Assembly (NCBI RefSeq): GCF_017901175.1
Contig: NZ_CP072793.1
Location: 1,550,001 to 1,614,000, forward strand
From: Thiothrix unzii
GTDB taxonomy: Bacteria; Pseudomonadota; Gammaproteobacteria; Thiotrichales; Thiotrichaceae
Length of the DNA: 64,000 bases
Reading direction: 5' to 3'
Part shown: piece by piece, positions 1 to 64,000 of the stretch
Position numbering within the stretch: the first letter of the stretch is position 1
Layout: each line of letters opens with the position of its first letter
Notes under the pieces: generated by a model
Databases searched by the model: none
What the model saw: the letters and a program-made list of their open reading frames with translations, nothing else
Told to the model about the DNA's origin: nothing
Translations under genes and position numbers: made by a program

Positions 1-37
1 TCAAGCTACTGAGGGTCATGGCTAAAGTTACTCGCAT

Positions 38-1273
38 TTATCCACCAAAAGAGTCGCTGCTTTCAGGGCTTAAATTGTCGATACCCAAGGCTTTTGCGGC
101 TGCTTCAATGTCGCCTGTTTGACTGCGTAACGCGGCGATCGCTGCTTTAATACGCTGATTACCTGCTTTATTTTCAGCGGCAATCTGCTGATCAAACGCT
201 TCGCCTTTTTTGGCAGTTTCGACAATGGCAGTCACTTTTTGCTGGGTGTCGCTCAATTTACCGACCAGTGTTTCGCTGGCTTTCACGTCTTTGCTGGCGA
301 CGAGTTGCGCAAGGCTTGCACCTTCGAGCTTCGTCCCATCAGCGCGTTGATAGGTTCCATTGAAAATATTCTGGATGCTGCGAGCGTTTTCCGCAATGTC
401 ATTATGGGTATTATCGCTAAAGCAGGAATGCTCATCTTCCTGCGAATGCGCCAACAACGCGACATTCATGCGCTCACCGGCTAATTCACCCAAACTCAGG
501 CTACCCATGCCGAATAACATACGCCGCATTGCTTCTTTTTCATCTAAAGCGAGGAAGGTTTTGCGGTAATTGTCTTGCGCATCTGCCCAATCATCCGCCA
601 TCGTTTGCAAATCCGCGACCAGCAAATCGGTCACAGCTTTGAGGTATTCAGCGCGGCGTTCGCAATTACCGTTGGTGCAGGTATCACCTTTGGCGTAATC
701 CGTGTGTGCACGTGTACCTGCGTCGTTGGGGCTGGCATTGAAATCTTGCCCCCACAGCAAAAACTCAACCGCGTGATAGCCGGTGGCAACATTAGCTTCA
801 GAACCGCCTTTTTCATGGGAGGCTTTCAGTAACTCGGCATTGATTGGCTCTTTGCCCGCGATAATATTGGCAGTGGCAAATTTATTGCCTTCTTCGTGGT
901 CGTAAAGGTCTTGTTTAACGTAATCAATCAATCCTTCGTCTAACGGCCAAGCATTCACTTGACCTTCCCATGCATCCACGTTGGGATTACCGAAACGAAA
1001 TGCCTCGGTTTGGCTGTATGGAACACGTGCCGCCAACCATGCGGCTTTAGCCGCTTGCTGAGTTTCAGGCGTTGGATTGGCAATGAAAGCATTCACTTTT
1101 TCTTGCAGCACTTTACCTGTGCTCAAGGTATCACTAAAACCAGCGTGGGCAAGATTAACGTAATGCTCCATAACCGTTTTAGCGGTGACAGTTTCAGCAG
1201 CAACACACAATGGCGCGATAGTTAACGCGCTACCGAAGAGTGCGCTTGCTACCAGTTGGCGAATACGATTCAT
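38..1273 (-). CDS. Imelysin-family periplasmic protein
   Basis: 411-residue protein of the imelysin/EfeO-like family, exported proteins tied to iron uptake whose exact chemistry is unsettled. A signal peptide (basic MNRIR start, hydrophobic core, likely cut after Ala-Ala at about residue 26) is visible. The family's GxHxxE signature appears as GYHAVE at residues 165-170 within GYHAVEFLLWGQD. I chose the ATG at 1273, preceded by GGAG, over an in-frame ATG 30 bases upstream. It is the third gene of a bfd-hemP-imelysin run and its start overlaps the 3' end of hemP by 44 bases. The Fur-like sites upstream of bfd suggest iron control. Family call is firm; function inferred. Confidence 0.9.
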   Translation of the reverse strand: MNRIRQLVASALFGSALTIAPLCVAAETVTAKTVMEHYVNLAHAGFSDTLSTGKVLQEKVNAFIANPTPETQQAAKAAWLAARVPYSQTEAFRFGNPNVDAWEGQVNAWPLDEGLIDYVKQDLYDHEEGNKFATANIIAGKEPINAELLKASHEKGGSEANVATGYHAVEFLLWGQDFNASPNDAGTRAHTDYAKGDTCTNGNCERRAEYLKAVTDLLVADLQTMADDWADAQDNYRKTFLALDEKEAMRRMLFGMGSLSLGELAGERMNVALLAHSQEDEHSCFSDNTHNDIAENARSIQNIFNGTYQRADGTKLEGASLAQLVASKDVKASETLVGKLSDTQQKVTAIVETAKKGEAFDQQIAAENKAGNQRIKAAIAALRSQTGDIEAAAKALGIDNLSPESSDSFGG

Positions 1274-1442
1274 GACAATTTTTCTCCGAAAAAAGCGAGT
1301 CATCGTCCGCTGAGGTCAAAATCAGGTTGCCACGGCGGGTAATGGTGAGGAAATAGGGACGCTTGCCGTGCTGTAAAATGACCTTTTTACAACCACGCAT
1401 CAATTCTTCTAAATTGACTAGGGGAGGTTTGGTATCCGTCAT
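1230..1442 (-). CDS. hemP: Hemin uptake protein HemP
   Basis: 70-residue basic protein. Residues 14-44 match the HemP family core (LMRGCKKVILQHGKRPY followed by TRRGNLILTS). HemP is a small protein found with heme/siderophore uptake genes and implicated in their regulation. I start it at 1442, where GGAG lies 8 bases upstream, not at the tandem ATGs further 5'. The family usually ends soon after the LILT segment; here about 25 extra residues run on and overlap the imelysin start by 44 bases in another frame. It follows bfd by 17 bases, so one iron-responsive operon is likely. Confidence 0.8.
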   Translation of the reverse strand: MTDTKPPLVNLEELMRGCKKVILQHGKRPYFLTITRRGNLILTSADDDSLFSEKNCHESYSPTGSKRTLR

Positions 1443-1459
1443 TCTCAAGGCTCCAGACA

Positions 1460-1672
1460 TCATGCGAATGCACCTTGCATTAGGTTGAGGTTAAAGGAAA
1501 AGGTGTCGGGGTTAAGGGTTTCTTCGATGACTTCACAGGCATGACCTTTGCACCGCCCGCAACACGTGCCCACTTTCAGCTCTTGCTGAATGGCTTCCAG
1601 CGTTTCATGGCCTTGCTTGACGGCCTTTTTAATCGCTTTGTCGGTCACAGAGTGGCAAATACAAACGTACAT
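1460..1672 (-). CDS. bfd: Bacterioferritin-associated ferredoxin
   Basis: 70-residue [2Fe-2S] protein that reduces the iron core of bacterioferritin to release Fe(II). The Fer2_BFD cluster ligands are visible: MYVCICHS at the N-terminus (Cys4, Cys6) and CCGRC around residues 37-41. Length and spacing are like E. coli Bfd. No bacterioferritin gene is in the window. It is first in the bfd-hemP-imelysin run and is read from a promoter with a Fur-like site across its -10, which fits the iron-starvation induction known for bfd genes. Confidence 0.93.
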   Translation of the reverse strand: MYVCICHSVTDKAIKKAVKQGHETLEAIQQELKVGTCCGRCKGHACEVIEETLNPDTFSFNLNLMQGAFA

Positions 1673-1710
1673 GGCATCACCTAAACAATAATCGTTCTTG
1701 ATAGTGCACT

Positions 1711-1816
1711 GATGATAACCATGCGCAATTGCAAATACAAGTAGTTCTCAGTAATTTACCGAAATGAGAAAAGTTCTCAAAATGTTCTTGACCGATAAAA
1801 CGCGAATTATTATCAT
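1711..1816. promoter_or_regulatory. Divergent iron-responsive promoter region with three Fur-like sites
   Basis: Minus-strand promoter for bfd: -10 TATCAT (plus 1712-1717) and a weak -35 at 1735-1740 with a 17-bp spacer. Plus-strand promoter for the gene at 1942: TTGACC at 1788-1793, 17-bp spacer, TATCAT at 1811-1816. Matches to the 7-1-7 Fur consensus (TGATAAT-N-ATTATCA): 1713-1727 (10/14), 1765-1779 (TGAGAAAAGTTCTCA, a perfect inverted repeat, 10/14) and 1801-1815 (11/14, with an intact ATTATCA half). The outer two sit on the two -10 elements. Matches counted by eye; Fur binding is inferred. Confidence 0.6.
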
Positions 1817-1941
1817 TTGATTCATGTTACAGGTTTTGCCTCTCCTCAAAACGGCAATAAAAAGTAGCCAAGCCAGTGTATGAATTTGTGACTCCGCACC
1901 AGCCAGGTTATTTCTTTTTTAAGAGATAAATGGAGGTGTGT

Positions 1942-2274
1942 ATGACGTTTTATGTAAACGCATGGTTGGATCGGGTTGATCCATTTATCAGCTTGCACAA
2001 TCGGCAGACTGGCGAGCAAGTCGCGCGATTCGACAAAGCAGAGTTGCAGGAATGCATTGAGCAGGGCGATTTTTGCCTGAGTGAATTATGTAATCCGTGT
2101 CAGCGTGTTCAACAAGAATTAGTAAAATGCCTGTTGTTGGCACGATGTTCGCATGATGTGAAACATCAGTTAGAAAACATTTACCGAAGCTTTTTTCCGC
2201 ACACTGGTGGTGCAGCGATTATTCCATTTAGGCCAAAGCAAGCGGCATTACAACCGCAGCCCCAATTTGCCTGA
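1942..2274 (+). CDS. Small Cys-containing protein, probably iron-regulated
   Basis: 110-residue protein I cannot assign to a named function. Start at 1942 is set by GGAGG five bases upstream; an in-frame ATG at 1930 overlaps that ribosome site. No signal peptide or membrane segment. The N-terminal half (about residues 1-50) reads as a compact sheet-forming region; it is followed by a CLSELCNPC stretch and a helix ending LLLARC, so five cysteines cluster in the middle third. The C-terminus is rich in Pro and Gln. It is transcribed away from bfd from a promoter overlapped by a Fur-like site, so a role in iron limitation is the best guess. Confidence 0.6.
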   Translation: MTFYVNAWLDRVDPFISLHNRQTGEQVARFDKAELQECIEQGDFCLSELCNPCQRVQQELVKCLLLARCSHDVKHQLENIYRSFFPHTGGAAIIPFRPKQAALQPQPQFA

Positions 2275-2372
2275 ATTACTGTGTGTACAACTTGTTGGGT
2301 TAGCCTTGATAAAAATAACCTTGGCCTGACAAGCTCCTGTTCCTCTCTGGGAATTTTGAAACAACCTTAACG

Positions 2373-2392
2373 GGGGCGCAAGCCCCTTCTTT
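2373..2392 (+). terminator. Rho-independent terminator after the 1942 gene
   Basis: A 5-bp GC stem (GGGGC at 2373-2377 with GCCCC at 2382-2386) closes a GCAA tetraloop and is followed by TTCTTT. Strong short hairpin about 100 bases after the stop codon and just ahead of the convergent HIT-like gene. Confidence 0.6.
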
Positions 2393-2405
2393 ATACACTA
2401 AATTA

Positions 2406-3401
2406 TCAATAGGTTAATCGTGATAGCTCATGTGAAAACACCGCGCCGCCCATTGTCGCTGCTGATTTTTCCACTAACGTAAAGACACCACATAACTCAT
2501 GCCAGCCAATGCCTTGTGTCCAGTCCGGTAAGCTCACTGTGCCTTGCCCCTTGCGCGGCATAATGTAGCATCCTTGCGGGCGGTAAAGCAGGTTGTAAGG
2601 TCGATTTTCCCGATGTAACCCTTCAATGATTTTCCACGCTGCTTGTGCAGAGTCCGCACGCCAGCAGTGCAGCGGGTAGGCTTGTGTGCCGCCGTTATGC
2701 TGCCACTGAGCTGCTTCCACCGGAAATGCTGATGGGCGGATAAATCCCTGAAAATTCAGGTGATTCACCGAGGCATACGCGCCAACGCTATTAAACGCTA
2801 TCCCAAATCCCGGTAGGTAGGTGGCTGTGTTGGTAGCCAATTCCATCATGCGCTCATGATAGGATTGCGTCAGAAATTGCGGCAGGGTGGCTTGCGGCTC
2901 AGGTACGATCAACGTATGCCAAGGCACGAATGGAAATTTGTTATACAACACCCGCAAGTTCATGCCTTCCGCTGTGCCTTCCCACAGGATTTCCGGGCGT
3001 AGAAAAGGCTTGTTGAAATGAAACTTATCAGCGGCAAACGCTTGGTGCAATTCGTGGAATACTTCGCCAGATACCCGCATAGGGCGTAGACCCCGCAACG
3101 GATTTATTACCAGTTCCCACGGTTCAGCACGTGCATATTCCCAACCCGAAAAAATCTCAATGCCGGTTTTCAGTAAAGCGGTGAACGTGGCGACATCATC
3201 CACGGGGCCGTCAGGCTGACGTTGTTGCAATTGTGCAAAAGTTTCACGCAAGGGTGTTGCAAGCTGTTGGCGTAATTGTGCGTCTTGCATACTGTTTGCT
3301 AGTACCAAGATAAACGCGCCCAAGCCATCGGGCGTGAGCATGTTTTGTAAACCGTCGGTAAAGCGGGCTTTGAAAGCGTCGGGTGAGGTGGTGAACAGCA
3401 T
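2406..3401 (-). CDS. HIT-superfamily (GalT/VTC2-like) protein with altered active site
   Basis: 331-residue protein resembling the Ap4A phosphorylase / GDP-hexose phosphorylase branch of the HIT superfamily. Seen: a VLYNKFPFVPWHTLIVPE strand pair (about 151-168) and FNSVGAYASVNHLNFQ (203-218). Known: active members carry HxHxQ there, and the second His is the nucleotidylated nucleophile. Here the motif is His214-Leu-Asn216-Phe-Gln218, so the nucleophile position is Asn. The protein may be inactive, a binder, or use other chemistry. I start at 3401; an in-frame start 21 codons upstream has no better ribosome site. Divergent from the peroxidase gene. Confidence 0.6.
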   Translation of the reverse strand: MLFTTSPDAFKARFTDGLQNMLTPDGLGAFILVLANSMQDAQLRQQLATPLRETFAQLQQRQPDGPVDDVATFTALLKTGIEIFSGWEYARAEPWELVINPLRGLRPMRVSGEVFHELHQAFAADKFHFNKPFLRPEILWEGTAEGMNLRVLYNKFPFVPWHTLIVPEPQATLPQFLTQSYHERMMELATNTATYLPGFGIAFNSVGAYASVNHLNFQGFIRPSAFPVEAAQWQHNGGTQAYPLHCWRADSAQAAWKIIEGLHRENRPYNLLYRPQGCYIMPRKGQGTVSLPDWTQGIGWHELCGVFTLVEKSAATMGGAVFSHELSRLTY

Positions 3402-3485
3402 GATGGTTACGCCTTGTTTGCTCGTGAAGGAATGGATAGTTATAGCAGCCACCATTCTTGTCAAGGTTTGGATACTTTATATTGA

Positions 3486-3514
3486 TTGTTATGCAAAGCA
3501 TTCTCATTTATATT
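3486..3514 (+). promoter_or_regulatory. Promoter of the di-heme peroxidase gene with Fur-like site
   Basis: TTGTTA (3486-3491), 17-bp spacer and TATATT (3509-3514) lie 35 bases before the peroxidase start. TGCAAAGCATTCTCA at 3492-3506 fills the spacer and matches the 7-1-7 Fur consensus at 10 of 14 positions, a classic repressor placement. Inference from pattern only. Confidence 0.45.
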
Positions 3515-3548
3515 AGCATCCGTTTCCAGCCACTAAAAACCCAATGCT

Positions 3549-4670
3549 ATGCGCCTGATCCTTTCCTGCTTACTACTGCTGTTACCCCCCGTTGCTGCGG
3601 CGAATACGCCGCTGACTAGCAAAGCCGCATTGGGCGAAAAGTTATTTTCTGACGTAAACCTGTCGAAAAACCGCACGCAATCCTGCGCCACTTGTCACAA
3701 TCCAGCACACGGTTTTGTGGATAATCGCAGCACGGCGGTGGGTAAAGCGGTTTCATTGGGTGACGATGGCAAATCCTTGGGCGATAGGAATGCACCGACG
3801 GCTGCTTATGCGAAGTTCAGCCCGGATTTTCACCAGAACAAAGCCGGTAAATACATCGGCGGGCAATTTCTGGATGGGCGTGAGCAAGATTTAGCAGGGC
3901 AGGCAGGTGGCCCGCCACTCAATCCGGTGGAAATGGGAATGCCGGACAAAGCGAGTGTAGTAGCGCGTTTGCAGGAAAATCAGGATTATGTCAGTGCGTT
4001 CAAACAGCTTTTCGGCGCAAGTGTTTTCGACAAACCGGAAACGGCTTACGCGGCGATGGCGGAAAGTTTGGGCGAGTTTGAGAAAACCGATCTGTTCGCA
4101 CCGTTTGATTCCAAATATGACCGCTATTTGAAGGGTGAGGTCGATCTGACGGATCAGGAGTCCTTGGGCGAATCGTTATTCTTTTCTAATCAATTCACCA
4201 ATTGTAACCGTTGCCATCAGTTAAAAACTTTTCCGGGTAGCGATGGCGAAACCTTCAGCAATTACCAGTACCATAACTTGGGCGTGCCAACCAATCAGGC
4301 CGTGCGTGCGGCGAATGGTAAAGCTAAAAATTTCGTCGACTACGGTTTGCTGGAACACCCGGATGTCGACGCAAAAACCGCCGATGGTAAATTTAAAGTG
4401 CCAACCTTACGCAATATTGCTGTGACCGCGCCGTATATGCACAACGGTGTGTTTGCCGATTTGCGCACGGTGGTATTGTTTTACGACAAATTTAACAACT
4501 CACAGCGAACCCTCAACCCGGAAACGGGTAAACCGTGGGACGCGCCAGAAGTTGATGCTAATCTGGCATTGCAGGAAAAGGAATTTCAAGCCCCAGCTTT
4601 GAAAGACGCAGAAGTTGATGCCTTAGTGGCATTTATGAAAACGCTGACGGATAAGCGTTACGAGCAATAA
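3549..4670 (+). CDS. Di-heme cytochrome c peroxidase family protein
   Basis: 373-residue exported cytochrome of the CcpA/MauG superfamily, which reduces H2O2 in the periplasm or performs related oxidations. An N-terminal signal peptide ends near residue 18 (VAAA-NTP). Two c-type heme sites are visible: CATCH at 46-50 and CNRCH at 219-223. The C-terminal APYMHNGVF stretch (294-302) contains the Met/His region conserved around the second heme. No strong ribosome site. Its stop codon abuts the stop of the convergent sensor kinase with no gap. The promoter has a Fur-like site, so it may belong to the same iron response as bfd and imelysin. Confidence 0.88.
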   Translation: MRLILSCLLLLLPPVAAANTPLTSKAALGEKLFSDVNLSKNRTQSCATCHNPAHGFVDNRSTAVGKAVSLGDDGKSLGDRNAPTAAYAKFSPDFHQNKAGKYIGGQFLDGREQDLAGQAGGPPLNPVEMGMPDKASVVARLQENQDYVSAFKQLFGASVFDKPETAYAAMAESLGEFEKTDLFAPFDSKYDRYLKGEVDLTDQESLGESLFFSNQFTNCNRCHQLKTFPGSDGETFSNYQYHNLGVPTNQAVRAANGKAKNFVDYGLLEHPDVDAKTADGKFKVPTLRNIAVTAPYMHNGVFADLRTVVLFYDKFNNSQRTLNPETGKPWDAPEVDANLALQEKEFQAPALKDAEVDALVAFMKTLTDKRYEQ

Positions 4671-6047
4671 TCACGTTGTTGGCTTCGTTAGCGGGAGCTG
4701 GATCACAATCCGTAACCCGCCGTCAGTTTTATTGAATGCGCGAATCGTGCCACCGTGACTTTCAATCGCCCGCCGTGCAATCGCCAACCCCAGTCCGTAA
4801 CCGTTACGGCTGGCACTGGCGTTACTGCTGCGCTGGAACGGCTCGAAAATGCTCCCCAATTCCGCTTCGGGCACACCCGACCCTTGATCATCCACCGTCA
4901 GATGCAGGCGCGACGCGGTAGTATCGTGGTGAATCGCCAACGTTACTGCTGTATTTTCGGGCGTGTGGTGGATGGCATTGCGCACCACGTTTTCCAAAGC
5001 GCGATACAGCAATTCACCATGCCCCTGAATGATCGGATTGCCCTCGACATCGCACTGAAACACCACTTGGCGTGACAGCGCATTCGCCTCAAACCGCGCA
5101 TCATCAATTACTGCATCGGCTAATTCCAGAATGTCGATGTATTCATCCAACGGCTGTGGTACGCCGGATTCGAGGCGCGAAAGCGTCAGCACTTCGCCCA
5201 CCAAGGTATCCAAGCGTCCGGCTTCGTGTTCAATGCGGGCAAGGCTGCTGGCGACTTTTTCTGGCTGTTGATGCGCCAGACCGATGCTGGCTTGCAAGCG
5301 TGCCAGCGGGGAGCGCAGTTCGTGCGAAACGTCATGCAGCAAGCGGCGTTGCGAAGCCATTAGGATTTGCAGTTTGGTAGCCATATCGTCGAAATCGCGA
5401 CCCAAATCAGCAATTTCATCACGCCGCGAACCAATTGTTGCGGTAACACGCTGGCTCAAATCGCCTTTGGCTGCGGCACGGAAGGCTTTGCGCAAAATGC
5501 CAATGGGTTGCGAGAAATACCAGGCCAGCAGGAAGCTGGATAAAAAGCTGACGGCAATGCCGGAGACAATCAGAGTTGGGGTAGAAATCCGGTGCGGTGG
5601 TGGCAGCCGTCGTTCTTGCTGGAATTGCGGGTATTGCCCCGCTAGTGGCGCGAACAGCACATAACTTTCTGCCCCGGTTTGGACTTGGCGGACGATGGGC
5701 AATTTGAGGTTTTTGCCAAGACTGGCGCGAACCCGTTGGAGGGTATCATCCGACACGGTGCGCTCTAGCAGCTCCTTGCCGTTAGCATCCACGGCGTAAA
5801 TTTGCAGGTCTTGGGGGGCTTCATCGCGTTGTTCCAGCAACATATTGCGCATCGCCGCTGTGCCGCCATAGAGGAAGGTATTGGCTGCCGCTTTGACCGC
5901 GAGGACGGAGCTGGGGCGTATTACCACATCTTTTTCCATGTCCTGCAAATCGCTGTGGTGCAACCAGACCGCAATGCCAGTGACCCCGCCCGCCACCAGC
6001 AGCGTCAGCCAAAACGTGAGGAGGATTTTCCAAAACAGTCTGCCCAT
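4671..6047 (-). CDS. cpxA: CpxA-like sensor histidine kinase
   Basis: 458-residue inner-membrane kinase. Order: TM1 (about 8-28), periplasmic sensor (about 30-155), TM2 (157-178), HAMP (180-232), dimerisation/phosphoacceptor helix with HDVSHELRSP (His242), N box RNAIHH (Asn357), G1 DDQGSG (386-391) and G2 GYGLGLA (416-422). All catalytic motifs are intact. Architecture and the partner's DNA sites resemble E. coli CpxA, which senses envelope stress and phosphorylates CpxR. It starts 2 bases after the regulator's stop, so the pair is co-translated. The exact signal is unknown; symbol by homology and operator evidence. Confidence 0.8.
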   Translation of the reverse strand: MGRLFWKILLTFWLTLLVAGGVTGIAVWLHHSDLQDMEKDVVIRPSSVLAVKAAANTFLYGGTAAMRNMLLEQRDEAPQDLQIYAVDANGKELLERTVSDDTLQRVRASLGKNLKLPIVRQVQTGAESYVLFAPLAGQYPQFQQERRLPPPHRISTPTLIVSGIAVSFLSSFLLAWYFSQPIGILRKAFRAAAKGDLSQRVTATIGSRRDEIADLGRDFDDMATKLQILMASQRRLLHDVSHELRSPLARLQASIGLAHQQPEKVASSLARIEHEAGRLDTLVGEVLTLSRLESGVPQPLDEYIDILELADAVIDDARFEANALSRQVVFQCDVEGNPIIQGHGELLYRALENVVRNAIHHTPENTAVTLAIHHDTTASRLHLTVDDQGSGVPEAELGSIFEPFQRSSNASASRNGYGLGLAIARRAIESHGGTIRAFNKTDGGLRIVIQLPLTKPTT

Positions 6048-6049
6048 GT

Positions 6050-6736
6050 TTATTCCCCGATCAATTGGTAGCCGATGCCGCGCACGGTTTGGATACAGGA
6101 ACGCCCATCCGGTAAGTTGCCGAGTTTGTGGCGGATGCTGCTCATGTGTACGTCGATGCTACGGTCGTAACGGGTCAGCGCTCGCCCTAAGCCGTGGGTG
6201 GAGAGATCGGCTTTGCTGACGGGTTGCCCGGCTTGACGGGCGAGCACTTCGAGCAGGTTGAATTCGGTGCTGGTGAGTTCTAACGGTTGCCCGTGCCAGA
6301 GGGTTTGGCGTTTTTCGGGGTAAAGGGTGAGTGCGCCAGTTTGCAGCGGTTCGTGATTCGTGGTGGTAGTGTCGCTGCTGGTGCGGCGTAGGATGGCGCG
6401 GATGCGGGCAACCAATTCACGCGGCATACACGGTTTTGGCACGTAATCGTCTGCACCCAGTTCCAAGCCGATAATGCGGTCGATGTCGTCGCCACGGGCG
6501 GTGAGCATCAGCACCGGCATTTTGCTGTGGGTGCGGATGCGGCTGAGGGCTTCGATACCGCTCATGCCGGGCATCATCACATCCAACACCACCAGCGCGT
6601 AATCGCCGTTGAGGGCTTCGCGCACCGCTGCGTCACCGTTATGCACAGCGGTGATGTCGAAACCTTCGCGTTCCAAGTATTCGGTCAGCATTGTGGTGAG
6701 TTCGATGTCGTCGTCGACCAGTAATAGCTTGCTCAT
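6050..6736 (-). CDS. cpxR: CpxR-like OmpR-family response regulator
   Basis: 228-residue regulator. Receiver domain: acidic DDD at 8-10, phosphoacceptor Asp52 in LDVMMPG, Thr79 in LTA and Lys101 in PKP. Winged-helix DNA-binding domain occupies about 133-226, ending in the typical RGIGYQL. Partner is the kinase immediately downstream. Three GTAAA half-sites spaced exactly 10 bp lie upstream of its own -10 and five more lie at the export operon near 8.2 kb, as expected for CpxR (GTAAA-N5-GTAAA). Autoregulation and control of the exporter are therefore likely, though not proven. Confidence 0.85.
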   Translation of the reverse strand: MSKLLLVDDDIELTTMLTEYLEREGFDITAVHNGDAAVREALNGDYALVVLDVMMPGMSGIEALSRIRTHSKMPVLMLTARGDDIDRIIGLELGADDYVPKPCMPRELVARIRAILRRTSSDTTTTNHEPLQTGALTLYPEKRQTLWHGQPLELTSTEFNLLEVLARQAGQPVSKADLSTHGLGRALTRYDRSIDVHMSSIRHKLGNLPDGRSCIQTVRGIGYQLIGE

Positions 6737-6766
6737 GATTGTCTTCTGAGTGGTGTCATACCTTGA

Positions 6767-6825
6767 ATCATACGGTGATTGAAATGCAAGGGCAGGGGGT
6801 TTTACATTTCTTTACACGGCTTTAC
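6767..6825 (-). promoter_or_regulatory. cpxRA promoter with triple CpxR box
   Basis: On the minus strand GTAAA occurs at 6821-6825, 6811-6815 and 6801-6805: three direct half-sites with a 10-bp period. A TATGAT -10 lies at 6767-6772 with no recognisable -35, as in activator-dependent promoters. This puts the boxes at about -41 to -65. The half-sites overlap the last codons of the DUF2934 gene upstream. Matches the known CpxR consensus; binding inferred. Confidence 0.7.
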
Positions 6826-7089
6826 ACGACCAGTGCTGATGCATAAGTTCCGGTATGCTTCTGCCCAATGTTCGTCGGCGCGGTTGTCGGGGCAACCTTC
6901 GCGCAGCCACAAGTAATACGCGGTTTCGCGGATCAGGGCTTCGGTGGGTTCATTGCTGTGGAAATAGTTACATGTTTCGCTGACTGCATCGTAGGGCAGA
7001 GCGGCGAACCTGTCCCGCCCCGGTGTCGGTTGGGTATGCCGATAGCAGTCGGCGCGTAGTGGGCATAAGTCGCCATAGCAATACAGCAT
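6802..7089 (-). CDS. DUF2934-containing small cysteine-rich protein
   Basis: 95-residue protein. The C-terminal half carries the DUF2934 pattern (IRETAYYLWLREGCPDN then EHWAEA, about 53-81), a short helical unit found in many proteobacterial proteins with no known activity. The N-terminal half adds cysteines in MLYCYGDLCPLRADC (Cys4, Cys9, Cys15) plus Cys40, suggesting a metal or redox site. No signal peptide. Its last codons double as the CpxR-type half-sites of the cpxR promoter. Function unknown. Confidence 0.7.
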   Translation of the reverse strand: MLYCYGDLCPLRADCYRHTQPTPGRDRFAALPYDAVSETCNYFHSNEPTEALIRETAYYLWLREGCPDNRADEHWAEAYRNLCISTGRVKPCKEM

Positions 7090-7163
7090 GATTCAATTCC
7101 TGACGGGTCAATAGTGCGCAGAGTGTATACTGACGGCGCGATGAGCGTACATGGAGAACAAGA

Positions 7164-7631
7164 ATGACGAAGGTAAAACCGTGGTGCTGGCAAGTTGCCG
7201 CGAATGGTAACGGGCCTGATTGGTTGCTGCTGGCATACGTTACCTCTGATAGTGTTGCAGCATTGGCGCAGACACTCGTAAACACTACCCTCGATGGCTA
7301 TAGCCTATGTGCTGATAGTCCCTACACTTTGATGGATAGCGCAAATGCGGATGCTTATCTGGGTAATTTGACGGGCAACGATCCACGTAATATTTGGGTG
7401 TATAACCTTGTCGAAATCCAAGGTGATTTGATCAAAATTGAGAGCGGTTACGGAGGGCGTGGTAGTGTGAACAGCCAAGTGGAAACCGATTTTTTGCTGC
7501 ATTTGTTCGCCCTGCCAAACATCACCTTACAATCTTGGCAAGTGTTGGCAGGGGGCGAGGGTTACGATTACGTGGTCAGTGCGGCGGGGGCGGATGCGGG
7601 GAGTTTTATGGCGTATCTCTCCCCGGATTAA
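7164..7631 (+). CDS. Uncharacterised protein
   Basis: 155-residue protein with no family I recognise. No signal peptide, no membrane segment, few charged residues and several Trp (WCWQVAANGNGPDWLLL near the start). A Gly-rich segment ESGYGGRGS lies around 92-100, and the C-terminus (GGEGYDYVVSAAGADAG) is also Gly/Ala rich. Reading frame is open with a clean ATG and AGAACAAGA upstream. The stop is one base from the stop of the convergent DUF4405 gene. Likely a small soluble alpha/beta protein. Confidence 0.55.
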   Translation: MTKVKPWCWQVAANGNGPDWLLLAYVTSDSVAALAQTLVNTTLDGYSLCADSPYTLMDSANADAYLGNLTGNDPRNIWVYNLVEIQGDLIKIESGYGGRGSVNSQVETDFLLHLFALPNITLQSWQVLAGGEGYDYVVSAAGADAGSFMAYLSPD

Positions 7632-7632
7632 G

Positions 7633-8136
7633 TTATTTCGCGGCAATCACGCTATTCAACACTTCCACCGGATTGCGCTGATTTTGCTTAGCCACTGCAT
7701 CCAGCGACACCATCGTCGCGTCCAGTTTTAAGCCTTGCGCCTGCAATTTCACCTGTAAGCCTTCCAAAGTGCTGCCCGTAATGCCAGCCAGTTTATCCAG
7801 TGGTGCATTGAGCAATACTTGACTGGCTTGCATTGCTCCCGGTGGCCCGCGACGTTCATCGCCACCCGGAATCAGCATGGAGGCAACCGTCAATATCGCA
7901 AAGAAAACGATTACCCCAACGGCAGCTTTTTGCGAAAAATACCGTGAAAATACTTTCCAGTTGGTCACGACATGCAAGCCCACGCCGATGACCATTGCCC
8001 AACTCAGCCATTCGTGCGTCACTTTGCTAATGCCCGGATTGATATGGAAAAACATTAAAATGCCGGTAATCGACATCAGCATAAACGCGCCAATCGTCAA
8101 TGGTGTCGCCCAGCGGCGCAGGGTAGCAGTGTCCAT
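7633..8136 (-). CDS. DUF4405 membrane protein (cytochrome b561-like fold)
   Basis: 167-residue inner-membrane protein. Three hydrophobic segments (about 13-31, 44-60 and 71-90) carry His31, His41 and His55, placed as in DUF4405 / b-type cytochrome-like helices that may bind heme. The remaining 75 residues are soluble and probably periplasmic, with a repeated-turn region rich in Leu. AGGAG lies ahead of the ATG at 8136. The gene is divergent from the export operon, and the GTAAA array between them is oriented toward this gene, so CpxR control is possible. Electron carrier role is inference. Confidence 0.7.
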   Translation of the reverse strand: MDTATLRRWATPLTIGAFMLMSITGILMFFHINPGISKVTHEWLSWAMVIGVGLHVVTNWKVFSRYFSQKAAVGVIVFFAILTVASMLIPGGDERRGPPGAMQASQVLLNAPLDKLAGITGSTLEGLQVKLQAQGLKLDATMVSLDAVAKQNQRNPVEVLNSVIAAK

Positions 8137-8181
8137 GTGTTAATCTCCTGAAAAGTTTTGATGAGATAATGATTGCGGACA

Positions 8182-8238
8182 TTTACCACCCATAACAGCA
8201 TCTTTACCTATCTTTACATACGGTTTACCCACCTTTAC
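8182..8238. promoter_or_regulatory. Array of five phased CpxR half-sites
   Basis: TTTAC (GTAAA on the minus strand) begins at 8182, 8203, 8213, 8224 and 8234. Spacings 21, 10, 11 and 10 bp put all five on one face of the helix and form two adjacent GTAAA-N5-GTAAA boxes plus an outlier two turns away. The array lies between the DUF4405 gene (minus) and the export operon (plus). Same half-site and spacing as at the cpxR promoter. No good -35 near either gene. Confidence 0.7.
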
Positions 8239-8289
8239 GTCAGCCTGCGCCACACTCGTCCTATGGAAATTATTTATGGGACTACGTTT

Positions 8290-9648
8290 ATGGCCTTCGC
8301 TCCACAACGCCTGCTGATTAGCCTCGCCATTTGCATGGCAACGGTCGCGTGTACGCCCGCCAGCATTCGCGATACCGCTACACCTGCCAGTACCACTCAA
8401 ATTCACCCCAGTAGTACGGTTGCGCGTCAGCCAGTGCAGGCCAATTGGTGGCAAACGTTTAACGACCCGTTAATGACTGCGCTGATTCAAGAAGCCCTGC
8501 AAGCCAGTCCCGATATTAAAACTGCGCAAGCCAGTTTACGTGCTGCTCGTGCGCAACGTGTCACTGCCGGAGCAAGTTTATTACCCAGTTTATCCACTAG
8601 CGCATCCGCCCGCCGCAGCGATGGCAAGGACAGCTACAGCGCAAATCTTGATGCTAGTTGGGAAGCTGATATTTTTGGAGGCAACCATTTAGCGGATCAA
8701 GCCGCAGCCGCTGATTTACAAGCTACTCAAGCCAGTCTGGAAGATGTAAAAGCCTCGCTTGCCGCCGAAGTTGCCAGCAGTTACGTTAACTTACGTTTAA
8801 CTCAAGCCCGTCTTGCTATTTCACGCCAAAGCCTTGCTGCCCGTGATGAAACCGTGCGTTTGATTGGGTTGAAACAACAAGCGGGGCTTGCCAGCGGTTT
8901 GGAAGTCGAACAATCCAAACTCAGTCTGGGGCAAACTCAAGCGCAACTCCCCGCGCTGGAAAGCAACATTAGCCAAACACAACACGCTTTAGCCATTCTC
9001 ACCGGCAAAGAACCGAGCGCACTTAATTCACGTCTTGCGGCTGCCAAACCGATTCCGGCGGCTAGTGGGCAATTGCTTAATAATATTCCGGCAAACGCCA
9101 TCCGCCAACGCCCTGATATTCGCGCCGCTGAATACAAAGTCACGGCGGCGGCTTTGCGTGTTGGTGAAGCCAAAGCTAATCTTTACCCCAGTTTTAATTT
9201 GGGCGGATCGCTCAATTTCAGCAGTTTAAGTCTCGCGGATTTGTTGGATACCAGCACGATGGTACGTTCCTTATTAGCATCAATCAGTGCGCCATTGTTT
9301 GACGGTGGGCGGCTTAAACAGCAGGTCGAAGCTAAAGATGCGGCGCGTGAACAAGCCGTTGCCAGTTACCAAAAAGCGGTATTGACCGCGTTGAAAGATG
9401 TCGCCAATGCCTTTGCCAGTTTGCAGGCTAATCGCGAACAGCAACCGATTTTAGCGAACAATGTCGCGCTTGCCCGTAGTGCCGAAAATTTAGCGCAACT
9501 CAGCTATCACGCCGGTACGGCAGATTTCCAAAACGTGCTGGAAGCGCAACGCAGCGTCTTGAGTGCGCAAGAAAGCCAGTTGGCAGCACAAGCAGAAAAT
9601 ACTCAGGCAATGATCAGCCTTTACAAAGCCATCGGCGGCGCGTGGTAG
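8290..9648 (+). CDS. TolC/OprM-type outer-membrane efflux lipoprotein
   Basis: 452-residue outer-membrane channel of the NodT/OprM family (RND-type outer membrane factor). I start at 8290 because a lipoprotein signal follows at once (LLISLAICMATVAC, lipidated Cys21); earlier in-frame ATGs would put 30-39 polar residues ahead of it. Two internally similar outer-membrane-efflux halves follow (about 65-250 and 255-450), with long helical Ala/Gln-rich stretches that build the periplasmic tunnel. First gene of the four-gene export operon, 9 bases before the adaptor gene. Five CpxR-like half-sites lie 50-110 bases upstream. Confidence 0.9.
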   Translation: MAFAPQRLLISLAICMATVACTPASIRDTATPASTTQIHPSSTVARQPVQANWWQTFNDPLMTALIQEALQASPDIKTAQASLRAARAQRVTAGASLLPSLSTSASARRSDGKDSYSANLDASWEADIFGGNHLADQAAAADLQATQASLEDVKASLAAEVASSYVNLRLTQARLAISRQSLAARDETVRLIGLKQQAGLASGLEVEQSKLSLGQTQAQLPALESNISQTQHALAILTGKEPSALNSRLAAAKPIPAASGQLLNNIPANAIRQRPDIRAAEYKVTAAALRVGEAKANLYPSFNLGGSLNFSSLSLADLLDTSTMVRSLLASISAPLFDGGRLKQQVEAKDAAREQAVASYQKAVLTALKDVANAFASLQANREQQPILANNVALARSAENLAQLSYHAGTADFQNVLEAQRSVLSAQESQLAAQAENTQAMISLYKAIGGAW

Positions 9649-9657
9649 GAGAACCTT

Positions 9658-10995
9658 ATGAGCAACCCAATCAATTCAACCACGAACGATTCCGTCAAAG
9701 CGGTATTGGCAGCAGGCGGCAAAAAGAAATCCCAAAGCAGCAAGGGCAAGTGGCTGCTGGCTCTGTTGGTCGCGGGGATTGTCTCAGGCGGCGCGGGCTA
9801 TTACTTCATGGGGCAATCGCAAACCACAAGCCAAGCTAGCTACAAAACCACCCCCGTCAAAACCGGAAACCTCAGTGTCACGGTCACAGCAACCGGCAAC
9901 TTAAAACCCAAGAATCAAGTCGATATTGGCACGGAACTATCGGGTACAGTCGATGAAGTCTTGGTAGAAGCTAATGCTGTGGTGACAAAAGGGCAGAAGT
10001 TGGCAAGCCTCAACACCACCCAGTTGCAAGACACCATTACCAAAGGCAAAGCGTCGCAGGCTTCTGCACAAGCCAAAGTGAAACAAGCTGCCGCCAGCGT
10101 CAAAGAAGCACGGACTAAACTCAACCGTTTACGCGAGTTGTACAGCGCATCCGGTGGTAAATTACCGGCTAAATCCGAACTGGATTCCGCTGTAGCGACG
10201 TTGGAACGCGCCCAAGCCGATGAAGCGGTTGCCAAAACTACGGTGACTTCTGCTACTGCCGAACTGCGTTCCTCGCAAACCAATCTCGGCAAAGCCATTA
10301 TCACCTCACCGATTAACGGCGTAGTGCTGACCCGTACCGTCGAACCTGGGCAAACCGTCGCCTCGTCTTTGTCCGCGCCAACCTTGTTCACACTGGCAGA
10401 AGATTTGGCACAAATGGAAGTCGAAGTCGGTGTGGATGAAGCCGATGTCGGGCAAGTCAAAGCCGGGCAAAAAGCCGAATTCAGCGTGGACGCATGGCCG
10501 GGGCGCAAATACCCCGCCGAAATTACCCGCGTCAGCTTAGGGGCGGATACATCCAATAACGTGGTTTCCTACCTGACTGTATTAGCGGTGCAAAATACCG
10601 ATCTGACCTTACGCCCCGGCATGACTGCCACCGCTACCATTAAAACCGAAGCGCGGGAAAATGTTCTGCTCATTCCCAATACCGCCCTGCGCTTTACCCC
10701 TGTGGTGGCTGCTGCGCCTGCGGCGGCGAGTGCCAATAGCAGCTTCATTTCTAAACTGATGCCGCGTCCGCCGGGAATGGGGACAGCCAAAAAACGCCCC
10801 AATGGCATATCACCCGCCGCCAGCCCCGATGGAATGCAAAAAATCTGGGTATTGGAAAACAACGCGCCCCTAGCCGTCGAAGTCAAAACCGGCATTAGCG
10901 ATGGCAAGCAAACCGAAATCGTCAGCGGCGGCTTGAAAGAAGGAATGGCGGTAATCACCGAAAGCACCGGTGGTACAACAGGTGGCAAACCATGA
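9658..10995 (+). CDS. macA: MacA-like periplasmic adaptor of tripartite efflux pump
   Basis: 445-residue HlyD/MacA-family adaptor linking the MacB transporter to the outer-membrane channel. One N-terminal membrane anchor (about 32-52), lipoyl/barrel-sandwich halves (about 65-105 and 215-250) around a long Ala/Lys-rich hairpin, then beta-barrel and membrane-proximal domains. A Pro/Gly-rich insert near residues 360-385 (PRPPGMGTAKKRPNG) interrupts the last domain. The stop overlaps the ATPase start by 4 bases (ATGA), so translation is coupled. Substrate unknown; MacAB systems export macrolides, lipopeptides or heme-like compounds in different bacteria. Confidence 0.88.
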   Translation: MSNPINSTTNDSVKAVLAAGGKKKSQSSKGKWLLALLVAGIVSGGAGYYFMGQSQTTSQASYKTTPVKTGNLSVTVTATGNLKPKNQVDIGTELSGTVDEVLVEANAVVTKGQKLASLNTTQLQDTITKGKASQASAQAKVKQAAASVKEARTKLNRLRELYSASGGKLPAKSELDSAVATLERAQADEAVAKTTVTSATAELRSSQTNLGKAIITSPINGVVLTRTVEPGQTVASSLSAPTLFTLAEDLAQMEVEVGVDEADVGQVKAGQKAEFSVDAWPGRKYPAEITRVSLGADTSNNVVSYLTVLAVQNTDLTLRPGMTATATIKTEARENVLLIPNTALRFTPVVAAAPAAASANSSFISKLMPRPPGMGTAKKRPNGISPAASPDGMQKIWVLENNAPLAVEVKTGISDGKQTEIVSGGLKEGMAVITESTGGTTGGKP

Positions 10996-11708
10996 GCGCG
11001 TTAATCGAATTACGCGGTATCACCAAAATCTACGGGCAAGGGCAGGCGAGCTTTAAGGCATTGCACGGGGTTAATATGACCATTGAGCAAGGCGATTTTG
11101 TCGCCATCATGGGGCCGAGTGGTTCGGGCAAATCTACTGCGATGAATATTCTGGGGTGTTTGGATGTCCCCAGCGGCGGTGAATACCTGTTCCGCGATGT
11201 GCATGTGGAACAATTGTCGCGCAACGAACGTGCTTTGTTGCGGCGGCATTATCTGGGTTTTGTGTTCCAAGGTTTCAACCTGTTGGCGCGGACTTCCGCA
11301 CAGGAAAATGTGGAATTGCCGCTGTTGTATCGGGGCGAATCCACCGAAGCGCGTCATATTGCTGCCCAAGCCGCGCTGCAACAGGTGGGGCTGGAAGGTT
11401 GGGGGCATCATACTCCGGCAGAATTGTCCGGTGGGCAACAGCAACGGGTAGCGATTGCGCGGGCGATAGTCACCAACCCGACCATTTTGCTGGCAGATGA
11501 GCCGACTGGCAACCTCGACACCAAAACCAGTAACGAAATCATGACCTTGCTCACTGACCTGAATGAAAACAAGGGCATTACCGTACTCATGGTGACGCAC
11601 GAACCGGATATGGCGGAATACGCCAAACGCATCATTCATTTCGTTGACGGCAATATCGACAGCGATGTGCGTAACCGTGCCATTGATAGCCAACAGAGGG
11701 TCGTCTGA
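10992..11708 (+). CDS. MacB-type ABC transporter ATPase subunit
   Basis: 238-residue nucleotide-binding subunit of the LolD/MacB group. Walker A GPSGSGKST at 41-49, ABC signature LSGGQQQR near 146, Walker B ILLADEPTGNLD with catalytic Glu, and the switch His in MVTHEP. In E. coli MacB the ATPase and permease are one polypeptide; here they are separate genes whose stop and start overlap (TGATG). Powers the exporter with the permease downstream and the MacA-like adaptor upstream. Confidence 0.92.
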   Translation: MSALIELRGITKIYGQGQASFKALHGVNMTIEQGDFVAIMGPSGSGKSTAMNILGCLDVPSGGEYLFRDVHVEQLSRNERALLRRHYLGFVFQGFNLLARTSAQENVELPLLYRGESTEARHIAAQAALQQVGLEGWGHHTPAELSGGQQQRVAIARAIVTNPTILLADEPTGNLDTKTSNEIMTLLTDLNENKGITVLMVTHEPDMAEYAKRIIHFVDGNIDSDVRNRAIDSQQRVV

Positions 11709-12922
11709 TGTTATGGAGCAGCTTTTTACTCGCTTTACGCGAGGTTCGCCGCAACTTATTGCGTTCCTTCCTGACGATTTTAGGGATTGTTATCGGCGTA
11801 TCCGCCGTGATCACCATGGTGACGCTGGGCAATGGTGCAACCCAAGCGGTTAAAGATCAGGTCTCAAGTCTTGGCAGCAACCTGCTGCAAATTCGCAACG
11901 GGCAACGCATGATGGGGCCACCGGGTGGCGGCAGCACAGGTTCACCACCGTTTTCGCTAGAAGATGTCGCAGCTATCCGCAACCAAATCACCGGGCTGGC
12001 AGCGGTTGCACCAGAAGTGAGCAAGAGTGCCACGGTCGTTTCCATGTCAAACAACTGGTCAACCAGTGTCACAGGTTCGACCAACGATTTTTTCATTGCC
12101 GGAAGCTGGAAACTGGCATCAGGGCGCACCTTTAGTGAAGCAGAGGGTAAGGCGGGGCAAACCGTGTGCGTGATTGGGGAAACCATCCGCCGTGAATTGT
12201 TCGGTACGCAACAACCCGTGGGCGAGAGTTTGCGGGTGAATAACTTTTCTTGCGAAATCATCGGTATATTGGTATCCAAAGGGCAAGCGTCGATGGGGCG
12301 CGATCAGGATGATACCGTCATTATGCCGATCAAAGCGGTGCAACGGCGTTTGACCGGCAATCAGAATGTGTCCAGCATTCAAGTGTCGGTTGCGGACGAA
12401 AACGACATTACTAGCGTCAAAGAGCAATTGACCAACTTGATGCGCGAACGCCGCAGGTTGGGGGAAGACAAGGACGACAATTTCAACGTACAAGACACGC
12501 GCCAAATTGCCGAAGCGATGTCTGGCACGACCCAGATTATGACCATGTTGTTAGCGGCAGTGGCTTCGGTCAGCTTGCTGGTAGGCGGGATCGGCATTAT
12601 GAATATTATGCTGGTGTCTGTGACCGAACGTACCCGCGAAATCGGTATCCGGCTGGCGATTGGGGCATTGGAGCGCGAAGTGTTACTGCAATTTTTGATC
12701 GAGGCGGTGGTGCTGGCTTCCCTTGGCGGCTTGGTCGGGATTGGGTTGGCAACGCTGGCATCCATCGCATTGTCGCAGGTGATGAATGTGCCGTATACCT
12801 TCAACGTGAGCATCAACTTGCTGTCGTTTGTGTTTTCGGCTGGGATTGGCGTGTTGTTTGGGTACATGCCTGCGAAACGCGCTGCGCGGCTTGACCCGAT
12901 TGATGCGTTGCGGCACGAGTAA
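11708..12922 (+). CDS. MacB-type ABC transporter permease subunit
   Basis: 404-residue FtsX/MacB-fold permease. TM1 near 20-42, a large periplasmic domain (about 45-270) and three C-terminal membrane segments (about 280-305, 330-355, 365-390) with the family signature GIMNIMLVSVTERTREIG and ending RAARLDPIDALRHE. The periplasmic domain starts with a Gly/Pro stretch (GPPGGGSTG). Last gene of the export operon, translated from an ATG overlapping the ATPase stop. A mechanotransmitter moving substrate from periplasm into the TolC-like channel is the established model for this fold. Confidence 0.9.
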   Translation: MLWSSFLLALREVRRNLLRSFLTILGIVIGVSAVITMVTLGNGATQAVKDQVSSLGSNLLQIRNGQRMMGPPGGGSTGSPPFSLEDVAAIRNQITGLAAVAPEVSKSATVVSMSNNWSTSVTGSTNDFFIAGSWKLASGRTFSEAEGKAGQTVCVIGETIRRELFGTQQPVGESLRVNNFSCEIIGILVSKGQASMGRDQDDTVIMPIKAVQRRLTGNQNVSSIQVSVADENDITSVKEQLTNLMRERRRLGEDKDDNFNVQDTRQIAEAMSGTTQIMTMLLAAVASVSLLVGGIGIMNIMLVSVTERTREIGIRLAIGALEREVLLQFLIEAVVLASLGGLVGIGLATLASIALSQVMNVPYTFNVSINLLSFVFSAGIGVLFGYMPAKRAARLDPIDALRHE

Positions 12923-13028
12923 GGTTGTGTGAAGTTTGCGATATTTTGTAACAAATTTAATAATTCTCAACGCCGTATCGCTCTCAATAGCGATAAAATG
13001 CCGCATTTAATCTTGGAGCTTGGTAAGC

Positions 13029-13487
13029 ATGTACGCAGTTAGATTTTTGGCATTGGCAATCGTCATCAGTAGCGTCGTTGGTTTAGGAGCTTGCTCGAAA
13101 ACAGAAACTGCGGCGGCAGACAGCGCGACCGCCTCTGCTCAACAGGGTTCAGTGAGTAATATCTCCAATGATGAATTACAAGCTTTGTTGGATAAAAAAG
13201 TAACCTTGATCGACATTCGTTTGCCAGAAGAATGGCAGCAAACCGGCATCGTCGCTGATAGCCACCGGATTACCTTATTCCAGAAAGACGGTTCTGTTAC
13301 GCCGGATTTTTTGGCAAAAGTCCAAAAAGTTGCTGCACCGGATAAGCCGGTTGCCCTGATTTGCCGTACCGGAAACCGGACACGTGCCGGGGCGGAAATG
13401 TTGGCACAAGTGGGTTACAAGCAGGTATATAACGTTACCCACGGGATTACGGGCTGGATCAAAGCTGATAAACCAGTGGTGCGGTAG
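13029..13487 (+). CDS. Rhodanese-domain lipoprotein
   Basis: 152-residue probable lipoprotein: signal sequence with lipobox GLGAC (Cys22), a Ser/Ala/Thr linker to about residue 45, then one rhodanese domain (46-150). The active-site loop is CRTGNR with Cys112, the residue that carries persulfide sulfur in sulfurtransferases. Start at ATG 13029; a TTG nine bases upstream is in frame but too close to the GGAG. Likely handles sulfur or redox chemistry in the cell envelope. Stands alone, followed by a long palindrome. A small inverted repeat (12976-12995) precedes it. Confidence 0.82.
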   Translation: MYAVRFLALAIVISSVVGLGACSKTETAAADSATASAQQGSVSNISNDELQALLDKKVTLIDIRLPEEWQQTGIVADSHRITLFQKDGSVTPDFLAKVQKVAAPDKPVALICRTGNRTRAGAEMLAQVGYKQVYNVTHGITGWIKADKPVVR

Positions 13488-13499
13488 TAACGGTAACTT

Positions 13500-13529
13500 G
13501 GTAGAGACGCAAGATTTTGCGTCTCTACC
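13500..13529. repeat. Perfect 13-bp-arm palindrome, likely dispersed repeat
   Basis: GGTAGAGACGCAA (13500-13512) pairs perfectly with TTGCGTCTCTACC (13517-13529) around a GATT loop. No T-run follows, so it is a poor terminator. Similar GTAGAGACGC palindromes are known as dispersed intergenic repeats in other bacteria (recalled, not searched). It sits 12 bases after the rhodanese stop. Confidence 0.65.
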
Positions 13530-13601
13530 CAAACAGGGATTTTTCACTAGACACGGCTTCTCGTCTTTGTTTGAATCAGCCCCTTTTGCGGGATATTCGC
13601 T

Positions 13602-14168
13602 GTGGAAGCTTTTTTAGTCTCAACCGGCATTGTTGCCCTCGCTGAAATCGGCGATAAAACCCAACTCCTTTCTCTCGTTCTCGCGGCAAAATTTCGCCGT
13701 CCGATTCCTATTATTCTCGGTATCTTGGTTGCCACCTTGCTGAATCATGCGGGTGCAGGAGCTGTCGGCGCGTGGGTCACGACTTTCTTAGGTGAAAATG
13801 CCTTACGCTGGATTTTAGGCTTATCGTTTCTGGCAATGGCGGTATGGATTATGATCCCTGATAAACTGGATGACGATGATGTAAAAGTCGATGCCACACA
13901 CTACGGTATTTTCGGCGCAACGCTAGTGGCATTTTTCCTCGCAGAAATGGGTGATAAAACCCAGATTGCTACTGTGGCATTAGCAGCACAATACGCATCG
14001 TTGTTCTGGGTCGTGGCTGGAACCACCTTAGGCATGATGATTGCCAATGTCCCAGCGGTGTTACTCGGCGATAAAATGGCTAATAACTTACCTTTGAAGC
14101 TGGTACATGGTATTGCAGCGGCTATTTTCGCGGTACTGGGCGTGTTGGCGTTGTTAGGCGTTGGCTGA
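13602..14168 (+). CDS. GDT1/UPF0016 (TMEM165-like) manganese/cation exporter
   Basis: 188-residue inner-membrane protein with about six membrane segments in two inverted halves. Each half carries the family motif ExGDK(T/S): EIGDKT at 15-20 and EMGDKT at 115-120. Bacterial members such as MneA export Mn2+; others move Ca2+ or H+. A charged loop rich in Asp (about 88-98) joins the halves. Starts at GTG 13602. I looked for a yybP-ykoY Mn riboswitch in the 110 bases upstream and saw none. Mn specificity is inferred from the family. Confidence 0.88.
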   Translation: MEAFLVSTGIVALAEIGDKTQLLSLVLAAKFRRPIPIILGILVATLLNHAGAGAVGAWVTTFLGENALRWILGLSFLAMAVWIMIPDKLDDDDVKVDATHYGIFGATLVAFFLAEMGDKTQIATVALAAQYASLFWVVAGTTLGMMIANVPAVLLGDKMANNLPLKLVHGIAAAIFAVLGVLALLGVG

Positions 14169-14229
14169 CAACATTTAGCAGCGATTAATGTTAGAATCCC
14201 GGTTCGATTTTTAACGTTGGTCACTCTAT

Positions 14230-16371
14230 ATGCACGCTCACGATGCAACGCCGCTTACTTGGTTTTTCGCTTGCCCGCAATTTATTGAACCCTTATTAGC
14301 CAATGAACTCACCAGTTTAGGGGCCCAGCAAGTCAAAATCGGTCATGCAGGTGTGCAGGCGCACGGGGATTTAACCTTTGCCTACACCGCTTTGTTGTGG
14401 AGTCGGTTAGCATCCAGAGCCACGCTGCAATTAGCCAGCGGCTTTGGAAAAAATCAGCAAGAATTATTGGTTCTGTTGCAGAGCATTCCTTGGGACGAAC
14501 ATTTACGCGCCAATGGCAGTTTGAAAGTCCGTTTCTTTGGGCTAAATGACGATATTCGCAATACGCAATTCGGGGCGCAGTGGGTAAAAGACCAAATTGC
14601 TGACTATTTCGTGGCGCGTGAAGGCATTCGCCCTAATGTTAGTAATGAACCTGATCTTGTGGTTGTAGTCAATTTGCACAAAGGCAATGCCAGCGTCGGT
14701 ATCGAACTGAATCAACACAGCCTACATCATCGCGGTTATCGTCAAGCGGATAGCCGTGCTGCAATGCGTGAAAACCTTGCAGCAGCCGTTTTAGTGCGTG
14801 CCGGTTGGCCTGAACTAATCGCCAGCGACGCAACAACGCTGGCCTTATTTGACCCCATTTGCGGCGCAGGCACGCTCTTGATTGAAGGCGCGTTAATGGC
14901 TTTGGATATTGCCCCCGGCTTATTGCGTACCAATACCGTGGCAGAACGTTGGTTAGGTCACGATGCAAATTTATGGCAACAACTGTGGAATAATGCCGAA
15001 CAACGTCGCACTGAAGGCTTGGCAAAAGAAGCCCGTTACGTATTTTGGGGGAATGACTCTAATCCGGCGGAATTAATCGCTGCTCGTGCCGATTGGCGTT
15101 CTATCGACTTACCTGCTGCACGTTGGACGCAAGGCGCGTTAACCGCTATGCCGGAAGCTTCAGCCGCCGCCAGCGGTTTAATCATCAACCATACCCCATA
15201 TCAAACCAGCATGACCGCCGCCGCATTACAACCACTCTATCAAGCACTTGGACAGTGGATGGCGCGTTTACCAGCAACATATCACGGCGCATTATTTGCC
15301 GATGCCAACGCACCGATTCCCTTAACCAATTTGTTTTACAGTAAAGAATACCGTTTTGTTAACAGCGAAGACGAATGTAAGCTTTACACCTTCAATCAAT
15401 TAGCTCAAAAAGAACGTCCAACGGATTGGTTTTCTGAGGATTTAGCCAATCGCATTCTCAAGAATTTACGCAAACTGAAACCACTGATCAAACGCGGCGA
15501 TTCCGATGCTTATCGGGTTTATGACGCGGATATTCCCGAATACGCGATTGCCGTTGATCGTTATGCCGACTGGTTACACGTACAAGAATACGCTCCACCT
15601 AAAACGATTGACGAAAAAACTGCAAAACACCGTTTAGAACAAGCGTTAATGACCTTGCCAAACGTGCTGGACGTAAATCCTAACCACATCGTGTTAAAAC
15701 AACGTAAACAACAAAAAGGTAAAAGCCAGTACGAAAAACAGGGCAGGGCAGAGCAAGCCTTACACGTGACCGAACACTGCGTGACTTTTAAAGTAAACCT
15801 CACCGATTACTTAGATACCGGTTTGTTTTTAGATCATCGACCGATGCGCTACTGGCTGCAACAACATGCCAAAGATAAGCGCGTGTTGAATTTATTTTGC
15901 TATACCGGAACTGCAAGCGTTCATGCCGCAGTCGGCGGTGCAAGTCGTGTTGATAGCGTCGATATGTCAGCCACGTACCTCGCTTGGGCGCGTGAAAACT
16001 TAGCCTTAAACGGTTTTCAACATGATCCTTACCGCCGTTACCGTTTCATTCAAGATAACGTGCTGGACTGGTTAAGTGAGTGCAATGAGCAATATGACCT
16101 GATTTTTCTTGACCCGCCAACCTTCAGCAATTCCAAGCGTATGGAAGGTGCATTCGATGTACAGCGTGACCATATCGCCCTGATAAACGATGCAATGCGG
16201 GTATTGAGCGCGGAAGGAACACTGATTTTTTCTAATAATTTCAGAAAGTTCCAATTAGATCCTGAAGTAGAGGCTAAGTACCAAGTACAGGATTATCGTA
16301 AAGCATCCTTACCGTTAGACTTTGAACGTGATCCTAAAATTCACGGTTGCTGGTTGATCAAACACCGCTAA
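14230..16371 (+). CDS. rlmKL: Bifunctional 23S rRNA methyltransferase RlmKL, with degenerate RlmL motif
   Basis: 713 residues, same two-domain layout as E. coli RlmKL, which makes m2G2445 (RlmL half) and m7G2069 (RlmK half) in 23S rRNA. THUMP domain about 50-160; RlmL SAM motif I FDPICGAGT (207-214) is intact, but its catalytic NPPY motif reads NHTPY (320-324) followed by Gln-Thr. The RlmK half has YTGTAS (558-563) and an intact LDPPTF (627-632). The m7G activity should therefore be normal, while m2G2445 formation is doubtful. Monocistronic, with its own ATG and no close neighbour on the same strand. Confidence 0.9.
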   Translation: MHAHDATPLTWFFACPQFIEPLLANELTSLGAQQVKIGHAGVQAHGDLTFAYTALLWSRLASRATLQLASGFGKNQQELLVLLQSIPWDEHLRANGSLKVRFFGLNDDIRNTQFGAQWVKDQIADYFVAREGIRPNVSNEPDLVVVVNLHKGNASVGIELNQHSLHHRGYRQADSRAAMRENLAAAVLVRAGWPELIASDATTLALFDPICGAGTLLIEGALMALDIAPGLLRTNTVAERWLGHDANLWQQLWNNAEQRRTEGLAKEARYVFWGNDSNPAELIAARADWRSIDLPAARWTQGALTAMPEASAAASGLIINHTPYQTSMTAAALQPLYQALGQWMARLPATYHGALFADANAPIPLTNLFYSKEYRFVNSEDECKLYTFNQLAQKERPTDWFSEDLANRILKNLRKLKPLIKRGDSDAYRVYDADIPEYAIAVDRYADWLHVQEYAPPKTIDEKTAKHRLEQALMTLPNVLDVNPNHIVLKQRKQQKGKSQYEKQGRAEQALHVTEHCVTFKVNLTDYLDTGLFLDHRPMRYWLQQHAKDKRVLNLFCYTGTASVHAAVGGASRVDSVDMSATYLAWARENLALNGFQHDPYRRYRFIQDNVLDWLSECNEQYDLIFLDPPTFSNSKRMEGAFDVQRDHIALINDAMRVLSAEGTLIFSNNFRKFQLDPEVEAKYQVQDYRKASLPLDFERDPKIHGCWLIKHR

Positions 16372-16449
16372 ACACACAAAACGCCTGCTCTTCTCATGAT
16401 AAACGTGGGAAGAGTGGGAAGTTATTTGAAGCCTTCAAAAAATTTTATT

Positions 16450-16474
16450 AAACGTACTTACGTAAAAAATACTA
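16450..16474 (+). repeat. Left 25-bp inverted repeat flanking the DUF3987 gene
   Basis: AAACGTACTTACGTAA (16450-16465) plus NNN and ATACTA (16469-16474). The same sequence occurs inverted at 17917-17941: the first 16 bases are identical, three differ, six are identical again (22/25). The core ACGTA-CT-TACGT is itself palindromic, as for a dimer-binding site. It lies 92 bases before the DUF3987 start in an AT-rich stretch (16430-16566). Confidence 0.75.
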
Positions 16475-16566
16475 TTAACTTTTAAAACAGTTAGTTATAC
16501 TGATAATAGTTGCATTTTTTAGTAAAATTATTTACATACTTAGGTCATTAACGGAGAACACTCGAT

Positions 16567-17862
16567 ATGAGTAACGTCGTCCGCTTACACGATAACAGTG
16601 CGCACCACACCATTGAGGTTGAAGAAGTACCTTCAGAATTTCCTGTGCCTGATTCCGGGTGTTACTACGGAATTGCCGGACGTTTTGCTCAAGAGGCTTG
16701 TGCGCAGTCAGAAGCTGATCCAGTCGGGGTTTTGATGCATCTGTTGACGTGGGCTGGGGCGTATTTCGGTAATCGTGCCGTGTTGCGTTTAGGTGATGTG
16801 GAAGCTCCACCGCGTTTGTTTTGCGTCACCGCTAGTTCAGCCGGTGGCGGTAAAGGTACAGCCGCCGCGCCAGTAAGAAAACTGATGCGTGATTACGTCG
16901 ATGTGCAATTGCGGCGCATGGGTTTGTCGCCTGCGTTATACCGCGATGGGCCGATGTCGAGTGGGGAAGGGCTGGCATGGGCGGTTCGTGACCCGGCAGA
17001 TACCGAAGACGAGGATGGCAATCCGACTGACAAAGGTATTCCAGACAAACGTTTAATGATTTTGGAAGAAGAATTTGCGGCGGTGCTACAAGCAGCACGA
17101 CGCGAAGGTAATACGGTATCAGCCGCGATCCGGCGTTTTTGGGATACCGGCAACTTTTCACCGTTGACCAAAAATAACCGGGTAACTGTAACAGATGCGC
17201 ACGTGTGTTTTGTGGCGCACATTACCTACGAAGAATTGGTGAAACGCTTGGAGCAAAGCGAATACGCCACTGCTTTAGCCAGCCGGATTTTGTGGGTTTG
17301 CGTGCGTCGCCCGAAAATTGTCGCGATTCCTGAAAGTATTCCTGTGGGGCGAATGCTGAATTACGCCGATGAGATTGCTAAAGCCATCCAATTTTCTTCC
17401 GAAACCAATGAGTTAAGTCTCACTTCAGAAGCGTTAACGGTTTGGAGTACTTTGGCGATTTCACTCGCTAAAGCCAATACACCGATGTCAGAACGTTCGC
17501 GTATGCAGGTATTACGCATCGCTTGTATTTTCGCTCTCCTGGATTGCACGGCACAAGTGGAAGCACATCACCTGCGAGCTGCGGCGCATTTATGGGATTA
17601 CTGCTTGGGTAGTGTGGCGTACATTTTTGAAGGTGAGCAGAACGAAGATGCCAACAAGATTTTGGCGGCATTACGTAAACACGGTGGGTTAACTACCACG
17701 CAGATTCGGATCAATGTGTTCCAGCAAAATATCAAATCAGCGACGATGAATACCTTGCTTAAGTCATTGGAAACACAAGGAAGAATTCGTCGGAGTACGC
17801 GTCACCGTAATGACGGGCGCAGTGGCAAACCCGCAACGGTGTTCGAGTTAGTGAAGCACTAA
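16567..17862 (+). CDS. DUF3987-like P-loop protein, solitary
   Basis: 431-residue soluble protein resembling DUF3987/YfjI-type domains, which occur in primase-helicase proteins of phages, plasmids and integrative elements. Visible: an atypical Walker A SSAGGGKGT (90-98, Gly in place of the usual Ser/Thr after Lys), an acidic Walker B-like RLMILEEEF (162-170), and a probable C-terminal winged helix (about 365-431, with TTTQIRINVF and RIRRSTRH). No primase, integrase or phage gene adjoins it. It stands between two core genes with AT-rich flanks carrying a 25-bp inverted repeat, suggesting an inserted cassette. Ribosome site GGAG precedes the ATG. Function unknown; DNA processing is a guess. Confidence 0.65.
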   Translation: MSNVVRLHDNSAHHTIEVEEVPSEFPVPDSGCYYGIAGRFAQEACAQSEADPVGVLMHLLTWAGAYFGNRAVLRLGDVEAPPRLFCVTASSAGGGKGTAAAPVRKLMRDYVDVQLRRMGLSPALYRDGPMSSGEGLAWAVRDPADTEDEDGNPTDKGIPDKRLMILEEEFAAVLQAARREGNTVSAAIRRFWDTGNFSPLTKNNRVTVTDAHVCFVAHITYEELVKRLEQSEYATALASRILWVCVRRPKIVAIPESIPVGRMLNYADEIAKAIQFSSETNELSLTSEALTVWSTLAISLAKANTPMSERSRMQVLRIACIFALLDCTAQVEAHHLRAAAHLWDYCLGSVAYIFEGEQNEDANKILAALRKHGGLTTTQIRINVFQQNIKSATMNTLLKSLETQGRIRRSTRHRNDGRSGKPATVFELVKH

Positions 17863-17916
17863 ATACGTTAACTAAAACTTTATATAAAAATCATAAGTAA
17901 ATAATTTAATTGAATT

Positions 17917-17941
17917 TAGTATAAATTACGTAAGTACGTTT
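17917..17941 (-). repeat. Right 25-bp inverted repeat flanking the DUF3987 gene
   Basis: TTACGTAAGTACGTTT (17926-17941) with TAGTAT (17917-17922) on its inner side; the inverted partner of 16450-16474. It begins 55 bases after the DUF3987 stop. No obvious target-site duplication borders the pair: the bases just outside (tatt on the left, tcta on the right) do not match. Confidence 0.75.
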
Positions 17942-17991
17942 TCTAAACATTTTATTTTATAGAGAAAGCGGCAAAAAATCTCTTTCCCATT

Positions 17992-18011
17992 CCTCCCCTG
18001 ACAAGGGGAGG
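17992..18011. repeat. GC-rich hairpin at the 3' end of aspS
   Basis: CCTCCCCT (17992-17999) and AGGGGAGG (18004-18011) form an 8-bp perfect stem with a GACA loop, ending 17 bases from the aspS stop. The sequence style (CCTCCCCTTGTCAGGGGAGG) resembles dispersed intergenic palindromes. It may serve as the aspS 3' end, though no clear T-run follows on the minus strand. Confidence 0.5.
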
Positions 18012-18027
18012 TTAGGAGAGCTACTTC

Positions 18028-19797
18028 TTACTTCTGTGGTAATTGCACTCGAATGTTCAATTCACGAAGCTGTTTCATACTAACTTCAGCAGGTGCATTC
18101 GTTAACGGGCAAGCTGCGGTTTGGGTCTTAGGGAACGCCATAACATCACGAATTGATTGACTACCTGTCATCAACATGATCAAACGATCCAAGCCGAACG
18201 CTAAACCACCGTGCGGAGGGCAACCGTATTTCAACGCATTCAGCAAGAAACCAAATTTTTCTTCGGCTTCTTCATCAGAAATACCCAACAGTTTGAATAC
18301 CGATTTCTGCATTTCCATACTGTGAATACGTACTGAGCCACCACCTACTTCCGTGCCGTTTAATACCATGTCGTAAGCAATCGACAGAGCTTCCCCCGGA
18401 TTAGCCAACAGCTCTTCTGGCGTACCTTTGGGTGCGGTGAATGGGTGGTGCAGGGCAACCCAACGCTTGTCTTTGTCATCCCACTCGAACATAGGGAAAT
18501 CGACAACCCACAATGCTGCCCATTCGCCTTGCACTAAGCCACGGTCATGACCCAGCTTAACGCGCAATGCACCTAGTGCATCGTTGACTACACGTGATTT
18601 ATCTGCGCCAAAGAAGATTAAGTCGCCAGTTTGTGCGCCAGTACGTTGCATAATCCCTGAGACGGTTTCATCCGGCAGGAATTTCAGAATAGGGGACTGC
18701 AAACCTTCACGACCTGCGGCAACGTCATTAACCTTGATGTACGCCAAGCCCTTTGCACCGTAACGCCCTACAAACGTGGTGTAATCGTCGATTTCTTTAC
18801 GGGACAGTTCACCACCTTGCGGTAAACGCATCGCTACTACGCGGCTGTCAGGGTCTTTAGCAGGCGCGGAAAACACCTTGAACTCGACGTTTTCCATCAA
18901 GTCACTAACTTCGATGAATTCCAATGGAACCCGCATATCCGGCTTGTCGGAACCAAAGCGATGCATGGCTTCTGAGTAAGCCATCCGAGGTAACGGGTTA
19001 GGTAATTCAACGCCCAAAGTTTCCTTGAACGTCGCCCGCATCATTTCTTCCATCAAGCCCATAATGGCATTGTCATCCATAAAGGACGTTTCAATATCCA
19101 ACTGGGTGAATTCAGGCTGACGATCTGCGCGTAAATCTTCGTCACGGAAGCAACGTGCAAACTGGTAGTAACGATCCATGCCTGACATCATCAGCAATTG
19201 CTTAAACAACTGTGGTGACTGGGGCAGGGCGAAGAATGATCCCGGATGGGTGCGGCTAGGTACCAGATAATCACGCGCACCTTCAGGGGTAGCTTTGGTC
19301 AACATCGGAGTTTCAATGTCTAAAAAGCCGTGATCTTCGAGGAAACGCCGCAAAAAGCCGGTAACTTTCGCACGGGTTTGCATCCGCTTTTGCATTTCAG
19401 GACGGCGCAAATCAATATAGCGGTAAGTTAAACGGGTTTCTTCACCAACGTTTTCTTCGTCTAATTGGAAGGGTGGAGTAACGGCTTCGTTCAGCACCTT
19501 TAATTCCAAGCCCAACAGTTCGACTTGACCGCTGCGTAAATTAGCGTTTTCAGTTCCGGCAGGGCGGCGACGCACTTTTGCCACGACTTGTAGCACGTAT
19601 TCATTACGCACGCGCTCGGCTGTTTGAAAAACTTCAGCACGATCGGGGTCAAATACCACTTGCACTAAACCTTCACGGTCACGCAAGTCGATAAAAATAA
19701 CACCGCCGTGGTCACGCCGACGGTTTACCCATCCGCACAAAGTCACTTGCTGGTCTAGCAGGGCTTCATCCACCTGCCCGCAATAATGGCTACGCAT
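18028..19797 (-). CDS. aspS: Aspartyl-tRNA synthetase
   Basis: 589-residue class IIb synthetase charging tRNA-Asp. N-terminal OB anticodon-binding domain (about 1-110, [15 protein letters not shown]), class II catalytic core with motif 2 around [14 protein letters not shown] (212-225), the bacterial GAD insertion (about 290-415), and motif 3 [12 protein letters not shown] near 527-538. Length is typical of bacterial AspRS. fmdB, the usual neighbour, lies upstream on the same strand, here separated by an outer-membrane protein gene. ATG at 19797. Confidence 0.97.
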
Positions 19798-19955
19798 CGC
19801 TAATTCCTATTTCGATCTACTTCTAGGCACTTAAGCTAGGAGACTTATTTTGTAAAGGCGGGAATGTTAAGCTTTGATAAGCGAGTGTGCAAGCGTGAAT
19901 CAGCGAAGAAAACCAAGGGCATGACAAGATAATGCTGCCATGCCCAGTAATCGGT

Positions 19956-20465
19956 TTAGAGTGTTGAGAAAACTGCACCGACAGAGTACATATTGGCTTT
20001 TATATCACCACCAATACGTTCGTATTCACCACGAACACCCCAGTTTTCATCCATTTTGTAAGTAGCACCTGCACCTAGCAGGAAATCAGTACCATTGTCC
20101 GTGCCATCAGAATCCCAAGCAATCATGCCCGCTTTACCAAAGGCTTCAAGATTATCTGCTACCGGCATACTGTATAAACCAGCCGCACTTATACCAGTTA
20201 CTTTATTGGAACCGCTGCTAGCAATGCTGTGATAAGCACCTTCTACAGCTATATCAGAAGTAATTTCGTAACCACCGTATAATTTCCAGTTACTGCTGTC
20301 GCACTCCGCAGAACCTGTACAGTCAGCTTGGGTTTTACCTAAACTGACACCGCCGTAAATCGTGCCGCCATCGCCTTCACTGGAAGAACCAAACAGATCA
20401 TCCGCCGCCATTACTTGCCCGGTGGCACAAACAGCAAGAGCTGCAATTAATAGTTGTTTTTTCAT
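19956..20465 (-). CDS. Small outer-membrane beta-barrel protein
   Basis: 169-residue exported protein: signal peptide MKKQLLIAALAVCATGQVMA, then about eight alternating beta strands (YGGVSLG, WKLYGGYEI, IAVEGAYHS, and so on) as in OmpA-like/opacity barrels, finishing with the strand YSVGAVFSTL. A Cys pair (Cys49, Cys55) in the first outer loop could form a disulfide. Sits between aspS and fmdB on their strand but with 158- and 155-base gaps, so probably its own unit. Exact family uncertain. Confidence 0.75.
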   Translation of the reverse strand: MKKQLLIAALAVCATGQVMAADDLFGSSSEGDGGTIYGGVSLGKTQADCTGSAECDSSNWKLYGGYEITSDIAVEGAYHSIASSGSNKVTGISAAGLYSMPVADNLEAFGKAGMIAWDSDGTDNGTDFLLGAGATYKMDENWGVRGEYERIGGDIKANMYSVGAVFSTL

Positions 20466-20620
20466 AGCCCGAATCCTCTTTTATTTGTTGTGGAAGCTAC
20501 CTTCGTTGATTTTAAGGTGTTGTATTCACAGCAAGCAATGAGCGAAGGAGGGTTTCAGATGAATGGCAGACAATTTGACATGACCCGGTGAAAAACCGGG
20601 CATGAGGGCAGGGAAGTGCG

Positions 20621-20881
20621 TTATTGGCAAGCAGGACAAGCACCCGTACCGCACGCCGCAGAAGGGGCTGCATCGGTGGTAGCGACGTTTTTCTTGTTAC
20701 CGGCTTTAAAGTCCGTTTCGTACCAACCACCACCACTTAAACGGAATGCTGCTGCCGTTACTTTTTTGCTTAATGCTGGTTGCTGGCAAGCGGGACAATC
20801 GGTTAATGGTGCATCTGCCATTTTCTGTAAGGCTTCTAACTCGTGACCACAAGATGCGCACTGATAAGCATAAATCGGCAT
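20621..20881 (-). CDS. FmdB-family zinc ribbon protein
   Basis: 86-residue protein starting MPIYAYQCASCGHE, with CxxC knuckles at Cys8/Cys11 and Cys29/Cys32 that define the FmdB/CxxC_CXXC_SSSS zinc ribbon. Named for a putative regulator of formamidase, but function is unknown in most bacteria; it is commonly upstream of aspS in Gammaproteobacteria, as here. A short C-terminal tail adds CGTGACPAC, three further Cys. A hairpin with CCCGGT/ACCGGG arms lies just downstream (20584-20600). Confidence 0.85.
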   Translation of the reverse strand: MPIYAYQCASCGHELEALQKMADAPLTDCPACQQPALSKKVTAAAFRLSGGGWYETDFKAGNKKNVATTDAAPSAACGTGACPACQ

Positions 20882-21008
20882 GGAAATTTCTCCTGAGAAA
20901 ACAAAGCATCAATCAATATTAGCACCTAATAATAAGGATGTGATTGCCTGAATTCAATGAATCACGTTACATTGTGGGTTTTCGTGGTCACAGGAAGCGA
21001 TAACAACG

Positions 21009-21848
21009 ATGCGTAATGTATTGATTACAGGGTGTTCTAGCGGTATTGGCTATTGTGTGGCTAAAGGCTTACGTGAGCGTGGCTACCAGGTATTTGCCTC
21101 AGCCCGCAAGCCAGAAGATGTCGAAAAGCTGGAAAGGGAAGGGTTTAAGACCTTGCAATTAGACTTAGCAGACCCGGAAAGCGTGCAGGATGCGGTTTAT
21201 GAGTTAATGTTGCGTACTAACAGTGAGTTATACGCAGTTTTTCACAACGGTGGTTACGGGCAAGCAGGTGCTTTGGAAGACTTGTCGCGTGAAGCCTTGG
21301 AAAAGCAGTTTGCTACCAATGTATTCGGGTGGCATCAGCTCACCAATATGCTCATGCCATTATTCCGGCAACGTAATGAAGGGCGTATTATTTACAACAG
21401 CTCGTTACTGGGTTACGTGGCGTTGCCGTATCGCGGGGCTTACAATGCCAGCAAATACGCAATTGAAGGCATTGCAGACACGCTGCGTTTAGAGCTGGTC
21501 AATACTGACATCAAGGTCTGTTTGATTGAACCTGGCCCCATTGAGAGCCGTTTTCGTGCCAATGCGTTGCAAGCTCTCAAAGAACAGGTGAGTATTGAGC
21601 AAAGTCCGCATCGGTTATCTTACGAAGGCACGATTCGCCGTTTGGAAAAAGAAGGCCCGGCGGCACCTTTTACGTTACCGCCAGAAGCGGTGTTGGCTAA
21701 AGTGATTCACGCGCTCGAAAGCCCGAATCCGAAAGTACGTTACCCGGTGACATTTCCAGCGCATTTGTTTTGGGCATTGCGGCGATTGCTGCCGGGCAAG
21801 TGGCTGGATCGCGTATTACTGAAAATCTCATCCGATGAAAATCAATAG
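21009..21848 (+). CDS. Short-chain dehydrogenase/reductase
   Basis: 279-residue classical SDR. NAD(P)-binding TGCSSGIG at 7-14; catalytic Ser near 131-132, Tyr145 and Lys149 in YNASK. Ser31-Arg33 after the second strand (ASARKP) suggests NADPH preference. A C-terminal extension ending LLPGKWLDRVLLK may touch the membrane. Substrate cannot be told from sequence. A protein of unknown function starts 13 bases after its stop, likely in the same operon. Confidence 0.88.
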   Translation: MRNVLITGCSSGIGYCVAKGLRERGYQVFASARKPEDVEKLEREGFKTLQLDLADPESVQDAVYELMLRTNSELYAVFHNGGYGQAGALEDLSREALEKQFATNVFGWHQLTNMLMPLFRQRNEGRIIYNSSLLGYVALPYRGAYNASKYAIEGIADTLRLELVNTDIKVCLIEPGPIESRFRANALQALKEQVSIEQSPHRLSYEGTIRRLEKEGPAAPFTLPPEAVLAKVIHALESPNPKVRYPVTFPAHLFWALRRLLPGKWLDRVLLKISSDENQ

Positions 21849-21861
21849 GTGTTAGTTCGCT

Positions 21862-22290
21862 ATGAATGAAGTGTTGGAATATTTGTTTTTTACATCAACC
21901 ATTGCCGATAAATTTGCTTCCACGTTACAAGACAACGGTCTGGAATACATCCGTGAAATCGAACCGATGCAGGGTGCTACTTTACTCAAAATTGCGGAAG
22001 GCGTGGATGAGGATTTGTGGGATACGCTGGATGAACTTTACGATGATTTAAGCACGGAAGACCAAGCCTTACTCGAAGAAGGGTTAGTGGATGAAGATGC
22101 TAAAAGCACCGCTGGTATTTACCTACAACTGTCAGAGGGGAGACAGACTATCGCCCAGATTGACCCCGATGTCATGAATCGGATGCTGAGTGTGATCACT
22201 ATGGATGAGTTCAATGCTTTTATTGAAACCATTGTGCGCAATGTCGAAACCCCAGACGACTCAGCAATCTGCCAACGTAAGCCAAATTGA
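21862..22290 (+). CDS. Uncharacterised acidic protein
   Basis: 142-residue strongly acidic, helical protein with no family I recognise. Asp/Glu-rich segments (EGVDEDLWDTLDELYDD around 46-62 and EEGLVDEDA around 72-80) give a low pI. No signal peptide, membrane segment or catalytic motif. It follows the SDR gene closely and is probably co-transcribed. The length and even helix pattern suggest a small cytoplasmic binding or adaptor protein. Confidence 0.6.
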   Translation: MNEVLEYLFFTSTIADKFASTLQDNGLEYIREIEPMQGATLLKIAEGVDEDLWDTLDELYDDLSTEDQALLEEGLVDEDAKSTAGIYLQLSEGRQTIAQIDPDVMNRMLSVITMDEFNAFIETIVRNVETPDDSAICQRKPN

Positions 22291-22430
22291 GTAAAACTAC
22301 CTGTGTTATGCGTGCCTCCCTATAGGTGTTAGGAACTACATAACACTATTATTATGTCTATTTGACATAATATGTATTAGGCGAAATCAAGGATAGAGAG
22401 AATGGGGTGGGTGACAGAACATTAGTGGTG

Positions 22431-22799
22431 TTAGTAAGTAGGATTCTGTGCGGGTTGTTTGATGAGATCGCCCATGACCTCTTCCAGAAACTGGCGGATG
22501 CGAGCTTGTTGTTCACCAGTAAATTGCAAGCCAACACCGGCTGGTGTGCCGCGCTGACCTTTGCCTCCGGTAATCCAGACAACTCTTCCGGGAATCAGTA
22601 GACGCTTACCTTCTTCGATTAGACGCAGTTGCAGCACAATATCATCATGCAGCGAAAACCGCTCATGCGTAGGCACAAAAACGCCACCATTTTTAATAAA
22701 CGGCATGTAAGTAGCATGTAGCGAGTGCTTATCGGGTAAGGTTAACGAAAGATTGCGCTTAACGTTACTGTCGATACTGCCGCCTTCGGGCTTTTCCAT
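22431..22799 (-). CDS. pilZ: PilZ-domain protein (type IV pilus type)
   Basis: 122-residue PilZ protein at the end of the mltG-tmk-holB run, its conserved position in Gammaproteobacteria. Core sheet about 10-115, with NGGVFVPT (37-44) where c-di-GMP-binding PilZ proteins have D/NxSxxG, and no clear RxxxR upstream. That matches the PilZ subclass needed for type IV pilus assembly, which does not bind c-di-GMP well. A 55-base AT-rich gap separates it from holB. Confidence 0.82.
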   Translation of the reverse strand: MEKPEGGSIDSNVKRNLSLTLPDKHSLHATYMPFIKNGGVFVPTHERFSLHDDIVLQLRLIEEGKRLLIPGRVVWITGGKGQRGTPAGVGLQFTGEQQARIRQFLEEVMGDLIKQPAQNPTY

Positions 22800-22854
22800 G
22801 CGTATTTATTAATCCTCAGCACATGAATAAAAAATGAACTTTTCCATTATATTA

Positions 22855-23808
22855 TCAATACCTTGCCTGCCACAACATTAACATGTCTTCAATCAAGAGA
22901 CGTGGATTTAGCGGGTGTGCGGCTAATGCCTTCATGGCTAATAGTTTTGTATGAATTTCCCACAGACGCTGTTTATTTATTGCGCCGCTGAGTGCTTGTA
23001 ATTCGCCAGGTAATCCTGCGGAATTAGCAATGAGTGCTTGTTTTAAAAGGCTATTCACCGCATCAAGCTGCCAATCTAGCAATAACGTTTTATCAAACTT
23101 TTCCCATTGTGCTGATTTAGCAGTAATGCTCCCCTGCCCTTGTGCGCATTCGCTAATATGACGCAACCATTCTCCGTAATGACCAAGGGTTTCGCTGGAA
23201 TCCAGATCAAATGCGGTTAAGGGTTTCCCGCGTGCTGCCAGCAACAAGGTTTCGGGCGAGTGTTGTAAAGTTTGTTGTTGCAACCATTGCAACGCCGCAT
23301 CGCTGTCAGGCACGGGTAAACGCATTTGCTGACAACGGCTGCGAATCGTGGGTAACAAACTACCCGGATGTGCGCTCAACAGTAAAATGTGGGTATCCGC
23401 CGCCGGTTCTTCCAAGGATTTAAGCAAGCTATTTGCCGCATTGATATTCATACGCTCTGCTGGTGAAATAATCACAACGCGGCGCGGACTGTAACTGCGG
23501 CTCAAGCCAAGGAAATGGTTTAACTCACGAATTTGCTCCACCAAGATGGCTTGGCGATCTTCGTGCAGCATCACTGGCATGAAATCAGGGTGCGCTTGCG
23601 AAGCCAGCACATGGCAACTACGGCATTGCTGGCAAGCATGACCTGAGGCGGTCGGATTTAAGCACAACAGACTTTGCGCTAAATCCTCCACGAATGCCTC
23701 ATTGCCGCAACCATCCTCACCTTGGAACAGCAAAGCGTGGGGTAAATGATCCCCTTCGCGGGCGCGTTGCAATGTTGCCCAAAGTGCGGTTTGCCAAGGA
23801 TAAATCAT
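22855..23808 (-). CDS. holB: DNA polymerase III delta' subunit
   Basis: 317-residue clamp-loader stator subunit. AAA+ fold with degenerate P-loop (GEDGCGNEAF, about 30-39, lacking the Lys) as expected for delta', a four-Cys zinc module (about 49-67, ending CRSCHVL), and sensor region SLLKSLEEPAADTHILL. Loads the beta clamp with delta, tau/gamma. Start codon overlaps the tmk stop by 4 bases. Confidence 0.93.
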   Translation of the reverse strand: MIYPWQTALWATLQRAREGDHLPHALLFQGEDGCGNEAFVEDLAQSLLCLNPTASGHACQQCRSCHVLASQAHPDFMPVMLHEDRQAILVEQIRELNHFLGLSRSYSPRRVVIISPAERMNINAANSLLKSLEEPAADTHILLLSAHPGSLLPTIRSRCQQMRLPVPDSDAALQWLQQQTLQHSPETLLLAARGKPLTAFDLDSSETLGHYGEWLRHISECAQGQGSITAKSAQWEKFDKTLLLDWQLDAVNSLLKQALIANSAGLPGELQALSGAINKQRLWEIHTKLLAMKALAAHPLNPRLLIEDMLMLWQARY

Positions 23809-24443
23809 GCGGGCTGATCTGCCTGTAACATGCGCTCCAACAATGCTTGTAATTGCGCTCTGACGGCCTCCAGAGGCTGTGCTGCATCAATCTGTGGGTA
23901 ATGCGCTGGCATTGCTGCGGCACGCGCTTGGTAGCCTGCACGAATGCGCGTAAAAAACTCGGTATGCTCTTGCTCGAAACGATCCGCCTGCCCACGCGCT
24001 TGCGCCCGCGCCATACCGGTTTCCACATCTAAATCGAACAAAATGACGTAATCAGGGCGTAATGTTCCTTGTACCCAGTTTTCTAATGCGGCAATGCGTT
24101 CTAAGGAGATACCGCGCCCATAACCTTGATACGCATAGGTAGCATCGGTAAAACGGTCGCAAATCACCCAGGTTCCTTGCGCTAATGCGGGTAAAATTTT
24201 CGTGCGCAGGTGTTCATTGCGGGCGGCAAACATTAACAACAATTCGGTATCCGCATCCATTGCGGGCAATTCTGGCGATAACAATACGCCGCGAATAGCC
24301 TCGGAAACTGTTGTACCGCCGGGTTCGCGGGTGACTAACACGGTTTTGCCTTGGGCGCGTAAGTAATCGGCAATCCACAGCGCGTTGGTGCTTTTTCCTG
24401 CGCCTTCCCCACCTTCGAGTGTAATGAATTTACCGGGTTTCAT
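23805..24443 (-). CDS. tmk: Thymidylate kinase
   Basis: 212 residues; phosphorylates dTMP to dTDP. Walker A GGEGAGKST at 11-19, the DRFTDATYAYQGYGR substrate loop near 97-111, and the LID region around RGQADRFEQE. Overlaps mltG upstream and holB downstream by 4 bases each, so it is translated as part of the array. Confidence 0.96.
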   Translation of the reverse strand: MKPGKFITLEGGEGAGKSTNALWIADYLRAQGKTVLVTREPGGTTVSEAIRGVLLSPELPAMDADTELLLMFAARNEHLRTKILPALAQGTWVICDRFTDATYAYQGYGRGISLERIAALENWVQGTLRPDYVILFDLDVETGMARAQARGQADRFEQEHTEFFTRIRAGYQARAAAMPAHYPQIDAAQPLEAVRAQLQALLERMLQADQPA

Positions 24444-25477
24444 GGTTTAGGCTCCGAAGCACTTTTGCGATTTAACAGGTATTGTTGTACGGCGCGATTA
24501 TGTTCATCCAAGGTTTCTGAAAACTTAGATGCACCGCCGGGTGTAGTTGCCACAAAGTACAGCACATTACTGGTTGCTGGGTGCATTACTGCGTCAATCG
24601 CGGCTTTGCTAGGAATCGCAATCGGGGTTGGGGTTAAGCCTGCCCGCGTGTACGTGTTGTAAGGCGTATCTGTTTGTAGGTCAGTTTTGCGGATATTGCC
24701 ATCGTATTTGTCGCCGATGCCGTAAATAACTGTCGGGTCGGTTTGTAACAACATGCCTTTAGCCAAACGATTCAAAAACACCCGCGCCACCAAGGGACGC
24801 TCTTCCGGCAACCCGGTTTCTTTTTCGACAATGGATGCCAAAATCAGCGCGTCGTAAGGCGTTTTCAGGTAGGGATTCGGTTCACGCTTATCCCAAGCTT
24901 GTTGCAAATAACGCTGCATATCTTGGTAACTACGCTGTAAGAATTCCAGATCGGTGGTTTTACGCGGAAAATGATAGGTATCAGGCAAAAACCAGCCTTC
25001 AGGATGGGTTCCAACAGGTGCGCCTAGTTTTTCCATGACAACAGCGTAATCAGCATCCGTCAACGTCTGTTGCAGGGTTGGATGTTTACGAATCAGTGCT
25101 TGCAAATCTTTGAAGGTTTTACCCTCAATCAAGCTCAACGAATACTGTAAGGTTTGCCCCGATACCAAGCGTTTGAGAATATCATCAGGCAGCATTCCTG
25201 CTTCGAGCTTGTACTCCCCTGCTTTAAGTTTATCGGCTAACCCACTGATACGCGCATGAGCAAAAAACAATAGGCTGTGTTCGATTACCCCGTTTTTTTG
25301 CAATTGATCAGCTACTTGGCGGATATTGCTTCCCGGCTTTACCTCAATAATGGCATTGCTTTCGGTAATCGGTGCAGGTGTTTTTAAAAATACATCGTAT
25401 TGATACCACAGTAAAAATCCGACAGTAATCACCGACGTAATCAACAGAAAACTCAATAATTTCAACAATAGCTTCAT
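24440..25477 (-). CDS. mltG: Endolytic murein transglycosylase MltG
   Basis: 345-residue inner-membrane enzyme that cleaves nascent glycan strands and so sets their length. One N-terminal TM (about 3-23), LysM-like domain (about 42-105), and YceG catalytic domain with Glu218 in ASIVEKET, the same residue number as the catalytic Glu of the E. coli enzyme. Overlaps pabC and tmk by 4 bases on each side. The pabC-mltG-tmk-holB order is typical of Gammaproteobacteria. Confidence 0.96.
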   Translation of the reverse strand: MKLLLKLLSFLLITSVITVGFLLWYQYDVFLKTPAPITESNAIIEVKPGSNIRQVADQLQKNGVIEHSLLFFAHARISGLADKLKAGEYKLEAGMLPDDILKRLVSGQTLQYSLSLIEGKTFKDLQALIRKHPTLQQTLTDADYAVVMEKLGAPVGTHPEGWFLPDTYHFPRKTTDLEFLQRSYQDMQRYLQQAWDKREPNPYLKTPYDALILASIVEKETGLPEERPLVARVFLNRLAKGMLLQTDPTVIYGIGDKYDGNIRKTDLQTDTPYNTYTRAGLTPTPIAIPSKAAIDAVMHPATSNVLYFVATTPGGASKFSETLDEHNRAVQQYLLNRKSASEPKP

Positions 25478-26283
25478 GTGATTGCATTAACCTTTGTTTG
25501 TAGTTCGGTTATCAGTGGAGCCACAGGGTAAGTTTTTCCCATGAACTCGCGTACCGGCCAAATACCTATGAGTGAATTTGTCATAAAAATAGCACTGCAT
25601 GAATGCGTATCTGCCAAAGACAGCGCACCAATCCGGCAAGGAATGTCCCATTCGTGTAACACTTGCAGCACAACGCGACGCATAATACCCGCAATCCCGC
25701 ACTGCGTTAATTCAGGTGTATCCACACTGCCATCCGCTTGTATCAAAAATACATTGCTCATTGTGCCTTCGATAATCTTATCTGCGGTATCGCGCACTAA
25801 ACCTTCTTGGTAATCGGTGTCGAATTCTGCGCGAGCCAACACCTGTTCCAAACGGTTAAGGTGCTTAAAACCCGCTAAACGCGGTTGCTGTGCCAAACGC
25901 GTTTCACATAAGGCTAAACGGATGCCTTGCTGCGCATAAGCGGCTGGGTAAACGTAGCGGGCAGATATTTGCGCAATGCGCGTGGGCTGCTGGCATTCAC
26001 GCGGATTGTAGCCACGCATTCCCTGCCCACGGGTGACAATCAGCTTTAACACGGCACTATCCCTGCCTTGACAGGCTTGCAGGATCTCCGTCACCCATTG
26101 CGTCATATCAGGCGCGGGAATGGCTAAGGCTTGCAAACCTTGCAGCAAACGCTCCAAATGCCAAGACAGACGCTGCGGTTGCCCATTAACGATGGCAATG
26201 GTTTCCCAAACACCGTCACCGTAAAGCAAACCACGGTCAGTAATCGGTAACGTATCACTGAGTACGCCGTTAACCCAAATCAT
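25474..26283 (-). CDS. pabC: Aminodeoxychorismate lyase
   Basis: 269-residue PLP enzyme of fold IV releasing pyruvate from aminodeoxychorismate to give p-aminobenzoate for folate. Start at ATG 26283 (MIWVNGVL), which overlaps the pabB stop by 14 bases; a longer frame upstream lies wholly inside pabB. Motifs: DRGLLYGDGVWET near 16-28, PLP Lys in FKHLNRLEQ, and EGTMSNVF for phosphate binding. Works directly on the PabA/PabB product. Confidence 0.93.
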   Translation of the reverse strand: MIWVNGVLSDTLPITDRGLLYGDGVWETIAIVNGQPQRLSWHLERLLQGLQALAIPAPDMTQWVTEILQACQGRDSAVLKLIVTRGQGMRGYNPRECQQPTRIAQISARYVYPAAYAQQGIRLALCETRLAQQPRLAGFKHLNRLEQVLARAEFDTDYQEGLVRDTADKIIEGTMSNVFLIQADGSVDTPELTQCGIAGIMRRVVLQVLHEWDIPCRIGALSLADTHSCSAIFMTNSLIGIWPVREFMGKTYPVAPLITELQTKVNAIT

Positions 26284-27601
26284 GCGCCAATGCCCGTAGT
26301 AAACCGCGTGCTTTATGGCGGGTTTCGCGTAGTTCGTTAGGTGCAATGGAATCAATCACAATGCCCGCGCCAGTGCGAAACGTAAGCTGGTTGCCGCTCA
26401 ATGTCATGGTTCGGATTAAAATATTCAAGTCCATGTCGCCATTATGATTCAAATAGCCGACGGAGCCGGTATACGCACTGCGCGGCACTTGCTCCAGTTC
26501 CGCAATGATCTCCATGCAACGTACTTTAGGACAACCAGTAATCGTTCCACCCGGAAAAACCGCGCGAATCACTTCCCCCGGCGTTGTGCCTTGGCGCAAT
26601 TTACCGCGCACGTTGGACACGATGTGATGAACATGCTGATAGCTTTCAACCACCATTAGCTCATCCACCTTGACCGTACCGTAGTCGCAAATACGCCCTA
26701 AATCATTGCGCTCCAAGTCAATCAGCATAATGTGTTCAGCGCGTTCTTTAGGGTGTGCAATTAATTCTTCGAGTAACGCCTGATCGCGTGCGGCATCTTC
26801 ACCGCGCGGACGGGTTCCGGCAATAGGTCGGGTGTCTACCCAGCCTTGTTCTACACGCACCAAACGTTCCGGCGAAGAGCTGATAATCGCGAAATCATCA
26901 AAATGGGCGAAACACGCAAACGGTGCAGGATTTTTCTGGCGCAAAACTGCGTATAACTCGGCGGCACTGTGCGTAGATTGCAATTCACCGTGCCAACCGC
27001 GCGACAAATTCACTTGAAATACATCGCCTGCTGCAATGTAATCCCGAATGCGTTCCACCCCACTTTCAAATTTTTCCGGTAAATCTTCGCTGATACGCAC
27101 ATCAACGGCGGTGGTGTTGGTGCGCCCTACCCCGCACTCTTTAACAAATTCGAGCAAATCATCCAACAATGCGGCGTATTCATCCTCAATGATTGCAATA
27201 GTTTCTCGTTGATGATGATCCACGATAATCGCGGCAGGAATGCGTACTGCTAAGGCAATAGGCAAGCCATCAGTGGCAGTGGGCAATTGTAAACTCGGCT
27301 CTAACTGCCCTGCCAACTCGTAACCAAGGTATAAAAACCAACCACCACGAAACGGTAAATCTTGGATGTCGGTGTTGTTTTGCTGCACGGCTGTATTGTG
27401 CCAAGCGGCATCCAGTTGCGCACAAAAGTTAGCGTCAGTTAAGGCATTGAGACGCAATGATTGCTGTGGAAAAGCAAATAGCACACTGTAACGGGCATGA
27501 GGGGAAGTAACGACACTTTCCAGCAGGAAAGGATAACGATGCGGATGCTGTTGATGCAGGGCGAGTAAATCATACTCGCCCTTAAAACGTTGAGTAAGCA
27601 A
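26270..27601 (-). CDS. pabB: Aminodeoxychorismate synthase component I
   Basis: 443-residue chorismate-binding enzyme that aminates chorismate. C-terminal catalytic domain shows FQVNLSRGW, SSSPERL, TRPIAGTRPRG and GGTITGCPK, all hallmark sites. It begins with a TTG codon directly after the fabF TGA (TGATTG) and no nearby ATG fits, so start depends on coupling to fabF. The amidotransferase partner PabA is not in the window. Followed by pabC with a 14-base overlap. Confidence 0.93.
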   Translation of the reverse strand: MLTQRFKGEYDLLALHQQHPHRYPFLLESVVTSPHARYSVLFAFPQQSLRLNALTDANFCAQLDAAWHNTAVQQNNTDIQDLPFRGGWFLYLGYELAGQLEPSLQLPTATDGLPIALAVRIPAAIIVDHHQRETIAIIEDEYAALLDDLLEFVKECGVGRTNTTAVDVRISEDLPEKFESGVERIRDYIAAGDVFQVNLSRGWHGELQSTHSAAELYAVLRQKNPAPFACFAHFDDFAIISSSPERLVRVEQGWVDTRPIAGTRPRGEDAARDQALLEELIAHPKERAEHIMLIDLERNDLGRICDYGTVKVDELMVVESYQHVHHIVSNVRGKLRQGTTPGEVIRAVFPGGTITGCPKVRCMEIIAELEQVPRSAYTGSVGYLNHNGDMDLNILIRTMTLSGNQLTFRTGAGIVIDSIAPNELRETRHKARGLLRALAHDLG

Positions 27602-28846
27602 TCAGATTTTCTTGAAAATCAAAGTTCCGTTGGTTCCACCGAAACCAAAAGAGTTGCTCATTGCAATATTGACGTTGGTTTCACGCGCAATATTTGGCAC
27701 GTAATCAAGATCACAAGCCGGGTCTGGCGTGTTGAAATTGATGGTTGGCGGCAATACTTGGTCACGAATAGCCAATACACTGAATACCGCTTCAATACCA
27801 CCCGCAGCACCCAGTAAGTGACCGGTCATGGATTTGGTGGAGCTGACCGCCACTTTGTAAGCGTGATCACCCAATGCACGTTTTACCGCCATTGTTTCGG
27901 CTTTGTCGCCTGCTGGAGTCGATGTGCCGTGGGCATTCACATAATCCACATCACTGGCATTCAGACCGGCATCTTTCATGGCATTGACCATGCAACGTGC
28001 CGCACCTTCACCACCTTCTGATGGCGTGGTCATGTGGTAAGCATCGCTGCTCATGCCGTAGCCAACCAACTCACAGTAAATGCGTGCGCCGCGTTGTTTC
28101 GCAAACTCATACTCTTCGAGTACCAGCACGCCCGCGCCGTCACCCAAAACGAAACCATCGCGGTCAGCATCCCACGGACGGCTGGCAGCTTCTGGGTCGT
28201 CATTGCGGGTCGACAAGGCGCGTGCCGCTGCGAAACCGCCGATACCTAATGGGGTAGAACCCATTTCTGCACCGCCAGCCACCATAACATCCGCATCACC
28301 GTAAACGATCATACGTGCCGCATCGCCGATACTGTGTGTCGCAGTAGCACATGCTGAAACGATGGATAAGTTTGGCCCTTTCAGGCCGTACATGATGGAT
28401 AAGTTTCCCGCCACCATGTTGATAATACTTGCAGGTACGAAGAAGGGAGAAATTTTGCGTGACCCGCCATTCAGGAAGGCTGTGTAGTTACGCTCAATGG
28501 TATCTAAACCACCGATTCCAGATCCCATCAACACACCAATGCGCTCGGCGTTCTCTTCCGTTACTTCCAAGCCGGAATCACGAATCGCCTCAATACCCGC
28601 ACCAATACCGTAATGGATAAAGGTATCCATTTTTTTCTGGTCTTTCGGCTTGATGTATTCATCAGCATTGAAATCTTTGACGTTACCGGCGATTTGCACA
28701 CTGAAACCGCTGGAATCGAACAGATCAGGATTGATACGGGCAATCCCGCTACGGCCTGCTTTGATATTGTCCCAAGCCTTTTCTAACTTAGAACCGACAG
28801 GCGAAACAATCCCCAAACCTGTCACTACTACACGTCGCTTAGACAA
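27602..28846 (-). CDS. fabF: Beta-ketoacyl-ACP synthase II
   Basis: 414 residues; elongating condensing enzyme of type II fatty-acid synthesis. Catalytic triad Cys166 (SACATAT), His306 (NAHGTS) and His343 (TGHLLGAAG) all present. Lies after acpP in the usual fabD-fabG-acpP-fabF order; a terminator-like hairpin in the 70-base gap after acpP may lower its level relative to the carrier protein. Confidence 0.97.
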
Positions 28847-28877
28847 ATGAATGCCCCCATCTTACGTCTTAAAAGGA

Positions 28878-28905
28878 AAACCGCAGCCTTGTTAGACTGC
28901 GGTTT
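28878..28905 (-). terminator. Partial terminator/attenuator between acpP and fabF
   Basis: Minus-strand reading: AAACCGCAG, 10-base loop, CTGCGGTTT, then TCCTTTT. The 9-bp stem with a mixed T-tail lies 12 bases after the acpP stop and about 30 before the fabF start. Probably lets acpP be made in excess, consistent with ACP abundance. Also possibly an mRNA-stability hairpin. Confidence 0.55.
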
Positions 28906-28916
28906 CTAGGCAAAAA

Positions 28917-29153
28917 TCAGCCCTGACTTGCTTTGATAAAATCAATCGCAGCTTGCACTGTAGTGATTTTTTCAGCTTCTTCATCAGGAATTTCTGCACC
29001 AAACTCCTCTTCCAATGCCATAACCAGTTCGACGGTATCCAGTGAATCCGCGCCCAGATCGTCGATGAAGGAAGATGTATTGGTTACTTCGTCTTCGCTA
29101 ACACCCAGTTGTTCAACTACGATGGCTTTGACGCGCGCTTCAATATCGCTCAT
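28917..29153 (-). CDS. acpP: Acyl carrier protein
   Basis: 78-residue acidic four-helix protein. The 4'-phosphopantetheine site is Ser37 in GADSLDTVE, followed by the recognition helix [11 protein letters not shown]. Carries acyl intermediates for FabD, FabG and FabF, encoded around it. Length and sequence are canonical. Confidence 0.98.
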
Positions 29154-29234
29154 GGTTTTTTGTTCCTCGTTAATAAAAAATGCTCAGTAGCGGTAGACTA
29201 TTGTATTTAAAACCTGTGCATCATGCCAGCAGGT

Positions 29235-29990
29235 TTATGCCATATACATCCCACCGTTGACATGAATTGTTTCGCCGGTCACGTAAGCACCCAAAGGTGA
29301 TGCTAAAAACAGAACGGCTCCGGCGATTTCTGCCGGTTGCCCCAACCGACCTAACGGAATTCCGTGCAGTAAATTGTTGCGTTGATCTTCAGAAAGTTCG
29401 CGGGTCATGTCGGTATCAATAAAACCGGGTGCTACCACATTGACCGTCACATTACGCGAACCAATTTCACGTGCCAAGGATTTGCTGAAACCCACCAAGC
29501 CCGCTTTCGCTGCGGCGTAGTTAGTTTGACCCGCGTTACCTGACGCGCCCACTACGGAAGAAATCGAAATAATCCGCCCTTTTTTGGCTTTGGTCATGCC
29601 GCGCAGGCAGGCTTTGCTCATGCGGTAAACGGAAGTCAGATTGGTATTGATAATATCATCCCATTCATCATCTTTCATGCGCATCAGCAAGTTATCGCGT
29701 GTAATACCTGCATTATTGACTAAAACGCTAATGCCGCCAAATTCATCGCCCACAGCTTTTACCACCGTGTCGATGGATGCTTTGTCAGCAACGTTTAACA
29801 CCATGCCCTTGCCAGCGATACCTGCTTCGCGCAAATAAGCGGTAATGGCTTCCGCACCTTTTTCGCTGGTGGCTGTGCCAACTACGGTTGCGCCCGCGCT
29901 GCCCAACAGTTCTGCAATACTGCGCCCGATGCCACGGCTTGCACCACTAACTAAGGCGACTTCGCCCTGTAAACTGATTAATGAATTCAT
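29235..29990 (-). CDS. fabG: 3-oxoacyl-ACP reductase
   Basis: 251-residue SDR reducing beta-ketoacyl-ACP with NADPH. Cofactor loop GASRGIG (16-22), NNAG at 92-95, and catalytic Ser145/Tyr158/Lys162 (YAAAK). Its start overlaps the fabD stop by one base, indicating coupled translation, and acpP follows after 81 bases. Confidence 0.96.
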   Translation of the reverse strand: MNSLISLQGEVALVSGASRGIGRSIAELLGSAGATVVGTATSEKGAEAITAYLREAGIAGKGMVLNVADKASIDTVVKAVGDEFGGISVLVNNAGITRDNLLMRMKDDEWDDIINTNLTSVYRMSKACLRGMTKAKKGRIISISSVVGASGNAGQTNYAAAKAGLVGFSKSLAREIGSRNVTVNVVAPGFIDTDMTRELSEDQRNNLLHGIPLGRLGQPAEIAGAVLFLASPLGAYVTGETIHVNGGMYMA

Positions 29991-30940
29991 TACGCTCCCG
30001 CCTCTTCACACAATTTTAATGCTTCTGCCAATGTCGCGCTGTCGTGGATGCAAACCGCACCCATTTTATGGTCGATACGGCGATTTAAACCTGCCAAAAC
30101 CTTACCGGGGCCAAATTCAACAATCGCATCCGCCGCATAAGTCGTTTTCAATGCCATGACGGTATCAACCCAGCGTACCGGGCGGTACAACTGCTGTTCT
30201 AACGCTTGCGCCATTTCAGTAACACTGGTGCGAGCGGTGGCATCCACATTGTGCAAAACCGGCATGGTTGCAGGTGCAAAAGCAGTTTGCCCCAAACGCA
30301 CTGCTAACGCGGTGGCTGCTGGCTGCATCAACGCACAATGCGAAGGCACGCTGACAGATAATTTAATTGCTTTTTTTGCACCCATTGCTGTTGCGGTTTG
30401 AATCGCACGATCCACGGCAGCGGCACTACCAGCAATAACCACTTGTCCCGGCGAGTTAAAATTCACCGCTTCTACCACATCGCCTTGGGCTGCCTGCGCA
30501 CAAGCTTCAATAATTTGTGCATCTTCCAAGCCTAAAATAGCAGCCATTGCACCCGCACCGTCTGCTACTGCATTCTGCATAAGCCGGGCGCGTTCCGCAA
30601 CCAAGGCAACTGCATCGGCAAAATCCAGTACGCCAGCCGCGACCAGCGCGGAATATTCGCCCAAACTATGACCTGCTACAGCAACCGGCAAACAACCACC
30701 CTCACCCAACCAAACGCGCCACACTGCCACGCCTGCTGCCAGCATTAAGGGTTGGGTATTCTCGGTGCTGTTCAATGCTGCTTCTGGGCCTTGTTGCGCC
30801 ATATCCCATAAATCGCGTCCTAAAACATCGGAAGCGGCTTGAAAAGTTTCACGTACTTGTTTGAATTGCTTATCTAAATCAGCCAACATTCCGAGTGACT
30901 GTGAGCCTTGCCCCGGAAAAACCCCTGCGATTGTCATCAT
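29990..30940 (-). CDS. fabD: Malonyl-CoA:ACP transacylase
   Basis: 316 residues; moves malonyl from CoA to ACP. Nucleophile Ser92 in GHSLGE, catalytic His201 in PSHCALM, and the N-terminal FPGQGSQ oxyanion segment at 8-14. First gene of the array here: no fabH, plsX or rpmF precedes it, and a 224-base intergenic region with no recognised operator separates it from divergent infA. Confidence 0.96.
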   Translation of the reverse strand: MMTIAGVFPGQGSQSLGMLADLDKQFKQVRETFQAASDVLGRDLWDMAQQGPEAALNSTENTQPLMLAAGVAVWRVWLGEGGCLPVAVAGHSLGEYSALVAAGVLDFADAVALVAERARLMQNAVADGAGAMAAILGLEDAQIIEACAQAAQGDVVEAVNFNSPGQVVIAGSAAAVDRAIQTATAMGAKKAIKLSVSVPSHCALMQPAATALAVRLGQTAFAPATMPVLHNVDATARTSVTEMAQALEQQLYRPVRWVDTVMALKTTYAADAIVEFGPGKVLAGLNRRIDHKMGAVCIHDSATLAEALKLCEEAGA

Positions 30941-31164
30941 TACCCTACTCCAGCGAAAAATGAACGTTATCTAGGCCAAGCAATACTGGCTCTGGCAACA
31001 AATCCCCCTATCGTAATCAAAAGCGCGGCTTATGAAAACCAACAAAACCCTAAAATAATCACTTAAGCTGCTTAAATACACCCGCTTCCAATAAAAAGAG
31101 CTTGTCATCTGGCGTGCGGCAAGGATAATACGCCGTTTAGTATTTCCCAGTATTTAAAGAGATT

Positions 31165-31383
31165 ATGGCAAAGGAAGATTACATTGAAATGGAAGGCACG
31201 GTACTTGAAACCCTGCCCAACACCACATTCCGCGTAGAATTGGATAACGGTCACGTTGTGAACGCCCATATTTCCGGTCGTATGCGTAAAAACTACATTC
31301 GCATCCTCACTGGTGACCGTGTAACGGTACAGCTCACCCCTTACGACCTTACAAAAGGCCGCATTAGCTACCGCAATAAATAA
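31165..31383 (+). CDS. infA: Translation initiation factor IF-1
   Basis: 72 residues, canonical length; OB-fold S1 domain across the whole protein ([32 protein letters not shown]). Binds the 30S A site during initiation. Stands alone, divergent from fabD and convergent with clpA; the clpA-infA neighbourhood is common in Gammaproteobacteria. Confidence 0.98.
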
Positions 31384-31406
31384 CAATGCGCCCCAAGGGC
31401 GCATTG
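31384..31406. terminator. Bidirectional terminator between infA and clpA
   Basis: CAATGCGCCC (31384-31393), loop CAA, GGGCGCATTG (31397-31406): a perfect 10-bp stem starting right after the infA stop. Minus-strand exit is TTATTTATT, a fair U-tract for clpA; the plus-strand tail is weaker. Confidence 0.65.
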
Positions 31407-31432
31407 ATTGCCATACTTCTTGGTGCAGGTAA

Positions 31433-33721
31433 TCAGGCGGGTAACGCCTCAGTAGTGCCTTGCATCTCGATAGTTAAGCCGTCATCGTCCGCAGAGATTT
31501 CTACCCTGCCGCCCTGACTCAATTCACCAAAGAGAATCGCATCAGCCAATGGCTTTTTGATGTGCTCTTGAATCACGCGCTCCATTGGGCGTGCCCCCAT
31601 CAAACGATCGTAGCCCTTCTGTGCCAACCAATGGCGTGCGGCTTCATCGACAATCAAAACTACCTTTTTCGGCTCAAGCTGTGCTTCTAAACGAATCACA
31701 AACTTGTCCACCACCGAAGCAACCACGCTTGCAGTCAAAGCGTTGAACCCAATAATGCCATCTAAACGGTTACGGAATTCAGGGCTAAAAGTGCGGTTAA
31801 TCGCCTCGGAAGAATCCGTGGTATGGTCTTGCGTGGTAAACCCTAAACTCTTGCGATTCATGTTTTCCGCACCGGCATTGCTGGTCATGATCAAAATAAT
31901 GTTACGGAAATCAACCTTACGTCCGTTCGCATCGGTCAATGTACCGTGATCCATAACTTGCAATAACAGGTTAAACACATCGGGGTGCGCTTTCTCAATT
32001 TCATCCAGCAACAATACTGCGTGCGGATGCTTATTGACCGCATCGGTTAATAAACCACCTTCGTCATACCCAACATAACCCGGCGGCGCACCGATTAAAC
32101 GCGAAACCGTATGGCGTTCCATGTACTCCGACATATCAAAGCGCAGCAGCTCAATGCCTAAACGTTGTGCTAATTGCTTGGATACTTCGGTTTTACCTAC
32201 GCCAGTCGGCCCTGCAAACAAGAATGATCCAATCGGTTTGCTATCATCACGCAAACCCGAACGTGCCATTTTAATCGCAGCAGTAAGCTGACCAATCGCC
32301 TGATCCTGACCGAAAATCACCATTTTCAAATCACGTTCTAAGTTGCGCAATATTTGCATATCAGAACCTGAAACCGATTTTGGTGGAATTCGGGCAATTT
32401 TCGCGACGATTTCTTCAATATCATGCACGGAAATGGTCTTTTTGCGTGAAGCCGCTGGTTGTAACTGGCGATTTGCACCGGCTTCATCAATTACATCAAT
32501 GGCTTTATCCGGTAAATGGCGGTCATTGATGTATTTTGCTGCCAACTCTGCTGCTGCCTTGAGCGCGGGCAGCGTATAGCGCACGTTATGATGAACTTCA
32601 AAGCGTGCTTTCAAGCCCTTGAGAATCTCAATGGTTTCATCGACGCTCGGCTCATTAATATCAATTTTCTGGAAACGCCGCGCCAAGGCACGATCTTTTT
32701 CAAAAATACTGTGGTATTCCTGAAATGTGGTCGAGCCAATGCACTTTAAGTCGCCGCTCGACAACACCGGCTTGATTAAGTTAGACGCATCCATAGTGCC
32801 GCCAGAAGTCGCACCCGCACCGATAATCGTGTGTATTTCATCAATAAAAAGAATCGCGTGCGGCTCAGCTTTAATCTGCTTCAATACGGCTTTCAGGCGT
32901 TTTTCAAAATCGCCCCGGTATTTCGTGCCTGCCAGCAATGAACCCAAATCCAGCGAGTAAATAACTGCATTGCTTAAAATTTCCGGCACTTCCCCGTCGA
33001 CAATGCGCTTAGCTAAACCTTCGGCAATTGCAGTCTTACCGACACCGGCCTCACCCACTAACAGCGGATTATTTTTACGGCGACGGCACAAAACTTGTAC
33101 GGTGCGTTCAATTTCCGCATCGCGTCCGATCAGTGGGTCAATCTTACCTTCCAACGCCATCTCATTGAGATTGCTGGCGTATTTATCCAATGGCTTGGCA
33201 TTATCTTCACCTTCAGCCGCATTCTCGGCGGGAGCTGCTGATGCAGAACTGTCTTCCTGTTTAGGATTAGACGCTTCCGCTGCCCCGTCTTTACGGATAC
33301 CGTGCGCAATGTAATGCACAATATCCAAACGGCTGACCCGGTGACGCGACAGGTAGTAAACAGCGTGGGAATCCGGCTCACCGAAAATCGCCGCTAAAAT
33401 AGCGTCGCCGGTCACTTCACCTTTGCGGGACGATTGCGCACTATAGACCGCACGATGGATAACACGCTGAAAACCCAAGGTAGGTTGCACATCACGTTGC
33501 TCATCACCCACCGGAATTAACGGGGTATTTTCAGCAACGAATTGCTCCAGTTCCCGCCGCAAATACGGAATATCGACATTGCAGGCACGCAACGCATCCG
33601 CAGCACTGGGGTTATCCAGCATCGCCAATAGCAAATGTTCTACCGTTACAAACTCGTGATGACTATCTCGCGCATCACGAAACAGGGTGTTAATTGAGTA
33701 TTCTACTTCCGCGCTCAACAT
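31433..33721 (-). CDS. clpA: ATP-dependent Clp protease ATPase subunit ClpA
   Basis: 762-residue AAA+ unfoldase feeding ClpP. Clp-N repeats (about 1-145), D1 with Walker A GEAGVGKT (about 213-220) and D2 with GPTGVGKT (about 492-499), plus the PPGYVGY pore region. A Ser/Ala/Glu-rich linker (about 150-180) follows the N domain. Start at ATG 33721 (MLSAEVEY), four bases after the clpS stop. clpP is not in the window. Confidence 0.96.
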
Positions 33722-33725
33722 AAGC

Positions 33726-34058
33726 TTATGCCTCTTCCATCGTACACAGCAAAGGGTGTTGATGCTCCCGTGCAAACCGGTTGACATGTGCCACCTTGGT
33801 TTCCGCTACATCACGAGTATAGATGCCACAAACGCCTTTGCCCTTAGTGTGGACACTCAGCATAACGCGCGTAGCACCTTCACGATCCATTCCAAAAAAC
33901 ACTTGCAGCACCTCCACCACAAAGTCCATTGGAGTAAAATCATCGTTTAACAGTATAACTTTAAAGCGCGGTGGTTCTTTCACCTCTGGGCGGGATTCTT
34001 GCACCGCTACGCCAGAATCGCGGCTATCGTCGTGAGAGTCTTTATGTTTCTGTGCCAT
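33726..34058 (-). CDS. clpS: ClpS adaptor of the N-end rule
   Basis: 110 residues. Presents N-degron substrates to ClpA. The conserved [20 protein letters not shown] (30-49) and the [16 protein letters not shown] helix-loop are intact, including the His that contacts the N-degron. The first 28 residues are polar and disordered, as usual. Directly upstream of clpA, likely one transcript. A 14-bp-stem hairpin lies 35 bases before its start. Confidence 0.95.
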
Positions 34059-34092
34059 TACTAGTTCTACCTAACCCCGTTACGCTGTCGAC

Positions 34093-34125
34093 ACAGCAGT
34101 TATAAACGCTTTTATAAGCTGCTGT
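34093..34125. promoter_or_regulatory. Long hairpin upstream of clpS
   Basis: ACAGCAGTTATAAA (34093-34106), loop CGCT, then TTTATAA and CTGCTGT (34111-34125) with one bulged G: 14 paired bases. It lies in the clpS-nudJ divergent region. It may be an operator, a 5'-UTR structure of clpSA mRNA, or a terminator remnant; there is no T-run on either side. Confidence 0.45.
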
Positions 34126-34247
34126 CACTATCCCCGTCAATTTGGGTTTGTTTTGTCGCATTACAAGCCAATAACCGATTTTTATGAACAACCCCTTAGT
34201 GAAAGTGGTGTAAAATATTCGTTTTAGTTTTTCGAGGACAGTGTTTT

Positions 34248-35826
<1,579 letters not shown>

Positions 35827-35883
35827 ATTATTCTGCACAGCCCTTATGCTGTCAGCACCCTAACCACTAACTGATAGAACCCC

Positions 35884-36522
35884 GTGGAAGCTAACAATCG
35901 AAATCGTACCATTGCCCTTGCAGCACTATTTCAATGTGTCGAAGGTGTCGTGCAAATCGCCACTCGTGGCAATGTTGACAGTGAATTATTCGACAGTTGC
36001 ATCCACAGCGTGCTGCATGACAGTGCCGGTTCACCAGAGGCTTTGTACGGCGGTGTTAATCGCCTCCACACCGGATTACGGGTCTTAATGTATCAACTGG
36101 GCTCCGGCAACTTAACCCCAGAAGGCAAACCCAAAAACATTGAAGCTACCCGCTATGCAGTCAACTTATTGTATTTGGAAAAAAAGCTGCATAACGATCC
36201 TGATATGTTCAAGCAATTACTTGCTCACATTGAAAAAGCCCAGCAACAGCTTGATTTCTTTGCGATGACACACCCCAATATGATTGCGCGACTCGCTGAA
36301 ATCTACAGCAACAGCATCAGTCAGTTAGGCCCGCGCATTATGATTAAAGGCGATCAAAGCCATCTCGCTAACCCGGACAATGCAGCTAAAATCCGCGCAC
36401 TGTTACTGGCTGGCGTGCGTGCCGCCTTGTTGTGGCGACAAGCAGGCGGCAGTCGCTGGAAACTCATTTTTGCACGCGGCGCAATGCAAAAAGAAGCGCA
36501 GCAATTTCTGAAAAATGCGTAA
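35884..36522 (+). CDS. hflD: High frequency lysogenization protein HflD homolog
   Basis: 212-residue all-helical protein beginning with GTG (MEANNRNRTIALAALFQC). HflD is a peripheral inner-membrane protein that in E. coli binds lambda CII; its housekeeping role is unclear. Conserved segments LFQCVEGVVQIA, RYAVNLLYLEKKL and WRQAGGSRWKLIF present. Last gene of the nudJ-mnmA-hflD unit; convergent with pyrF after 13 bases. Confidence 0.93.
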   Translation: MEANNRNRTIALAALFQCVEGVVQIATRGNVDSELFDSCIHSVLHDSAGSPEALYGGVNRLHTGLRVLMYQLGSGNLTPEGKPKNIEATRYAVNLLYLEKKLHNDPDMFKQLLAHIEKAQQQLDFFAMTHPNMIARLAEIYSNSISQLGPRIMIKGDQSHLANPDNAAKIRALLLAGVRAALLWRQAGGSRWKLIFARGAMQKEAQQFLKNA

Positions 36523-36535
36523 TCCAAACGTTGAT

Positions 36536-37222
36536 TTACAACGCTGCATTGATTTGCGCAATCACCGCTAACGGATCGGCAGCTTGGGTAATCGGTCGCC
36601 CTACCACCACATAACTCACTCCTGCGTCACGCGCTTGTGCTGGTGTCATTACCCGTGATTGATCCCCTTGGTCACTGCCTTCTGGACGAATACCGGGTGT
36701 GACCAGCAAAAAATCATCGCCTAAAGCTTTACGCAACAAACCAGCTTCTTGTGCAGAACAGACCACCCCATCCAAACCACTATCCGCAGCCAATCGGGCT
36801 AAATGCAACACCTGCTGGTCAGGATCTGCGTTCACCCCAGTACCTGACAATTGCGCTTTATCCATTGAGGTCAAAACCGTTACAGCGATTAATTTTGGTG
36901 GATTTTCAAAGCCCTGCAAGGCTTGTTGCGCTGCTTGCATCATCTTCGCACCACCCGATGCGTGTACATTAATCATCCAAACACCCAATTGAGCCGCCGC
37001 TTTGCAGGCAGAAGCAACCGTATTGGGAATATCGTGGAACTTCAGGTCAAGAAATACTGCAAACCCCTGCTGCACCAATGCCCTCACGAAATCAGGCCCC
37101 GCCGCAACGAACAATTCAAAACCGACTTTCAATTTACATTGTTGTGGATCCAGTGGTTTTACAAACGCCAAGGCTTGCTCGGCAGTCGGAAAATCAAGTG
37201 CAATAATTAAACGACTCGACAT
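36536..37222 (-). CDS. pyrF: Orotidine 5'-phosphate decarboxylase
   Basis: 228-residue TIM barrel making UMP. Catalytic Asp59-Lys61-Asp64 array in [11 protein letters not shown]; phosphate-binding [14 protein letters not shown] and VVVGRPIT near the C-terminus. Follows lapB by 21 bases on the same strand, the usual lapB-pyrF pair. Confidence 0.97.
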
Positions 37223-37243
37223 AAACGAAACTTCCTAATCGGA

Positions 37244-38392
37244 TTAAACATTGGCAACGCTATCCCACTGATGACAGGCAGGGCAACGCCATAAGTAATC
37301 GTGCATTTTATACCCACAATGCCCGCACTGAAACTCTGGCTGGCTATTAGCTAACCGCTGCAACGCCGTTTGCACTTGCGCCATATCGCAGGTATTACTC
37401 TCTTGCCACACCGAAGCCAACACTTCCGTTGAGTGCGCTAAGGTATTCAACGTGGGTTTACCTTTCAATAAATGCTCGTCAACGTGAGCGTGCATTTCCT
37501 TAAGCTTGCCTAATTTTCTTGCCAATTGTAATAAATAGGCAAACAGGCGCGTGTCTTGCGATTGGGTGAAATGCTGCTTAATAAACTGATACAAATTTTC
37601 CAAAGCATCCTGTTGCGGAAAATCATTGAGCAACTTGCTAAACAACATACCCAATAAACGACTGTCTTTGCTGATAGCCGCCTGATACGTTTTCATCGCT
37701 TCTTGCATCTGCCCGCGTGCGTAAGCAAGATCACCTGCCAACACCAATACCCGCGAAGAATCAGGATACGCTTTCGTGGCTTTTTTCAGGGTTTCTTCGA
37801 CCTTAAACAGGTTGTTTTTTTGCAATTCCTGCGTCGCCAATTCGCAATAATAGTGCGCAATCAAACGTCCATGATCAGACTTGCTGCGCTGCTGGGCGCA
37901 TTGGCTGATTTCAATGGCCTTATCCCATTCGTGTAATTGCTCGTAAATATTGCGCAATGGCTCGCACGCATCTGAACGTTTCGGGTCATCTTTCAATAAT
38001 TCTGTGAAAACACTTTCTGCGCGATCTAACATTCCGGCAGCAAAAAAATCTTCGCCCAGTGCGAGCATTGCAGAGGTACGTTGCGCCTTACTCAAGTCAG
38101 GACGTGCCACTAAGTTTTGATGCACCCGCAAGGCACGGTTAATTTCGCCGCGATTGCGGAATAAATTTCCCAGCAATAAAAAGGTATCGGCAGTGTATTC
38201 GTCAATTTCCGGGTAATTTAAAAATACATCCAATGCTTTATCGGGCTGTTCGCTCAATAAGTAGTTAATACCGCGCACAAAATGCACAGAAATTTGCTTA
38301 CGCTTTTCCTGACGCTCTTTGTAACGTTTGCGAGCAGACTGCCAACCGGAATAAAACGCCAGTGGCAGTAACAAAAATAGAATTTCTAGCAT
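37244..38392 (-). CDS. lapB: Lipopolysaccharide assembly protein LapB
   Basis: 382 residues. N-terminal membrane anchor (1-18), about nine TPR units (about 35-340), and a rubredoxin-type metal site CGHCGYK...CPAC at the C-terminus. LapB steers FtsH-mediated degradation of LpxC and so balances LPS synthesis. Its usual partner gene lapA (DUF1049) is missing between ihfB and lapB; the 72-base gap holds a terminator instead. Confidence 0.95.
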   Translation of the reverse strand: MLEILFLLLPLAFYSGWQSARKRYKERQEKRKQISVHFVRGINYLLSEQPDKALDVFLNYPEIDEYTADTFLLLGNLFRNRGEINRALRVHQNLVARPDLSKAQRTSAMLALGEDFFAAGMLDRAESVFTELLKDDPKRSDACEPLRNIYEQLHEWDKAIEISQCAQQRSKSDHGRLIAHYYCELATQELQKNNLFKVEETLKKATKAYPDSSRVLVLAGDLAYARGQMQEAMKTYQAAISKDSRLLGMLFSKLLNDFPQQDALENLYQFIKQHFTQSQDTRLFAYLLQLARKLGKLKEMHAHVDEHLLKGKPTLNTLAHSTEVLASVWQESNTCDMAQVQTALQRLANSQPEFQCGHCGYKMHDYLWRCPACHQWDSVANV

Positions 38393-38406
38393 GGCCTTTC
38401 AGACAT

Positions 38407-38429
38407 AAAAAAGGAGGCACTACGCCTCC
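38407..38429 (-). terminator. Rho-independent terminator between ihfB and lapB
   Basis: Minus-strand: GGAGGC (38429-38424), 5-base loop, GCCTCC (38418-38413) then TTTTTT. A textbook terminator for the rpsA-ihfB transcript. It ends only about 15 bases before the lapB start, leaving lapB to read-through or a promoter inside ihfB. Confidence 0.8.
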
Positions 38430-38464
38430 CTTTGTTTTTATTTCGTGCAAGCACACCCGCAGGA

Positions 38465-38770
38465 TTATTCCTGAATAGGGTATTGCTCACGCGACTCATT
38501 AACCCGTTCCCGCAATTCTTTGCCCGGTTTAAAGTGCGGAACGTGCTTAGGTGCTAATGCCACCTGATCTCCGGTTTTAGGGTTACGCCCCTTACGCGCA
38601 GCACGATGATGCAACGAGAAACTGCCAAAGCCACGCACTTCAATGCGTCCGCCTTCGGACAATGTATCGCTCATTTTATCCAACAACAACTTAACCGATG
38701 ATTCCACATCACGGCTACTGAGATGGCTTTGCTTGCGCGACAGAATATCAATGATTTCAGATTTGGTCAT
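38465..38770 (-). CDS. ihfB: Integration host factor subunit beta
   Basis: 101-residue DNA-bending protein of the HU/IHF family. Starts at ATG 38770 ([10 protein letters not shown]), with AGGAG upstream; a GTG three codons earlier is less likely. Beta-arm [10 protein letters not shown] with the intercalating Pro, and [18 protein letters not shown] match the beta subunit. Follows rpsA, as in E. coli. Confidence 0.95.
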
Positions 38771-38836
38771 CCTTTCCACTCCTGAACAAGCGACGGGGTT
38801 GCCGGTAACATGTTGCAGCTATTCGGATTTTTGGAA

Positions 38837-38869
38837 GTGTTGCAGGGAGTACTACTACCCCTGCAACAC
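38837..38869. other. Hairpin in the rpsA-ihfB intergenic region
   Basis: GTGTTGCAGGG (38837-38847) and CCCTGCAACAC (38859-38869) form an 11-bp perfect stem around an 11-base loop. No T-tract follows on the minus strand. Likely an mRNA-processing or stability element separating the abundant rpsA message from ihfB. Confidence 0.5.
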
Positions 38870-38916
38870 GAAAACTATAGGCCATCCTTGGCCTGCGTAC
38901 CGTCCTGAAAGCGAAG

Positions 38917-40584
<1,668 letters not shown>

Positions 40585-40652
40585 GGAAAAAAATACCTGT
40601 AATAACAAAATTTATCGCCACTGCTTCCTGCGATGACGGGTAAAACGCAAAA

Positions 40653-40674
40653 AGCCCGGACTCCTGTCAGGGCT
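40653..40674 (-). terminator. Terminator between cmk and rpsA
   Basis: Minus-strand AGCCC-T-GAC, AGGA loop, GTC-C-GGGCT, followed by TTTTTGCGTTTT. Eight pairs with one mismatch and a good U-tract, 31 bases after the cmk stop. Separates cmk from rpsA or acts in the rpsA leader. Confidence 0.65.
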
Positions 40675-40704
40675 ACCTTCAAGTTGGTGAATTCAAACAA
40701 ATGC

Positions 40705-41361
40705 TTAACGGATATACCGTAACACTTCGGCAAACACTTCGGCTTGCGTCAGCGGGCTGGTATCCACTAAAACGGCATCATCGGCTGGTTTTAACGGGGC
40801 TACCGGGCGATTGGAATCGCGCTCGTCGCGGGCATTAATGTCTTGAATCAGGTCTTGGAGTCTAGCACTAAGTCCCTGTTCGCTCAACTGTTTCAGGCGG
40901 CGTTCTGCACGAATTTCCGCACTGGCAGTCAGGTAAAACTTATAGGGAGCCTCTGGAAACACCACCGTTCCCATGTCGCGCCCGTCCGCAATTAGCCCCG
41001 GTGCTTTGCAAAAACTGCGTTGTAAGGCGAGTAATTCACTACGTACTTTGGGTAATGCAGCGATTTTCGAGGTTGCACTGGCGCAGGCTTCATTGCGAAT
41101 ATCACTACTGACGCACTCACCATTTAGCCATGCATCCCCTTGTTTAAATTCAATAACAAGCTGGGGAATCAATGCTGAAATCGCCACTTCATCCTGTAAA
41201 TCTATACCACGACGCAACGCTGCTAAAGCTGCCACGCGGTAAATCGCGCCGCTGTCGAGCAAATGCCACCCCAAGGTATCGGCTAACATGCCAGCAATCG
41301 AACCTTTTCCAGCTCCGGCTGGACCATCAATGGTCAAAACAGGAATTGCGCTAATATTCAT
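40705..41361 (-). CDS. cmk: Cytidylate kinase
   Basis: 218 residues; phosphorylates CMP/dCMP. Walker A DGPAGAGKGS (12-21), the CMP site GRDMGTVVFP and the LID region RDERDSNRP. Start at ATG 41361 (MNISAIPVLT); a longer frame reaches into the queF promoter and is unlikely. Upstream of rpsA as in most Gammaproteobacteria. Confidence 0.96.
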   Translation of the reverse strand: MNISAIPVLTIDGPAGAGKGSIAGMLADTLGWHLLDSGAIYRVAALAALRRGIDLQDEVAISALIPQLVIEFKQGDAWLNGECVSSDIRNEACASATSKIAALPKVRSELLALQRSFCKAPGLIADGRDMGTVVFPEAPYKFYLTASAEIRAERRLKQLSEQGLSARLQDLIQDINARDERDSNRPVAPLKPADDAVLVDTSPLTQAEVFAEVLRYIR

Positions 41362-41402
41362 TAAAATAACCAAACTATTGTGCCAAGAGGGGCAGAGGCT
41401 AC

Positions 41403-41408
41403 TATAAT
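41403..41408 (+). promoter_or_regulatory. -10 element of queF promoter
   Basis: Consensus TATAAT 39 bases before the queF start. No convincing -35. I looked for a preQ1 aptamer between here and the start codon and did not see one. Confidence 0.4.
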
Positions 41409-41446
41409 CGCCGCCCAACTGTCTATTGGGTAACAAAGGAGCGTTT

Positions 41447-41836
41447 ATGTCCACTCAACCTAGCAAAGAACTCGACACTTTTCCAAACCCGAATCCGCAA
41501 CGCGATTACACCATTCGTATCGACGTGCCGGAGTTTACCTGCATCTGCCCGAAAACAGGGCAACCGGATTTTGCGCAATTCAAGATTGAATACGTGGCGG
41601 ATGAAAAATGCGTCGAATTGAAATCCCTGAAATTGTACATGTGGAGCTATCGCGAAGAAGGTGCGTTCCACGAAGCTGTTACCAATAAAATCCTCGAAGA
41701 TTTGGCCACAGCCACTGCCCCGCGCTTTATGCGTTTAACTGGGGTGTGGAATGTACGTGGCGGCATTTACACCACGGTTGTGGTCGAACACCGCCAAGCG
41801 GGTTGGGTTCCCGCACCTAAAGTTGATTTGGCGTAA
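41447..41836 (+). CDS. queF: NADPH-dependent 7-cyano-7-deazaguanine reductase
   Basis: 129-residue unimodular QueF making preQ1 for queuosine. Thioimide-forming Cys34 in [12 protein letters not shown] with Asp41, and the QueF motif [13 protein letters not shown] (57-69). Start at ATG 41447, preceded by AAGGAG; a TTG 21 bases upstream is in frame but lacks a ribosome site. The short Bacillus-type form, not the long bimodular E. coli type. Ends 3 bases from convergent batD. Confidence 0.96.
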
Positions 41837-41839
41837 CCC

Positions 41840-43579
41840 CTAGCCTTGCGGGTAAAGCTCAGCCAAGCCTGCGGGTTTGGCTGGTGTTTGTGCTGCTGAT
41901 GGCTGGAACGTTTTTACCGCTTGCCATAAACCTTCACCACGCCACGCGCTGTCACCACGCCCGTATAACGCCACCCCCAACGCATCAATTTCTGCCTGCA
42001 ATACCGGGTTAGCCTGTTCACGCAATCGTGCAATCAAGGCTGGGCGCAAATTCAACCCCACATCAATCCAGTTAACCAAGGCATCGTGAGCTGCTTGCGG
42101 CTGATTGTTTTTACATGCGGTGGCTAATGCTTGCAGTGCCGTTTTCGCATTACGTTGCTGCGGTAAAGCAACATTGGTGGGTTTAGCGGAAACTGGAGCA
42201 GATTTGCGGTGTTTCCATTGCCATAACAGCCATGCTGTTGTTAACACTACCCACAAAAGCAGCAATGCCACAATGATTTGCTTATTCGTCGACCATGTTG
42301 ATGGCATCAACGAGTCTGCCACCACCTGCTGCGGTTTAGCAGACGGTGCAGGCGACGGTGTGGCAGGTTGTGCTTCAGTCTGCGGCGGTGGCGGGGTTAC
42401 TTGCCCCGCAGGTGCAGCCGCGCCACCACTGACGCGCAAGGTAGCCGCATTAATGGTGGCGGTTTCTTGCTTGCCCGTCGTGCTATTCCACCAATCCAAT
42501 TGAATGTCGGGTAAGGCGTAATCGCCATTATAGGGCGCAACCAATACCCATTTTTCCTGACGCACGCCCACAATACCTTGCGCATTGTTTTCATTACGAA
42601 ACTCTGGCTGATCAGTATAGGCTTTGATCGCAGCAGGTATTTTCAACTCCAGCTTTGGCAATTGCTCGGCGGCTAAACCATCCGCCACAATCGCTAGGGT
42701 TAAACCCACAGGTTCGCCCGCTTTAAGTTTATCGGGTGGCGTGTCCCAGTGTGCGTTTAGGCTAATGCTTTTCGCAGGCAACCAATATTTTCCGGTGTAA
42801 GCGGCTGGCTGGGTTTGAATTTGCAAGGTAAATGGCTCTGAAAAACGCCTTACTCGCTGCCCTGCCACCCCGAAAGGATCAAACTGCGATTGCCCGGTCG
42901 CTAAACTGCCTTCAAAGGTGGTACGCCCCAGCACTAAATCCCCGCTTTGTTGCGGATAAAGCGCGTAACGCCGCTCAATCACTTGGTAATTACGCCCATC
43001 ACGCATCAGTGTGGTATTGCGGGTTTTACCAAGCTGCTGAATATTGCCCTTACCCGCTTCAATACTAGGGTGGGTTAAACTGGCTTGTGGCTGTAACGGT
43101 GCGAGGTGTAACAAACGCTGGGTAATAATGGTTTGTTGCTGGACATAAGGCTGCTGCGGTTCTGCACTGAGTTCCACAAAAATATCGGTTGCGGCACTCG
43201 CCCCCGCATTCGTATTCGGTGGTGGTTGATCCAACACCTGTAAAACCAAAGGCTGGCTTTGATCCGCACCAAACGCAATCGGTGGCAATGGCACATTCCC
43301 GGTAATTCGTGGAAATAGTGTTAACTCCCACACAGTTTGCACGCTACTAACACCATTTATCATGCTGAAACTGTTGCTTTGAGAACGCCCCTGAATCTCA
43401 AAATCTTTACTCAACGGAGTGAAATCAGGTTCGCCACCCACGACACCAGCGGCACTAAAACGCACCACCACCGGATCACCCACCGCGACGGGGTTACGAT
43501 CAAACTCCGCTGTAATCGTGGCCGCTTGCACCCATAAAGGCAAAAACCAACACGCCACCAACAACCAAAACCTCACCAT
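41840..43579 (-). CDS. batD: BatD-family protein
   Basis: 579 residues. Signal peptide (about 1-19), long beta-rich periplasmic region of Ig-like repeats (about 20-400), a Pro/Gln/Ala-rich linker (about 400-440), one TM (about 447-467) and a cytoplasmic helical tail. BatD is part of the Bat aerotolerance system, thought to form a membrane complex with BatA and BatB. Start overlaps the batB/C stop by 7 bases. Last gene of the moxR operon. Confidence 0.88.
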   Translation of the reverse strand: MVRFWLLVACWFLPLWVQAATITAEFDRNPVAVGDPVVVRFSAAGVVGGEPDFTPLSKDFEIQGRSQSNSFSMINGVSSVQTVWELTLFPRITGNVPLPPIAFGADQSQPLVLQVLDQPPPNTNAGASAATDIFVELSAEPQQPYVQQQTIITQRLLHLAPLQPQASLTHPSIEAGKGNIQQLGKTRNTTLMRDGRNYQVIERRYALYPQQSGDLVLGRTTFEGSLATGQSQFDPFGVAGQRVRRFSEPFTLQIQTQPAAYTGKYWLPAKSISLNAHWDTPPDKLKAGEPVGLTLAIVADGLAAEQLPKLELKIPAAIKAYTDQPEFRNENNAQGIVGVRQEKWVLVAPYNGDYALPDIQLDWWNSTTGKQETATINAATLRVSGGAAAPAGQVTPPPPQTEAQPATPSPAPSAKPQQVVADSLMPSTWSTNKQIIVALLLLWVVLTTAWLLWQWKHRKSAPVSAKPTNVALPQQRNAKTALQALATACKNNQPQAAHDALVNWIDVGLNLRPALIARLREQANPVLQAEIDALGVALYGRGDSAWRGEGLWQAVKTFQPSAAQTPAKPAGLAELYPQG

Positions 43580-45354
43580 TCTTCACCTCTGGCTTGTGCG
43601 CCGCGCTGTTGATATTGGTACTGAAATTTACGCCGCCATAAACCAGCCGGGTCATCAGGAATCCGTCGCAACCATTGTTCAGTGGCTTGTTGTTGCTCAC
43701 GCTGTTGTGGGTCACTTTCTGATTCTTGTGTTGGTTTATCTTCAGCAGGTTTGTCTTTTTCTTCGGATTGCTTGGCCTGCGCTTGTTGCTGCTCGGCTTG
43801 TTCAGCCTTTTGTGCATCTTCCTGCGCTTTTTGCTCTGCTTCTTTGGCGGCTTGCTGCTGCTTTTCAGTCTCGCCGGGTTGCGGAGTTTGTGACTCCCCA
43901 TCTTGCTGTTGTTGTTGCTGCTGATCGCTGGAGGCTTGCTGTTGTTGCTCGCCTTCACCTTTTTGATCTTGCTGCTGTTTTTGCTGTTGTTCCAAACGCT
44001 CTTTCACCAGCTTCAGGTTGTGCTGCGCATCCGCATGACCCGGTTGCTGCTGGAGTACTTGTTCGTAACTTTTGACAGCTTCAGGCAGTTTGTTCTGCAT
44101 CGCTAGGGTATTGGCGTAATTGTATTGCCCGTCAACGTCTTGACGCTGGCTGTAACGTTTAGCAGCGGTTGCGTAATCTTGATGCTTATACGCAGCAGCG
44201 GCTTGCCAGTCAGGGTCACGAAACAATTTCGCCGCTTCTGCTGGCTGCCCTTGTTGCAAGATTTCCTGAGCTTGCTGATCCGGGGTTTTCCACAAATCCT
44301 GCCAGCTAAACGCTTGTGCGGTTTGCGGTTGCGGTAATACCACGCAAGCCACCAACACAGCCCCCAGCCAACCACGCCGAAATGCTAAAGCCGCCAACGG
44401 TAACAGCCCCAACACGAGCCAATAACCCTCATTAACCCAAGTATCCAGTTGCCGACCCTGCCCTTCGGTAAGTTTTTGATTGGTTTCGGCCTGCCACTGC
44501 GCCCCCAGCAAGGTCACATCAGCATCGCCCAATGCTGCTTGAGTAAAAACACCGCCACCCGCTTGCGCAATAGTTTTAAGCGCATCCACATTCACTGTTG
44601 CTACGACTGTCTTGCCGAGGCTATCGACTAAAAAACCACCTTTTGGTTGCACAATGGGTGCACCATCCTCACTTCCCACGGTTAATACTGACACCTGATA
44701 ACCAGCGGCTTGCGCCTGTTCAGCGGCAACACTGGCATTATCAGGGTCACTCGCGCCATCAGTAATCAGTAAAATATGGCCTTTAGGCATTTCCGCTTGC
44801 TGTAACAATGCCATTGCCCGTTGAATCGCAGGAGCCAATAAACTCCCCGGTGCGGGCATAATCTCTGGTGAAAGGTTTTTTGCTTGCTCTTCAATCGTGG
44901 CAATGTCATCGGTCAACGGCGACACCATAAACGCATCTCCGGCAAACACCACCAAACCGGTTTGCCCATCATGGCGACTTTTAAGGATGTCCAACAATTT
45001 GAAACGCGCCAAGGTTAAGCGATTGGGTTTTTCATCAGCGGCATACATCGACGCGGAGAAATCCATCGCAATCACCAACGCTTGTTGATTACGAAATACC
45101 GGCACTTCGCGCTTTTCCCACGCAGGCCCCGCCATTGCCAGCGTCGCCACCAATAAACCCAGTGACACCAATACCAATACGCCCACACCTAACGCGCTGT
45201 CTTTACCGCTTAACACAAACGGCATCAATTGCTTGTCGACAAGCTGTTCCCACGTCCCCTTGCGAGTATGACGCAACCATCGCGCCCCCCACAATAGCGG
45301 AATGAGCAGCACCAGCCACAACCAATGAGGATGCATAAAATGCAAATTATCCAC
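43573..45354 (-). CDS. BatB-BatC fusion: VWA and TPR membrane protein
   Basis: 593 residues. Two N-terminal TMs (about 10-25, 55-75), a von Willebrand A domain with MIDAS DFSAS (Asp98, Ser100, Ser102), a further TM near 310-345, TPR repeats (about 375-460), then some 110 residues dominated by Gln, Glu, Lys and Ala (about 462-575). In Bacteroides BatB and BatC are separate; here the VWA and TPR parts are one chain, as in many proteobacteria. The Gln-rich tract is low complexity. Follows batA by 4 bases. Confidence 0.87.
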   Translation of the reverse strand: MDNLHFMHPHWLWLVLLIPLLWGARWLRHTRKGTWEQLVDKQLMPFVLSGKDSALGVGVLVLVSLGLLVATLAMAGPAWEKREVPVFRNQQALVIAMDFSASMYAADEKPNRLTLARFKLLDILKSRHDGQTGLVVFAGDAFMVSPLTDDIATIEEQAKNLSPEIMPAPGSLLAPAIQRAMALLQQAEMPKGHILLITDGASDPDNASVAAEQAQAAGYQVSVLTVGSEDGAPIVQPKGGFLVDSLGKTVVATVNVDALKTIAQAGGGVFTQAALGDADVTLLGAQWQAETNQKLTEGQGRQLDTWVNEGYWLVLGLLPLAALAFRRGWLGAVLVACVVLPQPQTAQAFSWQDLWKTPDQQAQEILQQGQPAEAAKLFRDPDWQAAAAYKHQDYATAAKRYSQRQDVDGQYNYANTLAMQNKLPEAVKSYEQVLQQQPGHADAQHNLKLVKERLEQQQKQQQDQKGEGEQQQQASSDQQQQQQQDGESQTPQPGETEKQQQAAKEAEQKAQEDAQKAEQAEQQQAQAKQSEEKDKPAEDKPTQESESDPQQREQQQATEQWLRRIPDDPAGLWRRKFQYQYQQRGAQARGEEW

Positions 45355-45358
45355 CAGG

Positions 45359-46342
45359 TTACTCCGGGTCTATCCGCAATACAGCGGTTAACAACACCAA
45401 TACAAACGCCGCCAATAAAGGCCAGCGGAACAATTCCTGCTGAGGCCGCCACTGTTGCGCCGCTTGCTCCACCGGCTCTAAGCGATCTAATTCAGCGTAA
45501 ATTTTGTGAAACTCTTCGGTATCCCTAGCCCGGAAATACTGCCCGCCGGTTTTATCCGCAATTGCCCGCAAGGAACGCTCGTCCAAATCCGCATTCGGAT
45601 TCATTAACTGAAACCCAAACAAACTGCGGGCGGCATCACTTTCCGAACCAATCCCGACCGTGTAAATTTTTAAACCTGCCGCAGCCGCCATATCCGCCGC
45701 TTCCAACGGGCTAACGCTGCCTGCGGTATTCGCGCCATCGGTCATTAGGATCAGTACCCGATTTTTTTCCGGGCTGTTTTGTAAGCGTTTTAACGCCAAC
45801 CCAATCGCATCACCAATGGCGGTGCGTTCACCTGCCAAACCAATCGCAGATTCTTTAAGCAATTGCAGCACGGTATGACGGTCAAACGTTAGCGGAGCTT
45901 GCAAATACGCCTGATCACCAAACAGCACCAAACCAATACGGTCGCCACTGCGTTTACTGATGAATTCCCCTGCCACCGCTTTAGTTGCTACCAAACGATC
46001 CACGACTTGGCGATTTAAAATGAAATCTTGCTCCTGCATACTGCCGGATAAATCGACAGCCATCATCAAATCACGCCCCTGCATGGGCAACGATACCGTA
46101 TCACCAATCCATACCGGACGTGCTGCCGCAGTCAGCAACATTAACCAAGCCAACGCCCCCAACAGCAATGCTAACCAACTGTGCCAAGAACGTGAAAAAG
46201 CTTGTTTACCTTGTTGAAAATCTTCCAGAAAAGGCACTTTCAATGCCCTGCCCGCCTGCTGTTGCGCAGGTTTAAACACCAAACACACTAACCAAGGCAA
46301 GGGCAGTAACAAAAACATCCACCACCAGAGCAAGTCATACAT
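45359..46342 (-). CDS. batA: BatA-type VWA membrane protein
   Basis: 327 residues. N-terminal TMs (about 5-23, 55-75), VWA domain with MIDAS DLSGS (Asp97, Ser99, Ser101) and downstream Thr/Asp of the metal site (MTDGAN), C-terminal TM (about 305-322). Interacts with BatB through VWA domains in the aerotolerance complex. Start overlaps the DUF4381 gene by 8 bases. Confidence 0.88.
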   Translation of the reverse strand: MYDLLWWWMFLLLPLPWLVCLVFKPAQQQAGRALKVPFLEDFQQGKQAFSRSWHSWLALLLGALAWLMLLTAAARPVWIGDTVSLPMQGRDLMMAVDLSGSMQEQDFILNRQVVDRLVATKAVAGEFISKRSGDRIGLVLFGDQAYLQAPLTFDRHTVLQLLKESAIGLAGERTAIGDAIGLALKRLQNSPEKNRVLILMTDGANTAGSVSPLEAADMAAAAGLKIYTVGIGSESDAARSLFGFQLMNPNADLDERSLRAIADKTGGQYFRARDTEEFHKIYAELDRLEPVEQAAQQWRPQQELFRWPLLAAFVLVLLTAVLRIDPE

Positions 46343-46814
46343 GGCGTTTCCCCTGTTGCAGATTAATCCAAGTACGAATGGCTTGAATCAATGCGGCAGT
46401 TTCCACGGGCGCATCGGGTCGATACGGTTGCTCGGTCAATAAGGTCGTAAAACGCGGCGCAAATAGCGGCTTACCCACCTGTTGATCAAGAAACTCCACC
46501 CACGCATTACCTGTTAACCCGGAGACCCGTTCACGCCCGTATTGGTTAATCGCCACGCGACGCAACAACACCGACAATTCCCGCAATAACGCCGCTGGCT
46601 GTTGCGCATACTGGCGTTGCAACTGCGCTAACTGATCCAATGCCAGCGTCGCACCCTGCGGCTGGCGGTTTTGACGTTTCCACAACCAAATCAATCCAGC
46701 AATTAACAGCGCGAACACTAACGCCCCCACGATCCACCAACCGGGAGCCAACGGCCACCAGCCCAGCGGTGCGGGTAAATGAATATCGCGTAACGGCAAG
46801 CTATCCGGGTTCAT
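46335..46814 (-). CDS. DUF4381 membrane protein
   Basis: 159 residues starting MNPDSLPLRDIHLP, the DUF4381 hallmark. One TM (about 28-48) and a cytoplasmic helical domain with LLRELSVLLRRVAIN. Always found between the DUF58 and batA genes in MoxR operons; role unknown. Start at 46814 overlaps the DUF58 stop by 4 bases; the longer frame has no ribosome site. Confidence 0.87.
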   Translation of the reverse strand: MNPDSLPLRDIHLPAPLGWWPLAPGWWIVGALVFALLIAGLIWLWKRQNRQPQGATLALDQLAQLQRQYAQQPAALLRELSVLLRRVAINQYGRERVSGLTGNAWVEFLDQQVGKPLFAPRFTTLLTEQPYRPDAPVETAALIQAIRTWINLQQGKRHV

Positions 46815-47779
46815 CGCAACCCCCGTGATAATTTTAATAAGCACGCATTGCTAGTATCTGCCGTGGATAATTCAATCAAAGGCAAGCGGTAACTGCGACT
46901 GAAATCTTGCAACACCTTGCGCGATTGCTGCGCCCGCTCATGGTAACGGTTGCGCCACAAGCTCAACCCCAGATTGACCCACAACTTACGTTTACCGCCA
47001 TCGGTCAAACGCACATTACCTTGCGACGGTAAGTTATCTTCAAACGGATCATGAATAACCACTAACGTCACTTGAGAATGACGGCTAATCATTGCCAGTT
47101 GGCGCAACGCGGTTGGGGTTGCTTGGCGAAAATCACTCACCACAAACACTTGACTGCCCGCTTGAGCCACACGCCGTAACCGTGTCCAACTGCTTTGTAA
47201 ATCTTCACCACGCGCCGGGTTTATTGTTGTTGCCCCGTGACGGGTCATCTCGCTCAATTCACGCAACAAATGCAACGCCGCAGAGCGACTACGCGACGGC
47301 TTTAATTCAATATGGCTGCTATTTTGCAAAATACCACCGATACGATCACCGTCTTCGAGGGTTTTCCATAGCAACAACGCCGCAATTTCTGCCGCTACCA
47401 CGGATTTAAAGCGTCCACGTGTCGCAAAAAACATCGACGGGCGTAAATCCATCCACAACAGCACCGGCTTTTCACGTTCTTCTTCAAAAACCTTGGTGTG
47501 TACCCGCCCACTACGTGCTGTCACCCGCCAGTCAATGGTACGGATGTCATCGCCGGGTTGATACATACGCGATTCAGCAAAGTCCATTCCCCTGCCTTTG
47601 TGAACCGAACGGTGTAACCCTGCGTGCCGCGCCCGAATATGGCGTTTCGCCAAAACCAACGTGCGTACCTGCCCCTGCAAATGCAATAACGACTGCAAGG
47701 AACTGAACACAATGCCATCCCCTTGCTGCCCTATATACCCAGCTTGGCCTGTCTGCCTTGCTCCCGACTGCATCGCCAT
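46811..47779 (-). CDS. DUF58 (VWA-like) protein of the MoxR operon
   Basis: 322-residue cytoplasmic protein with the DUF58 core: ESRMYQPGDDIRTIDWRVTA (about 64-83) and a degenerate VWA fold (LLWMDLRPSM). Thought to be a client or partner of MoxR. Start overlaps the moxR stop (TGATG). An N-terminal polar stretch of about 20 residues precedes the domain; a Met two codons in is an alternative start. Confidence 0.88.
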   Translation of the reverse strand: MAMQSGARQTGQAGYIGQQGDGIVFSSLQSLLHLQGQVRTLVLAKRHIRARHAGLHRSVHKGRGMDFAESRMYQPGDDIRTIDWRVTARSGRVHTKVFEEEREKPVLLWMDLRPSMFFATRGRFKSVVAAEIAALLLWKTLEDGDRIGGILQNSSHIELKPSRSRSAALHLLRELSEMTRHGATTINPARGEDLQSSWTRLRRVAQAGSQVFVVSDFRQATPTALRQLAMISRHSQVTLVVIHDPFEDNLPSQGNVRLTDGGKRKLWVNLGLSLWRNRYHERAQQSRKVLQDFSRSYRLPLIELSTADTSNACLLKLSRGLR

Positions 47780-48750
47780 CAGGGAACCGCTACCAACGCC
47801 AATAATTCATCAATCACATGGTTTGCTGTCATGCCATCGGCTTCGGCCTCAAACGTCAATAACAAACGGTGACGCAACACATCATGCGCAATCGCCTGCA
47901 CGTCTTCCGGTGTCACAAAATCGCGCCCAGCCAACCACGCATAGGCACGCGCACAGCGATCCAATGCCAAGGTTGCACGCGGGCTTGCGCCATAAGCAAT
48001 ACTACCCACCAACGATTTACCGTAACGCTCCGGGTTGCGGCTCGCCAATACCAGTTGCAGCAAATAGGTTTCGACCTTATCCGCCATGTAAACATTCAAC
48101 ACGTCCTGACGCGCCAAGCGCACATCTTCGCGGCTCACCAACGGTTCAACCGTGTCTTTTTCGTGTTTGACTTGCTGCATGGCTTCGCGCCGCCCCAAGT
48201 GCAAAATCACTTTCTCTTCTGCGGGTGTCGGGTAATCCACCACCACGTGCATTAAAAAGCGGTCAAGTTGCGCTTCAGGCAAATGGTACGTGCCTTCTTG
48301 CTCAATCGGGTTTTGGGTCGCCATTACCAAAAACGGCTCTGGCAACTTCCAAGTAGTGCCTGCCACGGTGATTTGACGTTCCGCCATCGCTTCCAGCAAC
48401 GCCGACTGCACTTTCGCCGGAGCGCGGTTGATTTCATCCGCCAAGATCAAATTGTGGAATAACGGGCCTTTCTGAAAGTGGAAAGAACCATCATTCGGGT
48501 GGAACACTTCTGTACCGGTAATATCCGCCGGTAATAAGTCCGGGGTAAACTGTACGCGATGGAAATCACCTTCGATCCCCTGCGCAAGCATTTGAATAGC
48601 ACGGGTTTTTGCCAAACCGGGTGCGCCTTCAACCAATAAATGCCCATCCGCTAACAAGGCAATCATCAAGCGATTAATCAGGGATTTTTGACCGATGATT
48701 TTGCTCTGCAAATACTGGGATAACTTGTCAAAATTTTCTTTTTGGTTCAT
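47779..48750 (-). CDS. moxR: MoxR-family AAA+ ATPase
   Basis: 323 residues. Walker A GAPGLAKT (42-49, the MoxR form), Walker B near LILADEINRAP, sensor 1 MATQNPIEQEG and arginine finger region EAQLDRFLM. MoxR ATPases act as chaperones or metal-cofactor insertases, probably for the VWA proteins of their operon. First gene of moxR-DUF58-DUF4381-batA-batB/C-batD. Confidence 0.94.
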   Translation of the reverse strand: MNQKENFDKLSQYLQSKIIGQKSLINRLMIALLADGHLLVEGAPGLAKTRAIQMLAQGIEGDFHRVQFTPDLLPADITGTEVFHPNDGSFHFQKGPLFHNLILADEINRAPAKVQSALLEAMAERQITVAGTTWKLPEPFLVMATQNPIEQEGTYHLPEAQLDRFLMHVVVDYPTPAEEKVILHLGRREAMQQVKHEKDTVEPLVSREDVRLARQDVLNVYMADKVETYLLQLVLASRNPERYGKSLVGSIAYGASPRATLALDRCARAYAWLAGRDFVTPEDVQAIAHDVLRHRLLLTFEAEADGMTANHVIDELLALVAVP

Positions 48751-48772
48751 GTTGGCTAGTCGTAGATGAGTG

Positions 48773-48795
48773 TAGGGCGAAATATACGCGCCCTA
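48773..48795. promoter_or_regulatory. Inverted repeat between moxR and bolA
   Basis: TAGGGCG (48773-48779) and CGCCCTA (48789-48795), 9-base spacer, in the 94-base divergent region. Could be an operator for either gene. Nothing else recognisable in the gap. Confidence 0.3.
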
Positions 48796-48844
48796 TTCCC
48801 GTGGTTTCAAGTTAATCATCGTTAATCCAAGTAAGTAACAGGCT

Positions 48845-49159
48845 ATGACTATCCAAGCACAGATTGAACAAAAACTTCAAAACGCCATGCAGCCCGACTT
48901 CCTCGAAGTCCTCAACGAAAGCCACATGCACAATGTCGCACCCGGCTCCGAATCGCACTTTAAAGTGACGTTAGTAAGCAGCCAATTCAATGGAAAAATG
49001 CTGATTGCACGCCATCGCCTGATTAATGGCATTTTGGCAGAAGAACTCAATGGCAAAATCCATGCTCTCGCGTTACACACCCTCACACCCGACGAATATT
49101 TTGAGCGGGCGGGTAAAGTCGCCGAATCACCGTTGTGTATGGGTGGCGGAAAATCATAG
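48845..49159 (+). CDS. bolA: BolA-family protein
   Basis: 104 residues. BolA fold with FKVTLVSSQFNGKMLIARH and the conserved IHALALHTLTPDEYF near 77-91. BolA proteins partner with monothiol glutaredoxins on [2Fe-2S] clusters and affect morphology and biofilm genes. The His of the RHR segment and the IHAL segment fit BolA rather than IbaG. Stands between moxR and a MacAB-like operon. Confidence 0.9.
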   Translation: MTIQAQIEQKLQNAMQPDFLEVLNESHMHNVAPGSESHFKVTLVSSQFNGKMLIARHRLINGILAEELNGKIHALALHTLTPDEYFERAGKVAESPLCMGGGKS

Positions 49160-49237
49160 TCAAGAGCCGTTCCCTATCTGGAAGCCTATACTGGAGGAGC
49201 GTGCTACACTGAAACCAGAACATCAGGGAGTAATGTT

Positions 49238-50386
49238 ATGCGTTTGTCCCGTTTCTGGTTGCTTGTGCCATTCCTCGCCGCTGGCGGTTGGTGGGTTTGG
49301 CAGCAACAACACCCTACCGCCTTAGAGGTGAGTGCCGCGAGTGTCAGCCGTGGCGTAGTCGAATCCAGCGTTGCCAATACCCGCGCCGGTACGGTGAAAG
49401 CCTGCCGTCGCGCCAAACTCTCGCCCTCCATCGGTGGGCAAATCAGCGTATTACCCTTTGCCGAAGGTGCTCACGTCAACACGGGTGATGTGTTGCTACG
49501 CTTGTGGAATCACGATTTGCAAGCCAATGTGGAGGCAGCGGATAAAGGTGTGCAAGCGGCACGCTCACAACGTAGCGCGTCCTGCTTGCAAGCTGCTGAA
49601 ACCCGTCGCGCTGCCGATCGCGCCAGCCGCTTACGCCAATCCGCCAGCATTTCGGTACAGGAATTGGATAAAGCCAATACAGCGGCAGCGGTGGCAGATG
49701 CCACGTGTAAAGCTGCCGAAGCCCAAATTACCCTCACTGCCGCTCAGCTAAAAGCCGCACAAGCGCAATTGGAACGTACCGTGTTGGTTGCGCCGTTTGC
49801 AGGGGTGATTGCTGACATCAATGGCGAACTCAACGAATACGTCACGCCTTCGCCGCCCGGTATCCAAACGTTGCCCGTGGTGGATTTGATTGAGCCGGGG
49901 TGTTTCCTTGCCAGTGCGCCGATTGATGAAGTCGATGCGCCGAATATCAAAACGGGCTTGCCAGCCCGCATTACCCTTGATGCCTGGCGTGGGCGTGATT
50001 TCCCCGGCAAGGTGACACGGGTCGGTTCTTACGTGATTGATCTGGAAAAACAGGCGCGGACGGTGGAAGTCGAACTCGCCTTCGATAATCCTGCCGACCT
50101 CAAGGATTTGCTGGTCGGCTACAGCGCGGATGTGGACATTATTCTGGAAACCCGTCGCGACGTGTTACGCATCCCTACCGAAGCGTTGTTCGATAAGCAC
50201 TACGTGTACGTACTCACCGACGCGGGCAAGCTGGAAAAACGCAAGATTGGCGTTGGCTTGAGCAATTGGAGCTTTACCGAAGTCACCGAGGGGGTGGCGG
50301 AAGGCGCGAGTATCGTGACTACGCCGGGGGCGGCGGGCGTTGCCGAGGGCGTGGCGGCGAAGGCGAAGGAAACCACGGATGAATGA
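49238..50386 (+). CDS. MacA/HlyD-family periplasmic adaptor (second exporter)
   Basis: 382 residues. N-terminal anchor (about 5-23), then barrel-sandwich halves around an Ala-rich coiled hairpin (about 85-180), beta-barrel and membrane-proximal domains. Unusual cysteines occur in the hairpin (SCLQ, TCKAAE) and near 50. GGGAG precedes the ATG. Last 8 bases overlap the ATPase gene. No outer-membrane factor gene is in this operon, so it may share the channel at 8.3 kb or another TolC. Confidence 0.85.
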   Translation: MRLSRFWLLVPFLAAGGWWVWQQQHPTALEVSAASVSRGVVESSVANTRAGTVKACRRAKLSPSIGGQISVLPFAEGAHVNTGDVLLRLWNHDLQANVEAADKGVQAARSQRSASCLQAAETRRAADRASRLRQSASISVQELDKANTAAAVADATCKAAEAQITLTAAQLKAAQAQLERTVLVAPFAGVIADINGELNEYVTPSPPGIQTLPVVDLIEPGCFLASAPIDEVDAPNIKTGLPARITLDAWRGRDFPGKVTRVGSYVIDLEKQARTVEVELAFDNPADLKDLLVGYSADVDIILETRRDVLRIPTEALFDKHYVYVLTDAGKLEKRKIGVGLSNWSFTEVTEGVAEGASIVTTPGAAGVAEGVAAKAKETTDE

Positions 50387-51065
50387 CGAACCCCTCATTG
50401 CCCTACGCGATATTTGCCGTGAGTTTCAGGTGGGTGATGAAACGGTACACGCGTTGGATCACGTCAGCCTCAACATCCACGCAGGCGATTACATCAGCGT
50501 GATGGGGCCGTCGGGGTCAGGAAAATCCACCTTGCTGAATATGTTGGGTTTGCTCGATCAGACCAACGCCGGGTCTTACCGCTTTGCGGGACGCGAACTC
50601 ACTACCTTGCCGGAAGAACAACGGGCGCAAGTCCGCCGTGACAATATCGGTTTCATTTTTCAATCATTCCACCTGATCCCGCGTTTGACGGCAGCGGAGA
50701 ATGTGGAATTACCGTTGGTGCTCACCGGAATGCCTGCCAGCGAACGCAAGGTCAAGGTACGTCAGGCATTGGCTGGTTTGGGGCTGGCAGATCGGGCGGA
50801 TCATCGCCCCGCGCAATTGTCCGGCGGGCAGCAACAACGCGTCGCGATTGCCCGCGCTACCATTATGCACGCGCCCTTGTTGCTGGCGGATGAGCCGACG
50901 GGGAATCTGGATTCGCATTCCAGCACCGAAGTGATCCGTATCCTCGAAGACTTGAACACACAAGGCATTACCTTGGTCGTGGTGACGCACGATACTGAGA
51001 TCGGCAAACGCGCTCGGCGGCGCATTCGCATGGTGGATGGGCGTGTGGTCGGGGATGACGCATGA
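50379..51065 (+). CDS. MacB/LolD-type ABC transporter ATPase
   Basis: 228 residues. Walker A GPSGSGKST (43-51), signature LSGGQQQR, Walker B LLLADEPTGNLDSHSS, switch His VVTHDTE. Start at ATG 50379, overlapping the adaptor's 3' end; an upstream frame encodes only Arg-rich junk. Similar to the ATPase at 11 kb, so the two exporters are paralogous. Its stop overlaps the first permease start (ATGA). Confidence 0.92.
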   Translation: MNDEPLIALRDICREFQVGDETVHALDHVSLNIHAGDYISVMGPSGSGKSTLLNMLGLLDQTNAGSYRFAGRELTTLPEEQRAQVRRDNIGFIFQSFHLIPRLTAAENVELPLVLTGMPASERKVKVRQALAGLGLADRADHRPAQLSGGQQQRVAIARATIMHAPLLLADEPTGNLDSHSSTEVIRILEDLNTQGITLVVVTHDTEIGKRARRRIRMVDGRVVGDDA

Positions 51066-52267
51066 AACCGCAAGACACACTGCACTTTAGCTACCAAGCC
51101 TTACGCGCTTATCCGGGGCGCACGGCGTTGATTTTGCTGGCGATGTGTATCGGCGTGGCAGCGATTATCTTGTTGACCTCGTTGGGTGAAGGCGCACGCT
51201 TGTACGTGATTGGGCAATTCCAAGGCTTAGGCTCGAATTTGCTGATTGTATTGCCGGGGCGTTCGGAAACCACCGGCGGTGCGCCGCCAATGCTGGGCAC
51301 AACGCCGCGTGATTTGACGCTGGATGATGCACTGGCTTTGCAACGCAGCCCTGCGATTAAAGACGTTGCGCCGATTATTTTGGGAGCTGCTCCGGTGGCG
51401 TATGAATCCCGCGAGCGCGAAGTGACCATCATGGGTTCTACTCCCGCCTTATTGAGTGCGCGGCAATTGGATTTGGCGTTGGGGCAATCCTTGCCCGACA
51501 CCAATCCTCGTGTGGCAACGGCAGTGTGCTTGCTGGGAGAAACCGTGTGGAAAGAGCTGTTCGGCAATCGCCCCGCCTTGGGCGCATGGGTGCGGATTGG
51601 CGAATCGCGTTTCCGGGTGATCGGCGTATTAGCCGGTAAGGGGCAGTCGCTGGGGTCGGACATGAGCGATATGGTGGTGATTCCGGTGGCGAGTGCGCGG
51701 AATTTGTTTAATGCACCGTCTTTGTTTCGCATCATTGTTACCGCGTCCAGCCAAGGGCAATTGCCTCAGGCCGAACAGGATATTGAACAGATTATTCGTC
51801 AACGCCATGACGGTGAAAATGACATTACCATTATTGCGCAAGATTCGCTGATTGGCACGTTCGACAATATCCTTGGCGCATTGACGTGGGCATTGGGCGG
51901 GATTGCCGCCATCAGCTTGATCGTGGCGGGCATTCTGATCATGAATGTGATGCTGGTGGCGGTTAGCCAGCGCAAGGCTGAAATCGGTTTGCTGAAAGCC
52001 TTGGGTGCGCCGACCTCGCAAGTGTTGCGCTTGTTTTTGACTGAAGCGACGTTGTTGGCAAGTGCGGGCGGGGTGATTGGTTTGTTGTTGGGGTTGGGTG
52101 GAGTGTTTGTGTTGAACCAAGCCGTGCCGGATTTTAGTGCGCAACCACCCTTGTGGGCATTGATCGCTTCCGTGCTGATCACGTTTTTTACCGGCTTGCT
52201 GTTTGGCAGCATTCCGGCAAGACAGGCAGCGCGGCTTGATCCGGTTGCCGCGTTGTCGGGGAGGTAG
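51062..52267 (+). CDS. MacB-type permease 1 of second exporter
   Basis: 401-residue FtsX/MacB-fold permease: TM1 about 17-40, periplasmic core about 45-275 with GRSETTGGAPP near its start, three C-terminal TMs, and family segments LIMNVMLVAVSQRKAEIG and ARLDPVAALSGR. Followed after 2 bases by a second, different permease, suggesting they assemble as a heterodimer under the single ATPase. Confidence 0.88.
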   Translation: MKPQDTLHFSYQALRAYPGRTALILLAMCIGVAAIILLTSLGEGARLYVIGQFQGLGSNLLIVLPGRSETTGGAPPMLGTTPRDLTLDDALALQRSPAIKDVAPIILGAAPVAYESREREVTIMGSTPALLSARQLDLALGQSLPDTNPRVATAVCLLGETVWKELFGNRPALGAWVRIGESRFRVIGVLAGKGQSLGSDMSDMVVIPVASARNLFNAPSLFRIIVTASSQGQLPQAEQDIEQIIRQRHDGENDITIIAQDSLIGTFDNILGALTWALGGIAAISLIVAGILIMNVMLVAVSQRKAEIGLLKALGAPTSQVLRLFLTEATLLASAGGVIGLLLGLGGVFVLNQAVPDFSAQPPLWALIASVLITFFTGLLFGSIPARQAARLDPVAALSGR

Positions 52268-52269
52268 CA

Positions 52270-53469
52270 GTGTTATTTGCCGATTATTTGCACCTTGCCA
52301 CCACGAGTATCCGCTTTAGCCGGATGCGCAGTTTTTTGACGGCATTGGGGATTGCGGTGGGGATTGCGGCGGTGGTATTGCTGACGGCGTTAGGTGGCGG
52401 GGTGCAGCAATACGTTCTCAAGCAGTTTACCCAGTTTGGGGCGCACATTATTGCCATCAACCCCGGCAAAAGTTCGACCTTGGGCGTGTCGGGTGCAATG
52501 GTCAGCAATGTGCGTCCGCTGTCGATTGAGGATGCGGAGAGTTTGCGGCGGATTCAGGGCGTGCAAACGTCCGTGCCCGTGGTGCAAGGCAATTCGCCGG
52601 TGGAAGCGGATAAGCGTACCCGCTGGACGACGGTGCTAGGGGTCAATCACGAAACCTTGGCAACCTGGCAGTTGCGCGTTGCCAGCGGGCAATTCTTGCC
52701 AGACGATGCGGCCCGCCAAGCCCGCAATCTGGCGGTGATTGGCGCGAAAGTGCGGGCAGAATTATTCCCCGACAGCAATCCACTAGGGCAAGCCATCCGC
52801 ATTGGGCAGGAACGCTTTCGAGTCATTGGAGTGATGGAATCCAAAGGGCAAATCCTCGGTTTTGATATGGATGATTCCGTGTATATTCCGGTGGCGCGGG
52901 CGATGGCATTGTTTAACCGTGAAGGCTTGATGGAAATCGACGTGTTGTATCAGGCTGGGGCAAATGAGGGGGGAATTATTGCGCAAATCAAGACATTGCT
53001 GATCCAACGCCACGGCACGGAAGATGTGACCATTACCAGCCAAAGCGACATGCTGAAAACGCTGGGTTCGATTTTGGATATTCTCAAAGCGGTGGTGGCG
53101 GGGATTGGTAGCATTTCTTTGCTGGTGGGGGGCGTGGGGATTCTGACCATTATGAGCATCGCAGTGAATGAACGCACCGGGGAAATCGGTTTGTTGCGGG
53201 CATTGGGTGCGTCACGTCAACAAGTGACACGCTTGTTTTTGTTGGAAGCGGCGGCCTTGGCAGGTTTGGGGGGCATTGCCGGATTGGTGGTAGGGATTAG
53301 CATTGCGTGGTTGTTACACGCCGCGTTACCGGCGCTGCCCGTGCAAATCGACTGGCTGTACGTGGTATTGGCAGAAGCGGTGGCGGTGGTGACGGGGTTG
53401 CTGGCAGGTTTTGCGCCCGCACAGCGAGCTTCCGCCTTGCCGCCAGTGGATGCGTTGCGGCGGGAATAG
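52270..53469 (+). CDS. MacB-type permease 2 of second exporter
   Basis: 399-residue FtsX/MacB-fold permease with GTG start. TM1 about 17-42, periplasmic core (about 45-270), three C-terminal TMs, segments TIMSIAVNERTGEIGLLRALG and a Pro-containing end SALPPVDALRRE. Clearly homologous to, but distinct from, the preceding permease. End of the operon; the next gene is convergent after 48 bases with no clear terminator. Confidence 0.87.
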   Translation: MLFADYLHLATTSIRFSRMRSFLTALGIAVGIAAVVLLTALGGGVQQYVLKQFTQFGAHIIAINPGKSSTLGVSGAMVSNVRPLSIEDAESLRRIQGVQTSVPVVQGNSPVEADKRTRWTTVLGVNHETLATWQLRVASGQFLPDDAARQARNLAVIGAKVRAELFPDSNPLGQAIRIGQERFRVIGVMESKGQILGFDMDDSVYIPVARAMALFNREGLMEIDVLYQAGANEGGIIAQIKTLLIQRHGTEDVTITSQSDMLKTLGSILDILKAVVAGIGSISLLVGGVGILTIMSIAVNERTGEIGLLRALGASRQQVTRLFLLEAAALAGLGGIAGLVVGISIAWLLHAALPALPVQIDWLYVVLAEAVAVVTGLLAGFAPAQRASALPPVDALRRE

Positions 53470-53517
53470 ATCCCACACCCGGCAACAACACCCACCCGAC
53501 CGGCTAACGACATCGCC

Positions 53518-53799
53518 TTAGCAGCACTTGCCACCGCTACAGCAATTGCCCGCATTCGTGGTGGTTTCCCCCAACAGCCAGCATTCAATACTCGCTTTGG
53601 AAGGAATGCCGCCTGCATGAACCACTTTGCCATCCACGACCACGCCGGGAGTGGACATTACGCCGTAGCCCATAATGGAAGGCAGGTCTTCGACTTTTTC
53701 CAGTTCCACCGCCACGCCTTTTTCTTTCGCCATGTCTTCGATCAGCTTGAAGGTGGTTTTGCAGTTGGCACAACCCGTGCCGAGAACTTTGATTTGCAT
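53518..53799 (-). CDS. Small thioredoxin-fold protein with Cys-rich tail
   Basis: 93-residue redox protein of the TM0996/MTH895 group, with active site CANC (10-13) and the cis-Pro loop MSTPGVV (48-54). Start at ATG 53799 with GGAG upstream; a longer frame extends into the permease. The tail adds CC at 86-87 and CC at 92-93 beyond the fold. Genes of this type regularly adjoin PF03773 permeases in arsenic or metal clusters; likely delivers electrons or binds a soft metal(loid) for the permease 25 bases upstream. Confidence 0.85.
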   Translation of the reverse strand: MQIKVLGTGCANCKTTFKLIEDMAKEKGVAVELEKVEDLPSIMGYGVMSTPGVVVDGKVVHAGGIPSKASIECWLLGETTTNAGNCCSGGKCC

Positions 53800-53824
53800 G
53801 AAATGCTCCTTGATGCAGTAAACG

Positions 53825-54847
53825 TTACAAAACGAGATTAAAAATATACCCGACCAGCAAGATACCCGTCGCCACGACGCCAATAAAGGTGGCAATCAAA
53901 CGCGGTTTAAGCACCTTGCGTAAAATGATCATTTCCGGTGCAGACAGTGCAATCACGCTCATCATGAACGCCAGCACCGTACCGAGTGCCGCACCTTTCG
54001 CCAGCAATGCCTGCACAATTGGAATCACTCCAGCAGCATTGGTATACATCGGCACGCCCAGCAACACCGCCGCAGGCACTGCCCACCACACATCCTTACC
54101 CATGAAAGATGCCATGAAATCTTCCGGCACAAAGCCGTGGATCAGCGCACCCAAGCCCACGCCGACGACGATGTAAGGCCAGACCTTACCGACGATTTCA
54201 CGCACATGCCCGAAACCGTGCTGGATGCGTTGCGCCCACGACATCGCACTTGCACCAACATTGCCAGCGGATTGGGTGTTTTGCATCTTGCGTACCCAGT
54301 CTTCAAGGTGCTCTTCCATGTTTAGCTTACCAATCAGCATTCCGGCAACAATCGCAATCAGCAAACCCATCACCAGATACAGCGCGGCAACCTGCCAGCC
54401 AAATAAGCCGAATAGCAAAATCAGCGCGACTTCATTCACCATCGGCGCGGCAATCAGGAACGAGAATGTCACGCCCAGCGGCACACCCGCTTGCAGGAAA
54501 CCGATGAACAATGGCACAGCGGAACAGGAGCAAAACGGGGTGACAATCCCCAAGGTTGCTGCCATTGCATTACCTACGCCCAATCGTTTGCCGGAGAGCA
54601 TGGCACGGGTACGTTCCGGCGACACGAAGGTATGGATAATGCCCATCACGAACACAATGCCGGTGAGCAGCAGCAACACTTTCGGGGTGTCGTAAAGGAA
54701 AAACTGCAACGCCCCCGCAAGATGGCTACCTTGCGTTAGCGGCAACCAGCCAACGATTACCTCAGATACCGGTAATAACGCTTGGTAGAGCAACCACCAA
54801 ATAACCGCCATCACGGGTAAAAACCACGGTTGTGTCAAAACTTTCAT
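53825..54847 (-). CDS. PF03773 (ArsP-type) permease
   Basis: 340-residue inner-membrane permease with about eight TMs. The family's PFCSCSAVP motif with Cys106 and Cys108 is present, the site where ArsP binds trivalent organoarsenicals. A charged cytoplasmic loop (about 200-235) divides the protein. Start at ATG 54847 overlapping the upstream stop (TGATG). Between a CMD-like and a thioredoxin gene, and divergent from GAPDH/ArsJ, so arsenical efflux is the favoured role; other metals are possible. Confidence 0.82.
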   Translation of the reverse strand: MKVLTQPWFLPVMAVIWWLLYQALLPVSEVIVGWLPLTQGSHLAGALQFFLYDTPKVLLLLTGIVFVMGIIHTFVSPERTRAMLSGKRLGVGNAMAATLGIVTPFCSCSAVPLFIGFLQAGVPLGVTFSFLIAAPMVNEVALILLFGLFGWQVAALYLVMGLLIAIVAGMLIGKLNMEEHLEDWVRKMQNTQSAGNVGASAMSWAQRIQHGFGHVREIVGKVWPYIVVGVGLGALIHGFVPEDFMASFMGKDVWWAVPAAVLLGVPMYTNAAGVIPIVQALLAKGAALGTVLAFMMSVIALSAPEMIILRKVLKPRLIATFIGVVATGILLVGYIFNLVL

Positions 54848-55137
54848 CAGCAACACGCCTGCCCAGAAGCCGTCGGCGTACAACAAGCACCACCCGCCTC
54901 CACCACTGGCACACCTGCGAATTGTTCATCAAACGCAGCATCCAGCTTTTGCGCCGCTTCGTCACGGATGTGGCGGGCAATTTCTACCGCCGTTTGGATA
55001 TGGTCTTCCGACACGCCCAAGGAGCGCAGGCGTTGCACTTGGCACAGCCCCATGCTGGGGTGTTTTGCGGCAATACCTGCTGCCAGTGACACCAGCGCGA
55101 CGATGGAGGAATGTAGTGGTGGGGACGTATTCAACAC
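54847..55137 (-). CDS. Carboxymuconolactone decarboxylase-like small protein with CC tail
   Basis: 96 residues, GTG start with AGGAG 6 bases upstream. The helical segment VSLAAGIAAKHPSM...LRSLGVSEDHIQTAVEIAR aligns in style with AhpD/CMD-fold proteins, but the usual CxxC is reduced to one Cys (Cys32). The C-terminus has CC at 85-86 and CC at 95-96, echoing the thioredoxin two genes on. Translation is coupled to the permease. Probably a thiol or metalloid-handling protein; weak family match. Confidence 0.6.
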   Translation of the reverse strand: MLNTSPPLHSSIVALVSLAAGIAAKHPSMGLCQVQRLRSLGVSEDHIQTAVEIARHIRDEAAQKLDAAFDEQFAGVPVVEAGGACCTPTASGQACC

Positions 55138-55212
55138 GCTATCTCCTAAAGTTTTAATATGAAATTTTTATGACCACTGTCAAAACACTTCAACAATATA
55201 CACCTTGGCGAA

Positions 55213-55218
55213 TATAAT
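55213..55218 (+). promoter_or_regulatory. -10 element upstream of GAPDH
   Basis: Consensus TATAAT 33 bases before the GAPDH start, with only a partial -35 (TCAACA) 17 bp upstream. The 114-bp divergent region (55138-55251) is AT-rich; I could not define an ArsR operator in it, and no arsR lies nearby. Confidence 0.45.
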
Positions 55219-55251
55219 GCACTTCACATCAAATAGCACTAGGAAATCACG

Positions 55252-56250
55252 ATGGCAACCATTGGTATCAACGGCTTCGGGCGCATGGGACGTTTAGGTA
55301 TCCGCGCTGCATGGGGCAACCCGGCATTTACGTTTACCCAAGTCAATGAAATCGCAGGCAATGCAACCACGTCCGCGCACTTGCTGAAATTCGACTCTAT
55401 TCACGGCATCTGGTCGCCGGAGTGCAGTGCGGATGAGCGCAATATGATCATTGACGGGCAAACCATTGCTTACACCTCCAATAAAGCCATCGAAGATACC
55501 GATTGGTCTGGCTGCGACATCGTGCTGGAATGCAGTGGCAAGTTCCGCAAAATCGAGCAATTGCAGGCGTATTTCGATCAAGGTGTGAAAAAAGTCATTG
55601 TTGCCGCCCCCGTCGAAGGCGCATTAAACATCGTTTACGGCGTGAATGACGACTGCTACCAACCGCAAGAGCATCACCTGATTACCGCTGCGTCTTGCAC
55701 CACCAACTGCCTTGCACCCGTAGTCAAAGTGATGCACGAAAAGGTCGGCATCAAGCACGGTTGCATGACCACACTGCACAATATTACCAACACCCAAACC
55801 ATTATCGACAAAGGGCATAAGGATTTGCGCCGCGCCCGCGCCTGTGGCGAGTCGATGATTCCGACCACCACGGGTTCTGCCAAAGCCATTACCAAAATCT
55901 TCCCGGAACTCGCGGGCAAATTAAACGGTCATGCAGTGCGCATCCCGTTATTGAATGCCTCCCTCACCGACTTTGTGTTTGAAGCAGCACGTGAAGTCAC
56001 CGCAGAAGAGCTGAACGGCTATTTCAAGGAAGCCTCAGAAACCTACCTGAAAGGCATTTTGGGTTACGAAGAACGCCCGCTGGTATCGGTGGATTACAAG
56101 CACGACCCACGCTCGTCGATTATCGACGCGCCCTCCACGATGGTCATTGACGGTACGCAGGTGAAAATTTATGCCTGGTATGACAACGAATGGGGCTATA
56201 TGAACCGCATGATGGAATTAACCGCAAAAGTCGTGGCTGGTTTGTCCTAG
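55252..56250 (+). CDS. Glyceraldehyde-3-phosphate dehydrogenase of the ArsJ system
   Basis: 332 residues. NAD site [10 protein letters not shown] (5-14), catalytic Cys149 in SCTTNCLAP. In ArsJ clusters this GAPDH uses arsenate in place of phosphate to make 1-arseno-3-phosphoglycerate, which ArsJ then exports; the sequence [11 protein letters not shown] is typical of that branch as opposed to glycolytic Gap. arsJ lies 660 bases downstream, with one gene between. Assignment rests on context plus family resemblance. Confidence 0.88.
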
Positions 56251-56360
56251 TACGAACCCTAAGCAGCTCTTGACTGAATACAATGCTTATGCAGCGGCTA
56301 ATGCCCTATAATTCCGAAGGAAATAGCCGCTAGCAAGCACGAACCACAGGAGAGAAAACC

Positions 56361-56807
56361 ATGATTTCATACATGGAGCTTCACGAGCAAAACCACAAAA
56401 TTACCGAACTGTCGAATGTATTAAGTTACCTGATTAACGAACGTTCTATGTGTGACACTGCTGTGTCATGCGAATTATTTTTCAGATACGTTGCAATGGT
56501 GCGCGAACATCTGGAAGTGGAAGAACGCGAACTTTATCAATTACTGCTGGTACACGAAGACAATGATGTGCGCAATACCGGCAGAAAATTCCTGTCCGGT
56601 TCTGGTGAAATCAAGCGCGTTTTCGGGCAATACCTGAAACGCTGGTGCAAAGGCAAAGAACTCCGAATCCGCGATCATGAAGCCTTTATTCAGGAAACCC
56701 GCGAAATTTTCAGCTTAGTGATACGCCGCATTGATGATGAAATCGTGCATCTTTATCCTACATTGCTGGACTTTGGCGAGATGCCAATGAATGCAAAGGC
56801 GGCGTAA
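56361..56807 (+). CDS. Hemerythrin-like helical protein
   Basis: 148 residues, almost all helix. His8/His12, His50 with Glu54 (REHLEVEE), His106 (RDHEAF) and His130 (VHLYP) are spaced as in HHE/hemerythrin-like bundles that bind a di-iron centre or oxygen/NO. GGAG upstream. It lies between GAPDH and arsJ, which are usually adjacent. Could sense redox or oxygen for the cluster, or be unrelated. Metal ligands inferred by eye. Confidence 0.6.
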   Translation: MISYMELHEQNHKITELSNVLSYLINERSMCDTAVSCELFFRYVAMVREHLEVEERELYQLLLVHEDNDVRNTGRKFLSGSGEIKRVFGQYLKRWCKGKELRIRDHEAFIQETREIFSLVIRRIDDEIVHLYPTLLDFGEMPMNAKAA

Positions 56808-56908
56808 CGGGATTGTTCCACATGAACATTCCATGACACGCACCTTTTCATTCTCCTGTATTCACAAAAACGCATATAATGAGCCGTATCGTTAATCGGA
56901 TAAACGCT

Positions 56909-58111
56909 ATGACTCTCGACCTGCGCAATTACCTCACTGTCACCTTCGGCTATTGGGCGTTCACCCTCACCGATGGTGCAATCCGTATGCTGGTGGTGCT
57001 GTATTTCCACCAGCTCGGTTATTCACCGTTTCAGGTGGCAATGCTGTTTTTGTTCTATGAATTTTTCGGCATTGTCACCAATCTGGTCGGCGGCTGGCTG
57101 GCGGCACGCTTGGGACTAAACGTCACTATGCACATGGGGATGCTGCTGCAAATCGTAGCGTTAGGGATGCTAGTTCCGACCCATTTGCTTTCCGTGCCGT
57201 ATGTGATGGCGGCGCAAGCTCTGTCTGGTATTGCGAAAGACCTGAATAAAATGTCGGCGAAAGCCAGTGTAAAAACGCTCGTGCCACACGGGGCGAATGC
57301 GCGTTTATTCAAGTGGGTAGCGATTCTCACTGGCTCGAAAAATGCCCTGAAAGGCGTTGGCTTTTTCTTGGGTGCGGCATTATTACAAATCGCGGGTTTT
57401 CAGGATGCTTTGCTGATGCTTGCGGGCGGGTTATTTGTGGTGACGTTGATCACCCTGACATTGCTACCCGAAGACATCGGTAAATCCAAAGCCAAACCGA
57501 AATTCACCCAAGTTTTCTCCAATAACGCCGCGATTAACTGGTTATCAGCAGCGCGGTTTTTCCTGTTCGGGGCGCGGGATGTGTGGTTTGTGGTTGCCGT
57601 GCCAGTGTTTATGTCGGGCGTGCTGGGGTGGAGCTTTATGCAGGTCGGCACTTTCATGGCGGCGTGGGTAATTGGTTATGGGGTGGTGCAAGCGTCTGCT
57701 CCGGCATTGCTCGGTTTGAAACAACACACGCCGGGTGCGGGTGCTGCGCAATTCTGGGCATTGGTGTTGCTACTGATTCCGGTGGGTATTGCCTTGGCTT
57801 TGGCGCAACCAGACTGGGACGCAGCAACTGTTTTAGTGACAGGACTGCTGCTGTTTGGGGTGGTATTTGCGATTAATTCCGCCCTGCACTCTTACCTGAT
57901 TTTGGCTTATGCGGATCACGATAAAGTGGCGTTGAAAGTCGGGTTTTACTACATGGCAAATGCGGGCGGGCGTTTAGCAGGCACGGTGTTTTCGGGGTTA
58001 ACTTACCAACACTACGGTTTGGCGGGATGTTTATGGCTCTCGGCAGGATTCGTCTTAGTGGCTTTACTGCTATCATTGCCGCTGAATAAGGCCAGCCGCG
58101 CACTGGCTTAA
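56909..58111 (+). CDS. arsJ: ArsJ organoarsenical efflux MFS permease
   Basis: 400-residue major facilitator with 11-12 TMs. N-terminal FGYWAFTLTDGAIRMLVV and the AKDLNKMSAKASVK loop match ArsJ. Exports 1-arseno-3-phosphoglycerate made by the neighbouring GAPDH, so arsenate resistance results (established for the ArsJ/GAPDH pair). Start at ATG 56909; a frame starting 30 bases upstream has no ribosome site. Confidence 0.92.
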   Translation: MTLDLRNYLTVTFGYWAFTLTDGAIRMLVVLYFHQLGYSPFQVAMLFLFYEFFGIVTNLVGGWLAARLGLNVTMHMGMLLQIVALGMLVPTHLLSVPYVMAAQALSGIAKDLNKMSAKASVKTLVPHGANARLFKWVAILTGSKNALKGVGFFLGAALLQIAGFQDALLMLAGGLFVVTLITLTLLPEDIGKSKAKPKFTQVFSNNAAINWLSAARFFLFGARDVWFVVAVPVFMSGVLGWSFMQVGTFMAAWVIGYGVVQASAPALLGLKQHTPGAGAAQFWALVLLLIPVGIALALAQPDWDAATVLVTGLLLFGVVFAINSALHSYLILAYADHDKVALKVGFYYMANAGGRLAGTVFSGLTYQHYGLAGCLWLSAGFVLVALLLSLPLNKASRALA

Positions 58112-58135
58112 CCACCCTAATTACGAGGAAAACCG

Positions 58136-59014
58136 ATGCAACACAAACCCGTTATTGGCTGGATTGGCCCCGGTATTATGGGCGAACCCATGTGTAAAAA
58201 TCTCATGAAAGCGGGATTCTCGCTGAGTGTTTACGCCCGTCGCCGCACCTCTGCCCAAGCATTATGTGAGCTGGGCGCAAGCTTTTACCCCACCCCCGCA
58301 GCACTGGTAGCAAACGTGGATATTGTCATCAGCATGGTGGCAGATACCCCGGATGTGGAAGCGGTATTATTAGGCGATGAGGGTGTCATTCATGGCGCGA
58401 AACCGGGCTTATTAGTGATCGACATGAGCACCATTTCGCCAGTTGCCACCCGTGAAATTGCCGCGCAATTAATCAGTCACGGCATCCGCTTTTTAGATGC
58501 ACCCGTTTCCGGCGGTGATGTGGGCGCGATTGCAGGCACATTGACCATTATGATCGGCGGCGAAGCGGCAGATGTTGACTACGCCCGCCCTGCACTTGAA
58601 GCCATGGGAAAAACCATTACCCACATTGGCGCACACGGCGCGGGGCAATTAACCAAAGCGTGTAATCAACTGATTGCGGCACAAAGCATTATCGCCGTGA
58701 CTGAAGCCTTTGAACTTGCCAAAGCGGCTGGCGTAGACCCCGCAAAAGTGCGCGAAGCCCTGCTGGGCGGGTTTGCTTATTCGCGGGTGTTGGAATTACA
58801 CGGGCAACGTATCTTGAGCGAAAACTACCAGCCCGGTTTTAAAGCGAAACTGCACAACAAAGACCTGCACATTGTCACCGATACTCTCGCGGCATTCGGG
58901 CTGAATTTACCCGGCACACAACGCGCTGCCAGCTATATGCAAACTCTGGTGGATAACGGTGATGGTGAACTCGACTCCTCAGCATTAGCCAAAGTGGTGC
59001 AACAGCAGCGTTAA
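58136..59014 (+). CDS. Beta-hydroxyacid dehydrogenase (GarR-like)
   Basis: 292 residues of the 3-hydroxyisobutyrate / tartronate-semialdehyde reductase family. NAD(P) motif GWIGPGIMGEP (8-18), substrate loop DAPVSGGDVGA (121-131), catalytic Lys174 in GAGQLTKACNQ. Substrate cannot be told; tartronate semialdehyde or another short hydroxyacid is likely. 24 bases after arsJ, so perhaps on the arsenic transcript, though no role in resistance is known. Confidence 0.85.
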   Translation: MQHKPVIGWIGPGIMGEPMCKNLMKAGFSLSVYARRRTSAQALCELGASFYPTPAALVANVDIVISMVADTPDVEAVLLGDEGVIHGAKPGLLVIDMSTISPVATREIAAQLISHGIRFLDAPVSGGDVGAIAGTLTIMIGGEAADVDYARPALEAMGKTITHIGAHGAGQLTKACNQLIAAQSIIAVTEAFELAKAAGVDPAKVREALLGGFAYSRVLELHGQRILSENYQPGFKAKLHNKDLHIVTDTLAAFGLNLPGTQRAASYMQTLVDNGDGELDSSALAKVVQQQR

Positions 59015-59029
59015 ACACCACCAAGGTGA

Positions 59030-62000
59030 TTACTTTTCCAACGGCTTGAGCAAGTCCATCAAGTCGTCGGCACTGAAACGCGCCCCCTCTTCACCGGCTT
59101 TATCCGAGTACAAACCGTCCGCCAGTGCTTGTTTGCGCTCTTGCAGCTTGAGGATTTTTTCCTCCACAGTTTCTTCGGTCAGTAATTTATAAACGAACAC
59201 CGGCTTATCCTGCCCAATGCGGTAAGCGCGGTCGGTTGCTTGTTGTTCCACCGCCGGATTCCACCAAGGGTCGTAATGAATCACAGTATCCGCTGCGGTT
59301 AAGTTCAAACCCGTGCCACCCGCTTTCAAACTAATCAGGAACACTTTCGCATCACCTTCCTGAAATGCTGTCACCACGTCATCACGGTTTTTGGTCTGCC
59401 CGGTCAATTTGCAATAACTGATATTGGCTTTTTCGAGTTCAAGCTCAATCAACGCCAACATCGAAGTGAATTGCGAGAACAATAAAATCTTGCGGCCTTC
59501 CTCCACCATTTCCGGTAACAAACTCATCAGCAATTCGAGCTTGGCGGATTCTTTAACTTTCTGGGCTTTCTCAAGTTTTACTAAACGCGGGTCACAACAC
59601 ACTTGGCGCAATTTCAATAAGGCTTCCAAAATCATAATCTGGCTGCGGGCAAAGCCTTTTTTACTGATTTCTTCGCGCACCTTGGCATCCATTGCCAAAC
59701 GCACGGTTTCATACAAATCACGCTGTTTACCATCAAGCGGCACACTGCGGATAATCTCAGTTTTCGGCGGTAATTCGCTCGCAACTAATTCTTTAGTGCG
59801 CCGTAACATAAACGGCAGCACCCGATTGCGTAACTGCTGTTGCCGCCCCAGATCGCCTTGTTTTTCAATCGGGCTGCGGAATAAACGGGTAAATTTCTCA
59901 TTGGTTCCCAGAAACCCTGGCATTAAGAAATGGTACATCGACCATAACTCACCCAAATGATTTTCCAGCGGCGTACCCGTCAAACACAAACGATGACGCG
60001 CTTTCAAAGTGTAAATAATCTGGGTGGTTTTAGACGCAGCATTTTTAATTGCCTGCGCTTCATCCAAAATCAGGTAATGAAACTGCTGTTTTTGATAACG
60101 CTCTTCATCGCGCAGCATCAACGGGTAAGTCGTCAAAATCAGATCAAAATCAGCAAACGAACTAAAGTGGCGCAAACGATCCGCACCGTGTACCACCTGC
60201 ACCCGTAATCCCGGCGTAAAACGCGCGGCTTCACGTCGCCAATTGCCCATTAAACTCGTCGGCGCAACCACCAACGAAGGTAAATCCATGCGCCCCGCTT
60301 CCTTCTCCAGCAATAAATGGGTCAAGGTTTGCAAGGTTTTGCCCAAACCCATGTCATCCGCCAATGTGCCGTTGAACTGAAACTCGCGCAAAAACTGTAG
60401 CCAACTCACCCCTTCGTGCTGATACGGGCGCAAATCGGCCTGTAAACTCGCGGGTATTGTCGCGGGCTGAATCCCTTGGAAGTTGCGTAATTTCTCCGTC
60501 AGTTCCGCTAATTCTTCCACGCCTTTCCATTTCATTCCCGGTGCGTTTAACAACGCCGCCAAGTTTGCCCCCTGGAAACGACTAAACTCCAAATTGCCAT
60601 CCGCATTTAACGGCTGATGGTCGTACAACTCGACCAACGTTTCCATGATCCCTTCCAAACGCTTGGCATCGAGTTTTACCCAACGATTATCAGACAGCGG
60701 CACTAACAAATGTTCTTGGCGGCGTAACAATTCCTGCAACGCTTGCGGGCTTTCCATTTGCGTCAACATTTCCACCAAAATCGGCAACAAATTAACCCGT
60801 TGCCCATCGACCTGAAAGCCCATGCTGATTTCAAACCAGTCATTACTGCCCGCGCTTTCTTCCCACGCTGCATCAAACTCATCCACCACATCGAATTTCA
60901 GATCGAAATCTTCCGCGATTTCCACCTGCCAACCGGCGTGCTGCAAACTACTCAAGCCATGCTCAAGAAAATCATGCCAGCGTAATGCACCCAAGGTTTT
61001 ATTGTCGGCTTCCAGCACGAAATCCAACGGATGCAAACTGCTAAAACGTTTACGCCCCGACTCAAAACCGTAATCACTCAAGGCTTCCAACGCGCTTTGC
61101 TCACCCAGCCGGTCACGCTGCAAACGGTAACGTTGCTTATCCACCTTCACCACGCTAGACGCACCCGGTGTGGTCGGGCGCAAAACATGCGTATCGTAAC
61201 GAAAACTCAAACTGACCCCGTGTAACGCGCGTCCGTGTTCATCGCTTAACAGGGTTTGCAATAAAATCACCGGCTGGAGCGGATACTCCAGAGCCTCCAT
61301 TTCTTGACGCACTTTGACTGATGGAGCGGGGATGTCAGCGTCGGGTAATATTTCCAGCAAACGCTCGCTCACCACCTCGGCTTCTTCCGGCGGAATCGGC
61401 GGCGCGTTTAACAGCTTTTCCACCTGCTGTGAGTTTAAGTCGGGGTATTCCAGCAAGCCGCATTCACGATTCGCACTATCCACAAACCACAATTCACCAT
61501 TCAACCAAAAACGCTGGTCAATCGGCTTTTCTGCTACCAAGCCAACGTGGTAACAGCCTTTTTCATCTGTCGTCCACTGGAAATCAAACAAGCGGCGCAT
61601 TCCACTGCGTAGTGGTTGGGCGGCGTGTTGCCAAGCCTCCGCCGTTGCCCAAAATGCCCGTCCGGTTTTTAACACTTCCGTTAAAACCTGCTGCCCTACT
61701 CTGCCGGTTAATATCCCGCTGTGACCGTAACTGGCAAAGCGTAATTCCGGCAATGCCAGCAACTGCGCAATCATTAAATCGTGTGGTTCGTAATGGAAAT
61801 TACGGGCGCGGTGATTAGTGATTAGCGTATCCAGCGGAATACTGGATGGCTTGCCTAAACCGCCTTTTTTCAAGGGACTAGAGCGATAAATACCAATATT
61901 TACCAACTCGGTGCGGTAATTATCAAAGCGCAGCAAATACAACAATTGCGCTTGCGGCGTAACCACCTCAAAGCTCGTATTCGTCTCTTGCGAGGAGCGA

Positions 62001-62461
62001 CTGGCAGCAGTAATGCTTTGCAACCAAAAATCAATCGGCGACACCTGTTTACCACGCGCAGTCGGCAAACTCGCCGCTGTAAATGCCCGCGCTCCCAAGC
62101 CCCGCAATTCACTTTCACGCCGCTTTAACTTAGAGGCTTGTTCCAGATAACTGAACAGGACAGCGACGGAATGTTTACAACTGGTGGTCACTGGACAACT
62201 GCACATACCGGTAATCCAATGCGGTCTTTTTTCGTTGTAACTCACTGTCGTGGCATACGGTGTACTGCTGTTACCCTGGACTTTCGCGTAAATCATCACA
62301 TTGCCATTACCACTTTGTTCAGCACGGTAATGGGTAACGTGATTGGCTTCAAAATAGTCGATACCACGCTCCACCGTTGCGGTGTCAAATACCGTAAATA
62401 ACACGGATTGCGGAATGTTATTATCCGCTAATAGGTCGATATATTTCGGCAACAGGTGCAT
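59030..62461 (-). CDS. SWIM zinc-finger SNF2-family ATPase
   Basis: 1143 residues. SWIM finger near the N-terminus (CSC at 87-89, CKH at 95-97), a 550-residue middle with no motif I recognise, then a SNF2 motor: Walker A DDMGLGKT (about 695-702), DEAQ box, LTGTPLENH, and C-terminal helicase half with SLKAGGTGLNL and DRAYRIGQDKPV. Such proteins remodel protein-DNA complexes; bacterial members are mostly unstudied. Start at ATG 62461 or four codons upstream. Divergent from an unknown gene across 87 bases. Confidence 0.88.
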   Translation of the reverse strand: MHLLPKYIDLLADNNIPQSVLFTVFDTATVERGIDYFEANHVTHYRAEQSGNGNVMIYAKVQGNSSTPYATTVSYNEKRPHWITGMCSCPVTTSCKHSVAVLFSYLEQASKLKRRESELRGLGARAFTAASLPTARGKQVSPIDFWLQSITAASRSSQETNTSFEVVTPQAQLLYLLRFDNYRTELVNIGIYRSSPLKKGGLGKPSSIPLDTLITNHRARNFHYEPHDLMIAQLLALPELRFASYGHSGILTGRVGQQVLTEVLKTGRAFWATAEAWQHAAQPLRSGMRRLFDFQWTTDEKGCYHVGLVAEKPIDQRFWLNGELWFVDSANRECGLLEYPDLNSQQVEKLLNAPPIPPEEAEVVSERLLEILPDADIPAPSVKVRQEMEALEYPLQPVILLQTLLSDEHGRALHGVSLSFRYDTHVLRPTTPGASSVVKVDKQRYRLQRDRLGEQSALEALSDYGFESGRKRFSSLHPLDFVLEADNKTLGALRWHDFLEHGLSSLQHAGWQVEIAEDFDLKFDVVDEFDAAWEESAGSNDWFEISMGFQVDGQRVNLLPILVEMLTQMESPQALQELLRRQEHLLVPLSDNRWVKLDAKRLEGIMETLVELYDHQPLNADGNLEFSRFQGANLAALLNAPGMKWKGVEELAELTEKLRNFQGIQPATIPASLQADLRPYQHEGVSWLQFLREFQFNGTLADDMGLGKTLQTLTHLLLEKEAGRMDLPSLVVAPTSLMGNWRREAARFTPGLRVQVVHGADRLRHFSSFADFDLILTTYPLMLRDEERYQKQQFHYLILDEAQAIKNAASKTTQIIYTLKARHRLCLTGTPLENHLGELWSMYHFLMPGFLGTNEKFTRLFRSPIEKQGDLGRQQQLRNRVLPFMLRRTKELVASELPPKTEIIRSVPLDGKQRDLYETVRLAMDAKVREEISKKGFARSQIMILEALLKLRQVCCDPRLVKLEKAQKVKESAKLELLMSLLPEMVEEGRKILLFSQFTSMLALIELELEKANISYCKLTGQTKNRDDVVTAFQEGDAKVFLISLKAGGTGLNLTAADTVIHYDPWWNPAVEQQATDRAYRIGQDKPVFVYKLLTEETVEEKILKLQERKQALADGLYSDKAGEEGARFSADDLMDLLKPLEK

Positions 62462-62548
62462 GTATCCGTCCATGAAAAAGTCAAAATCGTGTTACTATGC
62501 CCCGATACCGGCAGCAATGCCACATTAACACCCCAAAAGGATTTAGCC

Positions 62549-63265
62549 GTGATTACAGCAGAACAGCAAAAACAAGTCGATGGTGTGATGGAACTTCTGA
62601 GTGCCCACATCGCCAACCCACCTTGGGAAGAATGGATGGTCGAAGTTTTTACCGGTTCCATCGACTACGCCGCCGAAATGTTAGAGCTTTCTGCTGATGA
62701 AGTCTTGGATTATCTCGAAGAGCCGCCGTTGGGACAAATGGCACACGCTCACGTTTTCGAGCATTTCATCACCACCGAAACCAATGAAGACGACGAAAGC
62801 GTGTTAAGCGAATTCATTCGTACCCGCGTCGAACAACAAACCGGTTCGTTTGCCTGCCAATACATTAATGCGCTCAATAAAGCGACATTAGGCTTGTGGG
62901 AAGTGATGGGCTTTACCGCTGGTAAATCCGCCCAAGTGCGCCAACTAGGTACTACCGGGCCGGTATTAGAAGTGCCGTTAGAAGCAGACAGTATTCCTAA
63001 AAACATCTGCATTGCTTCGCGCCTACTGACCTTAGCCGACGGTAGCCACACCTTCAGCTTCGGCTTGTTACCTGTTGACCGCAATGAAGCTGACGATATT
63101 CTGGCTTACCTTGAACAAGTGCGCACCGAAATGCTGGAAACCGCCCAAAGCGAAGGCCACGCACACGATGCTGCTGACGTTGAAGCAGCGATTCGGGAAG
63201 AATTGACTGACCTCATGTTCCACGAAACTTTCGCCTCGTGGATTAGCCAAGGCTTTGAAGAATAA
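62549..63265 (+). CDS. Uncharacterised acidic protein
   Basis: 238 residues starting at GTG 62549, chosen because AGGA lies 7 bases upstream and earlier in-frame starts would overlap the divergent SNF2 gene. Acidic, soluble, no signal peptide. Segments of note: PPWEEWMVEVF near 23-33, a central FITTETNEDDESVLSEF and an acidic helical end (EAAIREELTDLMFHETF). No known family recognised. Position opposite the SNF2 gene is the only functional hint. Confidence 0.6.
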   Translation: MITAEQQKQVDGVMELLSAHIANPPWEEWMVEVFTGSIDYAAEMLELSADEVLDYLEEPPLGQMAHAHVFEHFITTETNEDDESVLSEFIRTRVEQQTGSFACQYINALNKATLGLWEVMGFTAGKSAQVRQLGTTGPVLEVPLEADSIPKNICIASRLLTLADGSHTFSFGLLPVDRNEADDILAYLEQVRTEMLETAQSEGHAHDAADVEAAIREELTDLMFHETFASWISQGFEE

Positions 63266-63288
63266 AGAATGCCACCTCTCCTCTTGTT

Positions 63289-63311
63289 CCTTCACCCCTT
63301 GCGGGGGAAGG
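63289..63311. repeat. GC-rich hairpin repeat at the 3' end of the FixJ-like gene
   Basis: CCTTC-A-CCCC (63289-63298), TTGC loop, GGGG-GAAGG (63303-63311): nine pairs with a bulged A, ending one base before the regulator's stop codon. Its flank supplies the gene's last codons (NPPS). Similar in style to the aspS 3' hairpin, and to dispersed CCTTCCCC-type palindromes of other genomes. Confidence 0.5.
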
Positions 63312-63935
63312 TCAGGATGGGGGGTTAGCTAACGTCGCTTCGCGCACCATATTGAGTAAATCAATCAAGGAACTGGCGTGCATTTTGTCCATCATGTGAC
63401 TGCGATGAAACTCCACCGTCTTAATGCTCACACCCAGTTTTTCGGCAATTTCTTTGTTGGAATGGTTACGAATCACCAAATCCATCACCTCGGTTTCACG
63501 GTCGGTTAAATTCGCAATACGCGCCCGAATCGTGGTCAAACGCAGCCGTGCTTGCTGATTTTCCTTGTCCAAAGCCAATGCTTCATTCACATAATCCAAC
63601 AGCAATTGGTCTTCAAACGGCTTTTCGAGGAAGTACTTCGCCCCCGCCTGCATCGCCCGCACCGCCATTGGAATATCACCGTGACCAGTAATAAAAATGA
63701 TCGGCAAAGCGTATTGCTGCTTGGTTAAATGTTGCTGTAATTGCAGCCCGCTCATACCGGGCATCCGCACATCCAAAATCAGGCAACCGACCATATGCAT
63801 GGTGTAAAACTTCAAAAAAGCTTCGGCGGAATCAAACGTTGCTACCCGCAAGCGCATGGATTCTAACAACCAGCGTAACGAATCGCGCACCGCCGGATCA
63901 TCATCGACAATAAAAACAGTCGGCTCATAGGTCAT
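63312..63935 (-). CDS. FixJ-family response regulator
   Basis: 207 residues. Receiver with DDD 11-13, phosphoacceptor Asp55 (LILDVRMPG), Thr in ITGHGD and Lys in LEKPF; LuxR/FixJ helix-turn-helix (about 140-200) with LTDRETEVMDLV and SNKEIAEKLGVSIKTVEFHR. The GHGDIPMAVRAM pattern marks the FixJ subgroup, often paired with PAS kinases. Start overlaps the kinase stop (ATGA), so the two are co-translated. Confidence 0.9.
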   Translation of the reverse strand: MTYEPTVFIVDDDPAVRDSLRWLLESMRLRVATFDSAEAFLKFYTMHMVGCLILDVRMPGMSGLQLQQHLTKQQYALPIIFITGHGDIPMAVRAMQAGAKYFLEKPFEDQLLLDYVNEALALDKENQQARLRLTTIRARIANLTDRETEVMDLVIRNHSNKEIAEKLGVSIKTVEFHRSHMMDKMHASSLIDLLNMVREATLANPPS

Positions 63936-64000
63936 GGATTTGCATCCCCCTCCAAAGGCAACATAAAGCTGAACGTTGCTCCACGGGTTAAATTATTGAC
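63932..64000 (-). CDS. Sensor histidine kinase, C-terminal end (partial)
   Basis: The last 22 codons of a gene that runs off the window. They read GATFSFMLPL near the end, the closing strand of a histidine-kinase HATPase domain. Overlaps the FixJ-like regulator start by 4 bases. A FixL-type partner is likely; its sensor domain is not visible. Confidence 0.7.
   Translation of the reverse strand, partial: VNNLTRGATFSFMLPLEGDANP

Follow-up and report, generated by a model that had tools for sequence, protein, structure and literature searches.

DUF3987 proteins are common helicase-like components of mobile elements, and no experimentally defined origin for them was found in the literature searched. 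A helicase role has been predicted for the domain, which in primase fusions is accompanied by a winged helix at the C-terminus (PMC5862659). Satellite replication is supported by the PICMI prim gene, searched for by means of DUF3987/DUF5906 profiles (PMC10803314). PICI origins are located directly 3' of rep, where an AT-rich region has a set of iterons on either side (PMC6092414). In SaPI Rep and Cch2, the C-terminal domain recognizes repeats downstream of the gene (PMC7581432).

Here, a single DUF3987 gene of Thiothrix is compared with these systems. The window referred to below is the whole stretch of DNA that was analysed, 64,000 nucleotides in length. The fold and winged helix of the protein, the conservation and phasing of its sites, their autoregulatory placement, the terminus location and the iterons of distant relatives were each worked out by computation. 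The favoured explanation, to which we assign a probability of roughly 0.55, is that the gene encodes a retained, vertically inherited initiator helicase of the satellite type (PICI/SaPI Rep), accompanied by two mirror-image origin-like modules.

The unit and its predicted protein

An earlier note on this DNA described a lone DUF3987 gene boxed by inverted palindromic repeats. This description was confirmed, the outer 15-bp sites being identical at 15/15 positions. The repeat pair is real but had been undersized, with an inner site missed at each end, and there are four sites forming two modules. The order at each end is outer site, AT-rich spacer, inner site, and the two ends are mirror images. 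The features of the unit are given below in window coordinates.

16451..17940, + strand: whole unit, the gene with two mirrored two-site modules
16451..16465, + strand: outer left site, palindromic, AACGTACTTACGTAA; 14-15/15 against the consensus in 11 of 12 carriers, 12/15 in G014
16466..16531, no strand: left AT-rich spacer, 83% AT; ACGTA-to-ACGTA spacing 82 bp
16523..16528, + strand: likely -10 hexamer TAAAAT; TATAAT in four relatives
16532..16543, + strand: inner left site TTACATACTTAG; overlaps the likely transcription start
16567..17862, + strand: DUF3987 gene, 431 aa; predicted MCM-like AAA+ domain at about 34-357 and C-terminal winged helix at 360-428
17859..17870, - strand: inner right site CTAAATACGTTA, which is TAACGTATTTAG on the - strand; overlaps the stop codon
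17871..17925, no strand: right AT-rich spacer, 89% AT; spacing 71 bp
17926..17940, - strand: outer right site AACGTACTTACGTAA; matches the outer left site throughout (15/15)

The two outer sites, which are 15-bp inverted palindromes, are the sole exact copies of AACGTACTTACGTAA in the genome. The search for further copies of the core, suggested in the earlier note, gave no occurrence of the 12-bp core ACGTAMKTACGT in the 3.7-Mb genome beyond these two sites. Three outer-site matches with at most two mismatches were found in the window against 0.24 expected, and none of 100 shuffles reached three; together with the uniqueness of the core, this excludes chance as the origin of the repeats. When a repeat search extended the inverted repeats, they reached 61 nt with 72% complementarity, much of which is due to AT-rich composition.

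The claim that the locus holds neither a transposase nor an integrase was borne out, and the neighbours scanned for domains were housekeeping genes, with no primase partner of the DUF3987 gene among them. No flanking direct repeat or target duplication was found around the unit. An insertion sequence was rejected because the only matches in the protein were to DUF3987 and a winged helix and none was to a transposase. REP-type palindrome dispersal was also rejected, there being no dispersed copies.

The protein scored 38.5 bits with Pfam DUF3987 (PF13148), above the curated cut-off of 27, over residues 161-354. The AlphaFold2 model (pLDDT 87.5) placed a winged helix at the C-terminus, residues 360-428. 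All 50 of the 50 PDB matches listed by Foldseek were chains of MCM-family helicases (best E 1.8e-9), and VIA-align gave a Z of 18.6 over 270 residues. A sequence search of the PDB returned no significant match, NCBIfam returned none and PADLOC an insignificant hit only, and only a few distant sequence relatives occurred among phage and plasmid records. Across 48 sequences, K96 of the P-loop, E167 and E169 (in LMILEEEF), R240 and R310 show little or no variation, and the two arginines probably correspond to the MCM arginine finger and sensor 2. The predicted protein is an MCM-type AAA+ helicase with a winged helix, for which we infer DNA binding and ATPase/helicase activity.

Inheritance and site conservation in Thiothrix

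Protein searches covered 40 related genomes, including 16 Thiothrix genomes. The DUF3987 gene was present in 12 of the 16, in one copy each and at 76-100% identity; within the 40 genomes it was found in no other searched genus of the family, and a 34% relative was found further off. It adjoins aspS in all 12 carriers, some of which have an extra gene between, and rlmKL flanks the other side in 11, with dnaG-rpoD there instead in G014. The earlier note had named such conservation beforehand as evidence against its proposals, and the comparison across the genus largely found it, with gene and repeats beside aspS in 12 of 16 genomes. The gene tree is congruent with a species tree built on MoxR and DUF58. 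The dN/dS of the gene is 0.01-0.05 and, between G000 and G003, is similar to that of aspS and below that of rlmKL. The gene is inherited vertically under strong purifying selection. It is not essential, since four Thiothrix genomes have lost or lack it; in G011, the sister of G015, the gene was lost and insertion-sequence debris lies beside aspS.

These results bear on the suggestion in the earlier note that the unit is a minimal transposon or cassette mobilized in trans through its inverted repeats. Such two-site inverted ends do resemble those of a transposon, and G008 has an extra right-type end without a gene, but the unit sits at one fixed locus in single copy, its tree follows that of the species, selection on it is strong, and it comes without a transposase, target duplication or dispersed copies. 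The extra modules described below also differ from the local unit in spacer sequence. The idea is very improbable and, in view of the vertical inheritance and fixed locus, was rejected.

Other genes were observed at the locus in some genomes. An Lcl_C/DUF1566-type lipoprotein gene adjoins rlmKL in several of them (L016, L021, L022, L075), and in G005, which is without the unit, a gene of this type directly abuts aspS. A 314-aa tyrosine recombinase (PF00589) lies between the unit and aspS in G001, G006, G008, G010 and G015 (L018-L022). In front of it lies a palindromic core, AACTTCCGATAA...TTATTCTCGGAAGTT, and it has paralogues elsewhere in some genomes. This recombinase was considered as a mobilizer of the unit and rejected, as it adjoins the unit in these five genomes only, has a palindromic core site of its own and, at the applied cut-off, has no match in the genome of the window.

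Flank alignment of the 12 carriers gave four sites in each, some of the right-hand ones degenerate, with the inner site TTACGTAYTTAG on the left and its inverted version at the stop codon on the right. The outer motif was found with at most one mismatch in 11 of the 12 carriers (it is weaker in G014) and in none of the non-carriers. Mean identity between lineages was 88% for the outer left site and 82% for the inner left site; it was 40% for the spacer, where shuffled spacers gave 34%, and 26% for the DNA outside. The gene of G007 terminates earlier, at a TGA, yet its inner right site is preserved intact, so that coding does not account for this site.

On the left, outer and inner sites are separated by 82-83 bp in some carriers and by 72-73 bp in others; the right-hand distances are 70-72 or 81-82 bp, with 89 bp in G015, whose outer site is damaged. 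These distances differ in steps of a full turn of the helix; a Rayleigh test gave R 0.82 with p about 1e-5, a significance inflated by shared ancestry. The spacers are 77-91% AT across carriers. A -10-like hexamer (TATAAT, TATACT, TAAAAT or TATAAA) starts 9-11 nt upstream of the inner left ACGTA in most carriers. The inner left site hence overlaps the likely transcription start, which implies autorepression, and the left module would, with good support from the sequence, autorepress the gene.

Under the favoured explanation, a satellite initiator helicase would have been stripped of its primase and integrase, and its origin-like module doubled around the gene. The winged helix at the C-terminus would bind ACGTA-type sites. 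Protein bound at the outer and inner sites, which share one helical face at a distance of 7-8 turns, could bridge them and bend the AT-rich spacer between. Protein on the left module would cover the promoter and repress the gene, and the MCM-like ATPase ring might melt or encircle AT-rich DNA.

Part of this pattern would also be expected of a domesticated ATPase that serves an unrelated purpose, such as defence against satellites or phages or a stress response, and uses its four sites only for looping repression. The overlap of the inner left site with the likely transcription start, the helical phasing of the outer site with the inner one and the lack of a primase nearby suit such an orphan, and the insignificant PADLOC hit leaves room for an undescribed defence gene. 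Autorepression alone explains neither the complete module downstream of the stop codon nor the gene-less modules past dif in four genomes, and the catalytic residues of a helicase have been kept; we consider this reading unlikely. The earlier note fared better with its other suggestion, a protein with its own paired sites, for example an initiator or a repressor. This fits the predicted initiator-type fold and winged helix, the restriction of strong sites to gene carriers and the position of an inner site across the likely transcription start. Against an initiator stand the composition of the site sets, each a single palindrome or half palindrome rather than a PICI-like multi-copy iteron array, the missing primase partner, the general lack of a mirrored upstream module in the relatives searched, the dispensability of the gene in four Thiothrix genomes and the presence of far-side modules in four genomes only.

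Location at the chromosome terminus

The earlier note placed the unit correctly between rlmKL and aspS and missed a dif-like site nearby.

22360..22387, - strand: dif-like site ATTTCGCCTAATACATATTATGTCAAAT, 4.4 kb from the unit

Cumulative GC skew in the window peaks at 22465. The polarity of GGGNAGGG (KOPS) is one way in 6/6 copies left of 21.2 kb and the opposite in 6/6 copies right of 23.1 kb. These three sequence signals, dif-like site, skew peak and KOPS switch, place the chromosome terminus within the window. The distance from dnaA to the unit was 0.475-0.497 of the chromosome in the seven genomes with one main contig, so the unit lies opposite dnaA. The dif pattern gave exactly one site in 14 of the 16 genomes, and in G011 no match with three or fewer mismatches. 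Eleven carriers have the unit at 4.4-6.2 kb from dif; in G001 the distance is 14.9 kb. In the non-carriers G005 and G013, aspS is also near dif, and the terminus position may therefore be mere inheritance of one insertion.

Modules without a gene were located on the far side of dif in four genomes.

L066:2610 (G008): 25 kb beyond dif; exact outer site, inner partner at 72 bp
L261:6700 (G010): 26.7 kb beyond dif; spacing 72 bp, 86-90% AT
L263:6670 (G006): 26.7 kb beyond dif; spacing 72 bp, 86-90% AT; degenerate
L278:7292 (G001): 27.7 kb beyond dif; from weight-matrix scan

An unbiased genome search yielded one extra exact outer site, that of G008, on the side of dif opposite the unit; the chance of its falling within 25 kb of dif is about 1%, and no module was present at the same gene in the 15 other genomes. 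The modules of G010, G006 and G001 came from a weight-matrix scan beyond dif, and the G010 type was sought near dif and in a 1.2-Mb sample, so that only the G008 module is free of bias. In 1.2 Mb elsewhere, from three genomes, there were no paired modules and one weak lone site. The extra modules have motif and spacing in common with the local unit, but not spacer sequence, and the far-side spacers of G008 and G010 are unrelated to each other. The left module of the unit has one orientation and the right and far modules the opposite one.

As the modules lie at the replication terminus beside dif, the terminus is the likely place of action. The favoured initiator helicase could act there in local (backup) initiation, or as a barrier or organizer for arriving forks; such a terminus role is hypothetical. 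A narrower reading is that of a fork trap or terminus organizer, recruited from a satellite initiator, whose site-bound protein halts or slows forks around dif. The short distance between unit and dif in 11 carriers (14.9 kb in G001) and the further module 25-28 kb across dif in four genomes speak for it, as do the site in the gene's own promoter, known also for tus and rtp (PMC10331603), the winged helix, shared with RTP, and the plasmid origin hypothesized for the Tus system (PMC10331603). We nevertheless regard it as doubtful, since the MCM-like main domain is unrelated to Tus or RTP, the module orientations around dif do not make a clean inverted trap and most carriers have no far-side module.

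More broadly, and tentatively, a domesticated MCM-like satellite initiator and its origin-like modules may work at the terminus around dif, through fork arrest, terminus-specific initiation or fork rescue. Alongside Tus and RTP, this would make a third kind of terminus system and be the first to derive from an initiator helicase. The Thiothrix case suggests that a host can keep such an initiator genus-long, at the terminus and with its sites under selection; bacteria may gain terminus systems in this way.

Distant relatives and comparison with known systems

The relatives compared were proteins of viral contigs, with 26-36% identity to the window protein, and those in G035, G232 and G290. Where the surroundings were read, the context was satellite-like, with an integrase, an AlpA-like protein and a zinc-finger/Toprim primase, these names being given by reading and not by profile. 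Many relatives have two inverted arrays of short iterons directly after the DUF3987 stop codon (L099, L103, L104, L108, L112, L124, L131, L069, L070 and L072). In L099 the arrays are TGCGAAATAAGCGAAAGATGCGAAA ... TTTCGCTTTTTTCGCTTTTTTCGCA, the first of which overlaps the stop codon, as in Thiothrix. TACGTA-type repeats, whose core is common with Thiothrix, follow the stop codon immediately in L116 and L119. In blind scoring, inverted repeats with a score of at least 15 were found in 15 of 42 DUF3987 3' flanks versus 0 of 210 3' flanks of other genes (Fisher p 1.9e-13), with controls from the same loci, a few loci that are near duplicates and, in L116 and L119, a scored repeat further downstream.

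The paired iterons in these satellite-like elements, whose arrangement agrees with that published for PICI/SaPI origins, are predicted to be the replication origins of the family. With origins predicted 3' of many DUF3987 genes, the family becomes testable. As a rule, a search with the iteron arms gave no second module upstream of the gene in the relatives. In L099, a near-identical inverted iteron pair occurs at 1255-1339, 3.8 kb upstream of the 3' pair, and may be a second origin or a regulatory region. Among the viral contigs there were no free elements with the two-site module; 77 single 15-mer matches were seen and may be due to chance.

Judged from its sequence, the Thiothrix unit resembles Tus-Ter and B. 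subtilis RTP in its terminus location and in having a site within its own promoter, and RTP also in its predicted winged helix. It differs from both in the unrelated fold of its main domain, and fork arrest in Thiothrix is only conjectural. With the DUF3987 helicases of mobile elements (PrimPol families, PICMI prim) it has the Pfam domain, a predicted helicase role and a C-terminal winged helix in common; those helicases, unlike the Thiothrix gene, occur in primase fusions or operons on mobile elements. The Cch (DUF927) and Cch2 proteins of SCCmec are comparable as hexameric helicases of the self-loading type that are thought to be initiators, and the repeats bound by the C-terminal domain of Cch2 are likewise downstream of the gene. 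Unlike the Thiothrix unit, Cch and Cch2 are on a mobile cassette with recombinases, have direct-repeat sites and belong to different sequence families.

Compared with the rep-ori of PICI and SaPI (SaPIbov1 Rep, Gram-negative PICI), the Thiothrix protein is DUF3987 and not DUF927 or Primase_Cterm, each site set holds one palindrome or half palindrome in place of an iteron array, and a mirrored second module precedes the gene. The Thiothrix unit is without an island, primase or integrase, and is vertically inherited at the terminus. Its likeness to these systems lies in the predicted helicase with a C-terminal DNA-binding domain and in the two site sets that flank AT-rich DNA immediately 3' of the gene.
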